Source of the DNA: Achromobacter aloeverae
GTDB lineage: Bacteria > Pseudomonadota > Gammaproteobacteria > Burkholderiales > Burkholderiaceae_B
Reading direction: 5' to 3'
Length of the DNA stretch: 64,000 nt
NCBI RefSeq assembly: GCF_004121055.1
Contig: NZ_PYAL01000003.1
Span: 434,001-498,000, forward strand
The notes below the pieces were generated by a model. That model was not told the origin of the DNA and searched no databases. It saw nothing but the letters and a program-made list of their open reading frames with translations. Both the position numbers and the translations under genes were made by a program. Below, in pieces: positions 1 to 64,000 of the stretch. Every line of letters starts with the position of its first letter. The first letter of the stretch is position 1.

Positions 1-1670
1 TGGACCGAGCGCGTGACCACTTCGGTGTCGTAGGGATGGACATACAGCCGCTGGGCCAGGCTTTCCACCGCCACGTCGGCGCAAATGCGCAATAGCGCTT
101 CGTGCGCGGGCGCATCGTCGGGCAGGCCGCGCACATGCTCGATCGCGGCGGCCATGCGGCGGCGCGCGGCCTCGGCGCCGACCCGTTGGACCTGGTATTG
201 GAAAAACATCTTCAGCAGTTCAGGCTGCCGGGCGATGTCGCGCTGGGCCTGGGCCAATTCCTCGGGCGTCATCGGCACTTCGCCAAACAGCGCCAGCGCG
301 GCGACGATGGCCTCGCGCACCGGCATGGCCTCGACCGTGTGCAGATTGTCCAGCGCGACCGCCAGCATGCCGCGCAGGAAAAGGATTTCCTCGCGCCGCA
401 GGTAGCTGGACATTGTCTGCGTGCGATAGCCGATGTCGGCCTGCATCAAGGCGTTTTCGACGGCGATGGACTGATGGCGGTCGCGCAGCAGGATGGCGCA
501 GCCATCGAGCGGATGCTTGTCCGCCTTCCAGCGGCGCAGCGCCGCCACGACCTGCTGGGCGCAGGCGTCGGCGCCAGCTTCTTCCCGTGGGCTGTCCCGC
601 CTTTCGTCCTGTGTTCCCGCCCGCGGGGCGACATAGGGATAGGGCATCACGTGCAGGTCGGTCTTGACCGGAAGCCCCGAGCGCACGGGCTTGCGCTTGA
701 AGGCTTCCATGGCATGGGCCAGGTGGGGGCCATGGCGCCATGTCACCGTCAGGGGGTAGTTGACCGTGGCCGGGAAGCGGGCGGCGAAGCGGTGGTCCAG
801 GTATTGCTCGTCCGCGCCCAGGCGCGAATGGATCACCTGGTCGCGGTCGCCCGCGCCGACGAAGTACACCCCGTCGCGCGCCAGCAGTGTTTCCAGCACG
901 GTGTAGGCGGCCTCGTTCAGGTCGTGCAGTTCGTCGGCCACCACCAGGCGGCACGCGGGCAGGGCGTCGGCGGACTCGGGAAAATCGCGCAGCAAACGGG
1001 CGAGGTCGTACGTGGCGTCCCACGGACCGCGAAACTGCGGCGTCTCGCCGCCGCCCAGGCGCAATCTTTCGAATTCCTGTGCCCATAGCAGGTCGGTCAG
1101 CGAGATGCCCAGGTCTTCCGCCACGTGCGACAACGGCTGTTCCTCGTCCTGTTCGCCGATGTCCAGCGCCAGGCGGGCCTTCAGGTTCAGCAGGCTGTCC
1201 AGGAACTGGCTGATCGCGCTGTCGTGGGTCCGTATCTCCAGTTGGTCGGCATAGGCCGGGTATGCATCGGCCAGGCCTTCCAGGGCATCGAGCGCCGGCG
1301 CCTTGAGTTCGCGCGCCGACAGCAGCGGCAGCGGCGCATCGTCTTCCAGGCGGGCCAGCACCCGTTGCGCGAGCTCGTCCAGGGTCAGCACCGGCAATTG
1401 CGCCACCGTCGCGGCAGGCAGGCCCACTTCCTGCAAACGCGCGCGCATTACCTGGCGTGCCTCGGGCGTGAAGGTCAGGGCCAGGACGGCTTGTGGCGCC
1501 AGGCCGCGCGCCAGGGCTTCGCCCACCCGCAGCGCCAGGGTGGTGGTCTTGGCGGCGCCGGCGTTCGCGTGGACCAGGCAGACGCGTTGGCGCGCCAACT
1601 GGATATCGCGTTGCTCGGGCGTGGGGACCAGGCCGGCGGGGATGAATTGAGGGCTGGGGCTGTCGGTCAT
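1..1670 (-). CDS. UvrD/Rep-type superfamily 1 DNA helicase, C-terminus cut by window edge
   Basis: The reverse strand opens at ATG 1670 and stays open to base 1, giving about 556 residues without a stop, so the C-terminus lies outside the window. Near residues 30-40 is a P-loop, HANAGAAKTTT, followed by the LALTFTPEA segment expected for helicase motif Ia in UvrD/Rep enzymes. The protein should be a 3'-5' ATP-dependent helicase acting in DNA repair or recombination; the substrate cannot be told. The P-loop reads GAAKT where UvrD itself has GSGKT, so the glycine before the catalytic lysine is alanine. An ATG eight bases upstream closes after three codons, which fixes the start at 1670. It is transcribed in the same direction as, and just downstream of, the S24 regulator gene. 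The fold assignment is firm, the exact orthologue is not. Confidence 0.8.
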   Translation of the reverse strand, partial: MTDSPSPQFIPAGLVPTPEQRDIQLARQRVCLVHANAGAAKTTTLALRVGEALARGLAPQAVLALTFTPEARQVMRARLQEVGLPAATVAQLPVLTLDELAQRVLARLEDDAPLPLLSARELKAPALDALEGLADAYPAYADQLEIRTHDSAISQFLDSLLNLKARLALDIGEQDEEQPLSHVAEDLGISLTDLLWAQEFERLRLGGGETPQFRGPWDATYDLARLLRDFPESADALPACRLVVADELHDLNEAAYTVLETLLARDGVYFVGAGDRDQVIHSRLGADEQYLDHRFAARFPATVNYPLTVTWRHGPHLAHAMEAFKRKPVRSGLPVKTDLHVMPYPYVAPRAGTQDERRDSPREEAGADACAQQVVAALRRWKADKHPLDGCAILLRDRHQSIAVENALMQADIGYRTQTMSSYLRREEILFLRGMLAVALDNLHTVEAMPVREAIVAALALFGEVPMTPEELAQAQRDIARQPELLKMFFQYQVQRVGAEAARRRMAAAIEHVRGLPDDAPAHEALLRICADVAVESLAQRLYVHPYDTEVVTRSV

Positions 1671-1716
1671 CGGATCATGGGGAAATACGGGTGGGGACGG
1701 CGGGGCCTGGCAGGGG

Positions 1717-2544
1717 TCAGCATTCCACGAACTTGCCGATGACCACGCCGCATATGGTGGCCGACGCATCGATTTCGATCAGGCGGGGACCGGGCCAGTC
1801 CGGGTTGAGCGCGCGCAGGTACTGGTGGCCGCCCTCGATGAGCAATTGCTTGAACGTCGCTTCCTTGGAGTCCTCGAAGCGGACCACGACATTGCGGCCG
1901 TGTTCCGCGGCGACGTCGGGATCGACGAAGATGATGTCGCCGTCCTGGAACTTGGGTTCCATGCTGATCCCGCGCACGCGCAACGCGAAGGTGTGTGGAC
2001 CGTGACGACGCGGGCAGGCGTGCCAGGCGTCGCCGTCGCCGGGCGCGAAGTTGTCGATGACTTCCGTCAACGCGCCGGCCTGGACCCAGGAAATCAAGGG
2101 CACCTGGCCCTGCATCGGGCGCGCCCGGCCGAGATCGTAGGGAGACGCGGCGGGTTCGACGCTGGCCGATTCTTCGGTGGCCGATTCAGCAGCGGTGTTC
2201 GAGGGCATGGCGGCGTGCACGGCCGGCCCGGCAGCGCCGGAGCGCGACGCTACGGCGGCCACGGCAGGGGTTGCGGTCGGCTTCGCGCGCGGCCTGGCCG
2301 GCGCGGCTACGGTGGACCGTTGGCCGGCATGATCCGTGTCCAGCCAGTACAGGCCCAGGCCGAAGGCCTGTTCCACCTTGCGGGCCGTGCCGTCGCCAAT
2401 GTCCTTGGCGCCTGACGTGTAGCGGCTTACCAGCGAGGGCGTGGAGTAGCCGAGCGCGTCGGCGGCTTTCGTCTGGCTGCCGCCGCACAGGCGCGCGACG
2501 ACATCGACGAAGTTAAGGCGGCGGATTTCTTTGGCGGATCGCAT
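1717..2544 (-). CDS. XRE-family repressor with LexA/CI-like S24 autopeptidase domain
   Basis: A 275-residue transcription regulator. The N-terminal ~70 residues form a helix-turn-helix (SQTKAADALGYSTPSLVSRY). A long Ala/Pro/Ser-rich linker follows, then a C-terminal S24 peptidase domain. The catalytic Ser-Lys dyad is visible as RGISMEP (Ser194) and ATFKQL (Lys232). Proteins of this build are phage-type or SOS-type repressors that cleave themselves when RecA is activated; that role is inferred here. ATG 2544 was chosen over an ATG at 2586 because the helix-turn-helix begins immediately after it and the upstream stretch reads through the operator-like palindrome. It is divergent from the small membrane protein at 2722. 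Confidence 0.85.
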   Translation of the reverse strand: MRSAKEIRRLNFVDVVARLCGGSQTKAADALGYSTPSLVSRYTSGAKDIGDGTARKVEQAFGLGLYWLDTDHAGQRSTVAAPARPRAKPTATPAVAAVASRSGAAGPAVHAAMPSNTAAESATEESASVEPAASPYDLGRARPMQGQVPLISWVQAGALTEVIDNFAPGDGDAWHACPRRHGPHTFALRVRGISMEPKFQDGDIIFVDPDVAAEHGRNVVVRFEDSKEATFKQLLIEGGHQYLRALNPDWPGPRLIEIDASATICGVVIGKFVEC

Positions 2545-2563
2545 TGCGCGATTTGACCTCAAA

Positions 2564-2637
2564 TTACCGAAAAGGTAAATAACCACACGGGTAATTTTTC
2601 AGCAATTTTTAGCTTGTTTTATGACCATTTAGGTAAT
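2564..2637. promoter_or_regulatory. Putative operator of the S24 repressor
   Basis: An AT-rich stretch just upstream of the repressor start contains the inverted repeat TTACC-GAAAA-GGTAA at 2564-2578. Further GGTAA half-sites lie at 2590-2594 and 2632-2636. It separates two divergent genes, the usual place for an autoregulatory operator. Binding is inferred from position and symmetry only. Confidence 0.5.
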
Positions 2638-2721
2638 AGCATTTTTCCCTTGCCGTCGATGAGGGATGTGCCTCGCGGGCGGAGGAGCGGACAAGGACTG
2701 AATGGACAAAAGGGGTCGGCG

Positions 2722-3093
2722 ATGGATGGATCACTCAACGACGGCGTGCAGGTCGCTGTCTGGGTCAAATGGGTTTTCGGTAGCGGGGCGACGGGGGCGC
2801 TGGTCTCGGGCTTCGTCCTGCTGGCCCGGCGCCTGTGGCGCAGTGACCGGATCGCCGCGGTGGATACCCTGGAGAGCACGCGCTCGACCAAGGCGCTGGG
2901 CGATCTGACCGTCTCGCTCTTCGAGGAAAACCGCAAGCTGCGCGCGGAGCTGGATCACAAGAATGCGATGCTGATCGCCGCGTACCGGGATTTGCTGGGA
3001 CAGGAGCATGCAGCCGCGCCGGCGGCAGCGGGGGCACTCGACGCGGCGGATGCGGCGGGCAGCGAGACCGGGGCGCGTCATGCGCACCCGTGA
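2722..3093 (+). CDS. Small single-pass membrane protein with coiled-coil tail
   Basis: A 123-residue protein of unknown function. Residues ~8-35 form one hydrophobic segment (VFGSGATGALVSGFVLLA) followed by a basic RRLWR. A predicted helical coiled-coil region (about residues 45-85) and an Ala-rich tail follow. ATG 2722 is preferred to an ATG at 2614 because the upstream extension is not hydrophobic and overlaps the operator region. Its build recalls small phage-derived membrane proteins, and its divergence from an S24 repressor is consistent with a domesticated prophage fragment, but no family could be named. Confidence 0.5.
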   Translation: MDGSLNDGVQVAVWVKWVFGSGATGALVSGFVLLARRLWRSDRIAAVDTLESTRSTKALGDLTVSLFEENRKLRAELDHKNAMLIAAYRDLLGQEHAAAPAAAGALDAADAAGSETGARHAHP

Positions 3094-3117
3094 CGCGAGC
3101 GCTGCCCGCACGGGCGG

Positions 3118-3399
3118 TCAGTCCTGGCGGCTGGTGACTTCGACCAGGTGATAGCCGAACTGGGTCTTCACGGGGCCCTGGACCTCGTTGACGGGGGCGC
3201 TGAACACGACCTGGTCGAATTCCGGGACCATTTGGCCGCGGCCGAACGTACCCAGGTTGCCGCCGTCGCGCTTGGACGGGCAGCTGGAGTGTTCCTTCGC
3301 GAGCTGGGCGAAATCGGCGCCGTTTTCGATGGCGGTCTTCAGTTCCTTGGCTTTTTCCTCGGTCGAGACGAGGATGTGGCGGGCAGAGGCGAAAGGCAT
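3118..3399 (-). CDS. ppiC: Parvulin-type peptidyl-prolyl cis-trans isomerase PpiC
   Basis: A 93-residue single-domain parvulin, the same length as E. coli PpiC. It shows the family pattern ASARHILV at the N-terminus, then CPSKRDGGNLGTFGRGQMVPEF and the closing FGYHLVEV. It catalyses proline isomerisation during protein folding and has no signal peptide, so it should be cytoplasmic. ATG 3399 is set by the Shine-Dalgarno AGGAG six bases upstream and by homology; the frame stays open far upstream but that extension does not look coding. It is convergent with the membrane-protein gene at 2722 and divergent from the TccC-like gene. Confidence 0.95.
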   Translation of the reverse strand: MPFASARHILVSTEEKAKELKTAIENGADFAQLAKEHSSCPSKRDGGNLGTFGRGQMVPEFDQVVFSAPVNEVQGPVKTQFGYHLVEVTSRQD

Positions 3400-3624
3400 G
3401 GTGTACTCCTTCAATATGGAACCTGGGAGAGTAACAAAAATGGTGGGGGGAAAGGCACAGCATAGGTCGCCGCGCCCTTTGGCATGTGGAGCCAGGTATC
3501 GCTCAGTGAGTGGTTGCGTACACGAAATCAAAATCGATCTGGAAAAACGCAAAGGTTGTGCGCAAATCATGGACGTATGATCCGCATTATCAATGCCTCG
3601 CTTCCGAGCTGGTGATGGTGACAG

Positions 3625-6513
3625 ATGACAAAGCTGTGTGCCGGTACACCCAAGATCACTGTTCGCGATAACCGCGGCCTGACGGTTCGCACGCTGCGCT
3701 ATAACCGCGGCCAGGTCAGTGACGTGACGACGCAGTACGTGGACGTACAGGTTTACAACGCTCTTGGTCAGGTCACATCCGGCCAGGACCCGCGCTTCTT
3801 CGGCACTGCCACCAAGAACTTCGAGTACACCCCGGCACTGTCCGGCCAGGTGATACAGACGGTCAGCGCCGACGCAGGCACGACCAAGTCGTTCACTAAT
3901 ATCGAGGGGCACCCGGTATGGGAGCAAAGCCGGGGACGCGATTGCCTGAATCAGGCGGATGACCAGTTCACCACGACGCGAGAATACGACGCGCTGGGTC
4001 GACCCACCGTACGTTGGGTCAATATCTGTCCCCTGGAGGGTGGGCTTGCGTCTGCTCACCGGACCGACGTCTGGGTGTATGGTGAATCGCGGGCGTTACC
4101 GACAGGTGTCTACGACTCGGCGAGCACGGCCGACCCGCGCAATCTGAACCAGCGCGGACGGTTGTTAAAGCACTACGACACGGGTGGTGTGCTGGACAGG
4201 AGCGCCCGAGGCTATCACGTAGCGGGCAAAGTACTGCGGCAGGATCGCCAGTTACTCAGTCTGGATGGTGGGGCATTCAATGGCGTGACTCACGGTTGGA
4301 ATGGGACTTTGCCCGACGTCGATACTGCCGGGCTCGATCCCCACGCTTACGGCACGACCTGGACCTACAACGCGATGGCGCAGGTGCTCACACAGACGGA
4401 CGCAAAGGGCCATCAACAGCAGACAACATACGATATGGTCGGACGCAGGGCTGCCAACGCCGTGACGCCCAACGGGGGCAAGAGTATGCCCATCACTGCC
4501 GCAGTGTCCTACACGGCAGGCGGCCAGATCGAGACCCAGATCGACGCCAACGGCGTACAGACGGTCTACACCTACGAGCCACAGACCACGCAACGTGTGC
4601 TGACCATCACGATCACGCGTAGTTCCGCCAGTGCCAGCGCGGCTAAGAGGCGCCGGTCCACGGAGAAGGGAGGTGGCTCCGGACGGGAAGGCACGCTACA
4701 GGACCTGGCCTACACCTATGACGGCGTAGGCAACGTCATTGCCTTGAACGATGCGAGTACGCCGGTGACGTATTTCCACAATGGGACGGTAGACGGTAGC
4801 CGGAGCTACAGCTACGACGCGTTATATCAGCTCGTCTCGGCGACGGGACGCGAGAACTCGGTGAGCAGTACGCCGCGGGGCACCGACTCACCCGACGCCT
4901 TTTCGCCGTTGGATCAGGCCAATTACCGTAGCTATCGCCGCAACTACCGTTATGACTTCGGGGGAAATCTCTGCCAGGTTGCGGCAAGCAACGCATCGGG
5001 CACGGGAGCAGCCGTCCCCACGCGCAACGTGATTGTGGCGGCTGACAGCAATCGGGCCCTGAGCAATGTCAACCACCCGGGGCTGACTCCCACAGACCTT
5101 TCGTCCTTCTTCGACAGTGCGGGCCAGAGTACGTGTCTGGACGGTAATGCGAACCAGCCGATGTATTGGACGCCGTACAAGCAACTCTACTGCCTGGTCA
5201 CCTTGTACCGCGAAGATACGCCACGGCAGTCCAGCCTGCACGGAGACTGGTACGCCAGCGATTGTGAGTTGTACGCCTACGGCGGCGATGGGCAGCGCGT
5301 ACGCAAGGTAGCGCAGACAAACTCGGCAGGAACCGTTTGGACCCATGATGCGATCTATTTGCCTGGACTGGAGTTGCGCCAAAACCACCAGACCGGTGAA
5401 CAACTGGAAGTGATCGTGCTCGATGGTGGTGCACGGCTGCTGAACTGGATAAGCACGCCTCCCGAAGGCATCGCGCAACAGCAGATTCGCTATCGGTACA
5501 GCGATCGGCAGAACTCTTGCCAGATCGAGACCGACGAGAACGCCCGGATCATTACGCAGGAGGAGTACTACCCTTACGGGGGCACGGCGGTGTGGGCTGC
5601 TGCCTCAACGGGCGAAGCGAAGTGCAAGACCATTCACTACTCGGCTAAAGAGCGCGATTCGACTGGGCTGTACTACTACGGTTTCCGGTATTACCAGCCC
5701 TGGATCGCGAGGTGGGTCAACCCAGATCCGGCGGGGACCTTGGACGGAAGGAACCGCTATTGCATGGTGGGCAACAACCCCGCGACGTTCGCCGATCCGA
5801 CAGGGCTATGGAGGGAAGGCGACGAAGAAGGAAGGCCGAGACAAGTAGCGAAGTTGCCTGAAATCGATGTGGAAGAGTGGATAGAGGGCGCGGAAGGACT
5901 GGAAGCAGTGGAAGGGCTGGATGTGGTGGAGGGGATCGAGGAAGGAGTCGAGATGCTGGCGGAGGTCCCGATCGAGATACCGGCTGATGTCGCGGCCGGA
6001 CTCAGTGCAAAGGAAAGGCCATACCCATATGGGCACGAGCTGTTCGGCTTCCAGAGAAAAGATACGCACAAATGGCTACGCTATGACCCGATTCCGCTGG
6101 AAATGAGGGGGGAAAGACAGGTTGCCCTGGATGTCGGGGACCTGCATGTCATCAACAGAGCCTCGTCAGGTGAGTATTTTCTGAGTGGCGTCGATGACAA
6201 AAATGAGGTAATTAATGAAACCCGTATTCCGATTGCCTCTTCAACATATGATTTCGTAATTACCGTAGAACAATCGGATCGAGTGCTAGCCAGGGAATCC
6301 GACTTTTCAGGCAAGGGGCACTCAAGCCTTGCAGCAGAGAAGGACGTGCTTTATGCCGGAGAAATAGGCTTTGACGAGGACGGCAAGCTCATGTATTGGA
6401 GCAACGCTAGCGGGCATTATCGGCCCGATCCGAATAGGCATAGAACAAACATCCCCCCGCGACTTCGAGGAATGTTTGAAATAGAGAAGTTCGAGTTTCA
6501 TCAGCACTCATGA
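3625..6513 (+). CDS. TccC-like (Tc toxin C component) Rhs protein with variable C-terminal toxin domain
   Basis: A 962-residue protein matching the insecticidal toxin complex C component along its length. The start, with TPKITVRDNRGLTVRTLRYNR, is the TccC N-terminus, so it is not truncated. YD/RHS repeats fill residues ~60-640, with SYSYDALYQLVSATGRE about the middle. The Rhs core EEYYPYGGTAVW and GLYYYGFRYYQPWIARW ends in the DPAG (701) to DPTGL (724-728) motif at which the Rhs shell self-cleaves in this family. Residues ~729-962 are a hypervariable domain: an acidic stretch, then a module with GHSSL, LYAGEIGFDEDGKL and SGHYRP that I believe recurs in polymorphic toxins but whose activity I cannot name. 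The last third is visibly more AT-rich than the core. No A (TcdA-like) or B (TcdB-like) component is nearby. The ribosome-binding site is weak. Confidence 0.85.
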   Translation: MTKLCAGTPKITVRDNRGLTVRTLRYNRGQVSDVTTQYVDVQVYNALGQVTSGQDPRFFGTATKNFEYTPALSGQVIQTVSADAGTTKSFTNIEGHPVWEQSRGRDCLNQADDQFTTTREYDALGRPTVRWVNICPLEGGLASAHRTDVWVYGESRALPTGVYDSASTADPRNLNQRGRLLKHYDTGGVLDRSARGYHVAGKVLRQDRQLLSLDGGAFNGVTHGWNGTLPDVDTAGLDPHAYGTTWTYNAMAQVLTQTDAKGHQQQTTYDMVGRRAANAVTPNGGKSMPITAAVSYTAGGQIETQIDANGVQTVYTYEPQTTQRVLTITITRSSASASAAKRRRSTEKGGGSGREGTLQDLAYTYDGVGNVIALNDASTPVTYFHNGTVDGSRSYSYDALYQLVSATGRENSVSSTPRGTDSPDAFSPLDQANYRSYRRNYRYDFGGNLCQVAASNASGTGAAVPTRNVIVAADSNRALSNVNHPGLTPTDLSSFFDSAGQSTCLDGNANQPMYWTPYKQLYCLVTLYREDTPRQSSLHGDWYASDCELYAYGGDGQRVRKVAQTNSAGTVWTHDAIYLPGLELRQNHQTGEQLEVIVLDGGARLLNWISTPPEGIAQQQIRYRYSDRQNSCQIETDENARIITQEEYYPYGGTAVWAAASTGEAKCKTIHYSAKERDSTGLYYYGFRYYQPWIARWVNPDPAGTLDGRNRYCMVGNNPATFADPTGLWREGDEEGRPRQVAKLPEIDVEEWIEGAEGLEAVEGLDVVEGIEEGVEMLAEVPIEIPADVAAGLSAKERPYPYGHELFGFQRKDTHKWLRYDPIPLEMRGERQVALDVGDLHVINRASSGEYFLSGVDDKNEVINETRIPIASSTYDFVITVEQSDRVLARESDFSGKGHSSLAAEKDVLYAGEIGFDEDGKLMYWSNASGHYRPDPNRHRTNIPPRLRGMFEIEKFEFHQHS

Positions 6514-6586
6514 TGATTATTACTGTGATGGCTCCTGGTAAACGCCTCATCACAGGTTCGCGTGGGCGCGGCGTTGGAGGGTAGTC

Positions 6587-7945
6587 ATGCAGTGGGAGCG
6601 TCTATTAACGCCGCAGCGACTGGGCAAACGGGCTGCGCCGGAGGAAACGGATCCGCGCAGCGAGTTCACTCGCGATAACGATCGCATCGTGTTTTCATCG
6701 GCCTTTCGCCGCATGCAGGACAAGACGCAGGTCTTCCCCCTCGCCAAGAGCGACTATGTGCGTACGCGGCTGACCCACAGCCTGGAAGTGGCGTCGGTGG
6801 GCCGGTCGCTGGGCATGCGCGCGGCCGAGCGCATTCGCCGCGTCTGCCCGGAAGCCGCCGCGGTGGCGCAGCCGGACGAGGTGGGCATGATCGTCGCCAG
6901 CGCCTGCCTGGCGCACGATATCGGCAACCCGCCGTTCGGCCACGCGGGCGAGTCGGCGATCCAGGAATGGTTCAGCCGCTCCCCCGAAGGCCGCGAGTTC
7001 CTGTCTTGCAGCGGGATGAGCGCGGCCGAACGGGCCGATTTGCAGGCGTTCGAGGGCAACGCCCAGGGCTTTCGCATCCTTACCCGCCTGCAGTATCCAC
7101 AGCAGCGCGGCGGCATGCACCTGACGGCGGCGATGCTGGCCACATTCGCCAAGTACCCCGGTGCGTCGACCGCCGCCGATCCGGCGAGCGGGGCCACCAG
7201 CCGCCACAAGTTCGGCTACATGCAGTCCGAGGCCGACCTGTTCGAGGAAGTGGCGTCGATGACGGGCCTGTCGCGCCGGTCCGGCCGCGGCGCCGGCGCG
7301 GCCTGGTACCGGCATCCGCTGGCCTTCCTGGTCGAGGCGGCCGACGACATCTGCTACCACGTCATGGACATCGAGGATGGCTACAAGGCCGGCGTGGTGA
7401 GCCATGAGCAGTTGCTGGACCTGCACCAGCCCTGGCGCAGCGCGCATATCGACAGCCGTGCGCGCGAGATGGGCACGGATGCGCAAAAGGCGGAGTTCTA
7501 CCGCGCCAAGACCATAGGCAAGCTGATCGACGATGTCGTGGATCAGTTCGAAGCGTGCCTGCCCGGCATGCTCGACGGCAGCTTCGATCGCGAGTTGACC
7601 GTCGGCATTCCCCGGTCCACCGAATTCAAGCGCTTCAAGGAAGTCGCGCGTGACCGCGTCTATCGCCACCAGGCCGTGCTGGAGATCGAGGCCTGCGGCT
7701 TCGAGGTCATCAGCGGCCTGCTGTCGGCCTTTCTCGGCGCGGTGGAGGACAACGCGGCGCGCGGCGAGCAGGGCCAGAGCGTGCGGACCCGCACGCTGCT
7801 GCACCTGATGCCGGGCGCCCACCGCGAATTCGCGGCGTTCTCGCCCTACCAGCGCGCCCTGTGCGTGACCGACTTCGTATCAGGCATGACGGACACGTAC
7901 GCGGTCGAGTTCTACCAGCGCATCCGGGGAATATCCCTGCCGTGA
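6587..7945 (+). CDS. dgt: dGTPase-like deoxynucleotide triphosphohydrolase (HD superfamily)
   Basis: A 452-residue protein of the Dgt family, which hydrolyses dNTPs to nucleoside and tripolyphosphate in the cytoplasm. The HD-domain metal ligands are visible: RLTHSLEV (His64), CLAHDIGNPPFGH (His110-Asp111) and the distal ADDICYHV (Asp253-Asp254). The N-terminal FSSAFRRMQDKTQVFP signature is also present. A strong Shine-Dalgarno (GGAGGG) lies just before ATG 6587. It follows the TccC-like gene by 73 bases on the same strand; the two are probably unrelated in function. Confidence 0.92.
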   Translation: MQWERLLTPQRLGKRAAPEETDPRSEFTRDNDRIVFSSAFRRMQDKTQVFPLAKSDYVRTRLTHSLEVASVGRSLGMRAAERIRRVCPEAAAVAQPDEVGMIVASACLAHDIGNPPFGHAGESAIQEWFSRSPEGREFLSCSGMSAAERADLQAFEGNAQGFRILTRLQYPQQRGGMHLTAAMLATFAKYPGASTAADPASGATSRHKFGYMQSEADLFEEVASMTGLSRRSGRGAGAAWYRHPLAFLVEAADDICYHVMDIEDGYKAGVVSHEQLLDLHQPWRSAHIDSRAREMGTDAQKAEFYRAKTIGKLIDDVVDQFEACLPGMLDGSFDRELTVGIPRSTEFKRFKEVARDRVYRHQAVLEIEACGFEVISGLLSAFLGAVEDNAARGEQGQSVRTRTLLHLMPGAHREFAAFSPYQRALCVTDFVSGMTDTYAVEFYQRIRGISLP

Positions 7946-7985
7946 GGCACGCCGCCGGCGGCGCCTGACGGTCCCTACCCGGCCC

Positions 7986-10409
7986 CTACCAGCGATACGT
8001 GGCGTTGGCCATCACCGTGCGGCGGGTGCCGTAGGCGCATTGCGTGGCCGTCACGCAGACCGCGTAGATCTTGTCGAACAGGTTGTTGGCGTTGAGCGCG
8101 AAGCGCCAGTGCTTGTCCAGTTCGTAACGCACCCCCAGGTCGACTAGGGTGCGCGGCGGCGTCTTGCCCAGGGTGTTGTCGGCATCGATGAAGGTCGTGC
8201 CCACGTAGCGCACACCCGCACCCGCGCCCAGGCCGCGCAGCGGTCCGCCCTTGATGGCGTAGTCCAGCCACAGGCTGGCCATGTGGGCCGGCTGCTGGGT
8301 GGGATGCTTGCCCTCGGTGCCGTCGTTGGCCTTGGTGATCTTGGCGTCGACGTAGGAGTAGGACCCCAGTACGCGCCACGCATCGGACAATACCGCCGTG
8401 CCCTCCAGCTCCACGCCGCGCGAACGCTGCTCGCCGGCCGCCGTGCTGTAGGTGCTGTCCACCGGGTCCGTGGTCAGCACATTGGTCATGCGCAGGTCGA
8501 ACAGCGATAGCGTGACGAAGCTTTCCGCCTGCCTGGGCTGGAACTTCAGCCCGACCTCGTATTGCTTGCCGCGGCTGGGGTCGAACTGGTTGCCGTTGCG
8601 GTCGCTGCCGATATTCGGCTGGAAGGACTCCGAATAGCTGAAGTAGGGCGCAAGGCCCAGATCGGAGCGGTACATCAGTGCGCCGCGGAAGCTGTTGGCC
8701 GCGTCGCCCTGGTCGGTGCGGGCCGAGGTCAGCTGGTTCTTGACCTTTTGCGTGGCCCAGTCCCGGCGCGCGCCCAGCGTCATGATCCAGTGGTCGCGCC
8801 AGGTGATCTGGTCCTGTACGTAGGTCCCGGTCTGGCGCATGTGCGTGCGTTGTTGCGAGGCGATTCGGGTGATGGCCGCCGAACCGTCATAGTCGGGCTG
8901 GTAGAGATCCAGCACGCTGTTCGTGCCCCGTCCCTGGGTGCGCAGTTGGTTGTAGTCGTAGTAGTCCAGGCCGGCGAGCACGTCGTGCTTGAAATCCCCC
9001 AGCGTCCAGCGGCCTTCGACCTGGTTGTCGAGACCGAAGACGTCGACGTTGCGGTAGTCGCTGAAGGGCAGGCGGTTCAGGTACCGGTAGTTCGCGGCGG
9101 CGTCGGAATCGGTCTTGTCGACCGTGGCATAACCCAGGCCGTATCCCGCCGTGTTGACCCGGTAGCTCATGTGCGCGTAGCGGAAGTTCTGGCGGAATTG
9201 CAGGTGCGAGTTGAAGTCGTGCGACAGCTGGTAGCCGAACATGGTTTGCTCGCGCTTGATGCTGTCCACGTCCGGGTCGCCGACGAAGCGGCGCACGGGG
9301 ATCTTGCCGTTGGGATTGTCCAGGACGGTGCCGTAGGCGGGCAGGAACTGGCCGAAGCCCACGTTGTCCTTTTGATAGCTGGCCAGCAGTGTCAGCGAGG
9401 TGTCGTCGCCGGGACGCAGCGTGACGCTGGGCGCGATATAGGTACGGTCATCGGGCGTGTACTGGACCTGCGTGTCGCTGTTGCGCACCAGCCCGGTAAG
9501 CCGGTAGAGCACCTTGTTGTTGCCGTCGACCGGGCCGCTGAAGTCGAAGCTTGCCTGGCGATTGTTGAAGGAACCGTAGGACAGCGTGATCTCGTGCAGG
9601 GGATCGTCGGTAGGCCGCTTTGTGACCATGTTGATCAGGCCGCCGGGCGCGTTCTGCCCGTATAGCACCGAGGACGGGCCGCGCAGTACGTCAAGTTGCT
9701 GCAAGCCGTAGGGCTCGATGCGGAATTCGGTGTTCGATTGCAGCCGCAGGCCGTCCAGGTACAGGCCCAGGGTCGACTCGCTGACGCCCCGGATATTGAT
9801 CCAGTCATAGCGGGTTTCGGCGCCGGCATTGTCCGGCAGCACGCCCGCGCTGTAGCGCAGCGCCTGGCTGACCGACTGCGCGCCCAGGTTGTCCATGGCG
9901 GCTCGCGTGACGACGGACACCGATTGCGGCGTTTCCAGCAGCGGGGTCAGCGTCTTGGTGGCGGTGACGGTCTGTGTCGCCACGTAGCCGGGGTTTTGCA
10001 TGGCGTCGGCGCTGGCGGTGACGGAGACCGTGGGAAGTTGCGTGGCGGCGTTGTTCGGCATGGGGGGCGCCGGCCGCAGCACATACGTGCCGGCGGCCGT
10101 GCCCGGCACGGCCTGCAGGCCATGTTGCGCCAGCAGAGCGCGGAAGCCGCCATCGATGTCGTAGGTGCCGTGCAGGCCGTCGCTATGGCGGCCGGCCGTC
10201 AGGTTGCCGTCGGCGGACAGGACGACCCCTGACTGGCGGGCATAGGCATTGAGTGCCTGGTCCAGGCTGCCGGACGCGACGTCATAACGGATGGCGGGTG
10301 GCGCGCTGGCGGGCGCGGCACCCGCGTCGGTGGCCGGGATCCCCAGGCCCAGGCAGGCCGCCAGCAAGGCGCAGCGGATCCGGCCGATGGGGAGTGAACG
10401 GGAGGGCAT
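7986..10409 (-). CDS. TonB-dependent siderophore receptor with N-terminal signalling domain
   Basis: An 807-residue outer-membrane receptor of the FpvA/FecA transducer type. A signal peptide covers residues 1-32. A secretin/TonB short N-terminal domain (about 38-105, with SGSLDQALNAYARQSGV) contacts FecR. A TonB-box-like PTVSVTA follows, then the plug (TPQSVSVVTRAAMD to NAPGGLINMVTKRP) and a 22-strand barrel ending in the aromatic YRW. It should import a ferric siderophore and pass the signal to the FecR-FecI pair encoded upstream on the same strand. Shine-Dalgarno AAGGAA precedes ATG 10409. The substrate is not predictable from sequence. An array of 80-bp repeats separates it from fecR. Confidence 0.93.
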   Translation of the reverse strand: MPSRSLPIGRIRCALLAACLGLGIPATDAGAAPASAPPAIRYDVASGSLDQALNAYARQSGVVLSADGNLTAGRHSDGLHGTYDIDGGFRALLAQHGLQAVPGTAAGTYVLRPAPPMPNNAATQLPTVSVTASADAMQNPGYVATQTVTATKTLTPLLETPQSVSVVTRAAMDNLGAQSVSQALRYSAGVLPDNAGAETRYDWINIRGVSESTLGLYLDGLRLQSNTEFRIEPYGLQQLDVLRGPSSVLYGQNAPGGLINMVTKRPTDDPLHEITLSYGSFNNRQASFDFSGPVDGNNKVLYRLTGLVRNSDTQVQYTPDDRTYIAPSVTLRPGDDTSLTLLASYQKDNVGFGQFLPAYGTVLDNPNGKIPVRRFVGDPDVDSIKREQTMFGYQLSHDFNSHLQFRQNFRYAHMSYRVNTAGYGLGYATVDKTDSDAAANYRYLNRLPFSDYRNVDVFGLDNQVEGRWTLGDFKHDVLAGLDYYDYNQLRTQGRGTNSVLDLYQPDYDGSAAITRIASQQRTHMRQTGTYVQDQITWRDHWIMTLGARRDWATQKVKNQLTSARTDQGDAANSFRGALMYRSDLGLAPYFSYSESFQPNIGSDRNGNQFDPSRGKQYEVGLKFQPRQAESFVTLSLFDLRMTNVLTTDPVDSTYSTAAGEQRSRGVELEGTAVLSDAWRVLGSYSYVDAKITKANDGTEGKHPTQQPAHMASLWLDYAIKGGPLRGLGAGAGVRYVGTTFIDADNTLGKTPPRTLVDLGVRYELDKHWRFALNANNLFDKIYAVCVTATQCAYGTRRTVMANATYRW

Positions 10410-10490
10410 GTCGGTTCCTTGTACGGGATGAAGGGGCTGTCCTTATCTATCCCGGACGAGATCGGGAAATCGACAATGGGTGTGGCTGGT

Positions 10491-10760
10491 GCCCCCACGC
10501 CGCGCGGCTGCGCCGCTTGCTGCCCCCCGAGGGGGCCCTCTCGCCTTGGGGCGGCCCGGCGGCGAGAGGTGCCCCCACGCCGCGCGGCTGCGCCGCTTGC
10601 TGCCCCCCGAGGGGGCCCTCTCGCCTTGGGGCGGCCCGGCGGCGAGAGGTGCCCCCACGCCGCGCGGCTGCCGCCGCTTGCCGCCCCCACGCCGAGGGCT
10701 ATCGCCGCATGCCTTCCACGGGGCCTCTTTTGCCTTGGGCCGGCCCATCGGCAAGGCGCA
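10491..10760. repeat. Tandem array of ~80-bp GC-rich palindromic intergenic repeats (array A)
   Basis: Two nearly identical 80-bp units begin at 10491 and 10571, and a third degraded copy begins at 10651. Each contains CGCGCGGCTGCGCCGC, a C-rich/G-rich palindrome (CCCCCCGAGGGGG) and GCCTTGGGGCGGCCCGGC, all able to fold. The third copy runs into the end of fecR, so the last residues of FecR are repeat-encoded. Similar elements are common between genes in Bordetella and relatives; they may act as terminators or mRNA stabilisers. This is the only content of the 10,410-10,698 gap. Confidence 0.85.
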
Positions 10761-11763
10761 CGATGGTCCAGTAGCGGGTGTAGCGCTGGATGCGCAGCGG
10801 CAAGGCTTCGGCCAGCGCATGCAGGGTCAGGTCGGTGTCGCGCAGCGAGTACACGCCGCTTACCGGCAACTGGGCGATGGCGCCGTCGTAGCGAAGCACG
10901 CCCGGACGGTAGCGGGCCAATTCGTCGAGGAAGCGCCCCAGCGGCATGCCCTCGACGGCGATCAGGCCTTCGGCCCAGGCCGGCGCGGCGGGCGGGTTGG
11001 GGCCGGGCGGACCGGCGCGGTAGGCGTCGTAGTGTGCCTGTTGTCCGGCACGGATCCACTGGCGCTCGCCGCTGTCGGCCGGCCGCAACTCCACCACGCC
11101 TTCCAGGACCTGGACGTCGGTGCCGGTGTCGGCCAGCGCCACGGTATAGCGGGTGCCGTGCGCCACCGCCGCGCCGTCGCGGGTAGCCACCCGGAAGGGG
11201 CGCGCCGGGCTGGCGGGGTCCGGGTGCGTCTGGACCAGGACGCGGCCTTGCACGAGTTCGATGACGCGCTGGCGGTCCGTATAAGCCACGTTGATCGCCG
11301 TGTCGGTATCGAGCAGGATGCGAACGCCATCGGCCAGTGTCACGCTGCGGATTTCACCCACGCCGGTGCGATGGTCTGCACGCGCCAACCGCCAGGCCGA
11401 CCGCGGCCGGCTCTGCCAGACGCCCAGGCTCGCGACGGCGAAGGCGCCCGCGCCCAGCAGCAGGCCGCGCCGGCGCGATGAATGCGCGCCGTGGCGCTTG
11501 AGGACCGGTCGGGACAGGGCCGAAGGCACGGCCTGGAAGCGTGCGGCCAGGCCGCTGATGCGCTGCCAGGCCAGTTCATGCTCGGGCCGCTGCGCGCGCC
11601 AGGCGCTGCAGGCCTGCAGGTCGGCCGGGGTGGCATCGCCCGACCACACCCGCACGCTCCAGGCCGCGGCCTGGCGGACGATGGCGGGATCGATCGGGTG
11701 ATCGTCGTTCAACGGGGGCGGGGCGTCGTCGCCGGGGCGGGCCATGTGGGGTGCGCGGCTCAA
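10699..11763 (-). CDS. fecR: FecR-type anti-sigma factor/signal transducer
   Basis: A 354-residue inner-membrane regulator. The N-terminal cytoplasmic region (DPAIVRQAAAW to ACSAWRAQRPEHELAWQRI) binds the sigma factor. One membrane segment follows at about residues 98-117 after RRRGLLLG. The periplasmic FecR domain (TLADGVRILLDTDTAI, HGTRYTVAL) and a C-terminal domain with GVYSLRDTDLTLHALAEALPL touch the receptor. The start used is TTG 11763, overlapping the sigma-factor stop as TTGA; ATG 11745 is an alternative but has no Shine-Dalgarno. The final ~15 residues, from about GPAQGKRGPVEG, come from the adjacent repeat array rather than from conserved FecR sequence. Confidence 0.9.
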   Translation of the reverse strand: MSRAPHMARPGDDAPPPLNDDHPIDPAIVRQAAAWSVRVWSGDATPADLQACSAWRAQRPEHELAWQRISGLAARFQAVPSALSRPVLKRHGAHSSRRRGLLLGAGAFAVASLGVWQSRPRSAWRLARADHRTGVGEIRSVTLADGVRILLDTDTAINVAYTDRQRVIELVQGRVLVQTHPDPASPARPFRVATRDGAAVAHGTRYTVALADTGTDVQVLEGVVELRPADSGERQWIRAGQQAHYDAYRAGPPGPNPPAAPAWAEGLIAVEGMPLGRFLDELARYRPGVLRYDGAIAQLPVSGVYSLRDTDLTLHALAEALPLRIQRYTRYWTIVRLADGPAQGKRGPVEGMRR

Positions 11764-12272
11764 TACGCCTGGCCGTACTCGGCCGCGTAGCAGATGCCGA
11801 TCGCCGTCAACATGTATTTCTGCACGGAACTCACGGTGACGCCGAGTTGCCGCGCGATTTCCTTGTAGCCCAGCCCGTCCAGCCGCGACAGCAGGAAGGC
11901 ATGCCTGACCCTGGCCGGCATGCGGTCCAGCATCGCATCGAGCGCTTGCAGGGTCTCCAGGATCAACAAGCGCCGCTCGGGCGAGGGGGCATGGTCCGGC
12001 GGCATGGCGGCCAGCGCGTCCAGATACGCCTGCTCGATGGTCTTGCGCCGGTGCAGGTCAATGACCAAGCCCTTGGCGACCTGCGCCAGGAAGGCGCGCG
12101 ATTGTTCCGGCAGGGGCAGGCGGCCGGATTTCAGGACGCGCAAGTAGGTGTCATGCGCCAAGTCCGCGGCGTCACCGTGGTTGTTCAACCGGCGCAGCAG
12201 CCAGGTATGCAGCCAGCGGTGATGCTGGGAATAGAGCAGACCGAAATCGGCCGATAGCGCTTCTGCCGTCAT
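11760..12272 (-). CDS. fecI: FecI-type ECF sigma factor
   Basis: A 170-residue ECF sigma factor. Sigma region 2 is visible (LHTWLLRRLNNHGDAADLAHDTYLRVL) and region 4 ends the protein (HAFLLSRLDGLGYKEIARQLGVTVSSVQKYM), a typical FecI-like region 4 helix-turn-helix. It is released by FecR when the receptor binds its ferric ligand and then transcribes the receptor gene. The gene is first in a fecI-fecR-receptor order. A Fur-box-like sequence lies 24-38 bases upstream of its start, giving iron repression. The 5' end overlaps the 3' end of the upstream membrane-protein gene by 101 bases. Confidence 0.93.
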   Translation of the reverse strand: MTAEALSADFGLLYSQHHRWLHTWLLRRLNNHGDAADLAHDTYLRVLKSGRLPLPEQSRAFLAQVAKGLVIDLHRRKTIEQAYLDALAAMPPDHAPSPERRLLILETLQALDAMLDRMPARVRHAFLLSRLDGLGYKEIARQLGVTVSSVQKYMLTAIGICYAAEYGQAY

Positions 12273-13068
12273 GACCCGTCGAGTATTGATCGAAATGGGA
12301 ATGATTATCGATCAAAGAGACGCGCGCTGGCAACCGCGCTGCGCGGTAGGCCCCGTACTGGTCCAGGGCCACCAGCACGACCAGGCCCGAGGCCCAGGCC
12401 GCGAGGACGCCGCGCGGGGGCAGCCGGCCGGGCAGCCGGGGCGGCCCGCCGGCGCCTGGGGGCGGGTCGCCGCCGTCGGGTCTTGTGGACGGCAGGCCCC
12501 GCAGGTAGGCGCGATAGGCCGTGCGCTGCCACAGCCAGATGACTTGCGGGATGACGAAAAGGAAGTTCAGGGCGTTGAGCGGCATGCCCATCGCGCCGGC
12601 AAACAGGACGACGAGCATGGTTTGGGGCAGGTTGGCGGCGTCCTGCCACGAGCCGGCGATCGTCATGCCCGCGGTCACCAGCAGACCGATGGCGATGCAG
12701 AACGCGAAATAGCCCACCAGGCCTTGCCATACGGCGACGGGATAGATGAAGTCGTCCAGCGCGGCTATCTGGTCCGCGTTGGCCTGTCGTGGCAGGCGGC
12801 GCAACCGGCGGCGCCATGAGCGCCGCCACACCAGGCCAGCGCCCAGCAGGCCGCCCAGGCTCAGGAGCATCGTCAGGATGTGGGGCCCCAGGTTCTCGGC
12901 CGTCGCCGGCGATCGCAGGCTCTCCACCAGCCCGCCCAGCGGCCGGCCGTCCCAGGCATTCAGCAACACGCCGAAGGCCAGCGCGACCGCGCAGGCGCCC
13001 AGCAGCCAGATCAGGGCCAGCTTCGGCAGCAGCCGGCTGCGGGCCGGCGCGGGGGAGGGGATCGACAT
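12172..13068 (-). CDS. Polytopic membrane protein of unknown function
   Basis: A 298-residue protein with about five hydrophobic segments: residues ~16-36, 62-82, 107-140, 152-182 and one near 240. A Pro/Gly-rich cytoplasmic-looking loop lies between the fourth and fifth. I do not recognise the family. ATG 13068 is used; the open frame runs upstream only because the repeat array is stop-free there. The C-terminal ~60 residues are polar and overlap fecI and its Fur box, so the true stop region is less certain. Same strand and direction as fecI, so read-through into the iron operon is possible. Confidence 0.6.
   Translation of the reverse strand: MSIPSPAPARSRLLPKLALIWLLGACAVALAFGVLLNAWDGRPLGGLVESLRSPATAENLGPHILTMLLSLGGLLGAGLVWRRSWRRRLRRLPRQANADQIAALDDFIYPVAVWQGLVGYFAFCIAIGLLVTAGMTIAGSWQDAANLPQTMLVVLFAGAMGMPLNALNFLFVIPQVIWLWQRTAYRAYLRGLPSTRPDGGDPPPGAGGPPRLPGRLPPRGVLAAWASGLVVLVALDQYGAYRAARLPARVSLIDNHSHFDQYSTGHDGRSAIGRFRSALFPASPLAAYLAAAPVEQPR
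12296..12310. promoter_or_regulatory. Putative Fur box upstream of fecI
   Basis: TGGGAAT-G-ATTATCG fits the 7-1-7 Fur consensus (TGATAAT-N-ATTATCA) at 11 of 14 positions. It sits immediately before fecI, where iron control is expected. It lies inside the 3' coding part of the overlapping membrane-protein gene. Confidence 0.6.
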
Positions 13069-13083
13069 GGGACCGTACTTTAC

Positions 13084-13296
13084 CTCGGGGGGCAGCAAGC
13101 GGCGCAGCCGCGCGGCGTGGGGGTCTATTTTTGCCGCCGGGCCGCCCCAAGGCAAAAAAGCCCCCTCGGGGGGCAGCAAGCGGCGCAGCCGCGCGGCGTG
13201 GGGGTCTATTTTTGCCGCCGGGCCGCCCCAAGGCAAAAAAGCCCCCTTGGGGGGCAGCAAGCGGCGTAGCCGCGCGGCGTGGGGGTCTATTTTTGT
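13084..13296. repeat. Tandem array of ~81-bp palindromic repeats (array B), inverted relative to array A
   Basis: Two full units and one partial unit, with the element GGCAGCAAGC recurring at 13091, 13172 and 13253 (period 81). The unit is the reverse complement of that in the 10.5-kb array with a few differences; here the hairpin arm reads CCAAGGCAAAAAAGCCCC. It lies between the membrane-protein start and the carboxylesterase gene. Confidence 0.85.
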
Positions 13297-13362
13297 CTAC
13301 GATATGCCGCTTGAACAAAATTACTGCGCCCATCGCGGGCAGGCCTAAGGAGCAGGAGCGAC

Positions 13363-14631
13363 ATGAAGGACATCGTCCAGGCCAGCTTGCCGCAAGGCAC
13401 GTTGAGCGGAATACGCGACCAGGGCGTCTGCCGCTTTTCCGCCATCCCCTACGCCGAAGCGCCCGTCGGCCCGCTGCGTTTCGCGCCGCCGCGTCCGGCG
13501 CAATGGCGCGGCGAGCGGGACGCCACGCAACCCGGCCCGGTCTGCCCGCAACTGACGTCGCGCCTCGCGCGCGTGATGGGCGACTTCGAGGCGCCGCAGT
13601 CCGAGGACTGCCTGCACCTCACTGTCTGGACGCCCGGCGTCGACGCACAACGCCGCCCCGTGGTCGTGTGGCTGCATGGCGGCGCCTGGCAAAGCGGCGC
13701 CGGCGCGCTGGATTGGTATGACGGCGCACGCCTGGCCCGGCGTGGCGATATCGTGGTGGTCGCTGTCAATTACCGGTTGGCCGGGCTGGGTTGGCTCTGC
13801 CTGCCCGGCGAAACCGCCAACGTCGGCCTGCTCGACGAGGAGGCGGCCATCGCCTGGGTGCACGCGCACGTGGAAGCCTTCGGCGGCGATCCGCAACGCA
13901 TCACGGTGATGGGGCAATCCGCCGGCGCCTCCAACATCGCGCTGATGCTGACCCGCAAGCCCTTGTTCCAGCGTGCCATCATGCAGAGCGCCGGACTGGG
14001 CCGGGGTTTCCGCGACGCCGAGCAGGCTGCGCACCTGAGCCGCGTGTTCCTGCGCGCGGCGGGCGCGGACAGCCTGGCGGCGGCGCGCGAGCTGCCTGTG
14101 CAAGCCTTGCTGGACGCCCAGCTTGCTCCGGACGTGGTCGCGGCCCTGCAAGCCGAGGGCGCGAACCGCAGCCTGTTCTATCCCGCGATCGATGGCGACG
14201 TGGTGACGCGGGATATCGACGCCGCCATGACCGCGGCCGCGGGCCGCGCCGATGTCATGATCGGCTATACCCGCGACGAGTTCGCGGCGTTTCCGGGCGG
14301 CGGCCTGGATGAGGATAGCCGGCGCAAGGGCGACCGCACCTTCGCGCTGCGTTCGCGGCAATGGGCGCGCGATGCCGTGGACCGCGGCCGACAGGCCTGG
14401 GAGTATCGCTTCGACGCCGGCTATAGCCGCGAGTTCGGCGCCTGCCACTGCGTCGATCTGCCCTTTGTCTTCGATACCTTTGATGCTTTCCAGGGCGCCC
14501 CGATGCTGGAGGGGCTGGCGCCCGCGCAGGCGCGGCGGATCTCGGGCGACGTGCAAACCGCATGGATAGCGTTCATCCGGGGCGGGTCTCCGGGCTGGGA
14601 CGTGGCGCCGGCGCAGCATCTTTTCGCGTGA
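13363..14631 (+). CDS. Type B carboxylesterase
   Basis: A 422-residue alpha/beta-hydrolase of the carboxylesterase B family. It shows the second family signature SEDCLHLTVWTP (80-91), the oxyanion-hole HGGAW (105-109) and the nucleophile elbow GQSAGAS with Ser186. The later ACHCVDLPFVF holds the probable catalytic histidine. It is shorter than most family members (about 500 residues), chiefly in the C-terminal half. There is no signal peptide, so it should hydrolyse an ester in the cytoplasm. Shine-Dalgarno AGGAG precedes ATG 13363. It lies upstream of a Bug receptor and the HyuAB genes on the same strand and may feed that pathway. Confidence 0.88.
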   Translation: MKDIVQASLPQGTLSGIRDQGVCRFSAIPYAEAPVGPLRFAPPRPAQWRGERDATQPGPVCPQLTSRLARVMGDFEAPQSEDCLHLTVWTPGVDAQRRPVVVWLHGGAWQSGAGALDWYDGARLARRGDIVVVAVNYRLAGLGWLCLPGETANVGLLDEEAAIAWVHAHVEAFGGDPQRITVMGQSAGASNIALMLTRKPLFQRAIMQSAGLGRGFRDAEQAAHLSRVFLRAAGADSLAAARELPVQALLDAQLAPDVVAALQAEGANRSLFYPAIDGDVVTRDIDAAMTAAAGRADVMIGYTRDEFAAFPGGGLDEDSRRKGDRTFALRSRQWARDAVDRGRQAWEYRFDAGYSREFGACHCVDLPFVFDTFDAFQGAPMLEGLAPAQARRISGDVQTAWIAFIRGGSPGWDVAPAQHLFA

Positions 14632-14742
14632 GGCGCGCGCCGCCCTCGCATCTCGACCATGCATGCCAACCGGCGCCCGGCAACCGACGCATGCCAAGCA
14701 GGCATGGCGACCGCACATACCAACATCATCAAGGGGAATTTC

Positions 14743-15699
14743 GTGATCCATCTCAAGCGCCTTGCGCTAATGCTGGCCCTGTGCCTGCCCTGCGTGGTCC
14801 AGGCGGCCTTTCCGGACAGGCCTTTCCGCATCATCGTGTCGAACCCGCCTGGCGGGCCCGTGGACGTCATGCTGCGCGTCCTCGCCAACAAGCTTGCCGA
14901 GGCATGGAACCAACCGGTGGTGGTGGAAAACCGGCCGGGGGCTTCCGGCATCATCAGCACGGGGGCGCTCGTCAAGTCGCCCGCCGACGGCTATAACCTG
15001 GGCATGGTGGTGGCATCCGCGCTGACCATCGTGCCCTTTGCCGTCGATCACCTGCCCTATGACCCGCGCAAGGACCTGCAGCCGGTGTCGCTGGTGGCGC
15101 GCACGCCTTTCCTGTTCATCGTGCGCAGCGACAGTCCCTTCAAGACCTGGGACGATTTCGTGCAGGCCAGCAAGCAGCGCGAACTGGCCGTGGGTTCGTT
15201 CACGCGCGGCACGGCCTTCCACCTGATCTGGGAGCAGACCGCGCGCCGCGCCGGCATCAAGGCCCTGTACGTGCCATCTTCGTCTTCGGGCAAGACCCAG
15301 AACGACCTCATCGGAGGACAACTGGATATTGCGCTGGACGCGCCATCCAGTTCGCAGGCATTGATCCAGGCCGGTCGCCTGCGCCCCTTGGCGATTACCA
15401 GTCCGGCGCGCTTTGCCGGGCTGCCAGACACGCCCACGCTGGAGGAATCCGGCATGGCGGGCTACGCGCCCCAGCCCTGGATCGGCCTTATGGCGCCGGC
15501 CGGCGTGCCGGCGGACCGTATCGCCTTCATCCAGCAATCTGTCGCCAAGATCCTGCAAGATCCCGCGATGAAGGCGCAAATGGCCGCCCTGGGGATGATC
15601 CCCATAGGCGGCACGCCGGGCGAATTGGACGCCACCATCGAGCATGATCGCGCCGAGATGGAGCCCTTGATCAAGGAGCTGGGCATCCGCCTGGAATAG
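14743..15699 (+). CDS. Bug-family tripartite tricarboxylate transporter substrate-binding protein
   Basis: A 318-residue periplasmic receptor. GTG 14743 is chosen because AAGGGGAA lies seven bases upstream and the encoded signal peptide then starts directly (HLKRLALMLALCLPCVVQA). The mature part shows family landmarks FPDRPFRIIVSNPPGGPVDV, VVVENRPGASG and LPDTPTLEESG. Bug proteins bind carboxylates or amides outside the inner membrane and hand them to TctAB-type permeases; no permease is encoded here. Placement ahead of hyuA-hyuB suggests its ligand is the substrate or product of that pathway. Confidence 0.9.
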   Translation: MIHLKRLALMLALCLPCVVQAAFPDRPFRIIVSNPPGGPVDVMLRVLANKLAEAWNQPVVVENRPGASGIISTGALVKSPADGYNLGMVVASALTIVPFAVDHLPYDPRKDLQPVSLVARTPFLFIVRSDSPFKTWDDFVQASKQRELAVGSFTRGTAFHLIWEQTARRAGIKALYVPSSSSGKTQNDLIGGQLDIALDAPSSSQALIQAGRLRPLAITSPARFAGLPDTPTLEESGMAGYAPQPWIGLMAPAGVPADRIAFIQQSVAKILQDPAMKAQMAALGMIPIGGTPGELDATIEHDRAEMEPLIKELGIRLE

Positions 15700-15933
15700 G
15701 CGCCATCGCCGAAGCGCCTAGGCTCCCGGGCGGTCTCGCCGGCGCTTGGGTTAACCCTATAAGGGTATTTGCTGGCACAGCCAGACTTGTTCTTGCCGCA
15801 CTAATTACTTGTTTGCCAAGCCTGCGCCGCCGGGCCGATGATGATTCGGTACGGCGGCGCATTTATTTCCCGGTCCAGCGGATGACGTCCCTGGGCAGGC
15901 CGCCGGTTCCACGTCTTCAAAACACGGCAGAAC

Positions 15934-18045
15934 ATGGCAAACACGCAGGCAGCATGCAGGGCGGGCGTAGACATCGGTGGCACGTTCACCGACGTCGCGT
16001 TGGAATACGAAGGGCGACTGTCCACCGCCAAGGTCCTCACGGACTACGAGAAACCGGAAAGGGCCATCGTCCAGGGCCTGAAACTGGCCGCCCAGGAAGC
16101 CGGCATTTCCCCATCGCTGATCCGTTCCATCGTGCACGGCACCACGCTGGCGACCAATGCGCTGATCGAGCGCCGCGGCGCCCGCACGGCCTTCATCACC
16201 AGCGACGGCTTCCGCGATGTCATTGAAATGCGTAACGAGGGCCGTTTCGAGCAATACGACCTGGCCATTCAACTGCCTGCCCCGCTGATCCCGCGCCGCG
16301 ATCGCTACGCGCTCAAGGGCCGCCTGGATGCCAGCGGCCGCGAGCTGGTGCCGCTTGACCTCGACGGCCTGGACCGCATCATCGACGAGATCCGCGCCGG
16401 CGGCTTCACCAGCGTGGCCGTGGGCCTGATGCACAGCTATCGCAATAGCGCGCACGAACGCAAGGTGCGCGAACACCTGTTGCGCGCGCTGCCCGGCGTG
16501 GCCGTCTCGATCTCCAGCGAAGTGTCGCCGCAGATACGCGAGTTCGAGCGCTTCAATACCGTTTGCGCCAACGCTTACGTCAAGCCACTGATGTCCTCCT
16601 ACCTGAACCGACTGGCCAGCGCGCTGGCGGCGGAGGACATGCGCTGCCCGCTGTATCTCATTCACTCCGGCGGCGGCCTGATGTCGCTGGCCAGCGCCGC
16701 GGAGTTTCCCGTGCGCCTGCTCGAATCCGGGCCGGCCGGCGGCGCCATCTATGCCAGCCACGTCGCCGCGCGCTATGGGCTCGACCGCGTGCTGTCCTTC
16801 GACATGGGCGGCACCACGGCGAAGATCTGCCTGATCGAGGACCTGAGCCCCAAGACGGCCCGCACGTTCGAAGTTGCCCGTACCTATCGCTACAAGAAAG
16901 GCAGCGGCATGCCCATCTCCATCCCGGTCATCGAGATGGTGGAAATCGGCGCCGGCGGCGGTTCGATCGCGCACGTCGACGACCTGAAGCAGGTCCGCGT
17001 GGGCCCGGAAAGCGCCGGCTCCGAGCCGGGACCCGCCTGCTATGGGCGCGGCGGCGAGCGGCCCACCGTCACCGACGCCGACCTGGTGCTGGCCAAGCTG
17101 GACGCCAAGCGATTCGCCGGCGGCTCGATCACCCTGGACATCGACGCCTCGCGCAAGGCGATCGACGCGCACGTGGCCCGGCCCTTGAATGGAGAGACCG
17201 TGCAGGCCGCGTACGCCGTGGCCGAAATGGTGGACGAGAACATGTCCAACGCCGCGCGCATGCACGCCGTCGAAAGCGGCCGCGATCTCAGCGAGTACGC
17301 CATGATCGCGTATGGCGGCGCGGCGCCGCTGCACGCCGCCCGCCTGTGCGAAAAGCTGGGCATGGACCGCCTGCTGGTGCCGCCCGGCGCCGGGGTGGGG
17401 TCGGCCATCGGCTTCCTGCGTGCGCCGTTCGGCTACGAGTCGCTGCGCAGCGCCGTGATGCGCCTGAGCCGCTTCGACACCGGCGTGGTCAACGGCATGA
17501 TCGAGGAAATGAATGAAGAGGTCTCCAGCTTCCTGCGCGAGACCGGACATGCGGGCGCCACGGTGCGCGAGTTGCGCGCCTATATGCGCTACGCGGGCCA
17601 GGGTTGGGAAATTCCGGTGGCCGCGCCCATGACGACGGTCGACAAGGCGGGGCTGGAGGTCTTGCGCGCCAACTTCGTGCAGGCCTATACCCAGTTGTTC
17701 GGACACGAGGTCGACGGCCTGGACGTGGAGGTGGTGAGCTGGTCGCTGTCCCTGCGCAGCGAAGTGCCGCCCCCCGAGCGCGTCAAGGCCAGCATGGGCG
17801 AGGCAGCGGCCTCGCGCAAGGAATATCCGCCGATCGACAGCCGTCCCGTCTTCGACGCCAAGACCGGCGAATTCCTGGATTGCGCCATCTACGACCGCGC
17901 CAGCCTGCCCGTCGGCCTGCGCCTGGATGGCCCGCTGATCGTCACGGAGAAGGAAACCTCGTCGTATGTCAGCCCGGGCTATGGCCTGATCCTTCAAGAG
18001 GATGGTTGCCTGCTGATTCAACGTGTACAGAAGGAAGCAGCATAA
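15934..18045 (+). CDS. hyuA: Hydantoinase/oxoprolinase family subunit A (HyuA)
   Basis: A 703-residue protein of the HyuA/N-methylhydantoinase A family, with the N-terminal ATP-binding actin-like motif DIGGTFTD (13-20), then IVHGTTLATNALIERRG and FDMGGTTAK around residue 290. Family members hydrolyse hydantoins, 5-oxoproline or carboxylate acetophenone/acetone in an ATP-dependent way together with a HyuB subunit. Which of these applies cannot be decided here. The stop TAA overlaps the ATG of hyuB by one base, so the two are translationally coupled. The ribosome-binding site is weak. Confidence 0.93.
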   Translation: MANTQAACRAGVDIGGTFTDVALEYEGRLSTAKVLTDYEKPERAIVQGLKLAAQEAGISPSLIRSIVHGTTLATNALIERRGARTAFITSDGFRDVIEMRNEGRFEQYDLAIQLPAPLIPRRDRYALKGRLDASGRELVPLDLDGLDRIIDEIRAGGFTSVAVGLMHSYRNSAHERKVREHLLRALPGVAVSISSEVSPQIREFERFNTVCANAYVKPLMSSYLNRLASALAAEDMRCPLYLIHSGGGLMSLASAAEFPVRLLESGPAGGAIYASHVAARYGLDRVLSFDMGGTTAKICLIEDLSPKTARTFEVARTYRYKKGSGMPISIPVIEMVEIGAGGGSIAHVDDLKQVRVGPESAGSEPGPACYGRGGERPTVTDADLVLAKLDAKRFAGGSITLDIDASRKAIDAHVARPLNGETVQAAYAVAEMVDENMSNAARMHAVESGRDLSEYAMIAYGGAAPLHAARLCEKLGMDRLLVPPGAGVGSAIGFLRAPFGYESLRSAVMRLSRFDTGVVNGMIEEMNEEVSSFLRETGHAGATVRELRAYMRYAGQGWEIPVAAPMTTVDKAGLEVLRANFVQAYTQLFGHEVDGLDVEVVSWSLSLRSEVPPPERVKASMGEAAASRKEYPPIDSRPVFDAKTGEFLDCAIYDRASLPVGLRLDGPLIVTEKETSSYVSPGYGLILQEDGCLLIQRVQKEAA

Positions 18046-19715
18046 TGAGCGCGAGCAAAAAAGGCGCAACCATACGCGTGCGCGAACAAATCATGTGGAA
18101 CCGGCTGATCGCGGTCGTCGAGGAGCAGGCGGTCACGCTGGTGCGCACCGCTTTCTGCACCAGCGTGCGAGAGGCGGGTGACCTGTCGGCGGGCGTCTTC
18201 GACGCACAAGGCCGCATGATCGCCCAGGCCGTTACCGGCACGCCGGGCCACGTCAACTCCATGGCGGAGTCGGTGGGGCACTTCGTCGCCAAGTTCGGCG
18301 GCAAGCTGGTGCCCGGCGATGTGCTGGTGACCAACGACCCCTGGATGGGAACGGGCCACCTGCACGACATCACGATGGTCACGCCGGTGTTCCGCGGCGC
18401 CACGCCGCGCCTGATCGGCTTCTTCGCGTCGACGGCGCACGTCGTGGACATCGGCGGGCGCGGCTTCGGTCCGGATGCCGGCGAAGTCTACGAAGAAGGC
18501 CTGTGCGTGCCGTTGATGAAGTTCCACAAGGGCGGCGAGCTGAATGAAGACCTGATCGAGATCCTGCGCAGCAATGTGCGCGAACGCGACCAGGTCATCG
18601 GCGACTTCCATTCGCTGGTGGCGTGCAACGACACCGGGCGTCGCCGCCTGGAGGCCATGATGGACGAATTCGGCCTGGACGACCTGCAGGAACTGGCCGA
18701 CTTCATCTTCGAGCATAGCGAACGCGCCACGCGCGAGCGTCTGGCGGCCTTGCCGGCCGGCAAGCATGCGTACGAGATGCGCGTGGACGGCTATGAGCAG
18801 CCGATCGACCTGCGCGTCAGCGTGCACGCGGAGGATGGCGCCATGTATGCCGACTTCACCGGCACGTCCGGCCCCAGCCGTTATGGCATCAACGTGCCGC
18901 TGACCTATACCAAGGCCTATGCCTGCTACGCCTTGAAGTGCGCGCTGGCGCCGGACATTCCCAACAACTGGGCGTCGCTCAAGCCGTTCGAGATCTCCGC
19001 CCCGGAAGGATGCATCCTCAATGCGCCGCGGCCCGCGCCGGTGGCCGTGCGCCACGTGCTCGGCCACCTGATTCCCGACGTGGTGCTGGGCGCGCTGCAG
19101 TCCTATCGTCCCGACCTCATCCCGGCCGAGGGCGCCAGCGCCTTGTGGAACCTGCAGATGCGCTTCACGGGCGTGCGGGCCGACAACAGCCAGTCGCGCC
19201 ATGAAATGCTCATCTTCAATACGGGTGGCACGGGCGCGCGTCCCGCCAGCGATGGCCTGAGCGCGACGGCTTTCCCCAGCGGCGTGCATACCATGTCGTC
19301 CGAGGTCACGGAAAGCATCGGCCCCATCGTCGTCTGGCGCAAGGAGTTGCGCCCCGATTCGGGCGGCGCCGGCACGTGGCGCGGCGGCCTGGGACAACGC
19401 ATAGAGATCGGCGCGCACGACGGCTATCACTTCACGTTGAACGCCATGTTCGATCGCGTGGCGTATCCGGCGCGCGGGCACGAAGGCGGCGGCAAGGGCG
19501 CCGCCGGCAAGGTGGGCATGGACGACGGCACCGTCATGCAGGCCAAGGGTACGCAGCTGATTCCGGAAGGCCGGCGCCTGGTGCTGGACCTGCCCGGCGG
19601 CGGCGGCTACGGCCCGCCGACCGCGCGTCCGGCCGCGCTGGTGCAGCGCGATATCCGCGATGGCTATATCAGCGAAGCGCAGGCGCGGCGGGATTATCCG
19701 CATGCGTTCGAGTGA
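18045..19715 (+). CDS. hyuB: Hydantoinase family subunit B (HyuB)
   Basis: A 556-residue HyuB/N-methylhydantoinase B. Family features include REAGDLSAGVFDAQGRM, HVNSMAESVGHF, GDVLVTNDPWMGTGHLHDI and, near the end, LDLPGGGGYGPP. ATG 18045 overlaps the hyuA stop; the frame extends about 440 bases upstream inside hyuA but that part is not conserved. It forms the second subunit of the ATP-dependent amidohydrolase or carboxylase. A group of three hairpins follows the stop. Confidence 0.93.
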   Translation: MSASKKGATIRVREQIMWNRLIAVVEEQAVTLVRTAFCTSVREAGDLSAGVFDAQGRMIAQAVTGTPGHVNSMAESVGHFVAKFGGKLVPGDVLVTNDPWMGTGHLHDITMVTPVFRGATPRLIGFFASTAHVVDIGGRGFGPDAGEVYEEGLCVPLMKFHKGGELNEDLIEILRSNVRERDQVIGDFHSLVACNDTGRRRLEAMMDEFGLDDLQELADFIFEHSERATRERLAALPAGKHAYEMRVDGYEQPIDLRVSVHAEDGAMYADFTGTSGPSRYGINVPLTYTKAYACYALKCALAPDIPNNWASLKPFEISAPEGCILNAPRPAPVAVRHVLGHLIPDVVLGALQSYRPDLIPAEGASALWNLQMRFTGVRADNSQSRHEMLIFNTGGTGARPASDGLSATAFPSGVHTMSSEVTESIGPIVVWRKELRPDSGGAGTWRGGLGQRIEIGAHDGYHFTLNAMFDRVAYPARGHEGGGKGAAGKVGMDDGTVMQAKGTQLIPEGRRLVLDLPGGGGYGPPTARPAALVQRDIRDGYISEAQARRDYPHAFE

Positions 19716-19740
19716 GCCGACTCGTTGAGGACTAGGAACT

Positions 19741-19818
19741 CGGGCCAAGGACCGGCCCGTTCATATGAATGCGGGCCAAAGACCGGCCCGCGTGATGAGC
19801 GCGGGCCGGCAGGCCCGC
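19741..19818. repeat. Three hairpins at exact 30-bp spacing between hyuB and the MHS transporter
   Basis: Stems CGGGCC/GGCCCG (19741-19759), GCGGGCC/GGCCCGC (19771-19791) and GCGGGCC/GGCCCGC (19801-19818) begin 30 bases apart. The first two share the loop core AAGACC/AGGACC. They could attenuate transcription or protect the hyuAB message 3' end. There is no U-run, so this is not a standard terminator. Confidence 0.8.
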
Positions 19819-19878
19819 TTGGTGTGTATTGCGTCCAGGATCCCGGCACGGAAGGTGCCGGACCATAAGGGGAATACG

Positions 19879-21267
19879 ATGGCTATCAATGCAGCGCAGG
19901 CATCCAACGATCTGCGGTTGAATGGCGGGCGGGGCGACTCGGGCTTGGATGCCCGCCCCGCCGCGCCACGCAAGGTCGGCAAGAGTGAACTGAACCGCGT
20001 CGTCCTTGCGTCGGTGGTGGGCAGCTTCGTCGAGTGGTTCGAGTTCTCGGTCTATGGCTACCTGGCGAGCGTGCTGGGCAAGGTCTTCTTTCCCGCCAGC
20101 GCGCCGGGCACGCAGTTGATCGCCTCGCTGGCGGCCTTCGCCATCGCGTTTTTCGCGCGGCCATTCGGCGGCATCATCTTCGGTCCCATCGGCGATCGCC
20201 TGGGCCGCAAGCAGGTACTCACCGTCACCATCCTGATGATGGCGGTGGCCACTTTCGCCATCGGCCTGATTCCGTCGCATGACGCGATAGGCATGGCCGC
20301 GCCCGTGCTGCTGGTGCTGCTGCGCCTGCTGCAAGGCATATCGGCCGGCGGCGAAGGTAGCGGCGCGGCCATCTACGTGGCGGAGTACTGCTCCGACAAG
20401 CGCCGCACCGCCATCACCAGCTGGATCGAGGTCGGCTGCATCAGCGGCTTCGCGTTCGGCGCGACCATCACCACCGTCCTCACGGCCTTCTTCAGCGCGG
20501 AACAGATCTACGCCTGGGCCTGGCGCGTGCCCTTCCTGCTGGCCCTGCCGCTGGGCGGCATCGGCTTGTACATCCGCAAGCGCCTGGAGGAATCGCCCGC
20601 CTTCGAAGCGGTGAGCCAGAACAAGAAAGCCCATGCCAACGCCGGCTGGAACTACCTGTTTTCCCAGTGCATGCGCCTGGTGCTGATCTCTTGCGGCATC
20701 ATCATCGTGACCAATGTCACGTTGTACACGGTGACGACCTATATCCCGACCTACCTGATCAGCACGCTGACGATAGACGCGAAGTCCGGCTTCCTGATGT
20801 CGCTGGGCCCGCAGTTGTTCCTGATCGCCATGATTCCCGTCATGGGCGCGCTGGCGGACCGCGTCACCCGCAAGCGCATGATGCTGGTGGGCAGTTTCGG
20901 CGTCCTGGTGCTGGCCATCCCTTGCTTCAACATGCTGGTCTCGGGAGACACCGCCATCAAGGTGGTGGCCCTGCTGATCCTCAACCTGTGCCTGGCGTCG
21001 CTGCTGGGGTGCATCTACTCGATCATCCCGGCGCTCTTCCCCACGCAAGTGCGCTTCACGGGGATGGCTGTCAGCTACAACGTGGCGGTGGCCCTGTTCG
21101 CCGGTACCGCGCCCATGCTGAACGCCTGGCTGATCCAGCAGACCGGGAACAAGATGATGCCCGCCTACTACCTGATGTTCGGCGCGGTGCTGGGCATAGT
21201 CGCCCTCGTCTGCAGCCGCGACAACACCGGCCATCCCATGCCCGGTGACGAGCCACGGCCGGAATAG
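19879..21267 (+). CDS. MFS transporter, metabolite:H+ symporter (MHS) family
   Basis: A 462-residue, twelve-span inner-membrane transporter. It carries the MFS loop signature GPIGDRLGRKQ near residue 105 and the MHS-type start of the first span, VVGSFVEWFEFSVYGYLAS, seen in ProP, KgtP and ShiA. ATG 19879 follows AAGGGGAA; an upstream ATG at 19765 would add a hairpin-encoded extension. Likely imports the organic acid or amide metabolised by HyuAB. Convergent with the LysR gene, with only three bases between them. Confidence 0.92.
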   Translation: MAINAAQASNDLRLNGGRGDSGLDARPAAPRKVGKSELNRVVLASVVGSFVEWFEFSVYGYLASVLGKVFFPASAPGTQLIASLAAFAIAFFARPFGGIIFGPIGDRLGRKQVLTVTILMMAVATFAIGLIPSHDAIGMAAPVLLVLLRLLQGISAGGEGSGAAIYVAEYCSDKRRTAITSWIEVGCISGFAFGATITTVLTAFFSAEQIYAWAWRVPFLLALPLGGIGLYIRKRLEESPAFEAVSQNKKAHANAGWNYLFSQCMRLVLISCGIIIVTNVTLYTVTTYIPTYLISTLTIDAKSGFLMSLGPQLFLIAMIPVMGALADRVTRKRMMLVGSFGVLVLAIPCFNMLVSGDTAIKVVALLILNLCLASLLGCIYSIIPALFPTQVRFTGMAVSYNVAVALFAGTAPMLNAWLIQQTGNKMMPAYYLMFGAVLGIVALVCSRDNTGHPMPGDEPRPE

Positions 21268-21270
21268 GCG

Positions 21271-22227
21271 TCAGGCGTCGGCGTACTGGTCGGGGCGGCA
21301 TTTCGACGCGTAGCCGGCCACGCCTTCGGTGCAGACCTCGTCCAGCAGCCAGCGGGTGAACTGCATGAGAATGGGGGAATGGCGGCGGTCCGGCCGCACG
21401 AGCAGGCTGAAGCGCGGGATGCGGCCGGCAGGCAGTTGCTTCAAGAGGTCCATGCCGAAGGGCGCCACCAGGCGCCCGGCATCGACGCCGCGCACGGCGT
21501 CCGCATAGGAAATGAAACCCACGCCCAGGTCGGCGAGCACCGCTTCCATCATCGCGGCGTGGGTATGCAGCATCATGATGGGTTGGGAAGCGCGCTGCGT
21601 CACCCCCAGCAGCTTGAGCGTGTCTTCCCACAGCGAATTGGCCACCAGCGGCACGACCACCGAGTGCTTGAGCAGGTCCTCGGGAGTCTGCACCGGCAGG
21701 CGCTCCAGCAGGCGGGGCGTGGCCACCAGCACTTTCAGGTCGTCGACCAGGGGCGTCTCCACGAAGTCCGGCGTGGCGCCGTAGCTCCAGTGGATGGCGG
21801 CTTCCAGGCCCTTGTGGTTGAACTCGTCCAGCTCCACGCCGATGGCCATGCGCACGTCGATGTCCGGCACGGACGACGTGAAGCGCCCCAGGCGCGGCAC
21901 CAGGAATTCGGTGGCGAAATAGGGGCTGACGTAAAGATAAAGTCGCTGCTTGGCGGGCGCCGGCTGGATGGCATCCACGCCGTCCGCGAAACGATCCAGG
22001 CCATCGCGCACATGCTTGTAGAACTGGGTGGCGGCGGCGGTCGGCGTCAGGCTGCGAGCGGTGCGCTGGAATAGCTGCTGGTCGAGGTGCGATTCCAGCT
22101 GCTTGAGCTGCAGGCTGACTGCCTGCGGCGTCAAGCAGAGCTCCCCAGCTGCCTGGCGTATCGAGCCGTGGCGCATCACCGCTTCGAAAATACGCAGGGT
22201 GTTCAGGGGAGGCAGTCGGTAACGCAT
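21271..22227 (-). CDS. LysR-family regulator, GcvA-like
   Basis: A 318-residue LTTR. The N-terminal winged helix-turn-helix reads LPPLNTLRIFEAVMRHGS then IRQAAGELCLTPQAVSLQLKQLE. The effector domain follows with the GcvA-subgroup feature that it starts LPPLNTLR. ATG 22227 is preferred over the ATG at 22278 because the helix-turn-helix begins there. Position at the end of the hyu cluster makes it a candidate regulator of that cluster. Confidence 0.9.
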   Translation of the reverse strand: MRYRLPPLNTLRIFEAVMRHGSIRQAAGELCLTPQAVSLQLKQLESHLDQQLFQRTARSLTPTAAATQFYKHVRDGLDRFADGVDAIQPAPAKQRLYLYVSPYFATEFLVPRLGRFTSSVPDIDVRMAIGVELDEFNHKGLEAAIHWSYGATPDFVETPLVDDLKVLVATPRLLERLPVQTPEDLLKHSVVVPLVANSLWEDTLKLLGVTQRASQPIMMLHTHAAMMEAVLADLGVGFISYADAVRGVDAGRLVAPFGMDLLKQLPAGRIPRFSLLVRPDRRHSPILMQFTRWLLDEVCTEGVAGYASKCRPDQYADA

Positions 22228-22442
22228 GGTGGCAGGTGAACCTCGCCCGGCGGGCGGTGGTGCTGGGACGGAAATCACGGATTACGGTTTTCGATCATAG
22301 TCGGAAAATGTCACGGGTCGCGGCGGAATAATCGCGCCGATTGTCAGTGCGCGGGTGGGAGATTTCTCCTTCCGGGCGGATACGCAAGGAACAGGGCGCC
22401 GGGTAAATTGCATGATCCAGGGGCTTGTTGAGGGGACCTATC

Positions 22443-22976
22443 TTGAATGCGATCGGTGGTTTTCGAGCGGCAGGGATGGCCCTGGATGCAACCGGCGCCG
22501 GCGGTCTCGTGGAGACGACGTCCGCCGCGGGTGCGCCGGCGCCCAGGCTGGCGCGTGCCCAGCCCAGTCGCCTGGGGCGCGCCTGCCTCAAGCTCGCGGG
22601 TGCTACCGGCTGCCGTGGCCTGGCGTCGGGCCGGCTGGTCTTCAGCGTGGCCGAGGGCAAGGGGCGCTCGCGCGGCGAGGACCGGGACATATCCGACCGC
22701 CTGAGGCAGGACGCCCGGGAGGTGCTGTGGGATCTCAGCACCGAGGCCTTCGATTGCGTGCTCAAGGCCTTGGAGATGGGAGCCAGCGGCGCGCGGCCGG
22801 CGGACAGGGCCACGCTGCTGGCCGCGCTGGATATCTGGTGCGAATTGAATCCCTTGCCAGCGTATCGCCAGGAAGCCGATCACACCGGCACGCGCGTCAA
22901 GCGCCACGCGATGCGGGCGAGGTTGCAGGCGCCGCGAGCGCCCTGGCCGGCGCCGCGACCGGACCGGCTGTCCTGA
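22443..22976 (+). CDS. Hypothetical protein, unrecognised
   Basis: An open frame of about 177 residues with a coding-like composition. The central part (RLRQDAREVLWDLSTEAF then VLKALEMGA and ALDIWCELNPLPAY) looks like a soluble alpha-helical protein. TTG 22443 is proposed because GAGGGG lies seven bases upstream; ATG 22476 is an alternative. The C-terminal 25 residues are Arg/Pro-rich and may not be conserved. No family recognised. Confidence 0.45.
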   Translation: MNAIGGFRAAGMALDATGAGGLVETTSAAGAPAPRLARAQPSRLGRACLKLAGATGCRGLASGRLVFSVAEGKGRSRGEDRDISDRLRQDAREVLWDLSTEAFDCVLKALEMGASGARPADRATLLAALDIWCELNPLPAYRQEADHTGTRVKRHAMRARLQAPRAPWPAPRPDRLS

Positions 22977-23031
22977 CCCGGTCGGGGCGCCTGCTACTAC
23001 TATTGCTACTGCTCGCTGTTGCTACGTCTTG

Positions 23032-23847
23032 TTACTGCGCGGCGACCGTCCCGCGCAAGTTGGCGCGCTCCACCGCCTTCTGCACCGTGCCATTGGCGAC
23101 GGAAGCCTGGACGAAATCCTTCACGAATTCCTGGCCGGCTTCGCGTCCCTTGGGCACGCCGATCGCGAAATGTTCCATGCCCCAGTGGTCGGGCAGAACG
23201 CGCGAACCGGGCAGCTTGTCGCTCAGCTCGTACAGGATGGCGTTATTGGTGGCGAAGGCGTCGATCTTGCGTTGGCGCAGCATCTGCACGGCCTGTGCCA
23301 GCGTCGGCACCGGCACCAGCCTGGCCTTGGGATAGAGCGGCTTGAGCTCCTCGCCGGTCGAACTGCCCTTGCTGACACCGATGCGCAGGCCGCGGCGGTT
23401 CAGGTCATCCAGCTTCTTCAGCCGCGAATTCTTCACCACCAGCGCGCTCTTCTCCACGTCCAGCACCGTAGGCGAAAAGTCCATGACCTTCGCGCGTTCC
23501 TCGGTGGCGTTGGTGAAAGTGAAATCGGCGTCGCCGTTGGCCACGGCCTTCAGCGCTTCGGCGTTGTTCGGGAAGACCTTGGGCTCGAAGGGCACGCCAA
23601 GCTTTTGCGCGAAGGCCTGGCCTACGTCATAGCCGACGCCACGCGGATCATCGCCGTCCTTGCCGGCCACATAGGACGTCGGGCTGCCCTGGTACATCGC
23701 TACCCGCAGGGAGCCGGTGGGGGCCAGCGCGTGCTGGACGACGGCCAGGTTTTGCTTGGCGGTGTCTTCCGGCGTCGTGTGGGCGCAGCCTTGCAGCAGC
23801 GCGGTCAAGGTCAGGGCAATGGCGGCCAGGGCATTTCTTTTAAACAT
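23032..23847 (-). CDS. Amino-acid ABC transporter substrate-binding lipoprotein (family 3)
   Basis: A 271-residue periplasmic binding protein of the SBP_bac_3 type. A lipoprotein signal ends in LLQGC, so it is probably anchored. The binding lobes show GSLRVAMYQGSPTSY, GVGYDVGQAFAQKLG, NGDADFTFTNATEERAKVMDFSP and IGVSKGSSTGEEL, all in family order. The ligand is likely an amino acid or small polar compound. No permease or ATPase gene is adjacent, so it is an orphan receptor. ATG 23847 is set by AGGAGAAACC. Confidence 0.88.
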   Translation of the reverse strand: MFKRNALAAIALTLTALLQGCAHTTPEDTAKQNLAVVQHALAPTGSLRVAMYQGSPTSYVAGKDGDDPRGVGYDVGQAFAQKLGVPFEPKVFPNNAEALKAVANGDADFTFTNATEERAKVMDFSPTVLDVEKSALVVKNSRLKKLDDLNRRGLRIGVSKGSSTGEELKPLYPKARLVPVPTLAQAVQMLRQRKIDAFATNNAILYELSDKLPGSRVLPDHWGMEHFAIGVPKGREAGQEFVKDFVQASVANGTVQKAVERANLRGTVAAQ

Positions 23848-24079
23848 GGTTTCTCCTAACGGCGTAAGCAGCATTCATCGATGGCGCTTCGGGCTGTCCG
23901 GCGTGCCTGGAAGGAGGCTTGCAGACCGGTCGGCGCCGGCGCGGGTGACGCGCCGGGCGGGATGATACTGTTGTCTTGAAACAAGTTGCTTATTTCAGCT
24001 TGTCCAAGAATAACGGCATGGATACTAGTTGTATCCATGCCGTAGATGGCCCTGGCCGCGATTCCCCTGGTACGCCGGG

Positions 24080-25066
24080 TCAGTCGACCTTGATGTGGTT
24101 GTCGTCGATCAGCTTCTTGTAGACCTGGAGTTGCGACTTCGTGAGATCACCCAGTTCCTTGGGCGAGGAACCGCGCGGCACCGCGCCCTGGGCGGCCAGC
24201 TTCTGCCGCACGTCGGGGTTGGCGAGCGCCTTCTTGATGGAGGCGTTCAAGCGGTCGACGATGGCCGCGGGGGTTTTCTTGGGCGCCACCACCACGAACC
24301 ACGATTCGAAGGTGAAGGGCACCGAGCCGGATGCTGATATGGTCTTCACGCCGGGCAACTGCGCCAGCTCTTTCTCCGAACAGACGCCGACCAGGTCCAG
24401 CTTCTTGCCGTCGACCAGGCTCTTGACGGTGGGGATGGCCTCGAAGGCGGCCTGCACCTCACCCGCCGCCACGCCCACCGCTGCTTGCGACGCGCCCTTG
24501 TACGGCACGTGCACGACGTCCAGGCCGTTGCGCGCGGCGAACAGGGCCATGGCGATGTGCTGTGGGCTGCCGATCCCGCCGGTGCCATAGTGCAGCTTGC
24601 CCGGCGCCGCCTTGGCCGCGGCGATGAAGTCCCCGGCGCTCTTGTAGTTCAGGCTGGGCGTCGTCACCAGCCCCCATTCGAAGGTCGTCGCCAGCGACAC
24701 GGGCGTGAAGTCGCGCACGGGGTCCCATGGCATGTTGGCTTGCATATTGGGCACCATGGTCAGGATGCTGTCGTTGTAGCCCCCCAGGGTGTAGCCGTCC
24801 GGCGCCGCCTTGGAAACGCGATCCGCGCCGATGATGCCCGCGGCGCCCGGCTGGTTCTCGACGACCACCGCCACGCCCAGGTCCTTGGACATTTCCTGCG
24901 CCACGAGCCGCGCGGCGTTGTCCACCGCGCTGCCGGCCGCGAGCGGCACGATCATGGTGATGGCATGGTCGGGGTAGGCGGCCTGGGCGCCGGCCGCATA
25001 ACCGCCGGCCAGCGCGCAGGCGGCGAGCAGGGCGGCGCGCAGCGAGCCCGTCATGGCGTTTTTCAT
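24080..25066 (-). CDS. Bug-family substrate-binding protein
   Basis: A 328-residue periplasmic receptor with a signal peptide (LRAALLAACALAGGYAAGAQA). Family landmarks YPDHAITMIVPLAAGS, VVVENQPGAAGI and LPGVKTISASG are visible. ATG 25066 is chosen because GAGGAG lies eight bases before it. It is the last gene of a minus-strand group Ldh2-amidohydrolase-Bug, with 25 bases from the amidohydrolase stop, so it likely takes up the pathway substrate. Confidence 0.9.
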   Translation of the reverse strand: MKNAMTGSLRAALLAACALAGGYAAGAQAAYPDHAITMIVPLAAGSAVDNAARLVAQEMSKDLGVAVVVENQPGAAGIIGADRVSKAAPDGYTLGGYNDSILTMVPNMQANMPWDPVRDFTPVSLATTFEWGLVTTPSLNYKSAGDFIAAAKAAPGKLHYGTGGIGSPQHIAMALFAARNGLDVVHVPYKGASQAAVGVAAGEVQAAFEAIPTVKSLVDGKKLDLVGVCSEKELAQLPGVKTISASGSVPFTFESWFVVVAPKKTPAAIVDRLNASIKKALANPDVRQKLAAQGAVPRGSSPKELGDLTKSQLQVYKKLIDDNHIKVD

Positions 25067-25091
25067 GTTGTGTCTCCTCATGTTGTCTCCC

Positions 25092-26195
25092 CTAGAGCTT
25101 GATATTGAGTAGTTTCCTGGCATTGCCGCTGAGGATCGCGGCGCGATGCTCGTTCGACATGGGCGTCGCCAATACCTGGTCGACGGGATGTTGTTCCCAG
25201 GGAATGGGATGGTCGGTGCCGACCACCACCTGGCCGATTCCCACTTGCGAGATCAGGAAGTTCAAGGCCTCGGGCGTGAACACCATGGCGTCGACGTGGA
25301 TCTGGCGGACGTATTCCGACGGCTTTTTCTTCAGGACGATGGCGGGATCGCAGTTCGACGGCGAGACGTAGCAGGAACGGTCCGATCGCGCGGCATACGA
25401 TCCCAGGTAGCCGCCGCCGTGCGCGGCGAGTATCTTCAACCGGGGGAACCTGTCGAGCGTGCCTTCGAAGATCAGATGCTCCAGCGCGATCGTGGTGTCC
25501 AGCGGATTGCCGATCACGTTGGACAGCCAGCCGTTGCCCTGGAAGCGCTTGGCCAGTTCCGGCGTGCTTTGCGGATGGATGAAGAGCGTGGCGTCCAGTT
25601 CCTGGGCCTTGGCCCATACCGGATGAAAACGGGGATCGGAGAACGAGACGCCGCCCACGCTGCCGCCGATGGCGGCGCCGCGCAAGCCCAGGTCCTTGAT
25701 GGCGTGTTCCAGCTGCTGGACCGCCAGGTCGGGAAACTGCAAGGACAGCGACGCGAAGGCGGCGAAGCGTTCGGGATAGGCGCGGGCCAGCTCGGCGAAC
25801 CGCTCGTTGTGGATCTTGCAGATCGCATCGGACGTATCCCGGTCCTTGCCATACCAGAAGGGATTGATGGACAGGACTTCCATGTCCACGCCCATCGCGT
25901 CCATCGCCGCCAGGCGGTTGGCGACGGCCGTCTTGTCGTCGGCGGGGATGAAGTGCTCCTGCACGCCGCGCACCGGCGGCAGTACCTTCTTGGCGTCATC
26001 GCCCATCAGGGCGATCGCGTCGTGGAAGTAGCAGTGCGCGTGGGTGTCGATGACCTTTACCCGCTTGCCGTTCATTACCAAAGCGGGCGGCTTCCCAGCC
26101 GGCTTGGCGGCGCGGGCGGCATCCAGCATGCCGCACCCGCAAAACATGATTCCGGCGCCCGTGGCGCCTGCCAGGAATCCTCTGCGCGTCACCAT
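25092..26195 (-). CDS. Amidohydrolase-2 family hydrolase/decarboxylase, exported
   Basis: A 367-residue TIM-barrel protein related to ACMSD-type decarboxylases. The metal motif THAH (His52, His54), a HPQS segment, ILAAHGGGYLGSY and VVGTDHPIPWEQHP are all in family order. The N-terminus MVTRRGFLAGATGAG has a twin-arginine-like pattern and a FCGCGM stretch, so export with a Tat signal is likely, unusual for the family. ATG 26195 follows AAGGAG. It lies between an Ldh2-type dehydrogenase and a Bug receptor, so it is probably a catabolic step on an aromatic or keto-acid substrate. Confidence 0.85.
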   Translation of the reverse strand: MVTRRGFLAGATGAGIMFCGCGMLDAARAAKPAGKPPALVMNGKRVKVIDTHAHCYFHDAIALMGDDAKKVLPPVRGVQEHFIPADDKTAVANRLAAMDAMGVDMEVLSINPFWYGKDRDTSDAICKIHNERFAELARAYPERFAAFASLSLQFPDLAVQQLEHAIKDLGLRGAAIGGSVGGVSFSDPRFHPVWAKAQELDATLFIHPQSTPELAKRFQGNGWLSNVIGNPLDTTIALEHLIFEGTLDRFPRLKILAAHGGGYLGSYAARSDRSCYVSPSNCDPAIVLKKKPSEYVRQIHVDAMVFTPEALNFLISQVGIGQVVVGTDHPIPWEQHPVDQVLATPMSNEHRAAILSGNARKLLNIKL

Positions 26196-26346
26196 CGCTG
26201 TCTCCTTTTCTTGTTCAATCCGTCGCCGGTCTGTGCGCCGGCGTTTCGGGGGGCGTTTCGGGGGGCGTTTCCTTCGGTGCTTCGGTACAGCGACCAGCGG
26301 GACGCGACGTCGCGCCGGCCATCGATGGACGGGCGCGCCGCCGGCG

Positions 26347-27432
26347 TTACAGCAGCGCGTGGACGCCGACGTCAAGCGCCAGCGCGTCCAGCGCCGCGAT
26401 CAACTCGGGATGCAGGGGCACGCCGTTGGCGACACGGTCCTCGTACGTAATGGCGGATTGCTCTCCAGGCAGGCGTATTTCCTCTACGCCGGGCAACAGC
26501 TCCGAGGATTTCATCTGCGTCCAGATATCGTCGATGCAGGCTTCGAACTGCGCCATCGGCATGAAGGCGGTGACGTCGATGGCGGCCACGGCCTGGCCCG
26601 TATTGGTCACGCTCTTGTAGTCCTTGTTGAAATCGACCACGTCGCGGCCGAAGGCGGCGCCGTTCAGCGCGCCGGCCAGGATGCCGAACATCAGGGCCAG
26701 GCCGTAGCCCTTGGGACCGCCGATGGGCAGCAGAAAACCCTCGTCCGAGCGCTTGGGGTCCAGCAGGGGCTTGCCATCGCGGCCGACCATCCAGCCCTCG
26801 GGCATGGCCTGGCCGCGCTGGGCCAGTGCCTTGACCTTGCCATAGGCGGCGGTGGTGGTGGCCATGTCCAGCACGATGGGGGGCCGGTTGGCCGCCGGCA
26901 CGGCGATGGCGATGGGATTGGTCGACAACAGCATGTCGATGCCGCCCCAGGGGGGCATGTGGTTGGCGCTGCCGACCGCCATGTAGATGCCGATCATGCC
27001 GTGTTCCAGCGGCATGCGGGCGTACAGGCCGGCCGGGCCCGCGTGATTGCTGTGACGGGTGCCGACCCACCCTATGCCCGCGCGGCGCGCCTTGCCGATG
27101 GCGAGATCGGCGGCCCGCTTCATGACCAGGTGGCCCATGGCGTTGTCGCCGTCGAGCAGGGCGGTCGCCGCGCGTTCCTCGACGAGGCGCATGTCGGGAT
27201 GCAGGTTGATGCCGCCGGCGCGTATGCGCTTCACATACGCCGGCAGCCGGAACACCCCATGGGCGTCGGCCCCGCGGGCATCGGCCTGCGCCATGATGCC
27301 GCCGACGGTCGCGGCATCCTCGCCGGGCATGCCGACGGCGGTCAGGACACGTGAAATGAAGCGCTGGAGATCGGCGATGGGTACGGAAGGCTTGCTGTCG
27401 GCGTGCGGGCGTGCGGTGTTCGGCGTGGTCAT
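26347..27432 (-). CDS. Ldh2/malate-ureidoglycolate dehydrogenase family NAD(P)-dependent oxidoreductase
   Basis: A 361-residue member of the Ldh_2 family (malate, ureidoglycolate, 2,3-diketogulonate or sulpholactate dehydrogenases). Family features are ADARGADAHGVFRLPAYV near the N-terminus, RHSNHAGPAGLYAR, STNPIAIAVP and PIGGPKGYGLALM. It oxidises a 2-hydroxy acid in the cytoplasm; the substrate is unknown. ATG 27432 lacks a good Shine-Dalgarno but has a repeated GCTACAAAG just upstream. First of the Ldh2-amidohydrolase-Bug group. Confidence 0.88.
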   Translation of the reverse strand: MTTPNTARPHADSKPSVPIADLQRFISRVLTAVGMPGEDAATVGGIMAQADARGADAHGVFRLPAYVKRIRAGGINLHPDMRLVEERAATALLDGDNAMGHLVMKRAADLAIGKARRAGIGWVGTRHSNHAGPAGLYARMPLEHGMIGIYMAVGSANHMPPWGGIDMLLSTNPIAIAVPAANRPPIVLDMATTTAAYGKVKALAQRGQAMPEGWMVGRDGKPLLDPKRSDEGFLLPIGGPKGYGLALMFGILAGALNGAAFGRDVVDFNKDYKSVTNTGQAVAAIDVTAFMPMAQFEACIDDIWTQMKSSELLPGVEEIRLPGEQSAITYEDRVANGVPLHPELIAALDALALDVGVHALL

Positions 27433-27679
27433 CTTTGTAGCGTTTTCTTTGTAGCGTGTTCGTGGCGGCGGGGCGCGCGCCCTTGCGCCGCGCGGCATTC
27501 CGCCTCACGGCGGCGGGCGCGATCGCATCCCGGGCGGGACCGTCCGGGCGTGCGGTGGGGGGGCGAGCAGATGCGCGGACAGTATAGGAATGGCGGGCGC
27601 GGAGAACTAATACCGTTTCCAGGCGGAGCCATATCATTTTGATCTGGCTACTTGATGGCCGCGCTGATGGCCGCGCGGT

Positions 27680-28606
27680 CTATCGCTTGACGGGTTTCTT
27701 GCCGAAATTGAAGACGCGGAGGCGGTTGAGCCGGGCCAGTTCGGCCAGCACGATCTCTCGCAGCGCCGCCACGGCAGTGCTGGGGACTGCCTCGATGCGG
27801 GTCGCCATCATCAGTTGGCGGTTCAGCTGGACGCCGGACACTTCGGTCAGCGTGATGCCGGCGTCGCTGCGCGCCTCCTTGAAAACGGACACCGGCATCA
27901 GCGTGCACCAGTCGCCGTCATGCACCAGTTCCCGGATGGCGTCGACGGAGTCGATTTCGGAATGGATGTTCAGGTGCACGCCCATCGGTCGCAATTGGCG
28001 TTCGACCACGGTGCGGTGCAGCGTGGTCATCAGCAGCGGGATGCGCGACAGCGCCGCCAGGGAAATGATGGGATCCATTTTCATGGACCTGGGCGTCGCC
28101 AGTGCGAAGGGTTCGCCCACCAGCGGATGCAGGGCAAGGGGTCGGTCGGCGCTGGCGCCCATGCTGGTAATGATGGCCATGTCCACCATGCCTTTTTCCA
28201 GCATGTCCAGCAGCTCGGGCGTGAAGGCCTCGCGCACGGTCAGCCGCATCTGGTCCATCGTGCGGTGGCAGCGTTCGAACAGGCCGGGAACCAGCACGCG
28301 CGACAGGGTGGGCGAAACGCCCAGCACCACGCGGCTTTCGCCGGCTTCCGACGGGCCGGCCAGTTGGCGTTTCACGCGCTGGGCCTCGTCCAGCATCCTC
28401 TGGGCGGCTTCATAGAGCGTCACGCCGGCCTGCGTCAGGCGCACTCCGCGGGCGGTGCGTTGCAGCAGGGGCACGCCCATCTCTTCCTCCAGGGCGTGCA
28501 TCTGCCGGCTGAGCGCGGGCTGCGCGATCGCGATGGCCTCGGCGGCCGCCGTCAGGCTGCCGGCGTCGGCGATCGCCACGAAGTATTTCAAGGTACGGAG
28601 ATTCAC
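27680..28606 (-). CDS. LysR-family regulator, CysB/Cbl/Nac-like
   Basis: A 308-residue LTTR. GTG 28606 starts MNLRTLKYFVAIADAGSLT, the typical N-terminus; the frame opens earlier at 28681 but the added sequence is not LTTR-like. The helix-turn-helix is AEAIAIAQPALSRQMHALEEE, followed by the effector domain. It is the same strand as, and about 250 bases upstream of, the Ldh2 gene, and divergent from a cupin gene, so it may control both. Confidence 0.9.
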   Translation of the reverse strand: MNLRTLKYFVAIADAGSLTAAAEAIAIAQPALSRQMHALEEEMGVPLLQRTARGVRLTQAGVTLYEAAQRMLDEAQRVKRQLAGPSEAGESRVVLGVSPTLSRVLVPGLFERCHRTMDQMRLTVREAFTPELLDMLEKGMVDMAIITSMGASADRPLALHPLVGEPFALATPRSMKMDPIISLAALSRIPLLMTTLHRTVVERQLRPMGVHLNIHSEIDSVDAIRELVHDGDWCTLMPVSVFKEARSDAGITLTEVSGVQLNRQLMMATRIEAVPSTAVAALREIVLAELARLNRLRVFNFGKKPVKR

Positions 28607-28822
28607 GGCCGGTCGCCCTTCACGCCCTTCACGCTCTTTAGGTCCATCGCAGAATGATATACCTGCTTGCCTATTTGGCATTGGACGCCGGGACGTGGGT
28701 GTATCTAGACTTTCGTGCTTTGTCTTTGTATTTTTTGCCCTTCACGTCTTGCGGCCGGTGCCGGTGCGCGAATATGCCTTTTCCAGGCCGCATATGGTGA
28801 AGATCGTCCAGGAGCGTAGCGC

Positions 28823-29263
28823 ATGACCACCACCGAGCAGACCGAGGCCCCGGAACAGGCTGGCCTCAAACCCCTGATCTTTCATCCGGACGAGATGAAG
28901 GCCTACGAGCGCGGCGGCGGCGCCCGCACCATTCCCCTAGCCACGGCGGCCAAGGGCGCGACGGCCTTTATCAACGGCATCACTGAATTCGGGCCCGGCG
29001 CGAAGATTCCCTTCCATTTTCATAACTGTGAAGAGAGCGTGATGTTGCTGGAAGGCGATGCCATGTTCGACATCGACGGACAGGAATTCCGCCTCAAGCC
29101 CATGGATACGACATGGATTCCGGCGGGCATTCCTCATCGCTTCCGCAACCTGTCGGAGACCGAGGGGATGAAGATACTGTGGATATACGGCAGGCTCAAC
29201 GCCAGCCGCACGCTGGTGGAGACGGGGGAAACCCGGGAGATTTCGGCGGAGCACAAGGGGTAG
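28823..29263 (+). CDS. Cupin-domain protein
   Basis: A 146-residue single cupin. Metal-binding motif 1 is HFHNCEESVMLLEG (His65, His67, Glu71); motif 2 is PAGIPHRFRN (His105). It may act as a small dioxygenase, isomerase or sensor; nothing here narrows it. AGGAG lies seven bases before ATG 28823. Divergent from the LysR gene. Confidence 0.85.
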   Translation: MTTTEQTEAPEQAGLKPLIFHPDEMKAYERGGGARTIPLATAAKGATAFINGITEFGPGAKIPFHFHNCEESVMLLEGDAMFDIDGQEFRLKPMDTTWIPAGIPHRFRNLSETEGMKILWIYGRLNASRTLVETGETREISAEHKG

Positions 29264-29321
29264 GGCGGAGCACGAGGGGTAGTTATTCCCCAGCTCCACG
29301 TTCCTGCTTACCGCCGCTGGC

Positions 29322-29648
29322 TTACTTGTTGCCGCGGTTCGGATACGGCGCGCCGCCGCCTTGGGTCGGCGTAACGTTGGTATTGCCCGGGTCGGACGGC
29401 TTGCGCGGCATGCCGTTCTCGTTCTTCAAGTCGCTGTTCGACGTATCCCGATTCACCGGTTGAGTAATGGTGGGCGCGCCCGAGTTAGGAGCCGGAGCGG
29501 GCGTACCCTCTGGCACCTTGGTATTGTTGGGCGGGGTGGCCGTCGAGTCGTTCGGCGTGGTCGACGGCGTGGTGGGCTGAGCCATGGCGGCACCCGAAGC
29601 GCAGGCGGTGGCCAGGAGCAAAACGGCATAGAGACGGCTCGATTTCAT
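29322..29648 (-). CDS. Small secreted Pro/Thr/Asn-rich protein
   Basis: A 108-residue protein with a clear signal peptide (SRLYAVLLLATACASGAAMAQ) and a low-complexity mature part rich in Thr, Pro and Asn, with no cysteines after the signal. Probably periplasmic or surface-exposed and disordered; function unknown. ATG 29648 follows AGGAG. Confidence 0.7.
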   Translation of the reverse strand: MKSSRLYAVLLLATACASGAAMAQPTTPSTTPNDSTATPPNNTKVPEGTPAPAPNSGAPTITQPVNRDTSNSDLKNENGMPRKPSDPGNTNVTPTQGGGAPYPNRGNK

Positions 29649-29903
29649 GGTGACTCTCCTAGTGGGTTGACCTGAAAGAAATGGTTGGTCCGTCTGGGTC
29701 CGAACGCATGGCCGCATGGACATTTCCGGAGGGCCGGACGAACCGGGGCAGCAAGTACTTGATGAGCGATTCATCAGGTACAGGCCCTACAGCAAAGTGC
29801 GTACCCGCCATTTCCGTGCCTCGGTTGCCATCGCAATCGGGCATGGAGGTTGCTATGCGTTCGCACCGTGATCCGCCACGGCATAGGAAAAGGAGAAAAA
29901 GCC

Positions 29904-30266
29904 ATGAAAATCACCGTGTCCACGCTCGCCGGCGCGCTGCTCGGCCTGTCGACGCTCTCGTTTGCCGTGCACGCGCAAACCGTGTTGACGCCGAAGGAAA
30001 TCGACGCGCAATACCAGTCCGACCAGAAGCGCTGCGACGCGCTCAAGGGCAACGACAGGGACGTGTGCCAGAAGGAAGCCAAGGCGCGGCGGGACAACGC
30101 CAAGGTCGACGCCAAGCAGGCCAAGGAGCAAGCCGAGTCGCGCCACGATGCGACCAAGGAAAAACGCGCTAACGACTACGCCGTCGCGAAAGAAAAATGC
30201 GACGCGATGTCGGGCAATGCCAAGGATGCCTGTATCGCCGACGCCAAGACGCGCTACGGCAAGTAG
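29904..30266 (+). CDS. Periplasmic Lys/Ala-rich protein with two Cys-pair repeats
   Basis: A 120-residue exported protein. A signal peptide precedes a helical, highly charged mature part. Two copies of a C-D-A-L/M-x-G-N-x-(R/K)-D-x-C block (CDALKGNDRDVC and CDAMSGNAKDAC) frame a Lys/Ala/Asp-rich helix, suggesting two disulphide loops. ATG 29904 follows AGGAGAAAAA. I recall similar small proteins in Bordetella and Achromobacter annotated only as hypothetical. Confidence 0.7.
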   Translation: MKITVSTLAGALLGLSTLSFAVHAQTVLTPKEIDAQYQSDQKRCDALKGNDRDVCQKEAKARRDNAKVDAKQAKEQAESRHDATKEKRANDYAVAKEKCDAMSGNAKDACIADAKTRYGK

Positions 30267-30342
30267 TTTCCATGGGTTGCGGCGTACTTTCCCTTACCCG
30301 GCTCCCATACGGAAGGCTGAGCAGTTAAAAAGCTACGCGGGC

Positions 30343-30379
30343 AAGGCCTGGGTCCAATTCCGCAGTGGACTCAGGCCTT
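30343..30379. terminator. Strong 14-bp hairpin between the Cys-repeat protein and pncC
   Basis: AAGGCCTGGGTCCA and TGGACTCAGGCCTT pair over 14 bases with one G-U, around a nine-base loop. No U-run follows, so it may be a factor-assisted terminator or an mRNA structure. Confidence 0.5.
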
Positions 30380-30517
30380 GAGCCGAGACCGTATCTGGAC
30401 TGGCGCTGGGTGCATCCCCGGCTGGTCCTAGCAAATCCGCATCCGACCTTGTGCGTGGGGTGGGCACTGGAACGTCGCTTTGCCGTAGCGACGATTCTTC
30501 TGCAATGGGTTTACAGT

Positions 30518-31039
30518 ATGTCCACCTCCAACGGACAGAACGGGACCCTGATGAAACAGCTGCAATCGCACGCGCAGGCTATTGCCGGCAAACTCAAGCA
30601 GCGTGGACATACGCTGGGTACGGTCGAAAGTTCGGCGGGCGGTCTGATCGCGGCCAGCCTGCTGTCCGTGCCGGGCGCTTCGGCTTACTTCATTGGTGGC
30701 GCCGTCGTCTATACGGCCCAGTCGCGGAATGCGCTGCTCGATCTGCCCTTGGTGTTGCCCGACGGTATGCGATCGGCGACAGAAGACTACGCCGCCTTAT
30801 TGGCCGATGCGCTGCAAAGAAAACTGAAAACGACCTGGGTGCTGGCCGAAACCGGCGCCAGCGGACCGAGCGGGAATCGTTATGGCGATGCCGCCGGGCA
30901 CGCCTGCCTGGCGGTGCGAGGGCCGCATGGCGCAACGATCACCGTTGAAACCGATGACGCGGATCGCGGACGCAATATGCAGGCGTTCGCCGCCGCGGCT
31001 TTGGATCTGCTGGATCAAATGCTTGATCGTGAAGCTTAG
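30518..31039 (+). CDS. pncC: CinA C-terminal domain protein (PncC-like nicotinamide-nucleotide amidase)
   Basis: About 173 residues, a stand-alone CinA C-terminal domain that would deamidate NMN to nicotinate mononucleotide in the pyridine nucleotide cycle. The family blocks TVESSAGGLIAASLLSVPG, FIGGAVVYTAQSRNALL and ETGASGPSGNRYG are recognisable but deviate from the usual AESCTGG and TGIAGPGG, so activity is less certain. ATG 30518 is used; ATG 30551 is an alternative, and both have poor ribosome-binding sites. Confidence 0.75.
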   Translation: MSTSNGQNGTLMKQLQSHAQAIAGKLKQRGHTLGTVESSAGGLIAASLLSVPGASAYFIGGAVVYTAQSRNALLDLPLVLPDGMRSATEDYAALLADALQRKLKTTWVLAETGASGPSGNRYGDAAGHACLAVRGPHGATITVETDDADRGRNMQAFAAAALDLLDQMLDREA

Positions 31040-31077
31040 GCGGCATCGGTCGTCGGGAATTGGCTTTCCGGCCTTCC

Positions 31078-31392
31078 TTATTTGACGGTCTGTATGACCT
31101 CGAAGCCCTCGAACTCGGGGTGCCCGAGGTACAGCGACCGCGTGCCGCCGCCGGCGTTGCGGTGCGCGGCCCGAAAGGCTTCGGACCGTGTCCAGCCTTC
31201 GAACGACGCATGGTCGGCCCAGATCGTATGACTCGAATAAAGCACGTGACCGTCTTTCTTCGGCCCGCGCAGCAAATGGAACTCGACAAACCCGGGAACG
31301 TCCTTCAAATGGGTGTCCCGACTGGTCCACAACCGTTCGAACTCGGCTTCGGATCCGAGGGCAACCTTGAAGCGGTTCATGGCGATGTACAT
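31078..31392 (-). CDS. Antibiotic biosynthesis monooxygenase (ABM)-fold protein, HmoA/IsdG-like
   Basis: A 104-residue ferredoxin-like ABM protein, with NRFKVALGSEAEFERLW, GFVEFHLLRGPK and SSHTIWADHASFEGWTRSEAF. The last is the pattern of small haem-degrading or haem-binding monooxygenases of the HmoA type. Catalytic residues cannot be confirmed from sequence alone. ATG 31392 is used, ATG 31380 is possible. Confidence 0.75.
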   Translation of the reverse strand: MYIAMNRFKVALGSEAEFERLWTSRDTHLKDVPGFVEFHLLRGPKKDGHVLYSSHTIWADHASFEGWTRSEAFRAAHRNAGGGTRSLYLGHPEFEGFEVIQTVK

Positions 31393-31591
31393 GGTGAAAG
31401 TCCTTGGTTGATCGTATAGGGCGTGGTTGAGCGCACTGCACGCTCGCGCACTTCAGGAGAACGCTTGTTCGCGTCGTTCTTGCTTGTGGCTCACATTCTC
31501 TCAAGAGTTGGAGTGCACCGGGTCAACCACATCTCGCCATGGCGGAGAGCCGCGTATATGATCCGAGGACAAAAACGAGGAGACAGGCGCC

Positions 31592-32611
31592 ATGAACCAT
31601 GCCACCCAGCATTCGAGCGTAACCCCATCCGCTGTTTCCCGCGCCCGCCGCCGGTTATTGGCCGCGGGCCTCGGCGTTGCCGGGGCGGCCGCCCTGTCCT
31701 GCCCGGCTCTGGCCTCCTACCCGGACAAGACGGTTCGCATCATCGTCCCATACGCGCCCGGCGGCGGTGGTGATGTCTTCGCACGCCTTCTGGCCGAACG
31801 GCTCACCATACGACTGGGCCAGAGCTTTATCGTCGAGAATCGCCCAGGCGCCACCGGCACCATAGGATCGCGCTACGTCGCCAACGAGACGCCCGACGGC
31901 AGTGTGCTGCTGCTGGGTCAGACCGGCGAAATCGCGGTCATGCAATACCTGTCGAAGCAGCTGTCCTACGACCCGGACGCCCTGCTGCCGGTCGCCCTTG
32001 CGGGCGACTTTCCGCTGGTGCTCGTAGCGCACCCATCCGCCCCGTTCAACACCGTCCAGGAAATGGTGGCCGAAAGCAAGAAGCGGCCCCAGGGGTTCAG
32101 CTATGCGTCAGCGGGCACTGGTTCGCCGGGCCATCTCGCCGCGGCCGCGTTGGCGCTGAAGACAGGTGCCAAGCTAACCCATGTCCCGTACAAGGGCGGC
32201 GGCGCTGCCCTATCGGACTTGATGGGCAATCACGTCGACATGTTCTTCTCGCCAATCTCCGGCGTACTCGCACACGTCAAGAGCCATACACTCAAGCCCA
32301 TCGCTGCCGCTTCCCTGGAACGCGCGCCGGCGCTACCCGACGTCCCCACCGTGGCGGAGTCAGGCTTGCCCGGGTATTCCTTCAGCGTATGGGGCGGCAT
32401 ATTCGCGCCGCCGCGCACGCCTCAGGCCGTCGTTACCGAGTTGAACAAGCAGATCAACGAGATCCTGGCTGAGAAGGAATCGAAGGAAAAGCTGGAAGCG
32501 GTGGGGGCGATCATAAAGCCGAACAGCCAGGCCGACTTCCGCAAGTTCATCGAGAACGAACGGCATAAGTATGCGGAGATCGTGGCGCGGACGGGAGCGA
32601 CGGTCGACTGA
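31592..32611 (+). CDS. Bug-family substrate-binding protein
   Basis: A 339-residue periplasmic receptor; the signal region begins with a long polar stretch and an Arg cluster (SRARRRLLAAG), possibly Tat-like. Landmarks YPDKTVRIIVPYAPGGGGDV, ENRPGATGTIG, THVPYKGGG and LPDVPTVAESGLPG are intact. GAGGAGACAG precedes ATG 31592. It is the last chromosomal gene before the island. Confidence 0.9.
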   Translation: MNHATQHSSVTPSAVSRARRRLLAAGLGVAGAAALSCPALASYPDKTVRIIVPYAPGGGGDVFARLLAERLTIRLGQSFIVENRPGATGTIGSRYVANETPDGSVLLLGQTGEIAVMQYLSKQLSYDPDALLPVALAGDFPLVLVAHPSAPFNTVQEMVAESKKRPQGFSYASAGTGSPGHLAAAALALKTGAKLTHVPYKGGGAALSDLMGNHVDMFFSPISGVLAHVKSHTLKPIAAASLERAPALPDVPTVAESGLPGYSFSVWGGIFAPPRTPQAVVTELNKQINEILAEKESKEKLEAVGAIIKPNSQADFRKFIENERHKYAEIVARTGATVD

Positions 32612-32633
32612 CGGGGACTTTCGTCGCGTGGCT

Positions 32634-32658
32634 GGAAAATCCCCGGTGCGGGCTTGGG
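32634..32658 (-). terminator. Displaced original terminator of tRNA-Leu
   Basis: Read on the minus strand, CCCGCACCGGG followed by GATTTT forms a short terminator hairpin. It sits at the same distance beyond the left 66-bp repeat as its counterpart does beyond the right repeat, so it is the pre-insertion end of the tRNA-Leu transcript. Confidence 0.55.
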
Positions 32659-32691
32659 GCTGCTGCATCTTCCAAGTTGCTAAGTACGAGG

Positions 32692-32757
32692 AAGATTTAG
32701 AGATGGTGCCCGGGGCCGGAATCGAACCGGCACGCCTTGCGGCGGGGGATTTTGAGT
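32692..32757. repeat. Left attachment site (66-bp direct repeat, tRNA-Leu 3' fragment)
   Basis: Identical to 54438-54503. Bases 32704-32757 (minus strand) are the tRNA-Leu 3' part from the anticodon stem to CCA, and 12 further bases follow. It cannot make a tRNA because the 5' half is missing. Confidence 0.95.
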
Positions 32758-33064
32758 TGCGGGTTTACTGTGTTTCTACAGCGAAATGCAGCGAAGTTGA
32801 ACGACGTTTTAATAAGGTAAAAGTAACTTTAAATCAGTAGCTTAGGCAATTTTAACGGAATTGATAAAAGCTGGTTGGTGTACCGGTACTGTACCGAAAT
32901 AGAATTGCTGTCCGTAAAGCGGCGAAGGTTGAAATTCGATGGCCGCCGTTGTATCAGAGCCGTGCTTGGACTAGACAACATGATTGTTCACCGAGCGGTG
33001 ATTTTGCCGGGTAGCCCATATCGGTAAGCGGCTGACCGATCAAAGCTACGGCCACATTCGACGT
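32758..33064. other. Non-coding island left end with possible integrase arm site
   Basis: No convincing gene. The AT-rich stretch holds ACTGTACCGAAA at 32888-32899, also present in direct orientation near the right end at 54346-54357, with neighbouring partial copies (CCGGTAC). Such motifs near both ends fit arm-type integrase or excisionase binding sites. Confidence 0.4.
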
Positions 33065-33736
33065 CTACCGTGATAGAGATGAAGGAGGCAATCTATTTCC
33101 CGGAACGCGCATGAAAATTACAGACCTTTCATCGGTTAGCGAATGCTTGCGCTTGAGGACGCCGAAACAGTCTGAGACGTGGGGGACGCCGGGCTCTCGG
33201 ATCGATAGGTCCAATGTGGCGAGCACCCCTAGACGCACATCTGTTGAACTGTAAGAAGCGGCTTGCTTGGAATGCGGGCGCACGCTAAAGCACGACCAAG
33301 TGCGCGAGGTCGTTCTTTTCACTTCGATGATGAAGCGGAAGCCGTTCAGGGGCAGATATATATCCGTCCGTCCGCTTGCCACATTGGAGACTTCGAGAAG
33401 GACGGACGGCATTGCACTCAATAGATAGTTATAGAGGTCGAATTGAAGTTCCGATTCATGAGGAAGTTGCTTTCTGTCATTGACCCGTGACAGGTACGCC
33501 ATGTGGCCGTGAAAAGCATTGGCGTCTGCTCGCGATGTCAAAAACTTGCAAAGGCGGACTATTAGCAAGTCAAACCAGCCCTTTACCTCGCCTCTATAGT
33601 CCGGATTCCCCACCAATTTCTTCCGGACCTTCTCCACCATACCTTGCTCAATGATGGACAGTGGTACACGTGTCACAGCACAGCCATCGGCGAACTTGAT
33701 GACGGCTTCCCTGTCCGCTGCGTTTAGACTGGCCAT
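33065..33736 (-). CDS. PD-(D/E)XK nuclease-fold protein of an ABC-ATPase conflict operon
   Basis: A 223-residue protein. A PD-(D/E)XK core is visible: ESELQFDLYNYLL (Glu94/Glu96), SGRTDIYL (Asp125) and FIIEVKR (Glu138-x-Lys140). The C-terminal ATLDLS and MRVPGNRLPPSSLS blocks resemble tails of other restriction-like nucleases of conflict systems. ATG 33736 is the first start codon, but the frame continues open upstream for at least 50 bases with a coding-like sequence (EKAAQWPSDLLENL) and no start. It overlaps the end of the preceding gene, so the nuclease may instead be made by frameshifting from it. Last gene of the four-gene operon. Confidence 0.75.
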   Translation of the reverse strand: MASLNAADREAVIKFADGCAVTRVPLSIIEQGMVEKVRKKLVGNPDYRGEVKGWFDLLIVRLCKFLTSRADANAFHGHMAYLSRVNDRKQLPHESELQFDLYNYLLSAMPSVLLEVSNVASGRTDIYLPLNGFRFIIEVKRTTSRTWSCFSVRPHSKQAASYSSTDVRLGVLATLDLSIREPGVPHVSDCFGVLKRKHSLTDERSVIFMRVPGNRLPPSSLSR

Positions 33737-33777
33737 TAAGTTCTCGAGAAGGTCGGATGGCCACTGAGCCGCCTTCT

Positions 33778-34941
33778 CTAGCGTTTTCCCGGCGGTGCTC
33801 CAAGTTGTACAAGGTTTGCCTCGAGCTGGGTTCGCCCTTGCGGCGAGACGTTGGCAGTGCTGCTTTGTAGCCAGGTTTGCATCATTCCTATCAGTCGCCC
33901 CTGCTGCGCGATCTTGCTGATGCCTTGAGGAGGTCGGTACTCCACCCCTCCCTTAACTCGGATGGGAATCGAGCGGACTTTCTCAAAAAGCTGGATTGCG
34001 CCGGCAAGTAGAGAAAAGAAGGCTTGAGGCTCTGATGTGTTCAACGGTGCAAGCAGGGGGATCCATTCCAGTTCAGCTTCAGGCGGTGGGTGCAACCAAC
34101 CAGCCCCGGCTCTGGGGGGGTTGTATTGCACTACCCATTGTGCGTCTTCTCTGAGAGTGGAGATATTTGTGGCCCCGGCTCCATCGGAAGTAAGGGCGCC
34201 CGCGAGGGCTCCTGCGATAACACCATACATCCTGGCTCTCGGCGCGTCTTCCGCGAGTCGTGCGCTCTCATTGAACCAAGTTGCAGATTTGGCTAGATAT
34301 GCCTTCATCGAGACGATATCTTCGCTTCGAAAGGCGTTGGCCATCTCAATGAATCCCAACTCTTGCCTGGCCTCGACAGCACAGGCCTGGCTTTTGGAGA
34401 GAGTAACAAGTGATTCAGCTGCATCGGTCCAGTTCAAATGCTCATGGAGCACGGACGTGATGCGGCAGAGCTTAGCCTTCACCCACTCATCGTCGACATC
34501 GATTAAACGAAGTACTCCGGCAATTGCGAATGGGCCGTACTTTGTCGATTGAAGTGCAAGGCGGACGACTCCTGCTACGGCTTCAATTCGGATGAACAGC
34601 GGGGAGTCGTCGTCTCCGGCTCGTGCGTCTAGCGCTTTGACAAACGGCGCCAAATCTTCCATGCCACTGTCCGCAATAGCGTCTATGGCGTGAATAAGAG
34701 GGTCACGTAGCTGATTGCGCTTTAGCCCAGCGCAAATGGTACGAATGGCCGAGACAGGATCGTCTAAGTCCGGCCATTGCGCTATTAATAACTCTACAAA
34801 ATCACCGAAGAGCGGAGAGGTGACAAGGACTTCCCCCTCGCCCATGAGTTCCGCTTCCGGAAAATCTTGAGCCGACGGATGAGCACCTTCGGCTAAGATC
34901 GCCAGAAGGCGCTCCTGTAGTGGTGATTGTGCTGTCCACAT
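33778..34941 (-). CDS. Alpha-helical protein of unknown function in the ABC-ATPase operon
   Basis: A 387-residue soluble, mostly helical protein without recognised domains; repeated amphipathic helices (for example DPLIHAIDAIADSGMEDLAPF) suggest a HEAT-like scaffold. ATG 34941 lies 20 bases after the ABC ATPase stop; the frame opens further upstream but there it shadows the ATPase gene. The last codons read G-GGA-AAA then CGC-TAG, a canonical -1 slippery heptamer before the stop, and the -1 frame leads straight into the nuclease gene. It may therefore be the N-terminal part of a larger effector. Confidence 0.7.
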   Translation of the reverse strand: MWTAQSPLQERLLAILAEGAHPSAQDFPEAELMGEGEVLVTSPLFGDFVELLIAQWPDLDDPVSAIRTICAGLKRNQLRDPLIHAIDAIADSGMEDLAPFVKALDARAGDDDSPLFIRIEAVAGVVRLALQSTKYGPFAIAGVLRLIDVDDEWVKAKLCRITSVLHEHLNWTDAAESLVTLSKSQACAVEARQELGFIEMANAFRSEDIVSMKAYLAKSATWFNESARLAEDAPRARMYGVIAGALAGALTSDGAGATNISTLREDAQWVVQYNPPRAGAGWLHPPPEAELEWIPLLAPLNTSEPQAFFSLLAGAIQLFEKVRSIPIRVKGGVEYRPPQGISKIAQQGRLIGMMQTWLQSSTANVSPQGRTQLEANLVQLGAPPGKR

Positions 34942-34960
34942 AATGCCTATAGCGCTGTGC

Positions 34961-36889
34961 TTACCACAGTGTATCGGCACCAGTTGCCAAAAGGCAACGG
35001 TCCTCATCGAAGTGCTGCAAGGCACGGGCTGCGCCACGGAATGCCACGAAAAGTTGAAGGTCCACGGTAGCAGCAAGCTCCGACAGCGCGGTAAGCATTT
35101 CCTCCACGTTGGCATCCGCCATTTCCTCTTTGGCTGGAGAATCAACGACTAGAAGGCCTGGATGCCTGCCCGCACCAAACTGTTGAGATGCCTGAAGTAG
35201 GGCGATGACGGTTGCGATACGCACACGCAAGCGTTCACCCGGAGAGAGTCCACCAAAACTGGATTGGCTACCGCCCTTGTGCAACTCCACGCTTGCGTTG
35301 CGCTTTAAAACCACTCGTTCGACGTCTCGCATGCCAAGGCGTACCACTAGCTGGCGGATAAGGTCACCGCTACGGGCAAGAATTTCCGTGGCTGCAAGCT
35401 CAACTTCGGCCTTTGCGACTTCTGTGGCCTGCGTCAGGATTGCTAAATCCCCCTCTTCGCCGCTGTCGGCGTCCACTAGTTTCCTGATAGCTTCCAGCGT
35501 TCCCTCCAGACGGGCTGCCTCTAATCGGAGCTTTTGCTCTTCCTGTGCGGTGCCACTGGCTGACAGTTCGGCAAGCTCGTCCGCGGTAGCTTCAAGCAGT
35601 GTCCGACTCTTCTCAAATTCTTCCGTAAGTTCGTCGGCTTTCAGTCTGGCGGTTTTGAGTTCTCGCTCAAGTTTTGCAATGGCCTTTTGGGCGGCCGCTT
35701 TCAGCGCTTCATGATCGACTTCTGCTCCGTCTTCCACCTTGGTAAGGCATACAGCGCACTCGCCTGTGGTTAGCTCATTTTTCTGACGGCTCGATGAAAA
35801 GGCCCGGGTGCACCTAGGGCAGCAGGTGGGAGAAAGTCGACTCAGAAAGTGGGACGCAGCAGCTTCTTCTTCGAGCTCCAAAAGTTCGCGCTTCTTGGCA
35901 AGCAATTCCGCCGCACCGGCGGCGACTTCGGCGTTGACAGCAGTAGTGGTTGCTTTGAGCGTTGTTACCCGAGTCTCCAGCGCCGAGAAACGCTCGCGAA
36001 CTGTCTGAAGTTCTCCCAGCGCGGCTTCGCGGGCCACTCCGCTAGAAATTAGATTCTCGATTTCTGAAATCCTCGCTTCCATCTGGGCTATCGATTGATT
36101 GCCAAATTGGGATAGCTTCCGTTTTCGAGCTGACACTAGAGCTTCGGTGACGCGCTTGGCTGCCCGTGCCTGAAACAAGGTCGTGGCCCAAGGTATTCCG
36201 AGAAAAACTTGTAGCAGCCGTTGTGCGAGGTCTGTCCCAGTCGCGTCTCCTATGAGAGCATTGCTATCGCTATCGAAAAGAAGGGCTCCCGTGTAGGAAG
36301 TCCAGCCATCAGCGTACATTACCGTGGTTTCTCGAGAGGCGACCTCGCGTGAGGTAGCGATAGGCTCCAAATCCAAGGCGTCCAGCATGACGCTGTTCAT
36401 ATGGGCCTTGAAGGACTCAGGCGTGGTAAAGGGGAGCGAGTGAATCTTGCTACCATCTCTGTTGATCAAGTCAATGTTGCCATCAGGCTTGCCGTCGGCT
36501 ACATCAAACTTCACGCGAATGTGACGATCACCCGCCTGAAACTCTGCGTGTACATGCTGAGTCCAATCGCGAACAGTGGTCGTTAATGACTTAGGCTCGC
36601 CGCGCAATGCCCAAAGCATCACTTGGAGAGCACTAGACTTTCCTGCCAAGTTGGCGTCGGTGGCAATGACGTTGACCCCCTTCGATTGGGGTGTCCAATC
36701 GAAGGAGAATGGGTGGGCTTCGCCGTGGATCAACTTCACGCCGGAGAACGCTAACTTCTTGAGGCGCAAAGACCGTGAAATAGGAGGTGTAGGCGAATCA
36801 ACAATATTGTGGCGTGCAAGAACTGCAAGCACGTCATCCAGCTCGCGCCCGACACGCATCGCTATTTTTTCTGCATATGTGTCGCTCAC
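34961..36889 (-). CDS. SMC/Rad50-like ABC ATPase with zinc-hook-type cysteine pairs
   Basis: A 642-residue protein. Walker A is DANLAGKSS (about 78-86), followed by coiled coil. A hinge holds two CxxC pairs (CPRC near 357-360, CAVC at 378-381). A second coiled coil follows, then the ABC signature FGGLSPGERLR (about 545-555) and Walker B LLVVDSP (about 579-585), which lacks the usual Glu after the Asp. GTG 36889 overlaps the upstream stop as GTGA and follows AAGGGAG. Such ATPases sense DNA or invader structure in Lamassu, Wadjet, ABC-3C and related systems; the company it keeps best fits an ABC three-component system. That class assignment is inference. Confidence 0.85.
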   Translation of the reverse strand: MSDTYAEKIAMRVGRELDDVLAVLARHNIVDSPTPPISRSLRLKKLAFSGVKLIHGEAHPFSFDWTPQSKGVNVIATDANLAGKSSALQVMLWALRGEPKSLTTTVRDWTQHVHAEFQAGDRHIRVKFDVADGKPDGNIDLINRDGSKIHSLPFTTPESFKAHMNSVMLDALDLEPIATSREVASRETTVMYADGWTSYTGALLFDSDSNALIGDATGTDLAQRLLQVFLGIPWATTLFQARAAKRVTEALVSARKRKLSQFGNQSIAQMEARISEIENLISSGVAREAALGELQTVRERFSALETRVTTLKATTTAVNAEVAAGAAELLAKKRELLELEEEAAASHFLSRLSPTCCPRCTRAFSSSRQKNELTTGECAVCLTKVEDGAEVDHEALKAAAQKAIAKLERELKTARLKADELTEEFEKSRTLLEATADELAELSASGTAQEEQKLRLEAARLEGTLEAIRKLVDADSGEEGDLAILTQATEVAKAEVELAATEILARSGDLIRQLVVRLGMRDVERVVLKRNASVELHKGGSQSSFGGLSPGERLRVRIATVIALLQASQQFGAGRHPGLLVVDSPAKEEMADANVEEMLTALSELAATVDLQLFVAFRGAARALQHFDEDRCLLATGADTLW

Positions 36890-37539
36890 CCCAGGCTCCC
36901 TTCTTTGAGTTCGTTCAACCGTTGCAATACTCGCTGATTGATGGGCCCGATGACTTTGCCCCAACGAGCCTCTTGATATTCAGCTTGGGCGTACTGACGT
37001 TTCTTCAGTTCTTCACCGCTGGCGCTGCCTGCGACCCTTGCGACCAGGGCTGCTCTGTCACGGTACCAAGCCAGATGCGAAGAGAGCGATGCAAGGTCTT
37101 GCCCCACCGTCCTGCCAGACTCGAGGAGAAAGAAATCGGTGCGTCCAATGGTCCCGTCGGGCTTTATGGTGCGCTTGATAGCGGCGAGCCCTAATGAGAC
37201 AAGTAGCGACATCGAGTCGTCAATCTGTTCCCAGGCGCCAAACAGGAAACGCATCATATGCATGCGCCGTACATCAGGCTCGTCACCTTGCATAACTTTG
37301 AAGGCCTCGTCCAGATAACCGTCTTCTGGCCACTTCTCGTGCATAGCGACGAGCTCTGCCGCTAGGTAATCGGGGCAACGAACCCAAAAATCCAGGGCCT
37401 GAAGGCGCTTCTCAGCTTTCAGAACAGAAACTGCATTTTCTGGAGCGCCAGCTCCAGGCCTGGTGCCGGCTTTGTCTAGGATGAAGAGAATTCGGACCGC
37501 GTCGCGTTTGCGGGCGGTATGCTCAAGTGCACGTTCCAA
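36886..37539 (-). CDS. Probable ABC-3C-type middle component
   Basis: A 217-residue protein, first gene of the operon. The block EKRLQALDFWVRCPDYLAAEL resembles the lysine-leucine-aspartate 'KLDF-RYP' signature I recall from middle components of ABC three-component systems, small winged-helix-like proteins that link the ATPase to its effector. The C-terminal half is helical and charged. TTG 37539 is used because AGGGGG lies four bases upstream and there is no better start. It overlaps the ATPase gene by four bases. Confidence 0.6.
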   Translation of the reverse strand: MERALEHTARKRDAVRILFILDKAGTRPGAGAPENAVSVLKAEKRLQALDFWVRCPDYLAAELVAMHEKWPEDGYLDEAFKVMQGDEPDVRRMHMMRFLFGAWEQIDDSMSLLVSLGLAAIKRTIKPDGTIGRTDFFLLESGRTVGQDLASLSSHLAWYRDRAALVARVAGSASGEELKKRQYAQAEYQEARWGKVIGPINQRVLQRLNELKEGSLG

Positions 37540-37671
37540 GCTGCCCCCTAGAAGTAATGACCCTTTCCTTAGCTATTAACAGCCGCAAATGGGTCAAGGA
37601 GATTGCCTTGCGTATTACAAAAACCGGCGACAGCCTATCCTGCACTAGTCCCCAAATCCTAAATTTCTTCG

Positions 37672-37905
37672 TCATGACGAAGACTTTGGGATCGTTAACG
37701 CGTCAGCGCGCGGCTGCACAAACTCTTGCAGGCTGATCTGACCATCGATGAAACGCTGGGCGTGGGCCTCATCTGCTTCACTGAGCGAGAAACCTTCTAG
37801 ACTGACGGAGGCCCGCGCGTAGTTAACAGCCGATTGGCGTCGACCGCGTTCGGCATCTGATATGGTTTTGTGGGGCTGTAACCCGCATTTATCTTCGCCA
37901 GCCAT
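37672..37905 (-). CDS. VbhA-family antitoxin (Fic inhibitor), orphan
   Basis: A 77-residue protein of the antitoxin VbhA type. The inhibitory helix motif (S/T)xxxE(G/N) is present as S33-VSL-E37-G38 within SAVNYARASVSLEGF, followed by the usual QRFIDGQISLQEFVQP. The motif's glutamate blocks ATP binding in the partner Fic AMP-transferase. No Fic gene is found downstream or elsewhere in the window. VbhA-VbhT pairs are common next to VirB/Trw secretion genes, which matches the nearby VirB5/VirB6 genes. AAGGGG precedes ATG 37905. Confidence 0.8.
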   Translation of the reverse strand: MAGEDKCGLQPHKTISDAERGRRQSAVNYARASVSLEGFSLSEADEAHAQRFIDGQISLQEFVQPRADALTIPKSSS

Positions 37906-38518
37906 GGTGTCCCCTTGCTGTAGGTAACTCGATTTTACAAGAGGTACGAGTATTTTGGTTTAGGTACACGCACCCTCCAGGGCGCTGCGCTGAAATTGTC
38001 TTGTTTTACTTGCTATGGATCGCCTGTATTGGCCGCGTACTAGCCTGCGTCGTAGCTTCCAAAGAGGCTTTGCCTCTCTGGACTCTCCACCCTCGCCGGC
38101 GGGAGCCTCGGGAGCAGGGGTTGCGGGCCCTTGGCCCGGAACTCCTGCCCCCGGGCATAGCGTGGGGCGCTCCTGCCGCGTCAAGGGGCCGTGTCCTCGC
38201 CCCGTGGGCTGCGGGCCGCACCAACCCCTTGACCCGTCATCCGCTTGATAGCACCGCTACTAACGCCGTTTGGCCGGAAGAGGCGTCAAGGGCGGGATCA
38301 GAAGCCGCAGCCCGAAGCGCAGCGCAGGGAACGGGTGAGGATCCCGGGCGAAGCCTTCACCCTTGATGCCTCTGGAAGCCATGCAGCCTGTCGGCCGGGG
38401 GGAGGAACAAGGCGAAGCCGCTGGGCCTGCCCCCGCGGCCAGTCCGGCAAGAACGGACGCGGGATGCAACCGAAGGGGTTGCCCAAGCGTAGCGCGGAGA
38501 TATGTGCGGCCATAAATG
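37906..38518. other. Non-coding, structured GC-rich segment
   Basis: About 610 bases without a credible gene; GC content rises sharply at 38.06 kb. It contains hairpin AGAGGC/GCCTCT (38063-38077) and a long inverted pair GTCAAGGGG/CCCCTTGAC (38180-38188 and 38225-38233) enclosing smaller stems. The composition differs from the genes on both sides, so it may be a relic of another element, an origin of transfer, or a structured RNA. Confidence 0.4.
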
Positions 38519-38544
38519 AAAAAGGCCTCGCTGATGGCGAGGCC
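38519..38544 (-). terminator. Terminator of the VirB5-VirB6 operon
   Basis: On the minus strand GGCCTCGCCATCAGCGAGGCC is followed by TTTTT, about 20 bases after the VirB6 stop; an intrinsic terminator. Confidence 0.85.
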
Positions 38545-38565
38545 GATGCGGACGCAACATGCACA

Positions 38566-39618
38566 TCACTTACCGTTGACGGAGCCGCCCTTTGTCGGTC
38601 CCCAGTTCTTGCCCATATTCTGCAAGACGTGTTGCCGATAGGCTGGGTTCCATATGGTGTTGCCTGCAATCATGTGGTTGGTTCGGCCAGCAGTAACCAT
38701 CATGCCCGACTGCATATCGCGGCGAGTCGTCTTAGGATTCACCACGTTGCCAATACCCTGGGCCATGCTCCTGAATGTCACAGCGTCAAAGGCGATGCCG
38801 CCAGCCAGTCTCGCCCCTAAGCCACTCGATTTTCTCTGCGCGAAGAAGATGATCAAGGCAAGAACGATGATCTGCACAAACGAATTGATGGGATTGTCCG
38901 TGGTCGTGCTTATTACCCTGTCGAACAGCGCCTTGAAGAGCGCCACACCGATAGATACGACAACCATTGTGATGGCAATTTCAAGGATGTAGGCCAGCGC
39001 CTGCTCAAACCATTTGTCGAACCATTTCGCGGTGACTGGAAACATTAGCGCCGCGATAAATAGTGGTCCGAGACCAAGCATTATTCCGAGACCGAGCTTT
39101 GCCATGATGATGGTCGCGGCCGCAGGCAAATGAATAAGAAACACGGCAATGGCCATCATGAGTGCATTCAGGGCATCCCAGAACATATGACCTAGTTCGT
39201 AGAACTGGCGCTTTGCGACTTTGCCTAGCATGTCGTAAGCCACGTTAAGCCCTTTGTCCGCCGAGTTATCCAGCACCTGATAGATGCTTGTCGCTTGAGC
39301 GTTAGACGTGGACATGATGTCGGCGAGACCTGTCTCCAGGCCTTGAATGGCCGACACAACAGTGGCGGTGTAAGAATCAGCTGTCATGCAGAATGCCGTG
39401 ATGATGAGGATCTTCATGCACTGCTTGATGAAGGTCTGAAACGGAGCTTCAACCGCGCCCGCGCTGATGGCGTAGCCAGTCAAGGTGATGTACAGCGTGA
39501 CGCCGGTCAGCATCAGCATTTGAAAGCCGAGGATGACGTTCGAAGCGGTTTCCGATACGAAGGTGTTCAGCATCGCATCGACGCTGCTGCCTATCCACTG
39601 GAATAAGGCGAATCCCAT
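38566..39618 (-). CDS. virB6: Type IV secretion system VirB6/TrbL-type inner-membrane protein
   Basis: A 350-residue polytopic protein with six or more spans. The family region HLPAAATIIMAKLGLGIMLGLGPLFIAALMFP is characteristic of VirB6/TrwI/TraD. VirB6 forms part of the inner-membrane channel of the conjugation machine. It follows eexN directly and is the last gene before a terminator. VirB2-4 and VirB7-11 homologues are absent here, so it cannot form a working apparatus alone. Confidence 0.9.
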   Translation of the reverse strand: MGFALFQWIGSSVDAMLNTFVSETASNVILGFQMLMLTGVTLYITLTGYAISAGAVEAPFQTFIKQCMKILIITAFCMTADSYTATVVSAIQGLETGLADIMSTSNAQATSIYQVLDNSADKGLNVAYDMLGKVAKRQFYELGHMFWDALNALMMAIAVFLIHLPAAATIIMAKLGLGIMLGLGPLFIAALMFPVTAKWFDKWFEQALAYILEIAITMVVVSIGVALFKALFDRVISTTTDNPINSFVQIIVLALIIFFAQRKSSGLGARLAGGIAFDAVTFRSMAQGIGNVVNPKTTRRDMQSGMMVTAGRTNHMIAGNTIWNPAYRQHVLQNMGKNWGPTKGGSVNGK

Positions 39619-39619
39619 G

Positions 39620-39880
39620 TTATTGACCTCCCTTGAGCGGATTGATCGGTGTCAGGTCGACATAGCCTCGCTTGTCGACGGCCAGATGGTTTGCCGCTGT
39701 CTTGGCGTTGATGCAGTTGGCGGACGCGGCGAGCTCGCCAGGACTGGCTTCGCATTTCGCGATCATCGCGTTGCGTTCGGGGGCATGCGCCTTGTACCAA
39801 TCGACGGTTTGAACGGCGGTGTTGTCGCCGCAAGCTGCGAGCGTGAGTGTGATGAAGAAAGGGAAGAGGATGCTTTTCAT
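39620..39880 (-). CDS. eexN: EexN-type entry-exclusion lipoprotein
   Basis: An 86-residue lipoprotein with a LTLAAC lipobox (Cys17). The mature part VDWYKAHAPERNAMIAKC and CINAKTAA matches EexN proteins from conjugative plasmids, which prevent a second copy of the same element entering the cell. The ATG overlaps the upstream stop as ATGA; virB6 starts one base after its stop. Confidence 0.82.
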   Translation of the reverse strand: MKSILFPFFITLTLAACGDNTAVQTVDWYKAHAPERNAMIAKCEASPGELAASANCINAKTAANHLAVDKRGYVDLTPINPLKGGQ

Positions 39881-40323
39881 TTGTGTGCCTCGCGTGCCTT
39901 GATGATGTCGAGTGCGTGGGCCACTTCGGTGGCCTCAATGATCCGTAACGCTGCGAGGGTTCGCACGACACTTTCGCGCATGCCGCCCCATGTCGGCTGT
40001 GTGAAGCGATTCGGCGCATTTGTCCAAACGATGCCGATGCACGCAATGGATGTGACGGCAGACAGGATGATGTTCATCCAAGGCGGCAACGGTTCTTCAT
40101 CAATGAACGGCAGTGTGAATCCAAACCAGCCCATGGCCGCGTAGTAGGCCGTGAAAGCAGCCATACCGATAGCCACGACATCAAGAGTTCTCATCAGCGG
40201 CGCACGCCGCAAAAGCTCTCGGTAATACTCGGGACTCAGGCGGCGAGCGCAAGCCCAGAAGCGATAGATGGCAAGGCATAGCGTTACCACTGGAACCAGG
40301 GTGATTGCGTAGAACGGAGCCAT
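39877..40323 (-). CDS. Small membrane protein within the T4SS module
   Basis: A 148-residue protein with three or four hydrophobic segments (residues ~4-22, 48-68, 82-100). No family recognised. AAGGAG lies seven bases before ATG 40323. It sits between virB5 and eexN with a four-base overlap to eexN, so it is likely part of the same transfer operon. Confidence 0.6.
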   Translation of the reverse strand: MAPFYAITLVPVVTLCLAIYRFWACARRLSPEYYRELLRRAPLMRTLDVVAIGMAAFTAYYAAMGWFGFTLPFIDEEPLPPWMNIILSAVTSIACIGIVWTNAPNRFTQPTWGGMRESVVRTLAALRIIEATEVAHALDIIKAREAHK

Positions 40324-40333
40324 GATGTTCTCC

Positions 40334-41059
40334 TTAGCGTGCAAGCGGGTTGAAGACTTGAAGAGTGGGGTAGCCCCGTTGATCCACAATCTTTGCGTTG
40401 ATCTCCTTCCGCCGTTGCTGCTGTAGGCGGTCTTCGGCTGCCGCGACCATCTGGTACATCTGTAGCTTGGTCTGCTCGTTCTGAATCATGGCCTGCTCGG
40501 CCGCGATGCGGCCTTGCAGTTCAGCAATGGCTTTCGGGTCCTGGGTCTGGTTGATCTGCTGCATCAACTGGTCGATCTGGCTAAGGCGGTTTTTCGCGGC
40601 GTCGTAGGCATCGAGTGCAAAGGCTTTGTCTTGCGCACCTTTGACGGCTTGCGCTTCGCAGCTCGTGCGTTGCTCCGTCGAGGCAAAGCCGGCGCAGGCG
40701 TCATACACCTTGTTGTCGTTGTAGATGGACTCAGCGCGCCCGCTCAGGCCAGCATAGCCGCCTGATTTGACGGAGTCGTAGACGCTTTGCCAATCGCGCG
40801 GCAGGTAGTCCCGCAACTGCGGGCTGTTGAACAGTTCGCCCATGCCGCGCGCGCCGGTGACCGCAGCGTATTGCTGCTTCATCTGGTCGATCTGGCTGAC
40901 CATCTGGTCGTACTGCATCTTCCACTTCGCCATCGTTTCGATCTGGTTTTCCACGCTCTTGGCGATGGAAGCGCCATCCGTCACGGGGATTTGTGCGAAG
41001 GCGGCCGACGATGCGGCAATGCCGACGGTCAGAATGCAAGAGGCTGATAGTTTGTTCAT
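40334..41059 (-). CDS. virB5: Type IV secretion system VirB5/TrwJ-type minor pilus protein
   Basis: A 241-residue exported protein with a signal peptide and a helical mature part. AKWKMQYDQMVSQIDQMKQQYAAV and SRAESIYND-like segments and the long C-terminal helices match VirB5/TraC pilus-tip proteins. Two cysteines (Cys in YDACAGF and RTSCEAQ) may pair. ATG 41059 is chosen because AGGAG lies eight bases upstream. Confidence 0.85.
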   Translation of the reverse strand: MNKLSASCILTVGIAASSAAFAQIPVTDGASIAKSVENQIETMAKWKMQYDQMVSQIDQMKQQYAAVTGARGMGELFNSPQLRDYLPRDWQSVYDSVKSGGYAGLSGRAESIYNDNKVYDACAGFASTEQRTSCEAQAVKGAQDKAFALDAYDAAKNRLSQIDQLMQQINQTQDPKAIAELQGRIAAEQAMIQNEQTKLQMYQMVAAAEDRLQQQRRKEINAKIVDQRGYPTLQVFNPLAR

Positions 41060-41265
41060 GTTCGCCACTCCTGAGAGGTTGAGGGCGAACGTAGGACCGT
41101 GCTGTCCGGTCTGTCGGTCTGTTCAGGGACCGCGCCCAGTACGACAAAGCGTTCTTGGGGCGACTAAGCGGCCGATCTGCTCTCGGCGGTCGGAACCCTT
41201 CTTCTCGGGTCGGCACCCGGTACGCTAGGCGTCCTTGGGGCGGTGCAACGTTCGTTGTGGTTAAA

Positions 41266-41296
41266 GGTAAAACCGAAGTTGATTGTACTTTCGGTT
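41266..41296 (-). terminator. Terminator after the mobilisation operon
   Basis: On the minus strand AACCGAAAGT and ACTTCGGTT form a hairpin followed by TTTT, just beyond the small gene that ends at 41317. Confidence 0.6.
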
Positions 41297-41316
41297 AATG
41301 AAAAGTAGTTTCCCGA

Positions 41317-41574
41317 TTACGGCCACCACATGCGACGGTCAATGATGATGCGGTCCGACAGGTACGAGATGTTCGCCAATTCCGCCAAGGCCATTTCTAC
41401 TGTTCGGAATCGGTACGGTCGGCCTTTGTCGTCCATGACAGGTTGCTCTGTAGTGCCGTCCTGCACGGCCAAGGAAAAGCCCTTCCAGTAGTGTGCATAC
41501 AGAATGACCTGTACGTCACCAGTGCGCGCTGGATCATCGCAGTAGTCTTGCAGGGCGTCGTAGCGTAAAGCCAT
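41317..41574 (-). CDS. Hypothetical protein following the relaxase gene
   Basis: An 85-residue soluble protein of unknown function, with coding-like sequence throughout (ALRYDALQDYCDDPARTG, YLSDRIIIDRRMWWP). ATG 41574 follows AAGGA at nine bases; TTG 41595 is an alternative. Last gene of the mobilisation operon. Confidence 0.6.
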   Translation of the reverse strand: MALRYDALQDYCDDPARTGDVQVILYAHYWKGFSLAVQDGTTEQPVMDDKGRPYRFRTVEMALAELANISYLSDRIIIDRRMWWP

Positions 41575-41599
41575 CTTATGGTCCTTCTTGCGCAATCAA

Positions 41600-42595
41600 T
41601 CAACGGCTCAGGTCGCCAGTGTCTGGATGGTTGGTCCCGTCCAGTCGATGGGCGTCCTTGGTCACTTCTGTGCTGCGCTGACTACGCTGTGGGACCTGTA
41701 GCGTTCTGTCCTGCGAGGGATCAAGGAACTGGACAATTTCCAGGGCGAGCGATTTGTCCTCTATGTCACCAGCGGACAAGGCTTTCGCAATGTGCCCGTA
41801 GCCATTCCTGATGGCACGTGAAACGCCGGAAAGCCTGCGTTGTTCCGGCTCAGCCGCTTTGGTGCTCTTGCCACGCTTGACGGCATGTCGCGTCGCCTGC
41901 TTGACCGTAGTGTGCGTGTTAGACCGTGCCCTACGTGGTGTGGCATTGGCCTCGATGCCTTGTTCGCGTAGTGCCTCGGCGAAGCGCTCCCGCCAGCGTT
42001 GCAGATCAGCTTTTCTCGGATTGAGCCGGCTTCCATCGAGGCCTAGCGTCTTGACGCAGAGGTGGCCGTGGGGATGAGCTTCGTCGTCATGGATGGCGAA
42101 TACATACGCGTGGTTGTCGCCGAACTCGGCTTTTGCGAATGCGCGGATGGCGTCGCTGACTGCGCGTCGGTCAATTCCGGGTGGCATGGACAGCACGATA
42201 TTGAACGTTTCGCGGCGCGAGCCGTTATCGGGCAACCCGTACTGGCCGCTTTTCCATTCGTCGCGCACGTCCTGCACGGCCTCACGGCCAAGGATAATTT
42301 CACCGTCTTCGTTCTCCAACGCTACCAGGCCGTTGCGCGATATGTAGTCGAGGTGTGCTTTCACCTGCACGATGCCTTTGCCACCGCCGGAGATTTTCAC
42401 CATGACTTCGGGCGCTTTGCGAGTGGTCAGCATTAACTTGTCACGGACCCGAGCGCTGCCGGTCAGCAGTAGAGGCTTAGAGGGTGGCGAAGTGCGGGAT
42501 CGCGTCACCGTGCGCTTTACGCCTTGGCTGGTGACGGGCTTGGTATAGATGCGTTCGCCCCAGTCCTTCAAAATTCCATCAATGACCAGACTCAT
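41600..42595 (-). CDS. MOBP-like relaxase
   Basis: A 331-residue relaxase/mobilisation nuclease. The three-histidine metal motif is H169 and HPHGH (174-178), preceded by the N-terminal region in which the catalytic tyrosine lies (HLDYISR, Tyr84 is a candidate). It should nick the oriT and pilot the strand during transfer. Its ATG overlaps the MobC stop as ATGA. Length is shorter than many MOBP relaxases, which carry extra C-terminal domains. Confidence 0.85.
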   Translation of the reverse strand: MSLVIDGILKDWGERIYTKPVTSQGVKRTVTRSRTSPPSKPLLLTGSARVRDKLMLTTRKAPEVMVKISGGGKGIVQVKAHLDYISRNGLVALENEDGEIILGREAVQDVRDEWKSGQYGLPDNGSRRETFNIVLSMPPGIDRRAVSDAIRAFAKAEFGDNHAYVFAIHDDEAHPHGHLCVKTLGLDGSRLNPRKADLQRWRERFAEALREQGIEANATPRRARSNTHTTVKQATRHAVKRGKSTKAAEPEQRRLSGVSRAIRNGYGHIAKALSAGDIEDKSLALEIVQFLDPSQDRTLQVPQRSQRSTEVTKDAHRLDGTNHPDTGDLSR

Positions 42596-43131
42596 TCCAG
42601 CCTCCAGCGGTCAATGTTGGCGCGCATGATGTCTGCCACCCGCGCGGTGTGGGTTTTGATATGACGGGTCAGTGTGTCGATACGCTCAGCGGTCACCACC
42701 GTCTCCAGCGCGCGTCCCGCGTTCATATGCCGGGCGATCTGGTTCAGGTTGCGGCCGATGGCAAGCAATCTCGAATTCGATTCGCCCAGCGTTCGTAGCT
42801 CCGTCATGCCGAACTGCGGTTCGCCGCTGAGATTGGCCCGTATCAGATGGATGACCCAGCGATTGGCTGACATGCCCTGCTGCAAGGCCAGTGCTTCGAT
42901 ACGGGCATATTCCGTCTCAGTCAGGCGGAGTTCCAAGCGGCGCCGCGAAGTATCGGGCTGCTCATATGTTGATGGAGTGGGCGCAGTGTCCGTTGCCGAA
43001 CCGTTGAGAAGGCGGACAATGACCTGCCGCAGGCCGTCGCTGGGCGTGCTGCCTTGTCGAAGACAAAGTGCCTGCCAACGCCGCTTCAGATCACCATCCA
43101 GGCGGATGCTGAGTGTGGTCTTGCGCGTCAT
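42592..43131 (-). CDS. MobC-like mobilisation accessory protein
   Basis: A 179-residue protein. The N-terminal 30 residues (KTTLSIRLDGDLKRRWQ) look like a ribbon-helix-helix; the MobC domain has LELRLTETEYARIEALA and the hallmark LLAIGRNLNQIARHMN. It binds oriT and assists the relaxase encoded next. Overlaps both neighbours by a few bases. Confidence 0.85.
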   Translation of the reverse strand: MTRKTTLSIRLDGDLKRRWQALCLRQGSTPSDGLRQVIVRLLNGSATDTAPTPSTYEQPDTSRRRLELRLTETEYARIEALALQQGMSANRWVIHLIRANLSGEPQFGMTELRTLGESNSRLLAIGRNLNQIARHMNAGRALETVVTAERIDTLTRHIKTHTARVADIMRANIDRWRLE

Positions 43132-44138
43132 TTCGGCATCCTCGTATGCAGCTCCAGTTGGGCTTTGATTTCTTGAAGCCGGGCTTGGGATTCAGCTTTG
43201 CTGAGTGGTGCTGATTCCGAAGCACGCGACATATCTTGGGTCGCTGCCATGCGTTCCCTTCTGGTTGTTATCGGGATGCCAGCAGACGGCACGAATCCCC
43301 CTGTGCGGTGGCGTTCAAGGATTCCTTTGAAATAGGCGACCTTTGTCTTTCTGATGGTTCCGGGCGTCTTGATGGCTCCGTCCAGCTCGTCAAGCAATGC
43401 TTGCGCATCAACTGATTGGACGTCGGTCAGCAAGTTTTGGATCGACAGTTTCTCAGCGGGGACCAGCGCGGTAGGGTACTGAAGACCGTCGTCGGTTCTC
43501 GTTGTAGTAGTAGGGTTATAGATAGGGTTAGTGTTAGTAGTAGTGTTACCCGGCCCCCTGTCCATACCCTGGAGATAGGCTGTCGCTGGGGTATGCCCGT
43601 TGCTAATTGATTGATTTCTATGGATGTCTTTTGGTTCGGCCGGAATGGACGTCCGGCCGTCGTCGGGTCCCGCATAGGGTGTCGATAGCCTATAAGGACC
43701 GTATCCAAGGGCTTTGGCTACCGTATTGCGCAGCGGATCCTCGGTAGGCAGTCGATCGATAAAGTCATTCACGTAAGCGTCACGCCAGCCTCGGGGCAGT
43801 GCCGCTATTTGCTCGAGTGTCTTTTTCCTAAGGGTCGTTGCCACTGCCATCTTGGCGGAGTTGTGGTCCCACCAATCTTTGATCCAGATGTAATTCGCCT
43901 GCGCGTCAAAATCCAAGATGCCAGCCTCGATGAGACGACGCATCACTGGCATCAGTTGTGAATCGGGGTCCCAGCCCATTTCGGAGGCCGCAACGCGAAT
44001 GACGATTTCATACGCGCCGATGACATTGCTGAATGGCGAGGTCAGGAAGTAGAACAGCGCATAGCGGTCTTCGACCGTGCAGCCTGACAGGCGATTTGAG
44101 CGCCATATCTGGTCGTTGATGGTTCTTTGTCGACTCAT
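43128..44138 (-). CDS. Replisome-organiser-like replication protein
   Basis: A 336-residue protein. The first ~110 residues (INDQIWRSNRLSGCTVEDRYALF, NVIGAYEIVIRVAASEMGWD, NYIWIKDWWDHN) match the N-terminal domain of phage-type replisome organisers (O-like), a winged-helix origin binder. The middle is low complexity, with a run of Thr/Asn repeats encoded by a GTTAGTAGT-like microsatellite at 43503-43551. The C-terminal part is helical. Suggests the island can replicate after excision; that is inference. Confidence 0.65.
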   Translation of the reverse strand: MSRQRTINDQIWRSNRLSGCTVEDRYALFYFLTSPFSNVIGAYEIVIRVAASEMGWDPDSQLMPVMRRLIEAGILDFDAQANYIWIKDWWDHNSAKMAVATTLRKKTLEQIAALPRGWRDAYVNDFIDRLPTEDPLRNTVAKALGYGPYRLSTPYAGPDDGRTSIPAEPKDIHRNQSISNGHTPATAYLQGMDRGPGNTTTNTNPIYNPTTTTRTDDGLQYPTALVPAEKLSIQNLLTDVQSVDAQALLDELDGAIKTPGTIRKTKVAYFKGILERHRTGGFVPSAGIPITTRRERMAATQDMSRASESAPLSKAESQARLQEIKAQLELHTRMPK

Positions 44139-44404
44139 GCGCGAGGCCCTCGCGTAGCGGCCTCTGCGGGCGTGATTTCATCGTCTGCCGGCTGTTCCAG
44201 ATTCAGGGCTTCCGTGACCTGCAACGTCCGAAAATAAACACGGCGGCCGACCCGCAGCATGGCTGGTTTCAGCTTGCGCGAAAAATCGGTATCGGTATAA
44301 AGCGCCACGCGGACGCCATCGGGAGACCGGCCTAGCAAGGTGGCGACGTCAACGATGCTCATCAACGGCCCAAACCGTCCCAACAAATATTCTCCAGTAG
44401 TCAT
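44135..44404 (-). CDS. Small helix-turn-helix DNA-binding protein
   Basis: An 89-residue protein with a winged-helix/excisionase-like fold (LMSIVDVATLLGRSPDGVRVAL, then VGRRVYFRT). It is first in the replication-mobilisation operon and faces the palindrome-rich control region, so it is a good candidate autoregulator. Start ATG 44404; stop overlaps the next ATG as ATGA. Confidence 0.7.
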   Translation of the reverse strand: MTTGEYLLGRFGPLMSIVDVATLLGRSPDGVRVALYTDTDFSRKLKPAMLRVGRRVYFRTLQVTEALNLEQPADDEITPAEAATRGPRA

Positions 44405-44815
44405 TCATATGCCTCACAAGTTCACCGTAGGTAATGCCAGTCTTTACCGTTATGGCATGAATGTCAAACTTAAGTCATTGATTTTAAAGACCAAAATAGG
44501 GCATCAATGAAAACCAAGAATGGGCATAGCCAAATGCCAAGATATGGCGCATTGGTTTTCTTGTGATGAAGCGATCAAGTAAATTGAATCTGGAAATCAA
44601 TGGCTTAGGCTCGATCAGAGAGGAGCCCTGATTTCGACGTTTGAAACGTCGGTGGGCAAGGAAAAATTTTGTGGAAAATTACCAACGATGTGAGCATGCT
44701 CACGCTGTTGGCTCGCATCCGAAGTACCGGCATTAGGATCAGCACGCTACTGTGGAGAGCCAAGTATCATGAGGCATGCATGACAAGTCGTTAGGGAGCT
44801 ATATGGAATCTTGGA
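44405..44815. promoter_or_regulatory. Palindrome-rich AT-rich control region, possible origin of the island
   Basis: About 410 bases without a gene between divergent operons. It has repeated ATGCC/GGCAT elements (near 44434, 44452, 44499, 44523, 44534). A nested inverted repeat has outer arms GAAAACCAA (44509-44517) and TTGGTTTTC (44552-44560) around GGCAT/ATGCC. Two perfect palindromes lie at CGACGTTTGAAACGTCG (44635-44651) and GTGAGCATGCTCAC (44690-44703). The layout fits an operator set or a replication or transfer origin. Confidence 0.55.
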
Positions 44816-45505
44816 ATGACACCCGGTAATGTCCGAGTCCGGCGCTTTCAATTGAATGTCAACGGCCGTGATTTTGCGGTGGGTGACATTCATGGTCATT
44901 TTGGTCGGCTTGAGGTCGCGTTGGCTGCCGCAAAGTTTTCGCCAGAAAAGGACCGATTGTTTTCAGTAGGGGACCTTGTGGACCGAGGACCTGAATCGGC
45001 CGATGTGCTGAAATGGCTGGAGCGGCCATGGTTTCATGCGATCTGTGGGAATCACGACCTGATGACGTGGCGACGGGCGATGGGTAATCCGATTCCGGAC
45101 GTCGATCATCGCGTCCACGGCGGTGGATGGTTGGATGCCTGCGTTGGTGATATTCGTGAACGCATTGCTGCCTGCTTGAGCGCCTTGCCGCTGGCTATCG
45201 AGGTGGAAACGCCGACTGGTGTAGTCGGTATGGTTCACGCCGACTTTCCCTATGACGATTGGCAGGCCATTCATGACGCTACTTTCAGCCCGGAGGATGA
45301 AGAGGCCTGCTTATGGTCCGTAGACCGCTATCAAATGCAGTATTCCCAGCCAGTTCGCAATGTACGTGCGGTGGTCCATGGACATATGACGCTGCGCAAG
45401 CCTGCCCAGCTTGGCAACGTTTACTACATCGATACAGGTGGATGGCAGGATGCGGGGAGGTTTACGTTGCTGGACTTGCATACGCTTAAGTCGTGGCCGC
45501 GCTAA
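44816..45505 (+). CDS. PPP-family metallophosphoesterase (serine/threonine phosphatase-like)
   Basis: A 229-residue phosphatase with all core metal motifs: GDIHGH, GDLVDRGPES, GNHD, HADFP and HGH. Related to PrpA/PphA and lambda phosphatase, acting on phosphoproteins or small phosphates. ATG 44816 has a poor ribosome-binding site, whereas ATG 44803, after GGGAG, begins an eight-codon frame that closes by overlapping the gene start; this could be a translational leader or a sign that the original start was shifted. It follows the control region and is transcribed away from the mobilisation operon. Confidence 0.85.
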   Translation: MTPGNVRVRRFQLNVNGRDFAVGDIHGHFGRLEVALAAAKFSPEKDRLFSVGDLVDRGPESADVLKWLERPWFHAICGNHDLMTWRRAMGNPIPDVDHRVHGGGWLDACVGDIRERIAACLSALPLAIEVETPTGVVGMVHADFPYDDWQAIHDATFSPEDEEACLWSVDRYQMQYSQPVRNVRAVVHGHMTLRKPAQLGNVYYIDTGGWQDAGRFTLLDLHTLKSWPR

Positions 45506-45887
45506 CTCCATTCTGCCACCTCTGAAATACATGGTGCGGCCTTCAAGGGCCCGACAACCGGGCAGATCACTGAAGTGATCTGATAGGGCAAAAGAAAAGG
45601 TTCATCGCCGATTGCCGGGGAAGGCTTCTCGCCTGACGTTTTCGAGATTGCGCAGTAGCGGCCAGCGCGAGGACCTAGTGATCTTGCGCGCCACTCGGTC
45701 GCCGCGTAGGTGGGAATGATTCGCTCAGGAAGACATACGGCCGAGTTCGGCCAGATGCGGACGCTCGTAAGCGGTTTTCCAAAGCGGCCCTTCGCGCAGC
45801 TCAGACTGAAATGCATCATCGACGCCTAGGGTTCTGCACTCTTCGAGCCCGTGAAGCATCACTTCCAATCTGCGTGTGGAAACCAGA
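45506..45887. other. Gap with a palindrome and a headless coding-like fragment
   Basis: No complete gene. CAGATCACT-GA-AGTGATCTG is a perfect palindrome at 45563-45582. On the minus strand a coding-like frame without a start ends at TGA 45725 (listed separately). Confidence 0.4.
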
Positions 45888-45928
45888 TCACGACTGAGCA
45901 GCGACAGGAACTCGAAATGGCGCTCCCA
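45725..45928 (-). pseudogene. Possible C-terminal remnant of a lost gene
   Basis: An open frame of about 67 codons reading like real protein (FEFLSLLSRDLVSTRRLEV, ending LAELGRMSS). It has no usable start and runs into the AhpD-like gene in another frame. May be a truncated neighbour displaced during assembly of the island. Family not recognised; chance is not excluded. Confidence 0.25.
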
Positions 45929-46334
45929 GCCGATTGAACGCGTTCATCGCGGCGATCGTGATCGTGAGGTCAACCAGATCCTTGGGCGCGAATTGTGCCG
46001 AGGCGGCGGCATACGCCTCATCAGACGCGTGCGTCTCGCTGACACGGGTCACCTCCTCAGCCCAGGCCAGCGCGGCGCGCTCCTGCTCAGAGAACAAATG
46101 GTGCACCTCGTCCCATACCGGTACCAAACTGATCTTGTCGATCGACATGGTTTTTCTTAGATCGCGACTGTGCATATCGATGCAGTGTGCGCACCCATTG
46201 ATTTGCGAAACGCGGAGGAACACGAGGTGCACGAGTTCCTCCGGAAGGTTCGTCCTTCTCGTGACGTAGTGGTGGATACCGAAAAGTGCCTTTGCGCCTT
46301 CAGGTGCGATCTCTTGCCAGTTCAAACGGGTCAT
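45888..46334 (-). CDS. AhpD-like carboxymuconolactone decarboxylase family protein
   Basis: A 148-residue protein with the peroxidase-type CxxC and histidine (GCAHCIDMHS: Cys48, Cys51, His55), as in AhpD-related alkylhydroperoxidases. It may reduce peroxides or act on a small substrate. ATG 46334 follows GAGG at six bases; a GTG one codon upstream is possible. Divergent from a MocR regulator, an arrangement that usually means the regulator controls this gene. Confidence 0.85.
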   Translation of the reverse strand: MTRLNWQEIAPEGAKALFGIHHYVTRRTNLPEELVHLVFLRVSQINGCAHCIDMHSRDLRKTMSIDKISLVPVWDEVHHLFSEQERAALAWAEEVTRVSETHASDEAYAAASAQFAPKDLVDLTITIAAMNAFNRLGAPFRVPVAAQS

Positions 46335-46490
46335 CACTGTCCTCTGCTGTTGTTTATGATTGTCGAATCGCGGCCAGCGCGCCCCGAAGGCCGCCGATCA
46401 ACTTCGACCGCGATCCATGTCATAAGCAGACGTTACTACACCGGCTGTTGGAGAAACAGGCCCAAAAACTGCCGAAACGACTGACCCAAG

Positions 46491-47909
46491 ATGACTGACT
46501 TAAGTAAGTTCGATGCACTGTCGATTCAGGTGGACCGAGCCGCCGTCGCGGCAATCGGCGACCAGATCCATGCGAGCCTGCGACAGGCGATCCTCGACGG
46601 CCGGCTTGCGCCAGGACAGCGTTTGCCTTCCGGTCGAGACCTCGCCGCGCAGCTTGGTGTCGCGCGCGGCACCATCCGCGTGGCATACGATCGGCTAATC
46701 GCCGAGAACCTGGTATTCGGCGCCGGACCCGCTGGAACGCGCGTAAGCGCTCGGCCGCCTACCATCGAAGCGGTCGACGCCTTGCCAATCGACAGACCTT
46801 TGGCGGCTTTCAACCGTCCATTTTCGAGCGCCCCACGGCCGTTCCAAATGGGCGTACCCGCTCACGACGCGTTTCCGGCCAAGCTCTGGGCCCGCATGCG
46901 AGCGCGAGCCCTACGCGACGACGCGATCACTGACACGGCCTACGCTGACCCGCGAGGCGAACCCGTGCTGCGGGCCCAGATCGCGAGCCACCTTGCCATC
47001 AGCCGGCAAATGCAATGCCATCCCGATCAAATCATCGTCACCGGTGGATACCGGCAGGGCCTGCTGCTTGCCCTCACGGCGCTACGCGCTCAGGGGCGCA
47101 AGGCGTGGATCGAAGAGCCAGGTTATCCGCTGGGTAGGCGCGGGCTCGAGCTGATCGGCGCCACCCTCGAACCTGTGGCCGTTGACGCCAAGGGGCTGCG
47201 CGTGGACGATGGCATCGCCCGGGCCCCAGACGCCCTGCTGGCACTGGTCACCCCAGGCCAGCACGCACCGCTAGGCGTGACCCTATCGCGCGCACGAAGA
47301 CACGCCTTGCTCGACTGGGCGGCGTCAAGTGGCGCCTGGATCATCGAAGATGACTATCTCGGAGAACTTCAGCTCGACGGTCGGGCGGCACCGGCCCTCG
47401 CCTCAGGCGCAGGCGCCGAGCGTGTGATTCACATCGGGTCGTTCAGCAAAACGCTCAGTCCGGCGCTCGGCCTCGGTTTCGTCGTCGCCCCACGTTCGCT
47501 GGCGGAGCGTCTGGTCGAGGTCGCCGCCGTGTTGGCCCCGGCTCCGAACCGGATCGCCCAGTTGGCTGTTTCGGAGTTTCTATCCAATGGGCACTTCCTG
47601 CGGCACCTGCGGCAGATGAAGGCTCTCTATACCGAGCGCCGCAACCTCGCGCTAACGCATGTAAACAGGCTTCTGCCGGGCACGCTAGCGGCTGGCCTGG
47701 GCGTGATCGCACCGCTGCCACAGATTGCCGACGACATCGCCGTGGTGCGTGCCGCCCGCGCACATGGCCTCGCGCCCTCGGCGCTCTCCGCTTGGCACCT
47801 TAGCCGCGGGCACGCGCAACGTGGCTTGCTACTCAGCGTGACCAACCTACACCCCGACAACATAGAAACCGCATGCGTGACGCTTGCAAGAATCGTTGCA
47901 TCTAATTGA
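46491..47909 (+). CDS. MocR/PdxR-type GntR-aminotransferase regulator
   Basis: A 472-residue regulator with an N-terminal GntR winged helix (QAILDGRLAPGQRLPSGRDLAAQLGVARGTIRVAYDRL). A fused aminotransferase-fold domain has IEDDYLGEL (286-293) and the PLP-binding lysine in SFSKTLSP (Lys320). MocR proteins sense PLP or an amino compound and regulate a divergent gene, here the AhpD-like gene. Confidence 0.9.
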   Translation: MTDLSKFDALSIQVDRAAVAAIGDQIHASLRQAILDGRLAPGQRLPSGRDLAAQLGVARGTIRVAYDRLIAENLVFGAGPAGTRVSARPPTIEAVDALPIDRPLAAFNRPFSSAPRPFQMGVPAHDAFPAKLWARMRARALRDDAITDTAYADPRGEPVLRAQIASHLAISRQMQCHPDQIIVTGGYRQGLLLALTALRAQGRKAWIEEPGYPLGRRGLELIGATLEPVAVDAKGLRVDDGIARAPDALLALVTPGQHAPLGVTLSRARRHALLDWAASSGAWIIEDDYLGELQLDGRAAPALASGAGAERVIHIGSFSKTLSPALGLGFVVAPRSLAERLVEVAAVLAPAPNRIAQLAVSEFLSNGHFLRHLRQMKALYTERRNLALTHVNRLLPGTLAAGLGVIAPLPQIADDIAVVRAARAHGLAPSALSAWHLSRGHAQRGLLLSVTNLHPDNIETACVTLARIVASN

Positions 47910-48548
47910 ATCGTAGACCGCATATGCCCGTGGATCTTGCACGCGGCGTCGGAGCGTCCGGTTCTCGTGGAAACTGACGTCCGCGGTCGGCGGCGAAGTT
48001 CCGCCGACGGCCATGAGCAGTCCTTGGAGTTGTTCCAGAAGCCGAAGTACTAAGTTCGCCCCTGGCGACATCTGACCGGCCCAGACCGTTGCCGGCCAGG
48101 AGCGGTCAACCACGAGCGGCAGCTTAGTAGCGAGCCGATTCTTACCGAGATAAGCCCTTTCGTCGGCGAATGGGCATGGCGGAGACCCCGAGCAAAGCAA
48201 GCGGGATGAACACTATCCAGGGTTCGCTAAGCAACAGGGCGAGGTTTACGGCGGCTCCGCCGCTCGGCACTCCAAGAAAGGCTGCCAGCCTGTCCATGCA
48301 ATGCTGTTCACCGGAGACTGGGTCGACAATCCACGCAGGAGACTGAAGCTCTGCGTGAGCTCTGCCCACTGGTCTGATGATTTCCAAATGGACATTTTGG
48401 TTGAGGTGCCCGCACGGAGTGGGCGTGTGTGGATCTGGCTTGCGGAAGCCGGCACTGGTTAAAACGAATTTCTGAGATGGAACACGACATGGGTTCGGAT
48501 TCCACGCCCACATCCGAACATCAAGAAGATAGGAGGGCGATGTTGGGA
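47910..48548. other. Gap between the MocR gene and the second nuclease module
   Basis: About 640 bases. The only hint of coding is a minus-strand frame 48142-48513 (about 123 codons) whose end, LSEPWIVFIPLALLGVSAM then RRRKG, resembles a membrane sorting tail. The rest of the frame is unconvincing, and no start with a ribosome-binding site is evident. Confidence 0.35.
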
Positions 48549-50297
48549 CTAGCGGTCCAGTGCGCCTCTCAGCGTCGTGTTGAGTGCCTCGAACGCGCGG
48601 ATGACGGAGTCGAACACGAAGTCAAGCGCCTTTCCGTAACCCTGGCCGAGGCCACCCGTGTCGAACCCCATGGCTTGCAGCGGACCGACGTTTCCACCGA
48701 GCTCGTGCGCGTCGGCGATGCGCAGATCGTTGTTCAGAAATAGCGGCGCGAGCCGCTCGTTCTTGTCTTTCCAGCCCGTGGGCTCCTCGGCGCTCCGAAG
48801 GGCCGTGACATCCTTTTGCTCGCCCTCGAGGCGCTCGAGGAGATTGAGCACTCCCTGAAGAAGCTTGGCGCTTGCCAGGCCGTCTACCTCCTTCGCAGGG
48901 CAACCGGCTGCTTTCAGCAGGCGCTTCAGATGCGCGGCGGAGATGCTTTGCCAGGTCTCGTGCAGAACCTTGCACCTGCTCAGAAAGGCCTGCTGCGACA
49001 TCTCCAATGGGGCGACTTGCGCGAGGCGGCTCAGCTGGGGATATCGATGCCACCAGTTGGCCGTGATCTCGCCGCGAGAGAACTTCAGCACATCGTCGAC
49101 ATTCGCCTCCACCCCGACCGCCGCTCCGAGTTGTACGAGGTTGTCGGCGAGGTCAAGCAATTGCTCGACGAGACGCGCAGTCTTGGACGCGATGTGCTCC
49201 TCTGCGTGGTCCACTGCCTCGACTCGCCAAGGTGCCACTGCATGCTGGTGAGCGTGCAGGATTTCCCGGTCGGGCTTGGGTTTGTAGAGCTCGCGGATTG
49301 GAACTCGAATCAGGTTGCGTCCGATGCGCTCGCACCCAGAGAATGCCCACTGGCCACCGTAGGACGGGTTGCACGAGCCTCGCCGACCCGGCATGGAGTC
49401 GAAGTGCTCGTTCTGCTCGTATCTCTCAAGGAACCGGTCGTCCAGGTAGACAATGCTTCCATGCAGCTGAGCGTTCGCCCAAGCATGCGTCACCGGATTT
49501 TCGATTCCGGGCCAGGCGAGCCCGTCAGCCCCTCGCTCGGGAGTTTGCTCACAGCTTAGGGCGACAACTGTCGCCCAGACCTGGAGGAGGAGACGCCCCT
49601 CGTTCTCACGCAGATCAACCTGATACCAACCGCCTTCTGGCTCCGCGAGGAAATGGTCCTGGCCGTTCATGAGCTCGCGCAGCTCGGGGCCGTCGGCAAG
49701 GCTCGCCTGATAGTAGAACGCGCGCGCGCCTACGGCACCGCGCATCCAGAGGTACCTTCTGAGGTACTCGTTGCGCATGCTCCAGTTGACGTTTCTCGAT
49801 GACTCGAAGTGGTACTGGGCCGAGATCTCACCCTGCGCGACTTCGAAAACCGGCAGGCTGAGATCGTCGTAGACAAGGTGCTGCTGTTCGTTGCCCACGC
49901 ACCGAGCGCTGAGTCCGAGCGCCATCCAGACCTTTTCGGCCAAGTTGAAACTGAATCTGGAGCCGTCACCCCAGGCGGCCACAATGTAGTCGTAGCTTGA
50001 AACGGAAGGGTCGAACTTGTTCGAGGAACCCTTGGCACCCACGACCGGCACGGAGCTAGCCACGAGCCCTTCGCCGGCTTCATCCAGCACGCCGAGCCCT
50101 TCGGCCTCATCCTCCGGCACCACGGCGGTGAGCATGTGCACGCATTCCAGACCAAGCCCCGGAGTTTCCTCCTCGAACATCGATGCCACCTCGACGGGTT
50201 GATCTGGGTCGAGGCCGATTGGACGTAGAAGGGCCCGAAGCTTGGCCGGAAGTAGGCGCGCAGGGATCGGAAATTCGGCGAGATAGTTGATTGGCAT
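48549..50297 (-). CDS. Large protein of unknown function paired with a PD-(D/E)XK nuclease
   Basis: A 582-residue soluble protein without recognised domains. The N-terminal half looks alpha/beta (VEVASMFEEETPGLGLECVH, DYIVAAWGDGSRFSFN), and the C-terminal part is helical with LVEQLLDLADNLVQLG and LLQGVLNLLERLEG. Cysteines are few and there are no membrane segments. It follows the nuclease gene by 32 bases on the same strand, so the two form an operon. Possibly the sensor or partner of that nuclease. Confidence 0.7.
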   Translation of the reverse strand: MPINYLAEFPIPARLLPAKLRALLRPIGLDPDQPVEVASMFEEETPGLGLECVHMLTAVVPEDEAEGLGVLDEAGEGLVASSVPVVGAKGSSNKFDPSVSSYDYIVAAWGDGSRFSFNLAEKVWMALGLSARCVGNEQQHLVYDDLSLPVFEVAQGEISAQYHFESSRNVNWSMRNEYLRRYLWMRGAVGARAFYYQASLADGPELRELMNGQDHFLAEPEGGWYQVDLRENEGRLLLQVWATVVALSCEQTPERGADGLAWPGIENPVTHAWANAQLHGSIVYLDDRFLERYEQNEHFDSMPGRRGSCNPSYGGQWAFSGCERIGRNLIRVPIRELYKPKPDREILHAHQHAVAPWRVEAVDHAEEHIASKTARLVEQLLDLADNLVQLGAAVGVEANVDDVLKFSRGEITANWWHRYPQLSRLAQVAPLEMSQQAFLSRCKVLHETWQSISAAHLKRLLKAAGCPAKEVDGLASAKLLQGVLNLLERLEGEQKDVTALRSAEEPTGWKDKNERLAPLFLNNDLRIADAHELGGNVGPLQAMGFDTGGLGQGYGKALDFVFDSVIRAFEALNTTLRGALDR

Positions 50298-50329
50298 TCG
50301 AGATGTCGCTAGAGGGTCGGCGTCCGCGA

Positions 50330-52000
50330 CTAGGAATTGGAGTTGTCGACGACGTCGTCGAGCGCGTCATCGTCTGCCGTCGGTGCGCCGAGCAACGGCG
50401 TCGTGATTTCGAAATCCTGCGGGTTGCGGGTCGAGAGCCGGGACGGGGGCGGAATGGCCAGACGCCGAGGTGGCCGCTTGGCGACGCGTTCGATCTCACT
50501 CAGGGGGTGTGCCTGGAAATGCTGGCGGAACGTCTTCTTGAGGGCGGTACTGTTAGTGCCAGCAACCAAGCGCCCCAGTTCGTCACCTTCGACAACCCGA
50601 AGGTCGTAGCGCTTCACGCGCGCCGCTTCGTCCGCGATTAGCCCGCGGGCCCGCACCGACAGTACGCCGCTGGTCCAGTACTCGAAGACTTGCCGGCACT
50701 CGCGCCACTGCCAAGTGGCCTGAGGTGAACGTCGCATCACTGGGATGCGCTCTTTTAGCCAGACCTCGACCATCTCGTCAGGGACGGTGCCGCCGGGCTT
50801 GTAGCCCTTGCACTCGATGAATCGGACGGACTGGTTGGCGTGATAGACCAGAACGTCGACCTCGGCCTGGCCGCCGGCGTCATCCTTGAGAATCTCGTTG
50901 AGGTCGATCGACGTGTGCGGGTCACGCTGACGCACGAGATCGGCGACGATGTACTCGAATAGAGCGCCTCGCAGGTTGGTGGCAGCGCCCTCGATGTGGC
51001 TGAGCTTGTCGAAGACAGCCGCGACCCTATCGAACGAGTCCGGACGCAGGTATGCGTCCTTGAGGATGTCGGTCAGCTCTCGAAGAGCCTTGGCGACCTC
51101 GAGCCCGAACAGGCTAGTCGTGGTCGCGGGAACGACACCGTTCTCCCTCGCAAGCGCGAAGGCCTCCGGCGTGTAGCCATCCGCTACAAAGACCTGCATG
51201 CAGCGGCCCACCTTCGCAAGCGCCCGCAGAGAGGTGCATTTATTGATGAACGGCTGGAGCTCGTGTGCGGCGACGTTGACCCCGAGCAGCACGTCGCAGA
51301 CGAGATAACCAGGCTTTTTCTTGTTGGCGGCCTTGTCCCACTGCGTGAGCGGACCAAGGTAGGAGGCGCCGGTCAGATCCCAGTTGAAGGTGCCCACCCG
51401 CGGCTGACCATCGTCCGTGTCGCGGAGTGCCACTGTGTTGTAGCTCACGAGCGCCAGGTTCCGGGCCCAGTCCTTGACGGCGCTGAGTAGCACAGCCTCT
51501 GTGTTCAGGCGTGCGCGCAGACGGTTGAGCTCCCACGGCGTTGCCTCTACAGTCTGAGCAAGCTCGATGCATTCACCGATCCCCGGGGCGTCGAAGCACG
51601 TCACCAATTGAGCACTCTTGAGGCGGTCAAGGACGCCTTGGGCCGGGATGTGGCCCTTCTGGGCGATGGGGGCGCCACACGCGATAAGGAAGTGCCTGAC
51701 CGGCATGACGCCGCCGCGGGCCATGAGGGCGGCAAGACCGCCGCCGTACGACGCGCTGTGCTGTAGAAGGCGCTTGACGAGCTCGTGCCAGAACTCCGGC
51801 GAGGCGTAGTCGCTCTGCAGGTAGACGAAGCGCGCCCCTCGAGGGAATACAAGGTGGGCGAGCTTCTTGATCTCCGTCGAGCGCGAGACGCGCTGCCGGG
51901 CCGTCGCGGGCGCCACACCTTCCTTGACCAAAGCGGCGACAAGCTCCGTGCTCAAGCATGGTCGGAGGGTCTGGAGCAGGCGAGTAAGCGAGTCAGCCAT
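50330..52000 (-). CDS. HTH-like N-terminus fused to PD-(D/E)XK nuclease domain
   Basis: A 556-residue protein. The first ~130 residues (STELVAALVKEGVAPATARQRVSRS, later IPAQGVLDRLKSAQLV) look like winged-helix modules. The middle is unassigned. Residues ~345-400 carry the nuclease motif: LFEY (Glu349), EVDVLV (Asp382) and FIECKGY (Glu396-x-Lys398). The last ~60 residues are Pro-rich and acidic. With its partner gene it resembles a restriction or anti-phage module of a type I cannot name. The start ATG 52000 has a weak ribosome-binding site. Confidence 0.75.
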   Translation of the reverse strand: MADSLTRLLQTLRPCLSTELVAALVKEGVAPATARQRVSRSTEIKKLAHLVFPRGARFVYLQSDYASPEFWHELVKRLLQHSASYGGGLAALMARGGVMPVRHFLIACGAPIAQKGHIPAQGVLDRLKSAQLVTCFDAPGIGECIELAQTVEATPWELNRLRARLNTEAVLLSAVKDWARNLALVSYNTVALRDTDDGQPRVGTFNWDLTGASYLGPLTQWDKAANKKKPGYLVCDVLLGVNVAAHELQPFINKCTSLRALAKVGRCMQVFVADGYTPEAFALARENGVVPATTTSLFGLEVAKALRELTDILKDAYLRPDSFDRVAAVFDKLSHIEGAATNLRGALFEYIVADLVRQRDPHTSIDLNEILKDDAGGQAEVDVLVYHANQSVRFIECKGYKPGGTVPDEMVEVWLKERIPVMRRSPQATWQWRECRQVFEYWTSGVLSVRARGLIADEAARVKRYDLRVVEGDELGRLVAGTNSTALKKTFRQHFQAHPLSEIERVAKRPPRRLAIPPPSRLSTRNPQDFEITTPLLGAPTADDDALDDVVDNSNS

Positions 52001-52041
52001 GGGATGCGGGTGCCCACAATGTCACACTGCGCTATTTATAA

Positions 52042-52055
52042 CACGTAACTACGTG
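52042..52055. promoter_or_regulatory. Perfect inverted repeat upstream of the HTH-nuclease gene
   Basis: CACGTA-AC-TACGTG lies 42-55 bases upstream of the nuclease start beside an AT-rich GTTATAAATA that could hold its -10 box. Suits an operator, perhaps for the protein's own HTH-like domain. Confidence 0.45.
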
Positions 52056-52448
52056 GTCGGTCCTAAAACGCGAGTCCCAGCGAGCCCGTGGAAAAATGGG
52101 GTCTGACGGGCTGGTCAAACGGCCCGCTCCGCCAATGATGTCACAGTGGTGGCTTTGTGGGTCGGCCGGGAAGGCCCGGGAATGCGCCAGGTCGATCTCG
52201 GCAGGACGGATCACGTAATACGCATGCGAGCCTGAGCCTACGGGCCTGCCGCCGCTTGGAGCGCAGAGTCCTTTTCGATGCAGAGTGCCGCCAGTGCGCG
52301 CACAGAAGGGTTGGCGCCAACCGTTAAATTCCCAAATTCCCTCCGTTTCGAAAGTCCGGTTTTGGGCGTCGAGATCGATCATGCAAATTTCGCCTTTGGG
52401 TCGTTCCGCGACCCTCAACCACGCCGCAGATCGGCGCAGAACCAAAGA
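52056..52448. other. Intergenic region without a recognised gene
   Basis: About 390 bases of moderately GC-rich sequence; open frames on both strands have no recognisable family and no ribosome-binding site. Confidence 0.4.
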
Positions 52449-52481
52449 AATGGCCCTTCACTCATTGGTGAAAGGCCTTTC
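52449..52481 (-). terminator. Terminator after the lipoprotein gene
   Basis: GGCCTTTCAC and GTGAAGGGCC pair on the minus strand, 20 bases beyond the lipoprotein stop, followed by ATTTCTTT. T-rich tails on both sides suggest it can work in both directions. Confidence 0.75.
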
Positions 52482-52498
52482 GTTTTGGAGCTGGGTTG

Positions 52499-53125
52499 TT
52501 ATCCGCGCTTGAACAGGCGCTCGTGCATCCATCCATCGTTGGTCAGGATGACAGCCGCCTTACCCTGGATATCTCCCTGCGTCTGTTCCGCAAAGTTCTT
52601 GTAATTGGCACGCATGCCTTCCGATTTGGCCCAGTCATCTGCACCTTCTACCTTGTAGCGGTAGTTCACCTGCGACAGCTTTACGCCCATCATGTCGCTG
52701 GGTTCGGTGAAGTTGCTCACTTCCACAACGGTGTACTTGCCGGTGCAGAAGGCATCTTGACCAGCCATCGTATTGGCACCATTGGCGACGAGGAATTTCT
52801 TGCCGGTGTCAGTGATTTGGTACTCGGTGGCCGGCTCCATCTTGTTGCCAAACATGGCTTTGACTTCGGTGTCTCGCTTCGTCAGCAGCCCGGCATCGAC
52901 CAGCGCGTCGGCGCGCTTCTTGCTCTGACCGCCCAGCATGTCTTGATTCGCTAGGGTGAACGGCAAGCCCTTTGCAGGAATCGGAGCGCACAGGCCCTTC
53001 TGAGTGTCCAGGTATGCCTGTATGGCCTTGCTGAAGTTGCTCTTGTTGGCGTCTTTGGCGCTGCCGCACGCGGCAAGGGTAAGGGCAAGGCTGCTGATAG
53101 CGACGATCTTGATAGCGGTATGCAA
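52499..53125 (-). CDS. Island-encoded lipoprotein of unknown function
   Basis: A 208-residue lipoprotein with lipobox LTLAACG. The mature part has a repeated-looking alpha/beta character and two Cys (GLCAPIP, AFCTGKY) that could pair. TTG 53125 is used since GGAGG lies nine bases upstream and no ATG fits. It is the gene next to the integrase, and its own terminator follows. No family recognised. Confidence 0.65.
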   Translation of the reverse strand: MHTAIKIVAISSLALTLAACGSAKDANKSNFSKAIQAYLDTQKGLCAPIPAKGLPFTLANQDMLGGQSKKRADALVDAGLLTKRDTEVKAMFGNKMEPATEYQITDTGKKFLVANGANTMAGQDAFCTGKYTVVEVSNFTEPSDMMGVKLSQVNYRYKVEGADDWAKSEGMRANYKNFAEQTQGDIQGKAAVILTNDGWMHERLFKRG

Positions 53126-53186
53126 AACTAGCTTCCTCCGTAGGTTAAGACAATCGGTTATTCATTATGGCAACGCGATGGAGCGA

Positions 53187-54314
53187 TTATGCGTTGTTCT
53201 CTGTTTGGGAGTCGGCCTCACTCCGTTGTTTAGAAGTGGACGGCGCGCGACGCGCGAGGCGGTCCAGCTTCTGCACCAGGTCTTCGGCCCGCAGATGCGT
53301 ATAGCGCTTGAGCATCTGCATCGACTTGTGGCCGCTGATGGCCGACACCTCCTGATCGCTCAAGCCGGCTTCCACGAACCGGCTGACAGCCTCGTGTCGC
53401 AGGTCGTGAAAGCGGAAGTCTTCAAGGCCCGCTGCTCGCTTGGCATCGGTCCATGCTTTGTCGAACAGGTAGGGGCGTCGTATGCCATCCCGGCCGGGTT
53501 CGCCGAAGAACACCAGTTCGGTTTCGGCTGGGCGCAAGGGGTTGGCCAGTGCCTCGGTGAACACTCGCGTTGCCTCGGCAGTCAGAGGAACGGTGCGGGG
53601 AGAAGAGTTCTTGGTGTGGTCCAGCCGCACGACGCGCCGCTCGATGTCTACTTGCCGAATACGCAGCGTCGCAATCTCGGACAGTCGCATGCCGGTCTGA
53701 ACGGCAATGCGGACGATCCAGCCGAACATCGGGTTGGAGTGCCTGTCCACGGCTTGCAGCAGGCGGGTCTGTTCTTCGGGAGTCAATCGCCGGTTGCGGC
53801 CCGAGCCGGGGGCAGGGCGGCGAATGTTGGACACTGGATTGAAGGGCAGGCCGATGCCCCATTCCTTGATCGCGACGGTGAACAGGTGGCCCAGCAGCGC
53901 TAGTTCCAAGCGTACCGTGTTGTTGCTGCGGGGTCGTAGCTTGCCATGCTTGTCCGGGTCGCCGGCCAGTCGCATGTCACGGAACTGCGCCACGATCTCG
54001 GCGTTCAGAGCGGCCAGCGAGTACTTGCCAAGATACCGGATGATGACTTGAGCTTTCTTGTGTTCGCCGGCTTGGGTCGAGGCCCGCTTGGTGGGCGTGA
54101 CTTCCTTGAGGTAGCGGGTCAGCGCCGCTTCGACGGTCATGCGCTCGGCGGGTGCGCGCTGGATATATACGCCGCGCACCATTTCGTCTTCGGTACGGCG
54201 CGCCCAGTCTTCGGCGTCCCGCTTGGTGCGGAACGTCTTGGCCGTGGCCGGCCAGCCGGTCTTGCGAATGAGGGCTTTCCAAGTGCCCGAGGAAGTCTTA
54301 ACAATCGTAGCCAT
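53187..54314 (-). CDS. int: Tyrosine recombinase (integrase) of the island
   Basis: A 375-residue phage-type integrase. The catalytic set is complete: Arg210 (TGMRLSEIATLR), Lys235, His303-x-x-Arg306 (HDLRHEA), His329 (GHKSMQMLKRYTH) and Tyr338. An N-terminal arm-binding domain and core-binding domain precede it. It lies 124 bases from the direct repeat in the tRNA and points away from it, the usual layout for integration into tRNA 3' ends. ATG 54314. Confidence 0.95.
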   Translation of the reverse strand: MATIVKTSSGTWKALIRKTGWPATAKTFRTKRDAEDWARRTEDEMVRGVYIQRAPAERMTVEAALTRYLKEVTPTKRASTQAGEHKKAQVIIRYLGKYSLAALNAEIVAQFRDMRLAGDPDKHGKLRPRSNNTVRLELALLGHLFTVAIKEWGIGLPFNPVSNIRRPAPGSGRNRRLTPEEQTRLLQAVDRHSNPMFGWIVRIAVQTGMRLSEIATLRIRQVDIERRVVRLDHTKNSSPRTVPLTAEATRVFTEALANPLRPAETELVFFGEPGRDGIRRPYLFDKAWTDAKRAAGLEDFRFHDLRHEAVSRFVEAGLSDQEVSAISGHKSMQMLKRYTHLRAEDLVQKLDRLARRAPSTSKQRSEADSQTENNA

Positions 54315-54378
54315 ACGTACTCCGGTATGAGGCTAGCGCCGCATCACTGTACCGAAACTGTACCTGACCACAATTTTA

Positions 54379-54402
54379 GGAAAATCCCCCGGTGCGGGGC
54401 TT
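54379..54402 (-). terminator. Island-carried terminator restoring tRNA-Leu termination
   Basis: On the minus strand CCCCGCACCGGGG plus ATTTT is a short intrinsic terminator downstream of the tRNA. Almost the same element lies beyond the left repeat. Confidence 0.65.
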
Positions 54403-54437
54403 GTACTGCGAAATCTTCTAACGGCTTGAATTAGCAC

Positions 54438-54503
54438 AAGATTTAGAGATGGTGCCCGGGGCCGGAATCGAACCGGCACGCCTTGCGGCGGGGGATTTTG
54501 AGT
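54438..54503. repeat. Right attachment site (66-bp direct repeat)
   Basis: Exact copy of 32692-32757. It covers the 3' part of the intact tRNA-Leu from the anticodon stem onward plus 12 bases. Confidence 0.95.
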
Positions 54504-54534
54504 CCCCTGCGTCTACCAATTTCACCACCCGGGC
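54450..54534 (-). tRNA. tRNA-Leu (anticodon CAA)
   Basis: An 85-base minus-strand tRNA with encoded CCA end. The acceptor arms GCCCGGG and CCCGGGC pair, the D-arm and long class II variable arm (CGCCGCAAGGCG) are present, the T-loop GGTTCGAATCC is intact, and the anticodon loop is CTCAAAA, giving CAA, which reads UUG. The island is inserted at its 3' part without harm to the gene. Confidence 0.96.
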
Positions 54535-54585
54535 GGATCGTGCGCGGTGGCCCCTGATGGGGTACGCGTTGGTGCAGAGAGCGGC

Positions 54586-54591
54586 ATTATA
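54586..54591 (-). promoter_or_regulatory. -10 box of the tRNA-Leu promoter
   Basis: A perfect TATAAT on the minus strand about 52 bases upstream of the tRNA 5' end. The -35 region is weak. Confidence 0.6.
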
Positions 54592-54768
54592 GCGGTTTCG
54601 GAGAAATTTGCCCGGCGCGACCGTCCGTCGCCCAAGGGTGCCTTGCTTCGCCGTCGCCGGTGGGGGACCTCGCTTCGCCGTCGCCGGTGGCCTCACTCCG
54701 CCCTCGACGGCGGGCGGCGTCGCACCCGGCTTCAACCGCGGCCCCCTCCTAAGCCGCCGCCCTGCTCC

Positions 54769-55329
54769 CTACCCCAGCTCAAGCACATAAAACTTCGTAT
54801 CCACCACCATCCGCGGAAAACTCGCCGGCAGGGCATCCGGCGTTACCTCCGTGAACCCGTGCTTTTCGTAGAACCGGTGCGCCGCCAGGAACTTGGCCGT
54901 GGTCCCCAGGTAGATCCGCCGCAACCCCCGCTGTCGCCCCGCCGCCAGCAAGGTTGCCAGCAAACGGGCGGCGACGCCGAGATCGCGCCCCCGGTACGGC
55001 GCCGCGACGAACATCTTGCGCAAGGCAGCCTGATGGTCGCCGATATCCTTCAGCGCGATGGTGCCGATGACCTTGCCCTCGGCGGCAGGCGTATCCGCAT
55101 CCCCGCTCACCGCCACCCAGAAATCGCCCTTGCCCGTCTGGTAGAAGGCCTCGATCGTGGCCAGGTCCGGCTGGTCACGCTCCGTGATCGGGATCCCGAA
55201 CTCCTCGCGCTGGATGGACAGGATGGTGTCCAGCACCCCCTGCTTGTCGGCCGGCCGGTAGCGGCGGATGTCGACCCGGGTCCCATTACTGCTCGTGCTG
55301 CTCAAGTGACTTTCCCAATGGAGTTGCAC
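54769..55329 (-). CDS. GNAT-family N-acetyltransferase
   Basis: A 186-residue acetyltransferase. The acetyl-CoA loop is FVAAPYRGRDLGVAARLL (Q/R-x-x-G-x-G/A pattern), followed by LGTTAKFLAAHRFYEKHGF, typical of GNATs. The substrate is unknown. GTG 55329 is the first start; TTG 55305 is possible and better placed for a ribosome-binding site. It lies just beyond the island's right end on the chromosome. Confidence 0.85.
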   Translation of the reverse strand: MQLHWESHLSSTSSNGTRVDIRRYRPADKQGVLDTILSIQREEFGIPITERDQPDLATIEAFYQTGKGDFWVAVSGDADTPAAEGKVIGTIALKDIGDHQAALRKMFVAAPYRGRDLGVAARLLATLLAAGRQRGLRRIYLGTTAKFLAAHRFYEKHGFTEVTPDALPASFPRMVVDTKFYVLELG

Positions 55330-55585
55330 CGCCGCGGGCCGGGCAGGTCGTACCCGCCCAGGGCCATCCTGCCGTCTTCATTGCCAAACGTCGGTTTAGT
55401 TTTGATTATTGCGCCGCAATCGCGCTATGGGGCGGCCATCGGCGGTTGGTTATCATAGCCCCTCTTGAAATATCGGCCGCCAACCCTATCCTTACGGCTG
55501 CTGGCGCTACCCGCCGGAAGCCGGTAGCGTATCCGGCAGCCTTCGGCACCGCCTCCCATCCCCAGACCTTGAAGATTTCGACACC

Positions 55586-57496
55586 ATGAACGAAACCGTG
55601 TCCTCTACCCCTTCCGAAACCCTGGGCTTCCAGGCCGAGGTGAAGCAGTTGCTGCACCTCATGATCCATTCGCTCTACAGCAACAAGGAAATCTTCCTGC
55701 GCGAGCTGGTGTCGAATGCGTCGGACGCCTGCGATAAGCTGCGCTTCGAAGCCATCGACAACGCCGCCCTGCTGGAAGGCGACGGCGAACTGGCCATCCG
55801 GGTGGATTACGACAAGGCCGCGCGCACGATCACGATTTCCGACAACGGCATCGGCCTGACCCGCGACGAAGCCATCGCCAACCTGGGCACCATCGCCCGG
55901 TCCGGCACCAAGGAGTTCTTCTCCAAGCTGACCGGCGACAAGCAAAAGGACGCCCAGTTGATCGGCCAGTTCGGCGTCGGTTTCTATTCCTCCTTCATCG
56001 TCGCCGACAAGGTGACCGTGATCACCCGCCGCGCCGGCACGCCCGCCGAAGACGCGGTGCGCTGGGAGTCGGACGGCCAGGGCGAATTCACCATCGCCGC
56101 CGCCGACAAGGCGACGCGAGGCACCGACGTCATCCTGCACCTGCGCGCCGACGAAGACGAGTTGCTCAGCGGCTGGAAGCTGCGCGAGATCCTGCGCCGC
56201 TACTCCGACCACATTTCCCTGCCCATCCGCATGGCCAAGGAGGAATGGGACGCCGAGAAGAACGAGCAGGTCAAGAAGGAAGAGCTGGAGACCGTCAACC
56301 AGGCCAATGCGCTCTGGACGCGTGCCAAGGGCGATATCACCGACGAGCAGTACAAGGAGTTCTACAAGCACGTCGCCCACGATTACGACGATCCCCTGGC
56401 CTGGACGCACAACCGCGTCGAAGGCCGCAGCGAGTACACGCAGCTGCTGTACGTCCCCAAGCACGCCCCCATGGACATGTGGGACCGCGATGGCCGCCGC
56501 GGCGTGAAGCTGTACGTGAAGCGCGTCTTCATCATGGACGACGCGGAACAGCTGCTGCCGTCCTACCTGCGCTTCGTGCGCGGCGTGATCGATTCGGCCG
56601 ACCTGCCGTTGAACGTCTCGCGCGAAATCCTGCAGGAAAGCCGCGATGTGCGCGCCATCCGCGAAGGCTCGGCCAAGCGCATCCTGTCGCTGCTGGAGGA
56701 CATGGCGGAAAACCGCAAGGACGACTACGTCACCTTCTGGAACGAATTCGGCCAGGTGCTGAAGGAAGGCACGGGCGAGGACTCGTCCAACCTGGAGCGC
56801 ATCGCCAAGCTGCTGCGCTTCGCGTCCACCAACGCGGGCGACGACACGCAATCCGTCTCGCTGGCCGACTACGTGTCGCGCATGAAGGAAGGCCAGGACA
56901 AGATCTACTACGTCACCGGCGAAAGCTACGCCGCCGCCAGCAACAGTCCGCACCTGGAAATCTTCCGCAAGAAGGGCATCGAGGTGCTGCTGCTGTGGGA
57001 GCGCGTGGACGAGTGGATGCTGTCCTACCTGCGCGAGTTCGAAGGCAAGTCGCTGGTGTCGGTCGCCAAGGGCGGCCTGGACCTGGACGCGCTGGCGGAC
57101 GAGGAAGAAAAGAAGCGCCAGGCCGACGTGCAGGAAGAATTCAAGCCGCTGGTCGAGCGCCTGAAGACCGCCCTGGGCGACAAGGTGGCCGACGTGCGCG
57201 TGACCTTGCGGCTGGTCGATTCGCCGGCCTGCGTGGTGGTCGGGCAGAACGACCTGAGCCCCAACCTGCTGCGCATGCTCAAGGCCGCCGGCCAGCAGGC
57301 GCCGGACGTCAAGCCGACGCTGGAGATCAATCCGGAGCACGCCCTGGTCCAACGCATCCGCGACGCGGGCGACGGCGACTTCAGCCAGTGGGCCGAACTG
57401 CTGCTGGACCAGGCCATGCTGGCCGAAGGCGGCCAGTTGTCCGATCCGGCCGGTTTCGTCAAGCGCTTGAACGCGCTGCTGCTGAAGGCGGCTTGA
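55586..57496 (+). CDS. htpG: Molecular chaperone HtpG (Hsp90)
   Basis: A 636-residue Hsp90. N-terminal ATP site: [37 protein letters not shown] and GQFGVGFYS. The middle domain has [10 protein letters not shown] and the C-terminal dimerisation domain follows. Length equals other HtpG proteins. It folds client proteins in the cytoplasm with ATP. Followed by a clear terminator. Confidence 0.97.
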
Positions 57497-57577
57497 TGGT
57501 GACTTGAGGTTCGCGTGCAGGCCGATATCGCGTTTCCTTTCGGGACGATGCGGTATCCGGAAGTGAGCGCTGAACGG

Positions 57578-57609
57578 GGCCAGGCTTTTCCAGGAAAGCC
57601 TGGCCTTTT
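57578..57609 (+). terminator. Terminator of htpG
   Basis: GGCCAGGCTTT and AAAGCCTGGCC form an 11-bp stem followed by TTTTC. Confidence 0.85.
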
Positions 57610-57677
57610 CTATTCCCGGGACGCAGGAGCCAGGCCCCTGACCTGTCAAGTGTGAGCGAGGCACATCGCGATTGAGT

Positions 57678-57708
57678 CTGTTAGAATTTAACATTAAAAA
57701 TCTAACAG
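57678..57708. promoter_or_regulatory. Inverted-repeat operator of the AbiE operon
   Basis: CTGTTAGA and TCTAACAG are separated by 15 AT-rich bases that could hold the -10 box, 13 bases ahead of the antitoxin start. AbiEi antitoxins are known to bind inverted repeats in their own promoters. Confidence 0.6.
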
Positions 57709-57720
57709 ATTAGGTGGTCT

Positions 57721-58350
57721 ATGAGTGCATCTCAAGCCATTCGAGAGCGTATTGCCGCCCATGCGCCCGGGGAGCCGTTTACGCCCGCGATGTTTGCAGG
57801 GTTGGGATCGCGCGCGGCCATCGATCAGACGTTGATGCGCCTCGCGAAGGCAGGAGCGATTGAACGTATTGGCCATGGCCTCTACGTCGTCCCCGCCGCT
57901 GGCCGATTCGGAGTCAAGGCGGCGCCCTCGGCGGAGAAGGTGGCGCAGGTAGTCGCTGATGCCAAAGGGGAGTCGCTTGAGATCCATGGCGCCGAAGCGG
58001 CGCGGCGCCTGGGATTGACGACGCAGATGCCGGCGCAGGCAGCCTTCTACACGACGGGGCCTTCACGAGAAATTCGCCTGGGCAAGATGACCTTGAAGTT
58101 GCAGCATGCAGCTTCGCGCAAGTTGGTCCTGGCCGGCCGGCCAGCGGGGCAGGCGTTATCAGCTCTATGGTATCTGGGGCGTGAACAGGTTACGGAAAAT
58201 ACTTTTAGAACGATTGCAGAAAAGCTGCCACGAAGCGAGTTTCAAGCTTTGCGCGCCGTCAAGGCTTCAATGCCGGCCTGGATGGTGCATGCCCTGAGCA
58301 GCTATGAGCGCACCCAAATCTCGCCCTCCCCAACGGACCCGTTACTTTGA
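57721..58350 (+). CDS. AbiEi-type antitoxin of a type IV toxin-antitoxin system
   Basis: A 209-residue protein. The N-terminal winged helix (FTPAMFAGLGSRAAIDQTLMRLAKAGAIERIGHGLYVVP) is the AbiEi/DUF6088 regulator domain; the C-terminal domain counters the toxin. AGGTGG precedes ATG 57721. It autoregulates through the inverted repeat before it (inferred from the family). Its end overlaps the toxin gene by 47 bases. Confidence 0.85.
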   Translation: MSASQAIRERIAAHAPGEPFTPAMFAGLGSRAAIDQTLMRLAKAGAIERIGHGLYVVPAAGRFGVKAAPSAEKVAQVVADAKGESLEIHGAEAARRLGLTTQMPAQAAFYTTGPSREIRLGKMTLKLQHAASRKLVLAGRPAGQALSALWYLGREQVTENTFRTIAEKLPRSEFQALRAVKASMPAWMVHALSSYERTQISPSPTDPLL

Positions 58351-59338
58351 CCTACCCTTGCGTGAGCAGGCGGATTTGCTGCACGGGTTGGCTCCTGTGC
58401 TCGGGCGCCGTGCTGAAATCCTGGAGAAGGATATTTGGCTGTGTCAGGTCCTGGGTAGTCTGTTCTCGCTACCTTGTCGTAAGCCGATGGCTTTCAAGGG
58501 CGGGACATCGCTATCGAAGGTATATCGGGCGATCGAACGTTTCTCCGAAGATATAGACGTTACGATCGACTATCGTAGTCTGGTCTCCGATGCTCCGGAC
58601 CTGGAAGGTCTGTCAGGTCATCAATGCAAGAAGCTGTCGGACTTGCTCAAGGCATCGTTGAGTCGCCACGTCAATCAAGAATTGGTTCCTGCATTGCAGA
58701 TGTCTCTGGCACGGGCGATGCCTGTTTGCGAGCTCGGCGTAAAGGTCAGCGAGGACGCAGAGAAGCTCTGGCTTTATTACCCGAGCGCGGTGGAAAACAA
58801 TGACGGGTACGTGCGTCCCAGCATCCTGATCGAGTTCGGAGGTCGAAACGCCGCATTGCCTCGCGACACGTTGACCATCGTGCCGGACGTCGCAGCCCAT
58901 GTGCCTCGTCTGGTATTTCCCACGGCTCAGGTAGCAGTACTTTCCGCGCACCGTACCTTTTGGGAAAAAGTCACGTTGATACACGTCGAATGCCATCGCC
59001 CGGAGTTGAGGGCGGGGGTGGAGCGATTGTCACGCCACTGGTATGACCTGGCCAGATTGGCCAATCACGAAGTCGGACGCCAAGCAGTTGGCGACCTGAG
59101 GCTGCGGCGGGATGTCCTGAGCATCAAGACGACTTTTTTCCGCAGCGGTTTCAGTCACTATGAGAGATGCCTGGCCGGTGGCATGAGGCTTATTCCACCA
59201 CCAGCGCTGCTGGGCGCATTGCGACGAGATTATCAATCGATGTTGGATGCGCGGATGTTTTACGGTGATACCCTGACCTTCGATCAGGTCATCGACCGTC
59301 TGGCCATGCTGGAACAGCGCATCAACCAGACGGAATAG
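58304..59338 (+). CDS. AbiEii-type nucleotidyltransferase toxin
   Basis: A 344-residue DNA-polymerase-beta-like nucleotidyltransferase. The catalytic motif is AFKGGTSLSKVYRAI then SEDIDV (Gly66-Gly67-Thr68, Asp83, Asp85), and a lysine/Asp core follows. AbiEii toxins transfer nucleotides to tRNAs or other targets and stop growth or phage infection. The start lies within the antitoxin gene. Confidence 0.87.
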   Translation: MSAPKSRPPQRTRYFDLPLREQADLLHGLAPVLGRRAEILEKDIWLCQVLGSLFSLPCRKPMAFKGGTSLSKVYRAIERFSEDIDVTIDYRSLVSDAPDLEGLSGHQCKKLSDLLKASLSRHVNQELVPALQMSLARAMPVCELGVKVSEDAEKLWLYYPSAVENNDGYVRPSILIEFGGRNAALPRDTLTIVPDVAAHVPRLVFPTAQVAVLSAHRTFWEKVTLIHVECHRPELRAGVERLSRHWYDLARLANHEVGRQAVGDLRLRRDVLSIKTTFFRSGFSHYERCLAGGMRLIPPPALLGALRRDYQSMLDARMFYGDTLTFDQVIDRLAMLEQRINQTE

Positions 59339-59362
59339 GCCAAACGCCACATAGCAACAGCA

Positions 59363-59941
59363 TCAGCCCGGCGGCAATGCCCGGCGCAGGAAGCCGCACG
59401 TCGCGCCGAATCGCGGCCAGTCGAAGGCGGGGCCGGGGTCGGTCTTGCGGCCCGGCGCGATGTGCTCATGGCCCCAGGCGTGGACCAGCGGGTAGCGTGC
59501 CTTCAGGGCGGACGCCAGCCGCGCCAGCGTCGCATACTGTTCGTCGGTGTAGGGCAGCACATCGGTGCCTTCCAGTTCGACGCCCAGCGAAAAATCGTTG
59601 CATCCCTCGCGGTCGCCCAGGCGCGATACGCCCGCGTGCCAGGCGCGCTTGTCGGCCGAGACGAACTGCTGGACGGCGCCATCGCGACGGACAAGGAAGT
59701 GCGCCGCCACGCGCAAGCCCCGCAGGTTCTCGAACCAGGGGTGGGCCTGGTAATCCAGGCGGTTGCAAAACAGGTCTTCGATATAAGGACCGCCAAACAC
59801 ACCCGGCGGCAGGCTGATGTTGTGGATGACGAGCAGGCTGACTTCCGTCCCTGGCGGACGCTCATTGAAATTCGGCGAGGGCGTCAGCGTGACGCCGCGC
59901 CCGGGTTTGAGCCAGCCGTATCGGTCCAATTGCAAAGACAT
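59363..59941 (-). CDS. ampD: 1,6-anhydro-N-acetylmuramyl-L-alanine amidase AmpD
   Basis: A 192-residue cytoplasmic zinc amidase that recycles cell-wall muropeptides. Zinc ligands by comparison with E. coli AmpD: His40 (LVIHNISLP), His158 and Asp168 (GHEHIAPGRKTDPG). The N-terminus (FNERPPGTEV) is also family-like. ATG 59941 follows GGGAG. In a minus-strand group with a CcsA/HemX-type gene and a PP0621-like gene. Loss of AmpD often derepresses AmpC in other bacteria; no ampC is in the window. Confidence 0.94.
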   Translation of the reverse strand: MSLQLDRYGWLKPGRGVTLTPSPNFNERPPGTEVSLLVIHNISLPPGVFGGPYIEDLFCNRLDYQAHPWFENLRGLRVAAHFLVRRDGAVQQFVSADKRAWHAGVSRLGDREGCNDFSLGVELEGTDVLPYTDEQYATLARLASALKARYPLVHAWGHEHIAPGRKTDPGPAFDWPRFGATCGFLRRALPPG

Positions 59942-60048
59942 GCGATCTCCCTTTGTTGCCGTTATCACTTGCGTGGCGGTTGAGCCGCGCGAGGAGCCGG
60001 GGAGTCCGCGGGCTTTCTGTTATTGCCGTCATCCCTTCGAGACAGGAA

Positions 60049-60411
60049 TCAACGCTGTCGCGCCACGCCCAGACGGGCATGTTCCTGCCCGCAATATGTT
60101 TCCCCGGCGCTGAGCACCGCTTCCGACCGCGGCAGATGGATGCCGCAATGCGCGCAGCGCACCATCTGCTCGGCCTGTTGCACCGCCGCCGGCCGACCGG
60201 GCCGGCTGGCGCCGCCGTGGGTGCCCCCATTGGCGCCCCCATTGGCGCCCCCATTGGCGCCCCCATTGGCCCCCGGACCTCGGCCAGCCTGCTGCTGCCG
60301 GGCCTGTTCGCGCGCCTGTTGTTGCGCGCCGCGTGCGCCGGCCCGCGCGGCGATGCGCGCGACCGTCAGGATAACCAGTCCGATGACGAACCAGAAGATC
60401 AGCTTACCCAC
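60049..60411 (-). CDS. PP0621-like small protein with membrane anchor and C-terminal zinc-ribbon-type cysteines
   Basis: A 120-residue protein. One N-terminal membrane segment (LIFWFVIGLVILTVARIA), a Gln/Ala-rich stalk, a Gly-Gly-Ala-Asn repeat and a conserved end MVRCAHCGIHLPRSEAV with GETYCGQEHARLG. The CxxC and CxxxH could bind zinc. It starts one base after the ccsA-like stop, in the order ccsA-like, this gene, ampD. Confidence 0.8.
   Translation of the reverse strand: MGKLIFWFVIGLVILTVARIAARAGARGAQQQAREQARQQQAGRGPGANGGANGGANGGANGGTHGGASRPGRPAAVQQAEQMVRCAHCGIHLPRSEAVLSAGETYCGQEHARLGVARQR
60223..60270. repeat. 12-bp in-frame tandem repeat (about four copies)
   Basis: GCCCCCATTGGC recurs at 60223, 60235, 60247 and 60259, encoding the GGAN repeat on the minus strand. 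Copy number is likely to vary between strains. Confidence 0.85.
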
Positions 60412-60412
60412 T

Positions 60413-61255
60413 TCAACCTCGATGCAAAATCACTTCCAGCACGAATCGGCTGCCGGTGTAGGCCAGAATAAGGAGGGCGAATCCGGCCAGCGTCCAGCGC
60501 AGTGCCACCCGTCCGCGCCACCCCTTCAGGTACCGGCCCAGCAGCAGTACGCCGAATGTCAACCAGGACAGTAGCGTGAAAACCGTCTTGTGATCGAAGG
60601 GGAGGGGCTTGCCGGTCAGCTCGTACGATGCGATGGCGCCCGTGCAGACCGTCAGCGTCAGGACGCTGAAGCCCACGGAAATCAGCCGGAACAACAGATA
60701 TTCCTGCATCAGCAGCGGCGGTTGGACGTCCAGCACGCGACCGACGATGCCGGCCTGCCCGGCGGGACTGGGCGGGCGGTGCAGGTGTCGGTCCAGCAAG
60801 GCCATCAGGCCTGCGTGCAGCGCCGCTACCGTCATCAGGCCGTAGGCGGCCAGGGCGATGACCAGATGGGTGCGCAGCCAGGCGTTATTGGCGTGCGGGA
60901 CGACCTGGCCCTGGGGAAACAGGGCGGCCAACGCGGTGGTCAGGGTGGCGGCGGGCAGCAGCAGCAATTGCAGGCCGTCGATCCGCACCAGCAGGCTCTC
61001 CAGCCAGAAGATCACCATGCCCAGCCAGACGGCGGCCGACAGCGCCAGGGCCCAGCCCACGAACAGGGCTTCGCCGCCCAGGATGCCCTGGTAGAGCCCG
61101 ATGCCCTGCAGCAGCAGGGCGCCCAGCAGGCACAGGCGGTTGGCGCGGCCCGCCTTCTGTACGTCCTGGGTCTTGCCCAGCCGGCGCCATAGCGACCCCG
61201 CCAGCACCGCATAAGCGACGGCAGCGGCCGCGTGAAATACAATGCCTGTTGACAT
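60413..61255 (-). CDS. CcsA/HemX-type cytochrome c assembly family membrane protein
   Basis: A 280-residue membrane protein with eight predicted spans, and the family's WLRTHLVIALAAYGLMTVAALHAG and the His-containing segment near FDHKTVFTLLSWLTFGVLL. Related to YpjD/HemX and CcsA haem-handling proteins; in this position next to ffh it is a common betaproteobacterial pair. ATG 61255 is chosen because the first span begins right after it. Divergent from ffh. Confidence 0.85.
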   Translation of the reverse strand: MSTGIVFHAAAAVAYAVLAGSLWRRLGKTQDVQKAGRANRLCLLGALLLQGIGLYQGILGGEALFVGWALALSAAVWLGMVIFWLESLLVRIDGLQLLLLPAATLTTALAALFPQGQVVPHANNAWLRTHLVIALAAYGLMTVAALHAGLMALLDRHLHRPPSPAGQAGIVGRVLDVQPPLLMQEYLLFRLISVGFSVLTLTVCTGAIASYELTGKPLPFDHKTVFTLLSWLTFGVLLLGRYLKGWRGRVALRWTLAGFALLILAYTGSRFVLEVILHRG

Positions 61256-61362
61256 AGAACCCGTATCTTGGATGTGGCCCGGGCGCGACTGGCGCTCCAC
61301 GGCGCGAAACCGCGCCTTCCTGGCCACGAGTTAGCCGACTAGTTTAAGCGGAAACGCATCTC

Positions 61363-62772
61363 ATGCTCGATAACCTTACCCAGCGCCTGTCGCGCGTCGT
61401 CAAGACGTTGCGCGGCGAAGCCCGTCTGACCGAGGCCAATACACAGGAAATGCTGCGTGAAGTTCGCATGGCCCTGTTGGAAGCCGACGTGTCGCTGCCG
61501 GTGGTCCGGGACTTCGTGGCCCGCGTCAAGGAAAAGGCGCTGGGTGAGGAAGTCGCCACCAGCCTGAGCCCCGGCCAGGCCCTGGTCGGCCTGGTCCACA
61601 AGGAATTGACCGCCCTCATGGGGGGCGACCTGGGACCGGACGCAGGGGAACTGTCCCTGGCCACCCAGCCACCGGCCATCATCCTGATGGCGGGCCTGCA
61701 AGGCGCCGGCAAGACGACCACCACCGGCAAGCTGGCGCGCTGGCTGTCCGAAGGCAACCATGTACAGAACGGCCGCAAAACCGGCAAGAAGAAGGTGCTG
61801 GTGGTCAGCGCCGACGTCTACCGTCCGGCCGCTATCGACCAGCTGAAAACCGTCGCCGCCCAGGTCGGCGTGGACTTCCTGCCGTCCGACCCCAGCCAGA
61901 AGCCGGAAGATATCGCACGCAACGCCGTCGACCATGCCCGCCGCTTCCACTATGACGTCCTGATACTGGATACTGCCGGCCGCCTGGGCATCGACGAGGC
62001 CATGATGCGCGAAATCCGCGCGTTGTATGACCTGGTCAAGCCGATCGAGACCCTCTTCGTCGTCGACGCCATGCAGGGCCAGGACGCGGTCAATACCGCC
62101 AAGGCCTTCGCCGACGCCCTGCCCCTGACGGGCGTGGTGCTGACCAAGCTGGACGGCGACGCGCGCGGCGGCGCGGCCCTGTCGGTGCGCCATGTCACCG
62201 GCAAGCCGTTGAAGTTCGTCGGCGTTTCCGAAAAGCTGGACGGCCTGGAAGCCTTCTATCCCGATCGCATGGCGCAGCGCGTGCTGGGCATGGGCGATAT
62301 CGTCTCCCTGGTCGAGCAGGCGCAGAAGAATATCGACATCGCCGAGGCGCAGAAGCTGGCGTCCAAGCTGAAGTCGGGTAACAAGTTCGATCTCAACGAC
62401 TTCCGTGAACAACTGGGGCAGGTGAAGAAGCTGGGCGATATGGGGTCGCTGCTGGAAAAGCTGCCGGCCCAGTTTCAGCAAGCCGCCGGGCAGTTGCAGA
62501 ACGGCCAGGCCGACAAGCAGTTGCGCCGCACGGAGGGCATACTCAACTCCATGACGCCGGCGGAGCGCGCCAAGCCGGAACTGATCAAGGCCTCGCGCAA
62601 GCGGCGCATCGCCACGGGCGCCGGGGTGCCTGTGCAGGAAGTCAATCGCCTGCTGTCCCAGTTCGAGCAGATGCAGGGGATGATGAAGCAGATGAAAAAG
62701 GGCGGTATGGCCAAGATGATGCGGGCCATGGGCGGCTTGAAGGGCCTGGGAAAGCTGGGCGGGATGCGCTAG
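61363..62772 (+). CDS. ffh: Signal recognition particle protein Ffh
   Basis: A 469-residue SRP54 GTPase. NG domain with GLQGAGKTTTTGKLARWL, DTAGRLGIDEAMM and TKLDGDARGG, then a methionine-rich M domain ending MQGMMKQMKKGGMAKMMRAMG. It binds signal peptides and 4.5S RNA and targets nascent membrane proteins to FtsY and SecYEG. Normal length. Confidence 0.97.
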   Translation: MLDNLTQRLSRVVKTLRGEARLTEANTQEMLREVRMALLEADVSLPVVRDFVARVKEKALGEEVATSLSPGQALVGLVHKELTALMGGDLGPDAGELSLATQPPAIILMAGLQGAGKTTTTGKLARWLSEGNHVQNGRKTGKKKVLVVSADVYRPAAIDQLKTVAAQVGVDFLPSDPSQKPEDIARNAVDHARRFHYDVLILDTAGRLGIDEAMMREIRALYDLVKPIETLFVVDAMQGQDAVNTAKAFADALPLTGVVLTKLDGDARGGAALSVRHVTGKPLKFVGVSEKLDGLEAFYPDRMAQRVLGMGDIVSLVEQAQKNIDIAEAQKLASKLKSGNKFDLNDFREQLGQVKKLGDMGSLLEKLPAQFQQAAGQLQNGQADKQLRRTEGILNSMTPAERAKPELIKASRKRRIATGAGVPVQEVNRLLSQFEQMQGMMKQMKKGGMAKMMRAMGGLKGLGKLGGMR

Positions 62773-62795
62773 GGGCGCCATGGCCCTGTCGGCAG

Positions 62796-62826
62796 ACGGC
62801 GTCCTGCGGGACGCCGTTTTGCTTTT
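62796..62826 (+). terminator. Terminator of ffh
   Basis: ACGGCGTCC-TGC-GGGACGCCGT is followed by TTTTGCTTTT, an intrinsic terminator about 25 bases after the ffh stop. Confidence 0.85.
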
Positions 62827-62841
62827 ACGGCGGGCGCCGCG

Positions 62842-62873
62842 CAAAAAAGAAGGCCAGGCTTGGAGGCCTGGCC
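62842..62873 (-). terminator. Minus-strand intrinsic terminator with no upstream gene
   Basis: On the minus strand an 8-bp GC-rich stem GGCCAGGC/GCCTGGCC is followed by a run of U residues (TTCTTTTTT). The nearest minus-strand gene, thiS, ends 245 bases away and has its own hairpin (63082-63101). Confidence 0.75.
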
Positions 62874-62950
62874 CATTCCACCAGCACGGAAGGGGAAAGA
62901 TCCGTGCCGGCTTAGCCCATCGAAAACGCTGCGGAAGTCCGACGGGCGGT
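62842..62950 (-). ncRNA. Candidate Fur-regulated small RNA
   Basis: A gene-free stretch reading on the minus strand. A Fur-box-like site at 62950-62964 (with GATAAT as a possible -10) is followed by a hairpin GCACGGA/TCCGTGC with a C/U-rich loop (62884-62907), then GGCCAGGC/GCCTGGCC (62852-62873) and TTCTTTTTT. That layout, about 110 nt, is that of RyhB-, NrrF- and BrrF-type iron-responsive small RNAs, here inferred from structure, not homology. No good -35 box is seen, so the exact start is open. Confidence 0.45.
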
Positions 62951-62964
62951 AAGAATGATTATCG
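62950..62964. promoter_or_regulatory. Putative Fur box in the ffh-thiS gap
   Basis: TAAGAAT-G-ATTATCG matches the 7-1-7 Fur consensus at 12 of 14 positions. It shares GAATGATTATCG with the box before fecI. Confidence 0.55.
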
Positions 62965-63117
62965 GTAGTCTCGGCGAAAACCGGCGCAATGATGTGTAAC
63001 GATGTGCGTAGCATTCATGCGCAATAAATTGCTCTACAGTCGAAATGGAAGGCAGGGTTTGTATGCTTTGCATTGCAATCCAATGGCGAAATTACGCCAT
63101 TCCCGGGATATGGCGGG

Positions 63118-63318
63118 CTAACCGCCCCCTACCGCGACGACGATCTCCAATTTGTCATCTACGTTCAAAGATGTAATCCCGTGCTGACTTTTCGGAACAA
63201 TTTCGCCATTTCGCTCCACCGCGATGCGCTTGCCGGCGTAACCCAGCAGTTCAATGAGTTGCGTAACGGTGGCGCCGTCGGGGATGTCGCGTGGGTGACC
63301 GTTGAGTTGGATATTCAT
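63118..63318 (-). CDS. thiS: Sulphur carrier protein ThiS
   Basis: A 66-residue ubiquitin-like protein ending in the required Gly-Gly. MNIQLNGHPRDIPDGATV and RIAVERNGEIVPKS are family landmarks. It carries sulphur as a thiocarboxylate for thiazole synthesis by ThiG, which is not in the window. ATG 63318. Downstream, AATGGCG/CGCCATT (63082-63101) could end its transcript. Confidence 0.93.
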   Translation of the reverse strand: MNIQLNGHPRDIPDGATVTQLIELLGYAGKRIAVERNGEIVPKSQHGITSLNVDDKLEIVVAVGGG

Positions 63319-63392
63319 GGTGCGGCGGAAGGTATTGGGTTGGTACGGGCGCAGGGGCGGCTGGCGCCCCGCGCGGCCGGCCGCTGCGTGGT

Positions 63393-64000
63393 TCAAGCGG
63401 CGTAGCGATTCAGCGATTGCACCAGCAAGGCCAGGATGCCGGGTTCGTCGAAGGCATGGCCGGCGTCGGGCACGATATGGAAATCCGCTCGTGGCCAGGC
63501 GCGGTGCAAATCCCAGGCCGTGCGGGCGGGTGTGCATACATCGTAGCGCCCTTGCACGATGACGCCGGGGATGCCGTCCAGCTTATGGGCGTCGCGGATC
63601 AACTGGCCTTCTTCCATGAAGCCGGCGTGGGTGAAGTAGTGGTTCTCGATCCGCGCGAAGGCCAACGCCGCCAGGTCGGCCGCGTGGCCCTGCTGGTGGC
63701 GGGGGCTCGGCATCATGGTGATGGTGCTGTCTTCCCACTTGCTCCAGGCCTTGGCGGCGCGCAGGCGCTGGGCCTCGTCCGGCCCGGTCAGGCGGCGGTG
63801 GTAGGCGGCGACCAGGTCGTCACGCTCCTCGGGAGGGATGACGGAAAGATAGTCTTCCCACAGGTCTGGAAACAGGTGGGACGCGCCTTCCTGGTAGAAC
63901 CAGTCGATCTCGCTCTTGCGGATCGTGAAAATGCCGCGAAGTATCATCGCCGAGACGTGCGAGGCATGCGTTTGCCCATAGGCCAATGCCAGCGTCGAGC
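63393..64000 (-). CDS. pip: Proline iminopeptidase, C-terminal part (N-terminus outside window)
   Basis: About 202 residues of an alpha/beta-hydrolase, read from the window edge (STLALAYGQTH, the sequence after the nucleophile elbow in this family). ILRGIFTIRKSEIDWFYQEGASHLFPDLWEDY and the catalytic PDAGHAFDEPG (His) match proline iminopeptidases, which cut N-terminal proline from peptides. The catalytic Ser lies just outside. The frame is intact. Confidence 0.9.
   Translation of the reverse strand, partial: STLALAYGQTHASHVSAMILRGIFTIRKSEIDWFYQEGASHLFPDLWEDYLSVIPPEERDDLVAAYHRRLTGPDEAQRLRAAKAWSKWEDSTITMMPSPRHQQGHAADLAALAFARIENHYFTHAGFMEEGQLIRDAHKLDGIPGVIVQGRYDVCTPARTAWDLHRAWPRADFHIVPDAGHAFDEPGILALLVQSLNRYAA

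Follow-up and report, generated by a model that had tools for sequence, protein, structure and literature searches.

The analysed window is a stretch of 64,000 nt from Achromobacter aloeverae. Between positions 33065 and 37539 it carries four open reading frames (ORFs), all on the minus strand and overlapping or closely spaced, as a preliminary description of this DNA had stated. The description had also placed them inside an integrative island, and this was borne out by perfect 66-bp direct repeats at 32692-32757 and 54438-54503, a tRNA-Leu gene overlapped by the latter repeat, and an integrase gene at 53187-54314. The gene order is lmuC-lmuB-lmuA, and the GTG start of LmuB overlaps the end of LmuC (GTGA). 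By its position, the LmuA start is the ATG at 34941, and the 0 frame stops at the TAG at 33780-33778, right after a putative slip site. The features are:

36886..37539, minus strand: LmuC (middle component), 217 aa, TTG start; PADLOC model PDLC03872, E = 1.2e-71, model positions 6-215 of 220
34961..36889, minus strand: LmuB (SMC/Rad50-like ABC ATPase), 642 aa from the GTG at 36889; PADLOC model PDLC03864, E = 9.2e-166, model positions 7-657 of 657
33778..34941, minus strand: LmuA 0-frame product, helical domain, 387 aa; model PDLC03853, positions 2-303, and our own HMM
33784..33790, minus strand: putative slip site of LmuA, heptamer G_GGA_AAA read in the 0 frame; found at these alignment columns in all 23 genes with Gly-Lys there
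33772..33778, minus strand: predicted pseudoknot stem 1, 5' arm GAGAAGG, 5 nt past the slip site; pseudoknot score and covariation
33746..33752, minus strand: predicted pseudoknot stem 1, 3' arm CCTTCTC; pseudoknot score and covariation
33757..33763, minus strand: predicted pseudoknot stem 2, 5' arm TGGCCAT, inside the loop of stem 1; pseudoknot score and covariation
33730..33736, minus strand: predicted pseudoknot stem 2, 3' arm ATGGCCA, holding the ATG of the earlier-called nuclease ORF; pseudoknot score and covariation
33065..33784, minus strand: LmuA -1 frame continuation, 239 aa, PD-(D/E)XK-like nuclease; model PDLC03853, positions 451-653

Judged by its sequence, the locus is a known defence system of the Lamassu (ABC-3C) family with three genes and a predicted anti-invader function. 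The proposal of an ABC three-component or Lamassu-type system thus held, since the PADLOC models match LmuC, LmuB and LmuA. The "four-gene operon" held for the four ORFs, which are real, but not for the gene number, because the last two ORFs match one model, PDLC03853, and are parts of a single lmuA. The helical component, for which no named subtype had been seen, is together with the nuclease the already modelled LmuA. An LmuC-like ORF adjoins LmuB upstream in 54 of 56 loci, so that the homologues are kept together in unrelated genomes; in the two exceptions, the fetched stretch begins close to LmuB.

The ATPase had been described as SMC-like with two CxxC pairs, and C382, C385, C403 and C406 were invariant in an alignment of seven sequences. 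P383 was also invariant, giving a CPxC hook with C382 and C385. The Walker B motif indeed lacks the usual Glu: it reads VDSPAKEE, with D608 and S609 invariant in the same seven sequences, and this is the usual state for LmuB. Section 9 of PMC10586767 reports a Glu-to-Gln change in LmuB, whereas the window has D-S. A housekeeping repair complex, named in the preliminary description as the contrary reading and considered here as one of the Rad50/SbcC kind, was rejected on the basis of the sporadic distribution and of Pfam AAA_23 and Rad50 hook models that stayed below cut-off. Of the family's 268 genomes, the source genome alone had the nuclease part. The coiled-coil part of LmuB (residues 285-512) resembles the SbcC-like phage family PHROG 77 (E = 9.2e-14), which counts against this rejection.

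For the fourth ORF, the earlier assignment to the PD-(D/E)XK nucleases agreed with a D-x12-E-x-K motif, in which D125, E138 and K140 were invariant in 41 sequences. A Foldseek search with a full-length LmuA relative gave no match at E ≤ 0.001; the 50 matches listed were largely solenoid-repeat proteins, none of them titled as a DNA nuclease. Sequence searches against the PDB found no relative.

The locus shares with Lamassu/ABC-3C systems (type II, DdmABC-like; LmuA, LmuB and LmuC in PADLOC) the three components, the nuclease effector, the hook-like Cys pairs of LmuB and the missing catalytic Walker B Glu. It differs in that the nuclease of LmuA is C-terminal, behind a helical domain of about 400 aa, and in that LmuA is predicted to be read by a -1 frameshift. 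PMC10586767 places the effector domain at the N terminus in its account of LmuA, and DdmA is presented in PMC12409362 as a Cap4 domain plus a C-terminal domain not identified there.

The fourth ORF continues the third in the -1 frame, and both matches to the LmuA model were also obtained in the genome search; one gene rather than two is therefore indicated. The first 386 LmuA codons joined to the -1 frame continuation would give an LmuA of 625 aa. Among 71 other loci, LmuA was split at the same place and always into the -1 frame in five (Massilia, Roseateles, a Rhodopseudomonas MAG, Azospirillum and a Solirubrobacteraceae MAG); it was a single ORF in 57, fragmented in 1, a partial gene in 3 and without match in 5. 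All 14 further loci had a single ORF. The search for more split copies in 62 genomes of one genus returned the known copy only, and a class-wide search of 289 genomes returned no new usable LmuA gene. Scans of viral contigs gave no relative or one chance match; two loci were found on viral contigs, both with a single-ORF LmuA. A blastn search of plasmids with the operon gave no match; of 22 plasmid records with a nuclease match, 17 were fetched. Synonymous sites were saturated, and dN/dS gave no usable value.

An in-frame G_GGA_AAN was present in all six split genes, and the heptamer stood at the identical aligned column in 18 unsplit genes. All 23 genes with Gly-Lys at that column used the heptamer, compared with 1.83 expected. 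The G before GGA was constant in spite of changes between Pro, Ser and Leu. Away from this hinge the heptamer occurred at 5 of 39,680 codon positions in 62 non-redundant LmuA genes. In the predicted structure of a relative, the slip falls in a linker (pLDDT < 50) between two domains. Four new genes, all from Streptomycetaceae plasmids and therefore not far from genes already seen, served as a held-out set; three had the heptamer, the fourth being scored for the heptamer and not for the loose C_CCY class described below, and their stem percentiles of 0.05-0.14 were unexceptional. One of the five held-out plasmid loci (L096) was dropped because its N-terminal part was not from the LmuA studied here. 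An SD-like upstream sequence was unconvincing (at least 4 nt in 17 of 23 genes, own-gene percentiles 0 to 0.67).

That the lmuA of the window is simply broken, by an ordinary frameshift mutation or an assembly error, is very improbable. Most homologues are single ORFs, and one locus (L068) lies in three fragments and looks decayed, as this explanation would have it. It does not account for six loci split at one spot, always into -1 and always on G_GGA_AAN, for a -1 part that stays open for 236-248 aa in all six, or for covariation of the RNA structure. Since five other loci are split in this way on a slippery heptamer, the comparison of sequences indicates that the split is not decay, and a broken gene is refuted save for the case that the assemblies of the relatives share the same error. 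Transcriptional slippage was set aside as well. The slip site has just three G and four A, runs that were judged too short for it.

Gene fission into two separately translated proteins, with the nuclease starting at ATG 33736 and perhaps translated by re-initiation past the TAG, is also unlikely. An ATG is present at the nuclease start in the window, 41 nt past the stop, and in L022, so that some independent initiation is possible; L023 lacks this ATG. In L021 the first -1 frame start codon appears only at codon 31 past the slip, and in L033 neither the 21 open nt ahead of the slip nor the 60 codons past it contain one. The peptide just past the slip is alike in the -1 frame in the window, L021 and L022, and fission leaves the heptamer in unsplit genes unexplained.

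The pseudoknot score downstream of the slip site was matched by 1-4 of 300 shuffles in five of the six split genes; the L064 pseudoknot was no better than shuffles (96 of 300). In the four closest genes we counted 5 double changes in the pseudoknot versus 1.3 after shuffling, and none of 500 shuffles reached this value. The first stems alone were moderately unusual within their own genes (median percentile 0.057 in the six split genes). The spacers between slip and structure were 3-8 nt; PMC4066793 gives about 5-8 nt for a stimulatory hairpin or pseudoknot. A search against Rfam gave a single match, far under its threshold.

A control with 53 genes at this position did not come out flat: 25 of their stems were below 0.05. 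After this, a second motif was found post hoc in many of the control genes. Another LmuA branch carries A_AAC_CCY; in all 15 genes concerned, the -1 frame meets a TGA one codon further along. The hairpin in the C_CCY classes showed 58 double-change cells versus 18.1 after shuffling in 32 rows, a set that kept rows with weak stems (L069, L081, L090, L091 and L093) and left out exact repeats and minus-strand loci. The loose C_CCY class of 16 genes may partly be due to chance, and 16 of 77 genes had neither slip class.

The stem and codons might instead be a pausing signal for co-translational folding, exploited secondarily by the split lineage. The element sits at the inter-domain linker, and in some unsplit genes the stem is kept without the heptamer. 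Pausing, however, needs neither an X_XXY_YYZ motif nor a constant G before GGA despite the Pro/Ser/Leu changes, nor the -1 TGA past A_AAC_CCY, and we consider this explanation improbable too.

We favor, with a probability of roughly 0.85, a Lamassu operon lmuC-lmuB-lmuA with programmed -1 frameshifting in lmuA at the linker between helical and nuclease domains, yielding two LmuA forms at a defined ratio. Ribosomes that do not slip would reach the TAG past G_GGA_AAA and produce a 387-aa helical protein without nuclease. The pseudoknot would pause ribosomes, some of which would slip back one base and produce the 625-aa LmuA. In the lineage of the window the predicted nuclease thus requires the slip. 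Sister lineages would have the reverse polarity: the unsplit genes carry the heptamer in the 0 frame, so that a -1 slip there would lead to an early stop and truncate LmuA, and no slip would give the full length. The -1 stop distances in unsplit G_GGA_AAA genes were only mildly short. As the polarity is opposite, the conserved feature would be that both forms are made, at a defined ratio.

Two forms from one gene are known from dnaX, where programmed -1 frameshifting yields tau and gamma and the -1 stop follows almost at once. As is predicted for LmuA, dnaX relies on a slippery heptamer and a downstream RNA structure for its long and its short form, and the A_AAC_CCY LmuA genes likewise meet a -1 stop almost at once; the protein is unrelated, and the polarity in the lineage of the window is reversed, with the slip giving the long form. 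In the IS3 family orfA and orfB are fused by -1 frameshifting. As described in PMC4066793 for these elements, a short 0-frame product and a fused catalytic protein arise as predicted for the window, with hairpin or pseudoknot stimulators and G_GGA_AAA/G/C among the motifs used; the product there is a transposase and not an immune effector. Earlier work quoted in PMC4066793 found G_GGA_AAA inefficient in E. coli, while a later passage counts it with the IS-element motifs of higher efficiency; the same account has related motifs that either shift in E. coli or are employed by IS elements. Frameshifting in Lamassu or other antiphage effectors was not reported in the titles and abstract openings covered; prior notice, for example in the key 2025 Lamassu structure papers, is possible.

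We infer that short LmuA docks on LmuB/LmuC or enters LmuA oligomers. The ratio would then cap the number of active nuclease assemblies, and a self-killing effector could be held safe until LmuB/LmuC sense foreign DNA. It is a more speculative and rather doubtful idea that two-product recoding is general in this family of LmuA and belongs to the logic of its control, with the nuclease-free form as a regulatory subunit and with lineages that exchanged the motif and the polarity of the slip but retained the two products; one alphaproteobacterial group may even have moved to +1. Slippage depends on ribosome pausing and on the supply of tRNA, so a phage that takes over translation may shift the ratio of long to short form and help to trigger the nuclease. 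Such LmuA genes are likely annotated as broken or as two genes, and these Lamassu systems are therefore easily misjudged. With a recoding signal conserved in an abortive-infection effector, the question of how the dose of a self-killing nuclease stays safe would become a testable one.

The preliminary description had proposed a four-gene ABC-ATPase/nuclease operon at 33065..37539, of ABC three-component or Lamassu type. The type was borne out, as the PADLOC models for LmuC (middle component), LmuB (SMC-like ATPase) and LmuA (effector with a helical domain and a PD-(D/E)XK-like nuclease) all matched. The four ORFs were also present, but the gene count had to be lowered: the third and fourth ORFs matched positions 2-303 and 451-653 of one 655-position LmuA model in PADLOC, so that the four ORFs make up a three-gene Lamassu (ABC-3C) system. 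A 21.8-kb integrative element, which also bears integrase, relaxase and T4SS genes, carries the operon.

Features of the operon and the island that carries it
37539-36886, minus strand: lmuC, PADLOC LmuC model, E 1.2e-71
36889-34961, minus strand: lmuB, PADLOC LmuB model, E 9.2e-166
from ATG 34941, minus strand: lmuA, PADLOC LmuA model (operon span 37539 to 33065)
38566-39618: TrbL/VirB6, same island
40334-41068: T4SS protein, same island
41600-42595: MobA/VirD2 relaxase, same island
53187-54314: integrase, same island
32692-32757 and 54438-54503: perfect 66-bp direct repeats, the element limits; the second overlaps the 3' end of tRNA-Leu(caa)

The genes lmuC and lmuB overlap at GTGA. The window's LmuB shows hook-like Cys pairs and has no Walker-B Glu, both given as traits of LmuB in section 9 of PMC10586767. 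A VbhA-type antitoxin ORF (37672-37905, minus strand; Pfam E 1.9e-9) lies directly upstream of lmuC, and no neighbouring Fic toxin gene was noticed. Elsewhere in the island, two large adjoining ORFs of 582 and 556 aa (48549-52000, minus strand) are a possible unnamed two-gene conflict system; the first had no Pfam or PADLOC match and the second a sub-threshold NERD nuclease match. Tandem copies of a GC-rich unit of 80-81 nt occur at 10488-10671 and 13083-13325 and, judged by eye only, seem related and inverted.

The nuclease part was found in 1/268 genomes of the family, which is the genome itself. LmuA model matches, several of them weak, occurred in 5/399 genomes of the order and 12/398 of the phylum, the own genome included. 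A scan of genome contigs with an LmuB alignment gave 56 loci, 54 of which had an LmuC-like ORF directly upstream of LmuB. LmuA was a single ORF in each of the first 12 plasmid records fetched; the LmuA of a Rhodococcus opacus B4 plasmid leaves the start of the model uncovered, with no LmuB annotated ahead of it. At locus L096 (2501-3100) the same nuclease domain ends a 714-aa ORF, whose N-terminal part did not match this LmuA.

We sorted 71 loci (L005-L019 and L021-L076) by the state of lmuA: 57 had a single ORF, 5 a split gene, 3 a partial LmuA, 1 (L068) fragments and 5 no LmuA match. With the window this makes six split genes, the others being from Massilia kyonggiensis (63% LmuA identity to the window), Roseateles cellulosilyticus (57%), a Rhodopseudomonas palustris MAG (31%), Azospirillum endophyticum and a Solirubrobacteraceae MAG. 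Each of the six has its second part in the -1 frame, with the junction at a G_GGA_AAN heptamer that is in frame (four genes end it with A, one with G and one with C), and this part is 236-248 aa long. The frame-0 stop follows the heptamer by 0, 3, 3, 3, 42 and 90 nt, so the heptamer is more than mere stop context. In the -1 frame of split gene L033, ATG, GTG and TTG were absent from the 21 open nt upstream and 60 codons downstream; in L021 the first start codon comes no earlier than codon 31. The window, L021 and L022 have similar peptides directly behind the slip. The LmuB tree distributes the split genes over three positions: a clade of four that includes the window (100/100), and two singletons of uncertain placement on long branches; supported branches force at least 3 changes. 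The window lmuA also contains an in-frame run of seven C (34114-34120, minus strand; codon 274), beyond which frame 0 homology goes on.

A simple H-type pseudoknot search, scored against 300 dinucleotide shuffles per gene, placed pseudoknots 4-8 nt past the slip in the split genes. The score was reached by 1 shuffle for the window, 2 for L021, 1 for L022, 2 for L023, 4 for L033 and 96 for L064. Compared to positions in their own genes, the six had a median percentile of 0.057 for the first stem alone, which is only moderately unusual, and of 0.017 for the pseudoknot. On the four closest genes 87.5% of the cells of the window pseudoknot were paired, with 5 double-sided pair changes; shuffling gave 1.3 (0/500 reached 5) and sliding the structure gave 0-2. 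An Rfam search gave no family at its threshold.

The motif was also present in unsplit genes. An alignment of 71 unsplit and six split genes, near-copies included, showed GGGAAAA in frame in 18 unsplit genes, in the same column as in the window. Wherever the hinge columns encode Gly-Lys the codons read G_GGA_AAN (23/23; 18 unsplit, 5 split, L033 aligning elsewhere), while the codon usage of the individual genes, Lys codon ignored, predicts 1.83. The preceding residue varies (Pro, Ser, Leu); its final base is G in 23/23. Outside the hinge the heptamer occurred at only 5/39680 codon positions of 62 non-redundant genes. Downstream stems of the 18 unsplit genes had a median of 0.002 among own-gene positions, and a -1 slip would lead to a stop within 4-24 codons, only mildly short for these genes.

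The AlphaFold2 model of L024, an unsplit heptamer-bearing relative (659 aa, pLDDT 87.6), is all-helical to about residue 400 and has a linker at 401-409 with pLDDT under 50, followed by a second domain that is partly mixed alpha/beta. The slip codons specify residues 403-405, within this linker, which places the slip between the predicted helical and nuclease domains. Foldseek returned only weak matches, none at an E of 0.001 or better; most were solenoid-repeat proteins, armadillo and TPR proteins among them.

The 53 genes intended as controls had strong stems too (25/53 under 0.05). Inspection showed that many carry A_AAC_CCC/T or T_TTC_CCT, a second motif noticed post hoc. With exact repeats removed, all 15 A_AAC_CCY genes have a -1 TGA one codon on; their stems begin 3-6 nt on, mostly at 5 nt, and 10/15 rank under percentile 0.05. 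For the C_CCY-class hairpin (32 rows, all classes) 85.9% of cells were paired, with 58 double-change cells; shuffling gave 18.1 (0/500) and sliding the hairpin gave 6-20. The 77 genes comprise 24 with G_GGA_AAN, 17 with A_AAC_CCY, 4 with T_TTC_CCY, 16 with a looser C_CCY and 16 with none. Alphaproteobacterial L026, L030, L031 and L071 keep the hinge stem (percentiles 0.004-0.09) and read CGA CTA, CGA ATA or CGT ATA, then G, giving an immediate +1 TAG; these sequences possibly direct +1 recoding in place of -1. L027 reads CGA AAA, with a -1 TGA one codon on.

It was predicted beforehand that new LmuA genes would carry one of the slip motifs. Five new plasmid loci were available, one of which did not belong to this LmuA type; 3/4 of those kept had a hinge GGGAAAA, and their stems ranked at percentiles 0.05-0.14. 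The fourth, L100, had no slip heptamer in the scanned stretch, in a scan restricted to X_XXY_YYZ patterns. As all are from Streptomycetaceae, this check is not very independent.

Conservation covers the slip motif, the frame, the RNA structure and the location relative to the domains. We consider -1 frameshifting very probably real (probability about 0.85-0.9). PMC4066793 states that IS elements contain G_GG.A_AA.A/G/C, and that with the IS3 pseudoknot the tetramers C_CC.U and C_CC.C cause shifting in E. coli; G_GG.A_AA.A is inefficient according to earlier work quoted there and later ranks among the more efficient IS-element motifs. According to PMC5009743, E. coli shifts very readily on G_GGA_AAG.

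Lamassu systems and -1 frameshifting have each been described before. No title or abstract opening among those listed reported both together, in a survey that did not extend to the 2025 Lamassu structure papers, and nuclease, ATPase and defence terms were not found in the main text of the frame-transition survey PMC3711429. According to the addendum of PMC12409362, activated LmuA is released and forms a homotetramer, which switches on the Cap4 nuclease. The signal is kept across lineages despite differing polarity, which argues for a need for both products, and we infer that both LmuA forms matter. A nuclease-free LmuA subunit might occupy LmuB/LmuC or dilute tetramer-like assemblies and would in this way set dose and threshold; we give such a ratio-setting role of the two forms roughly even odds.
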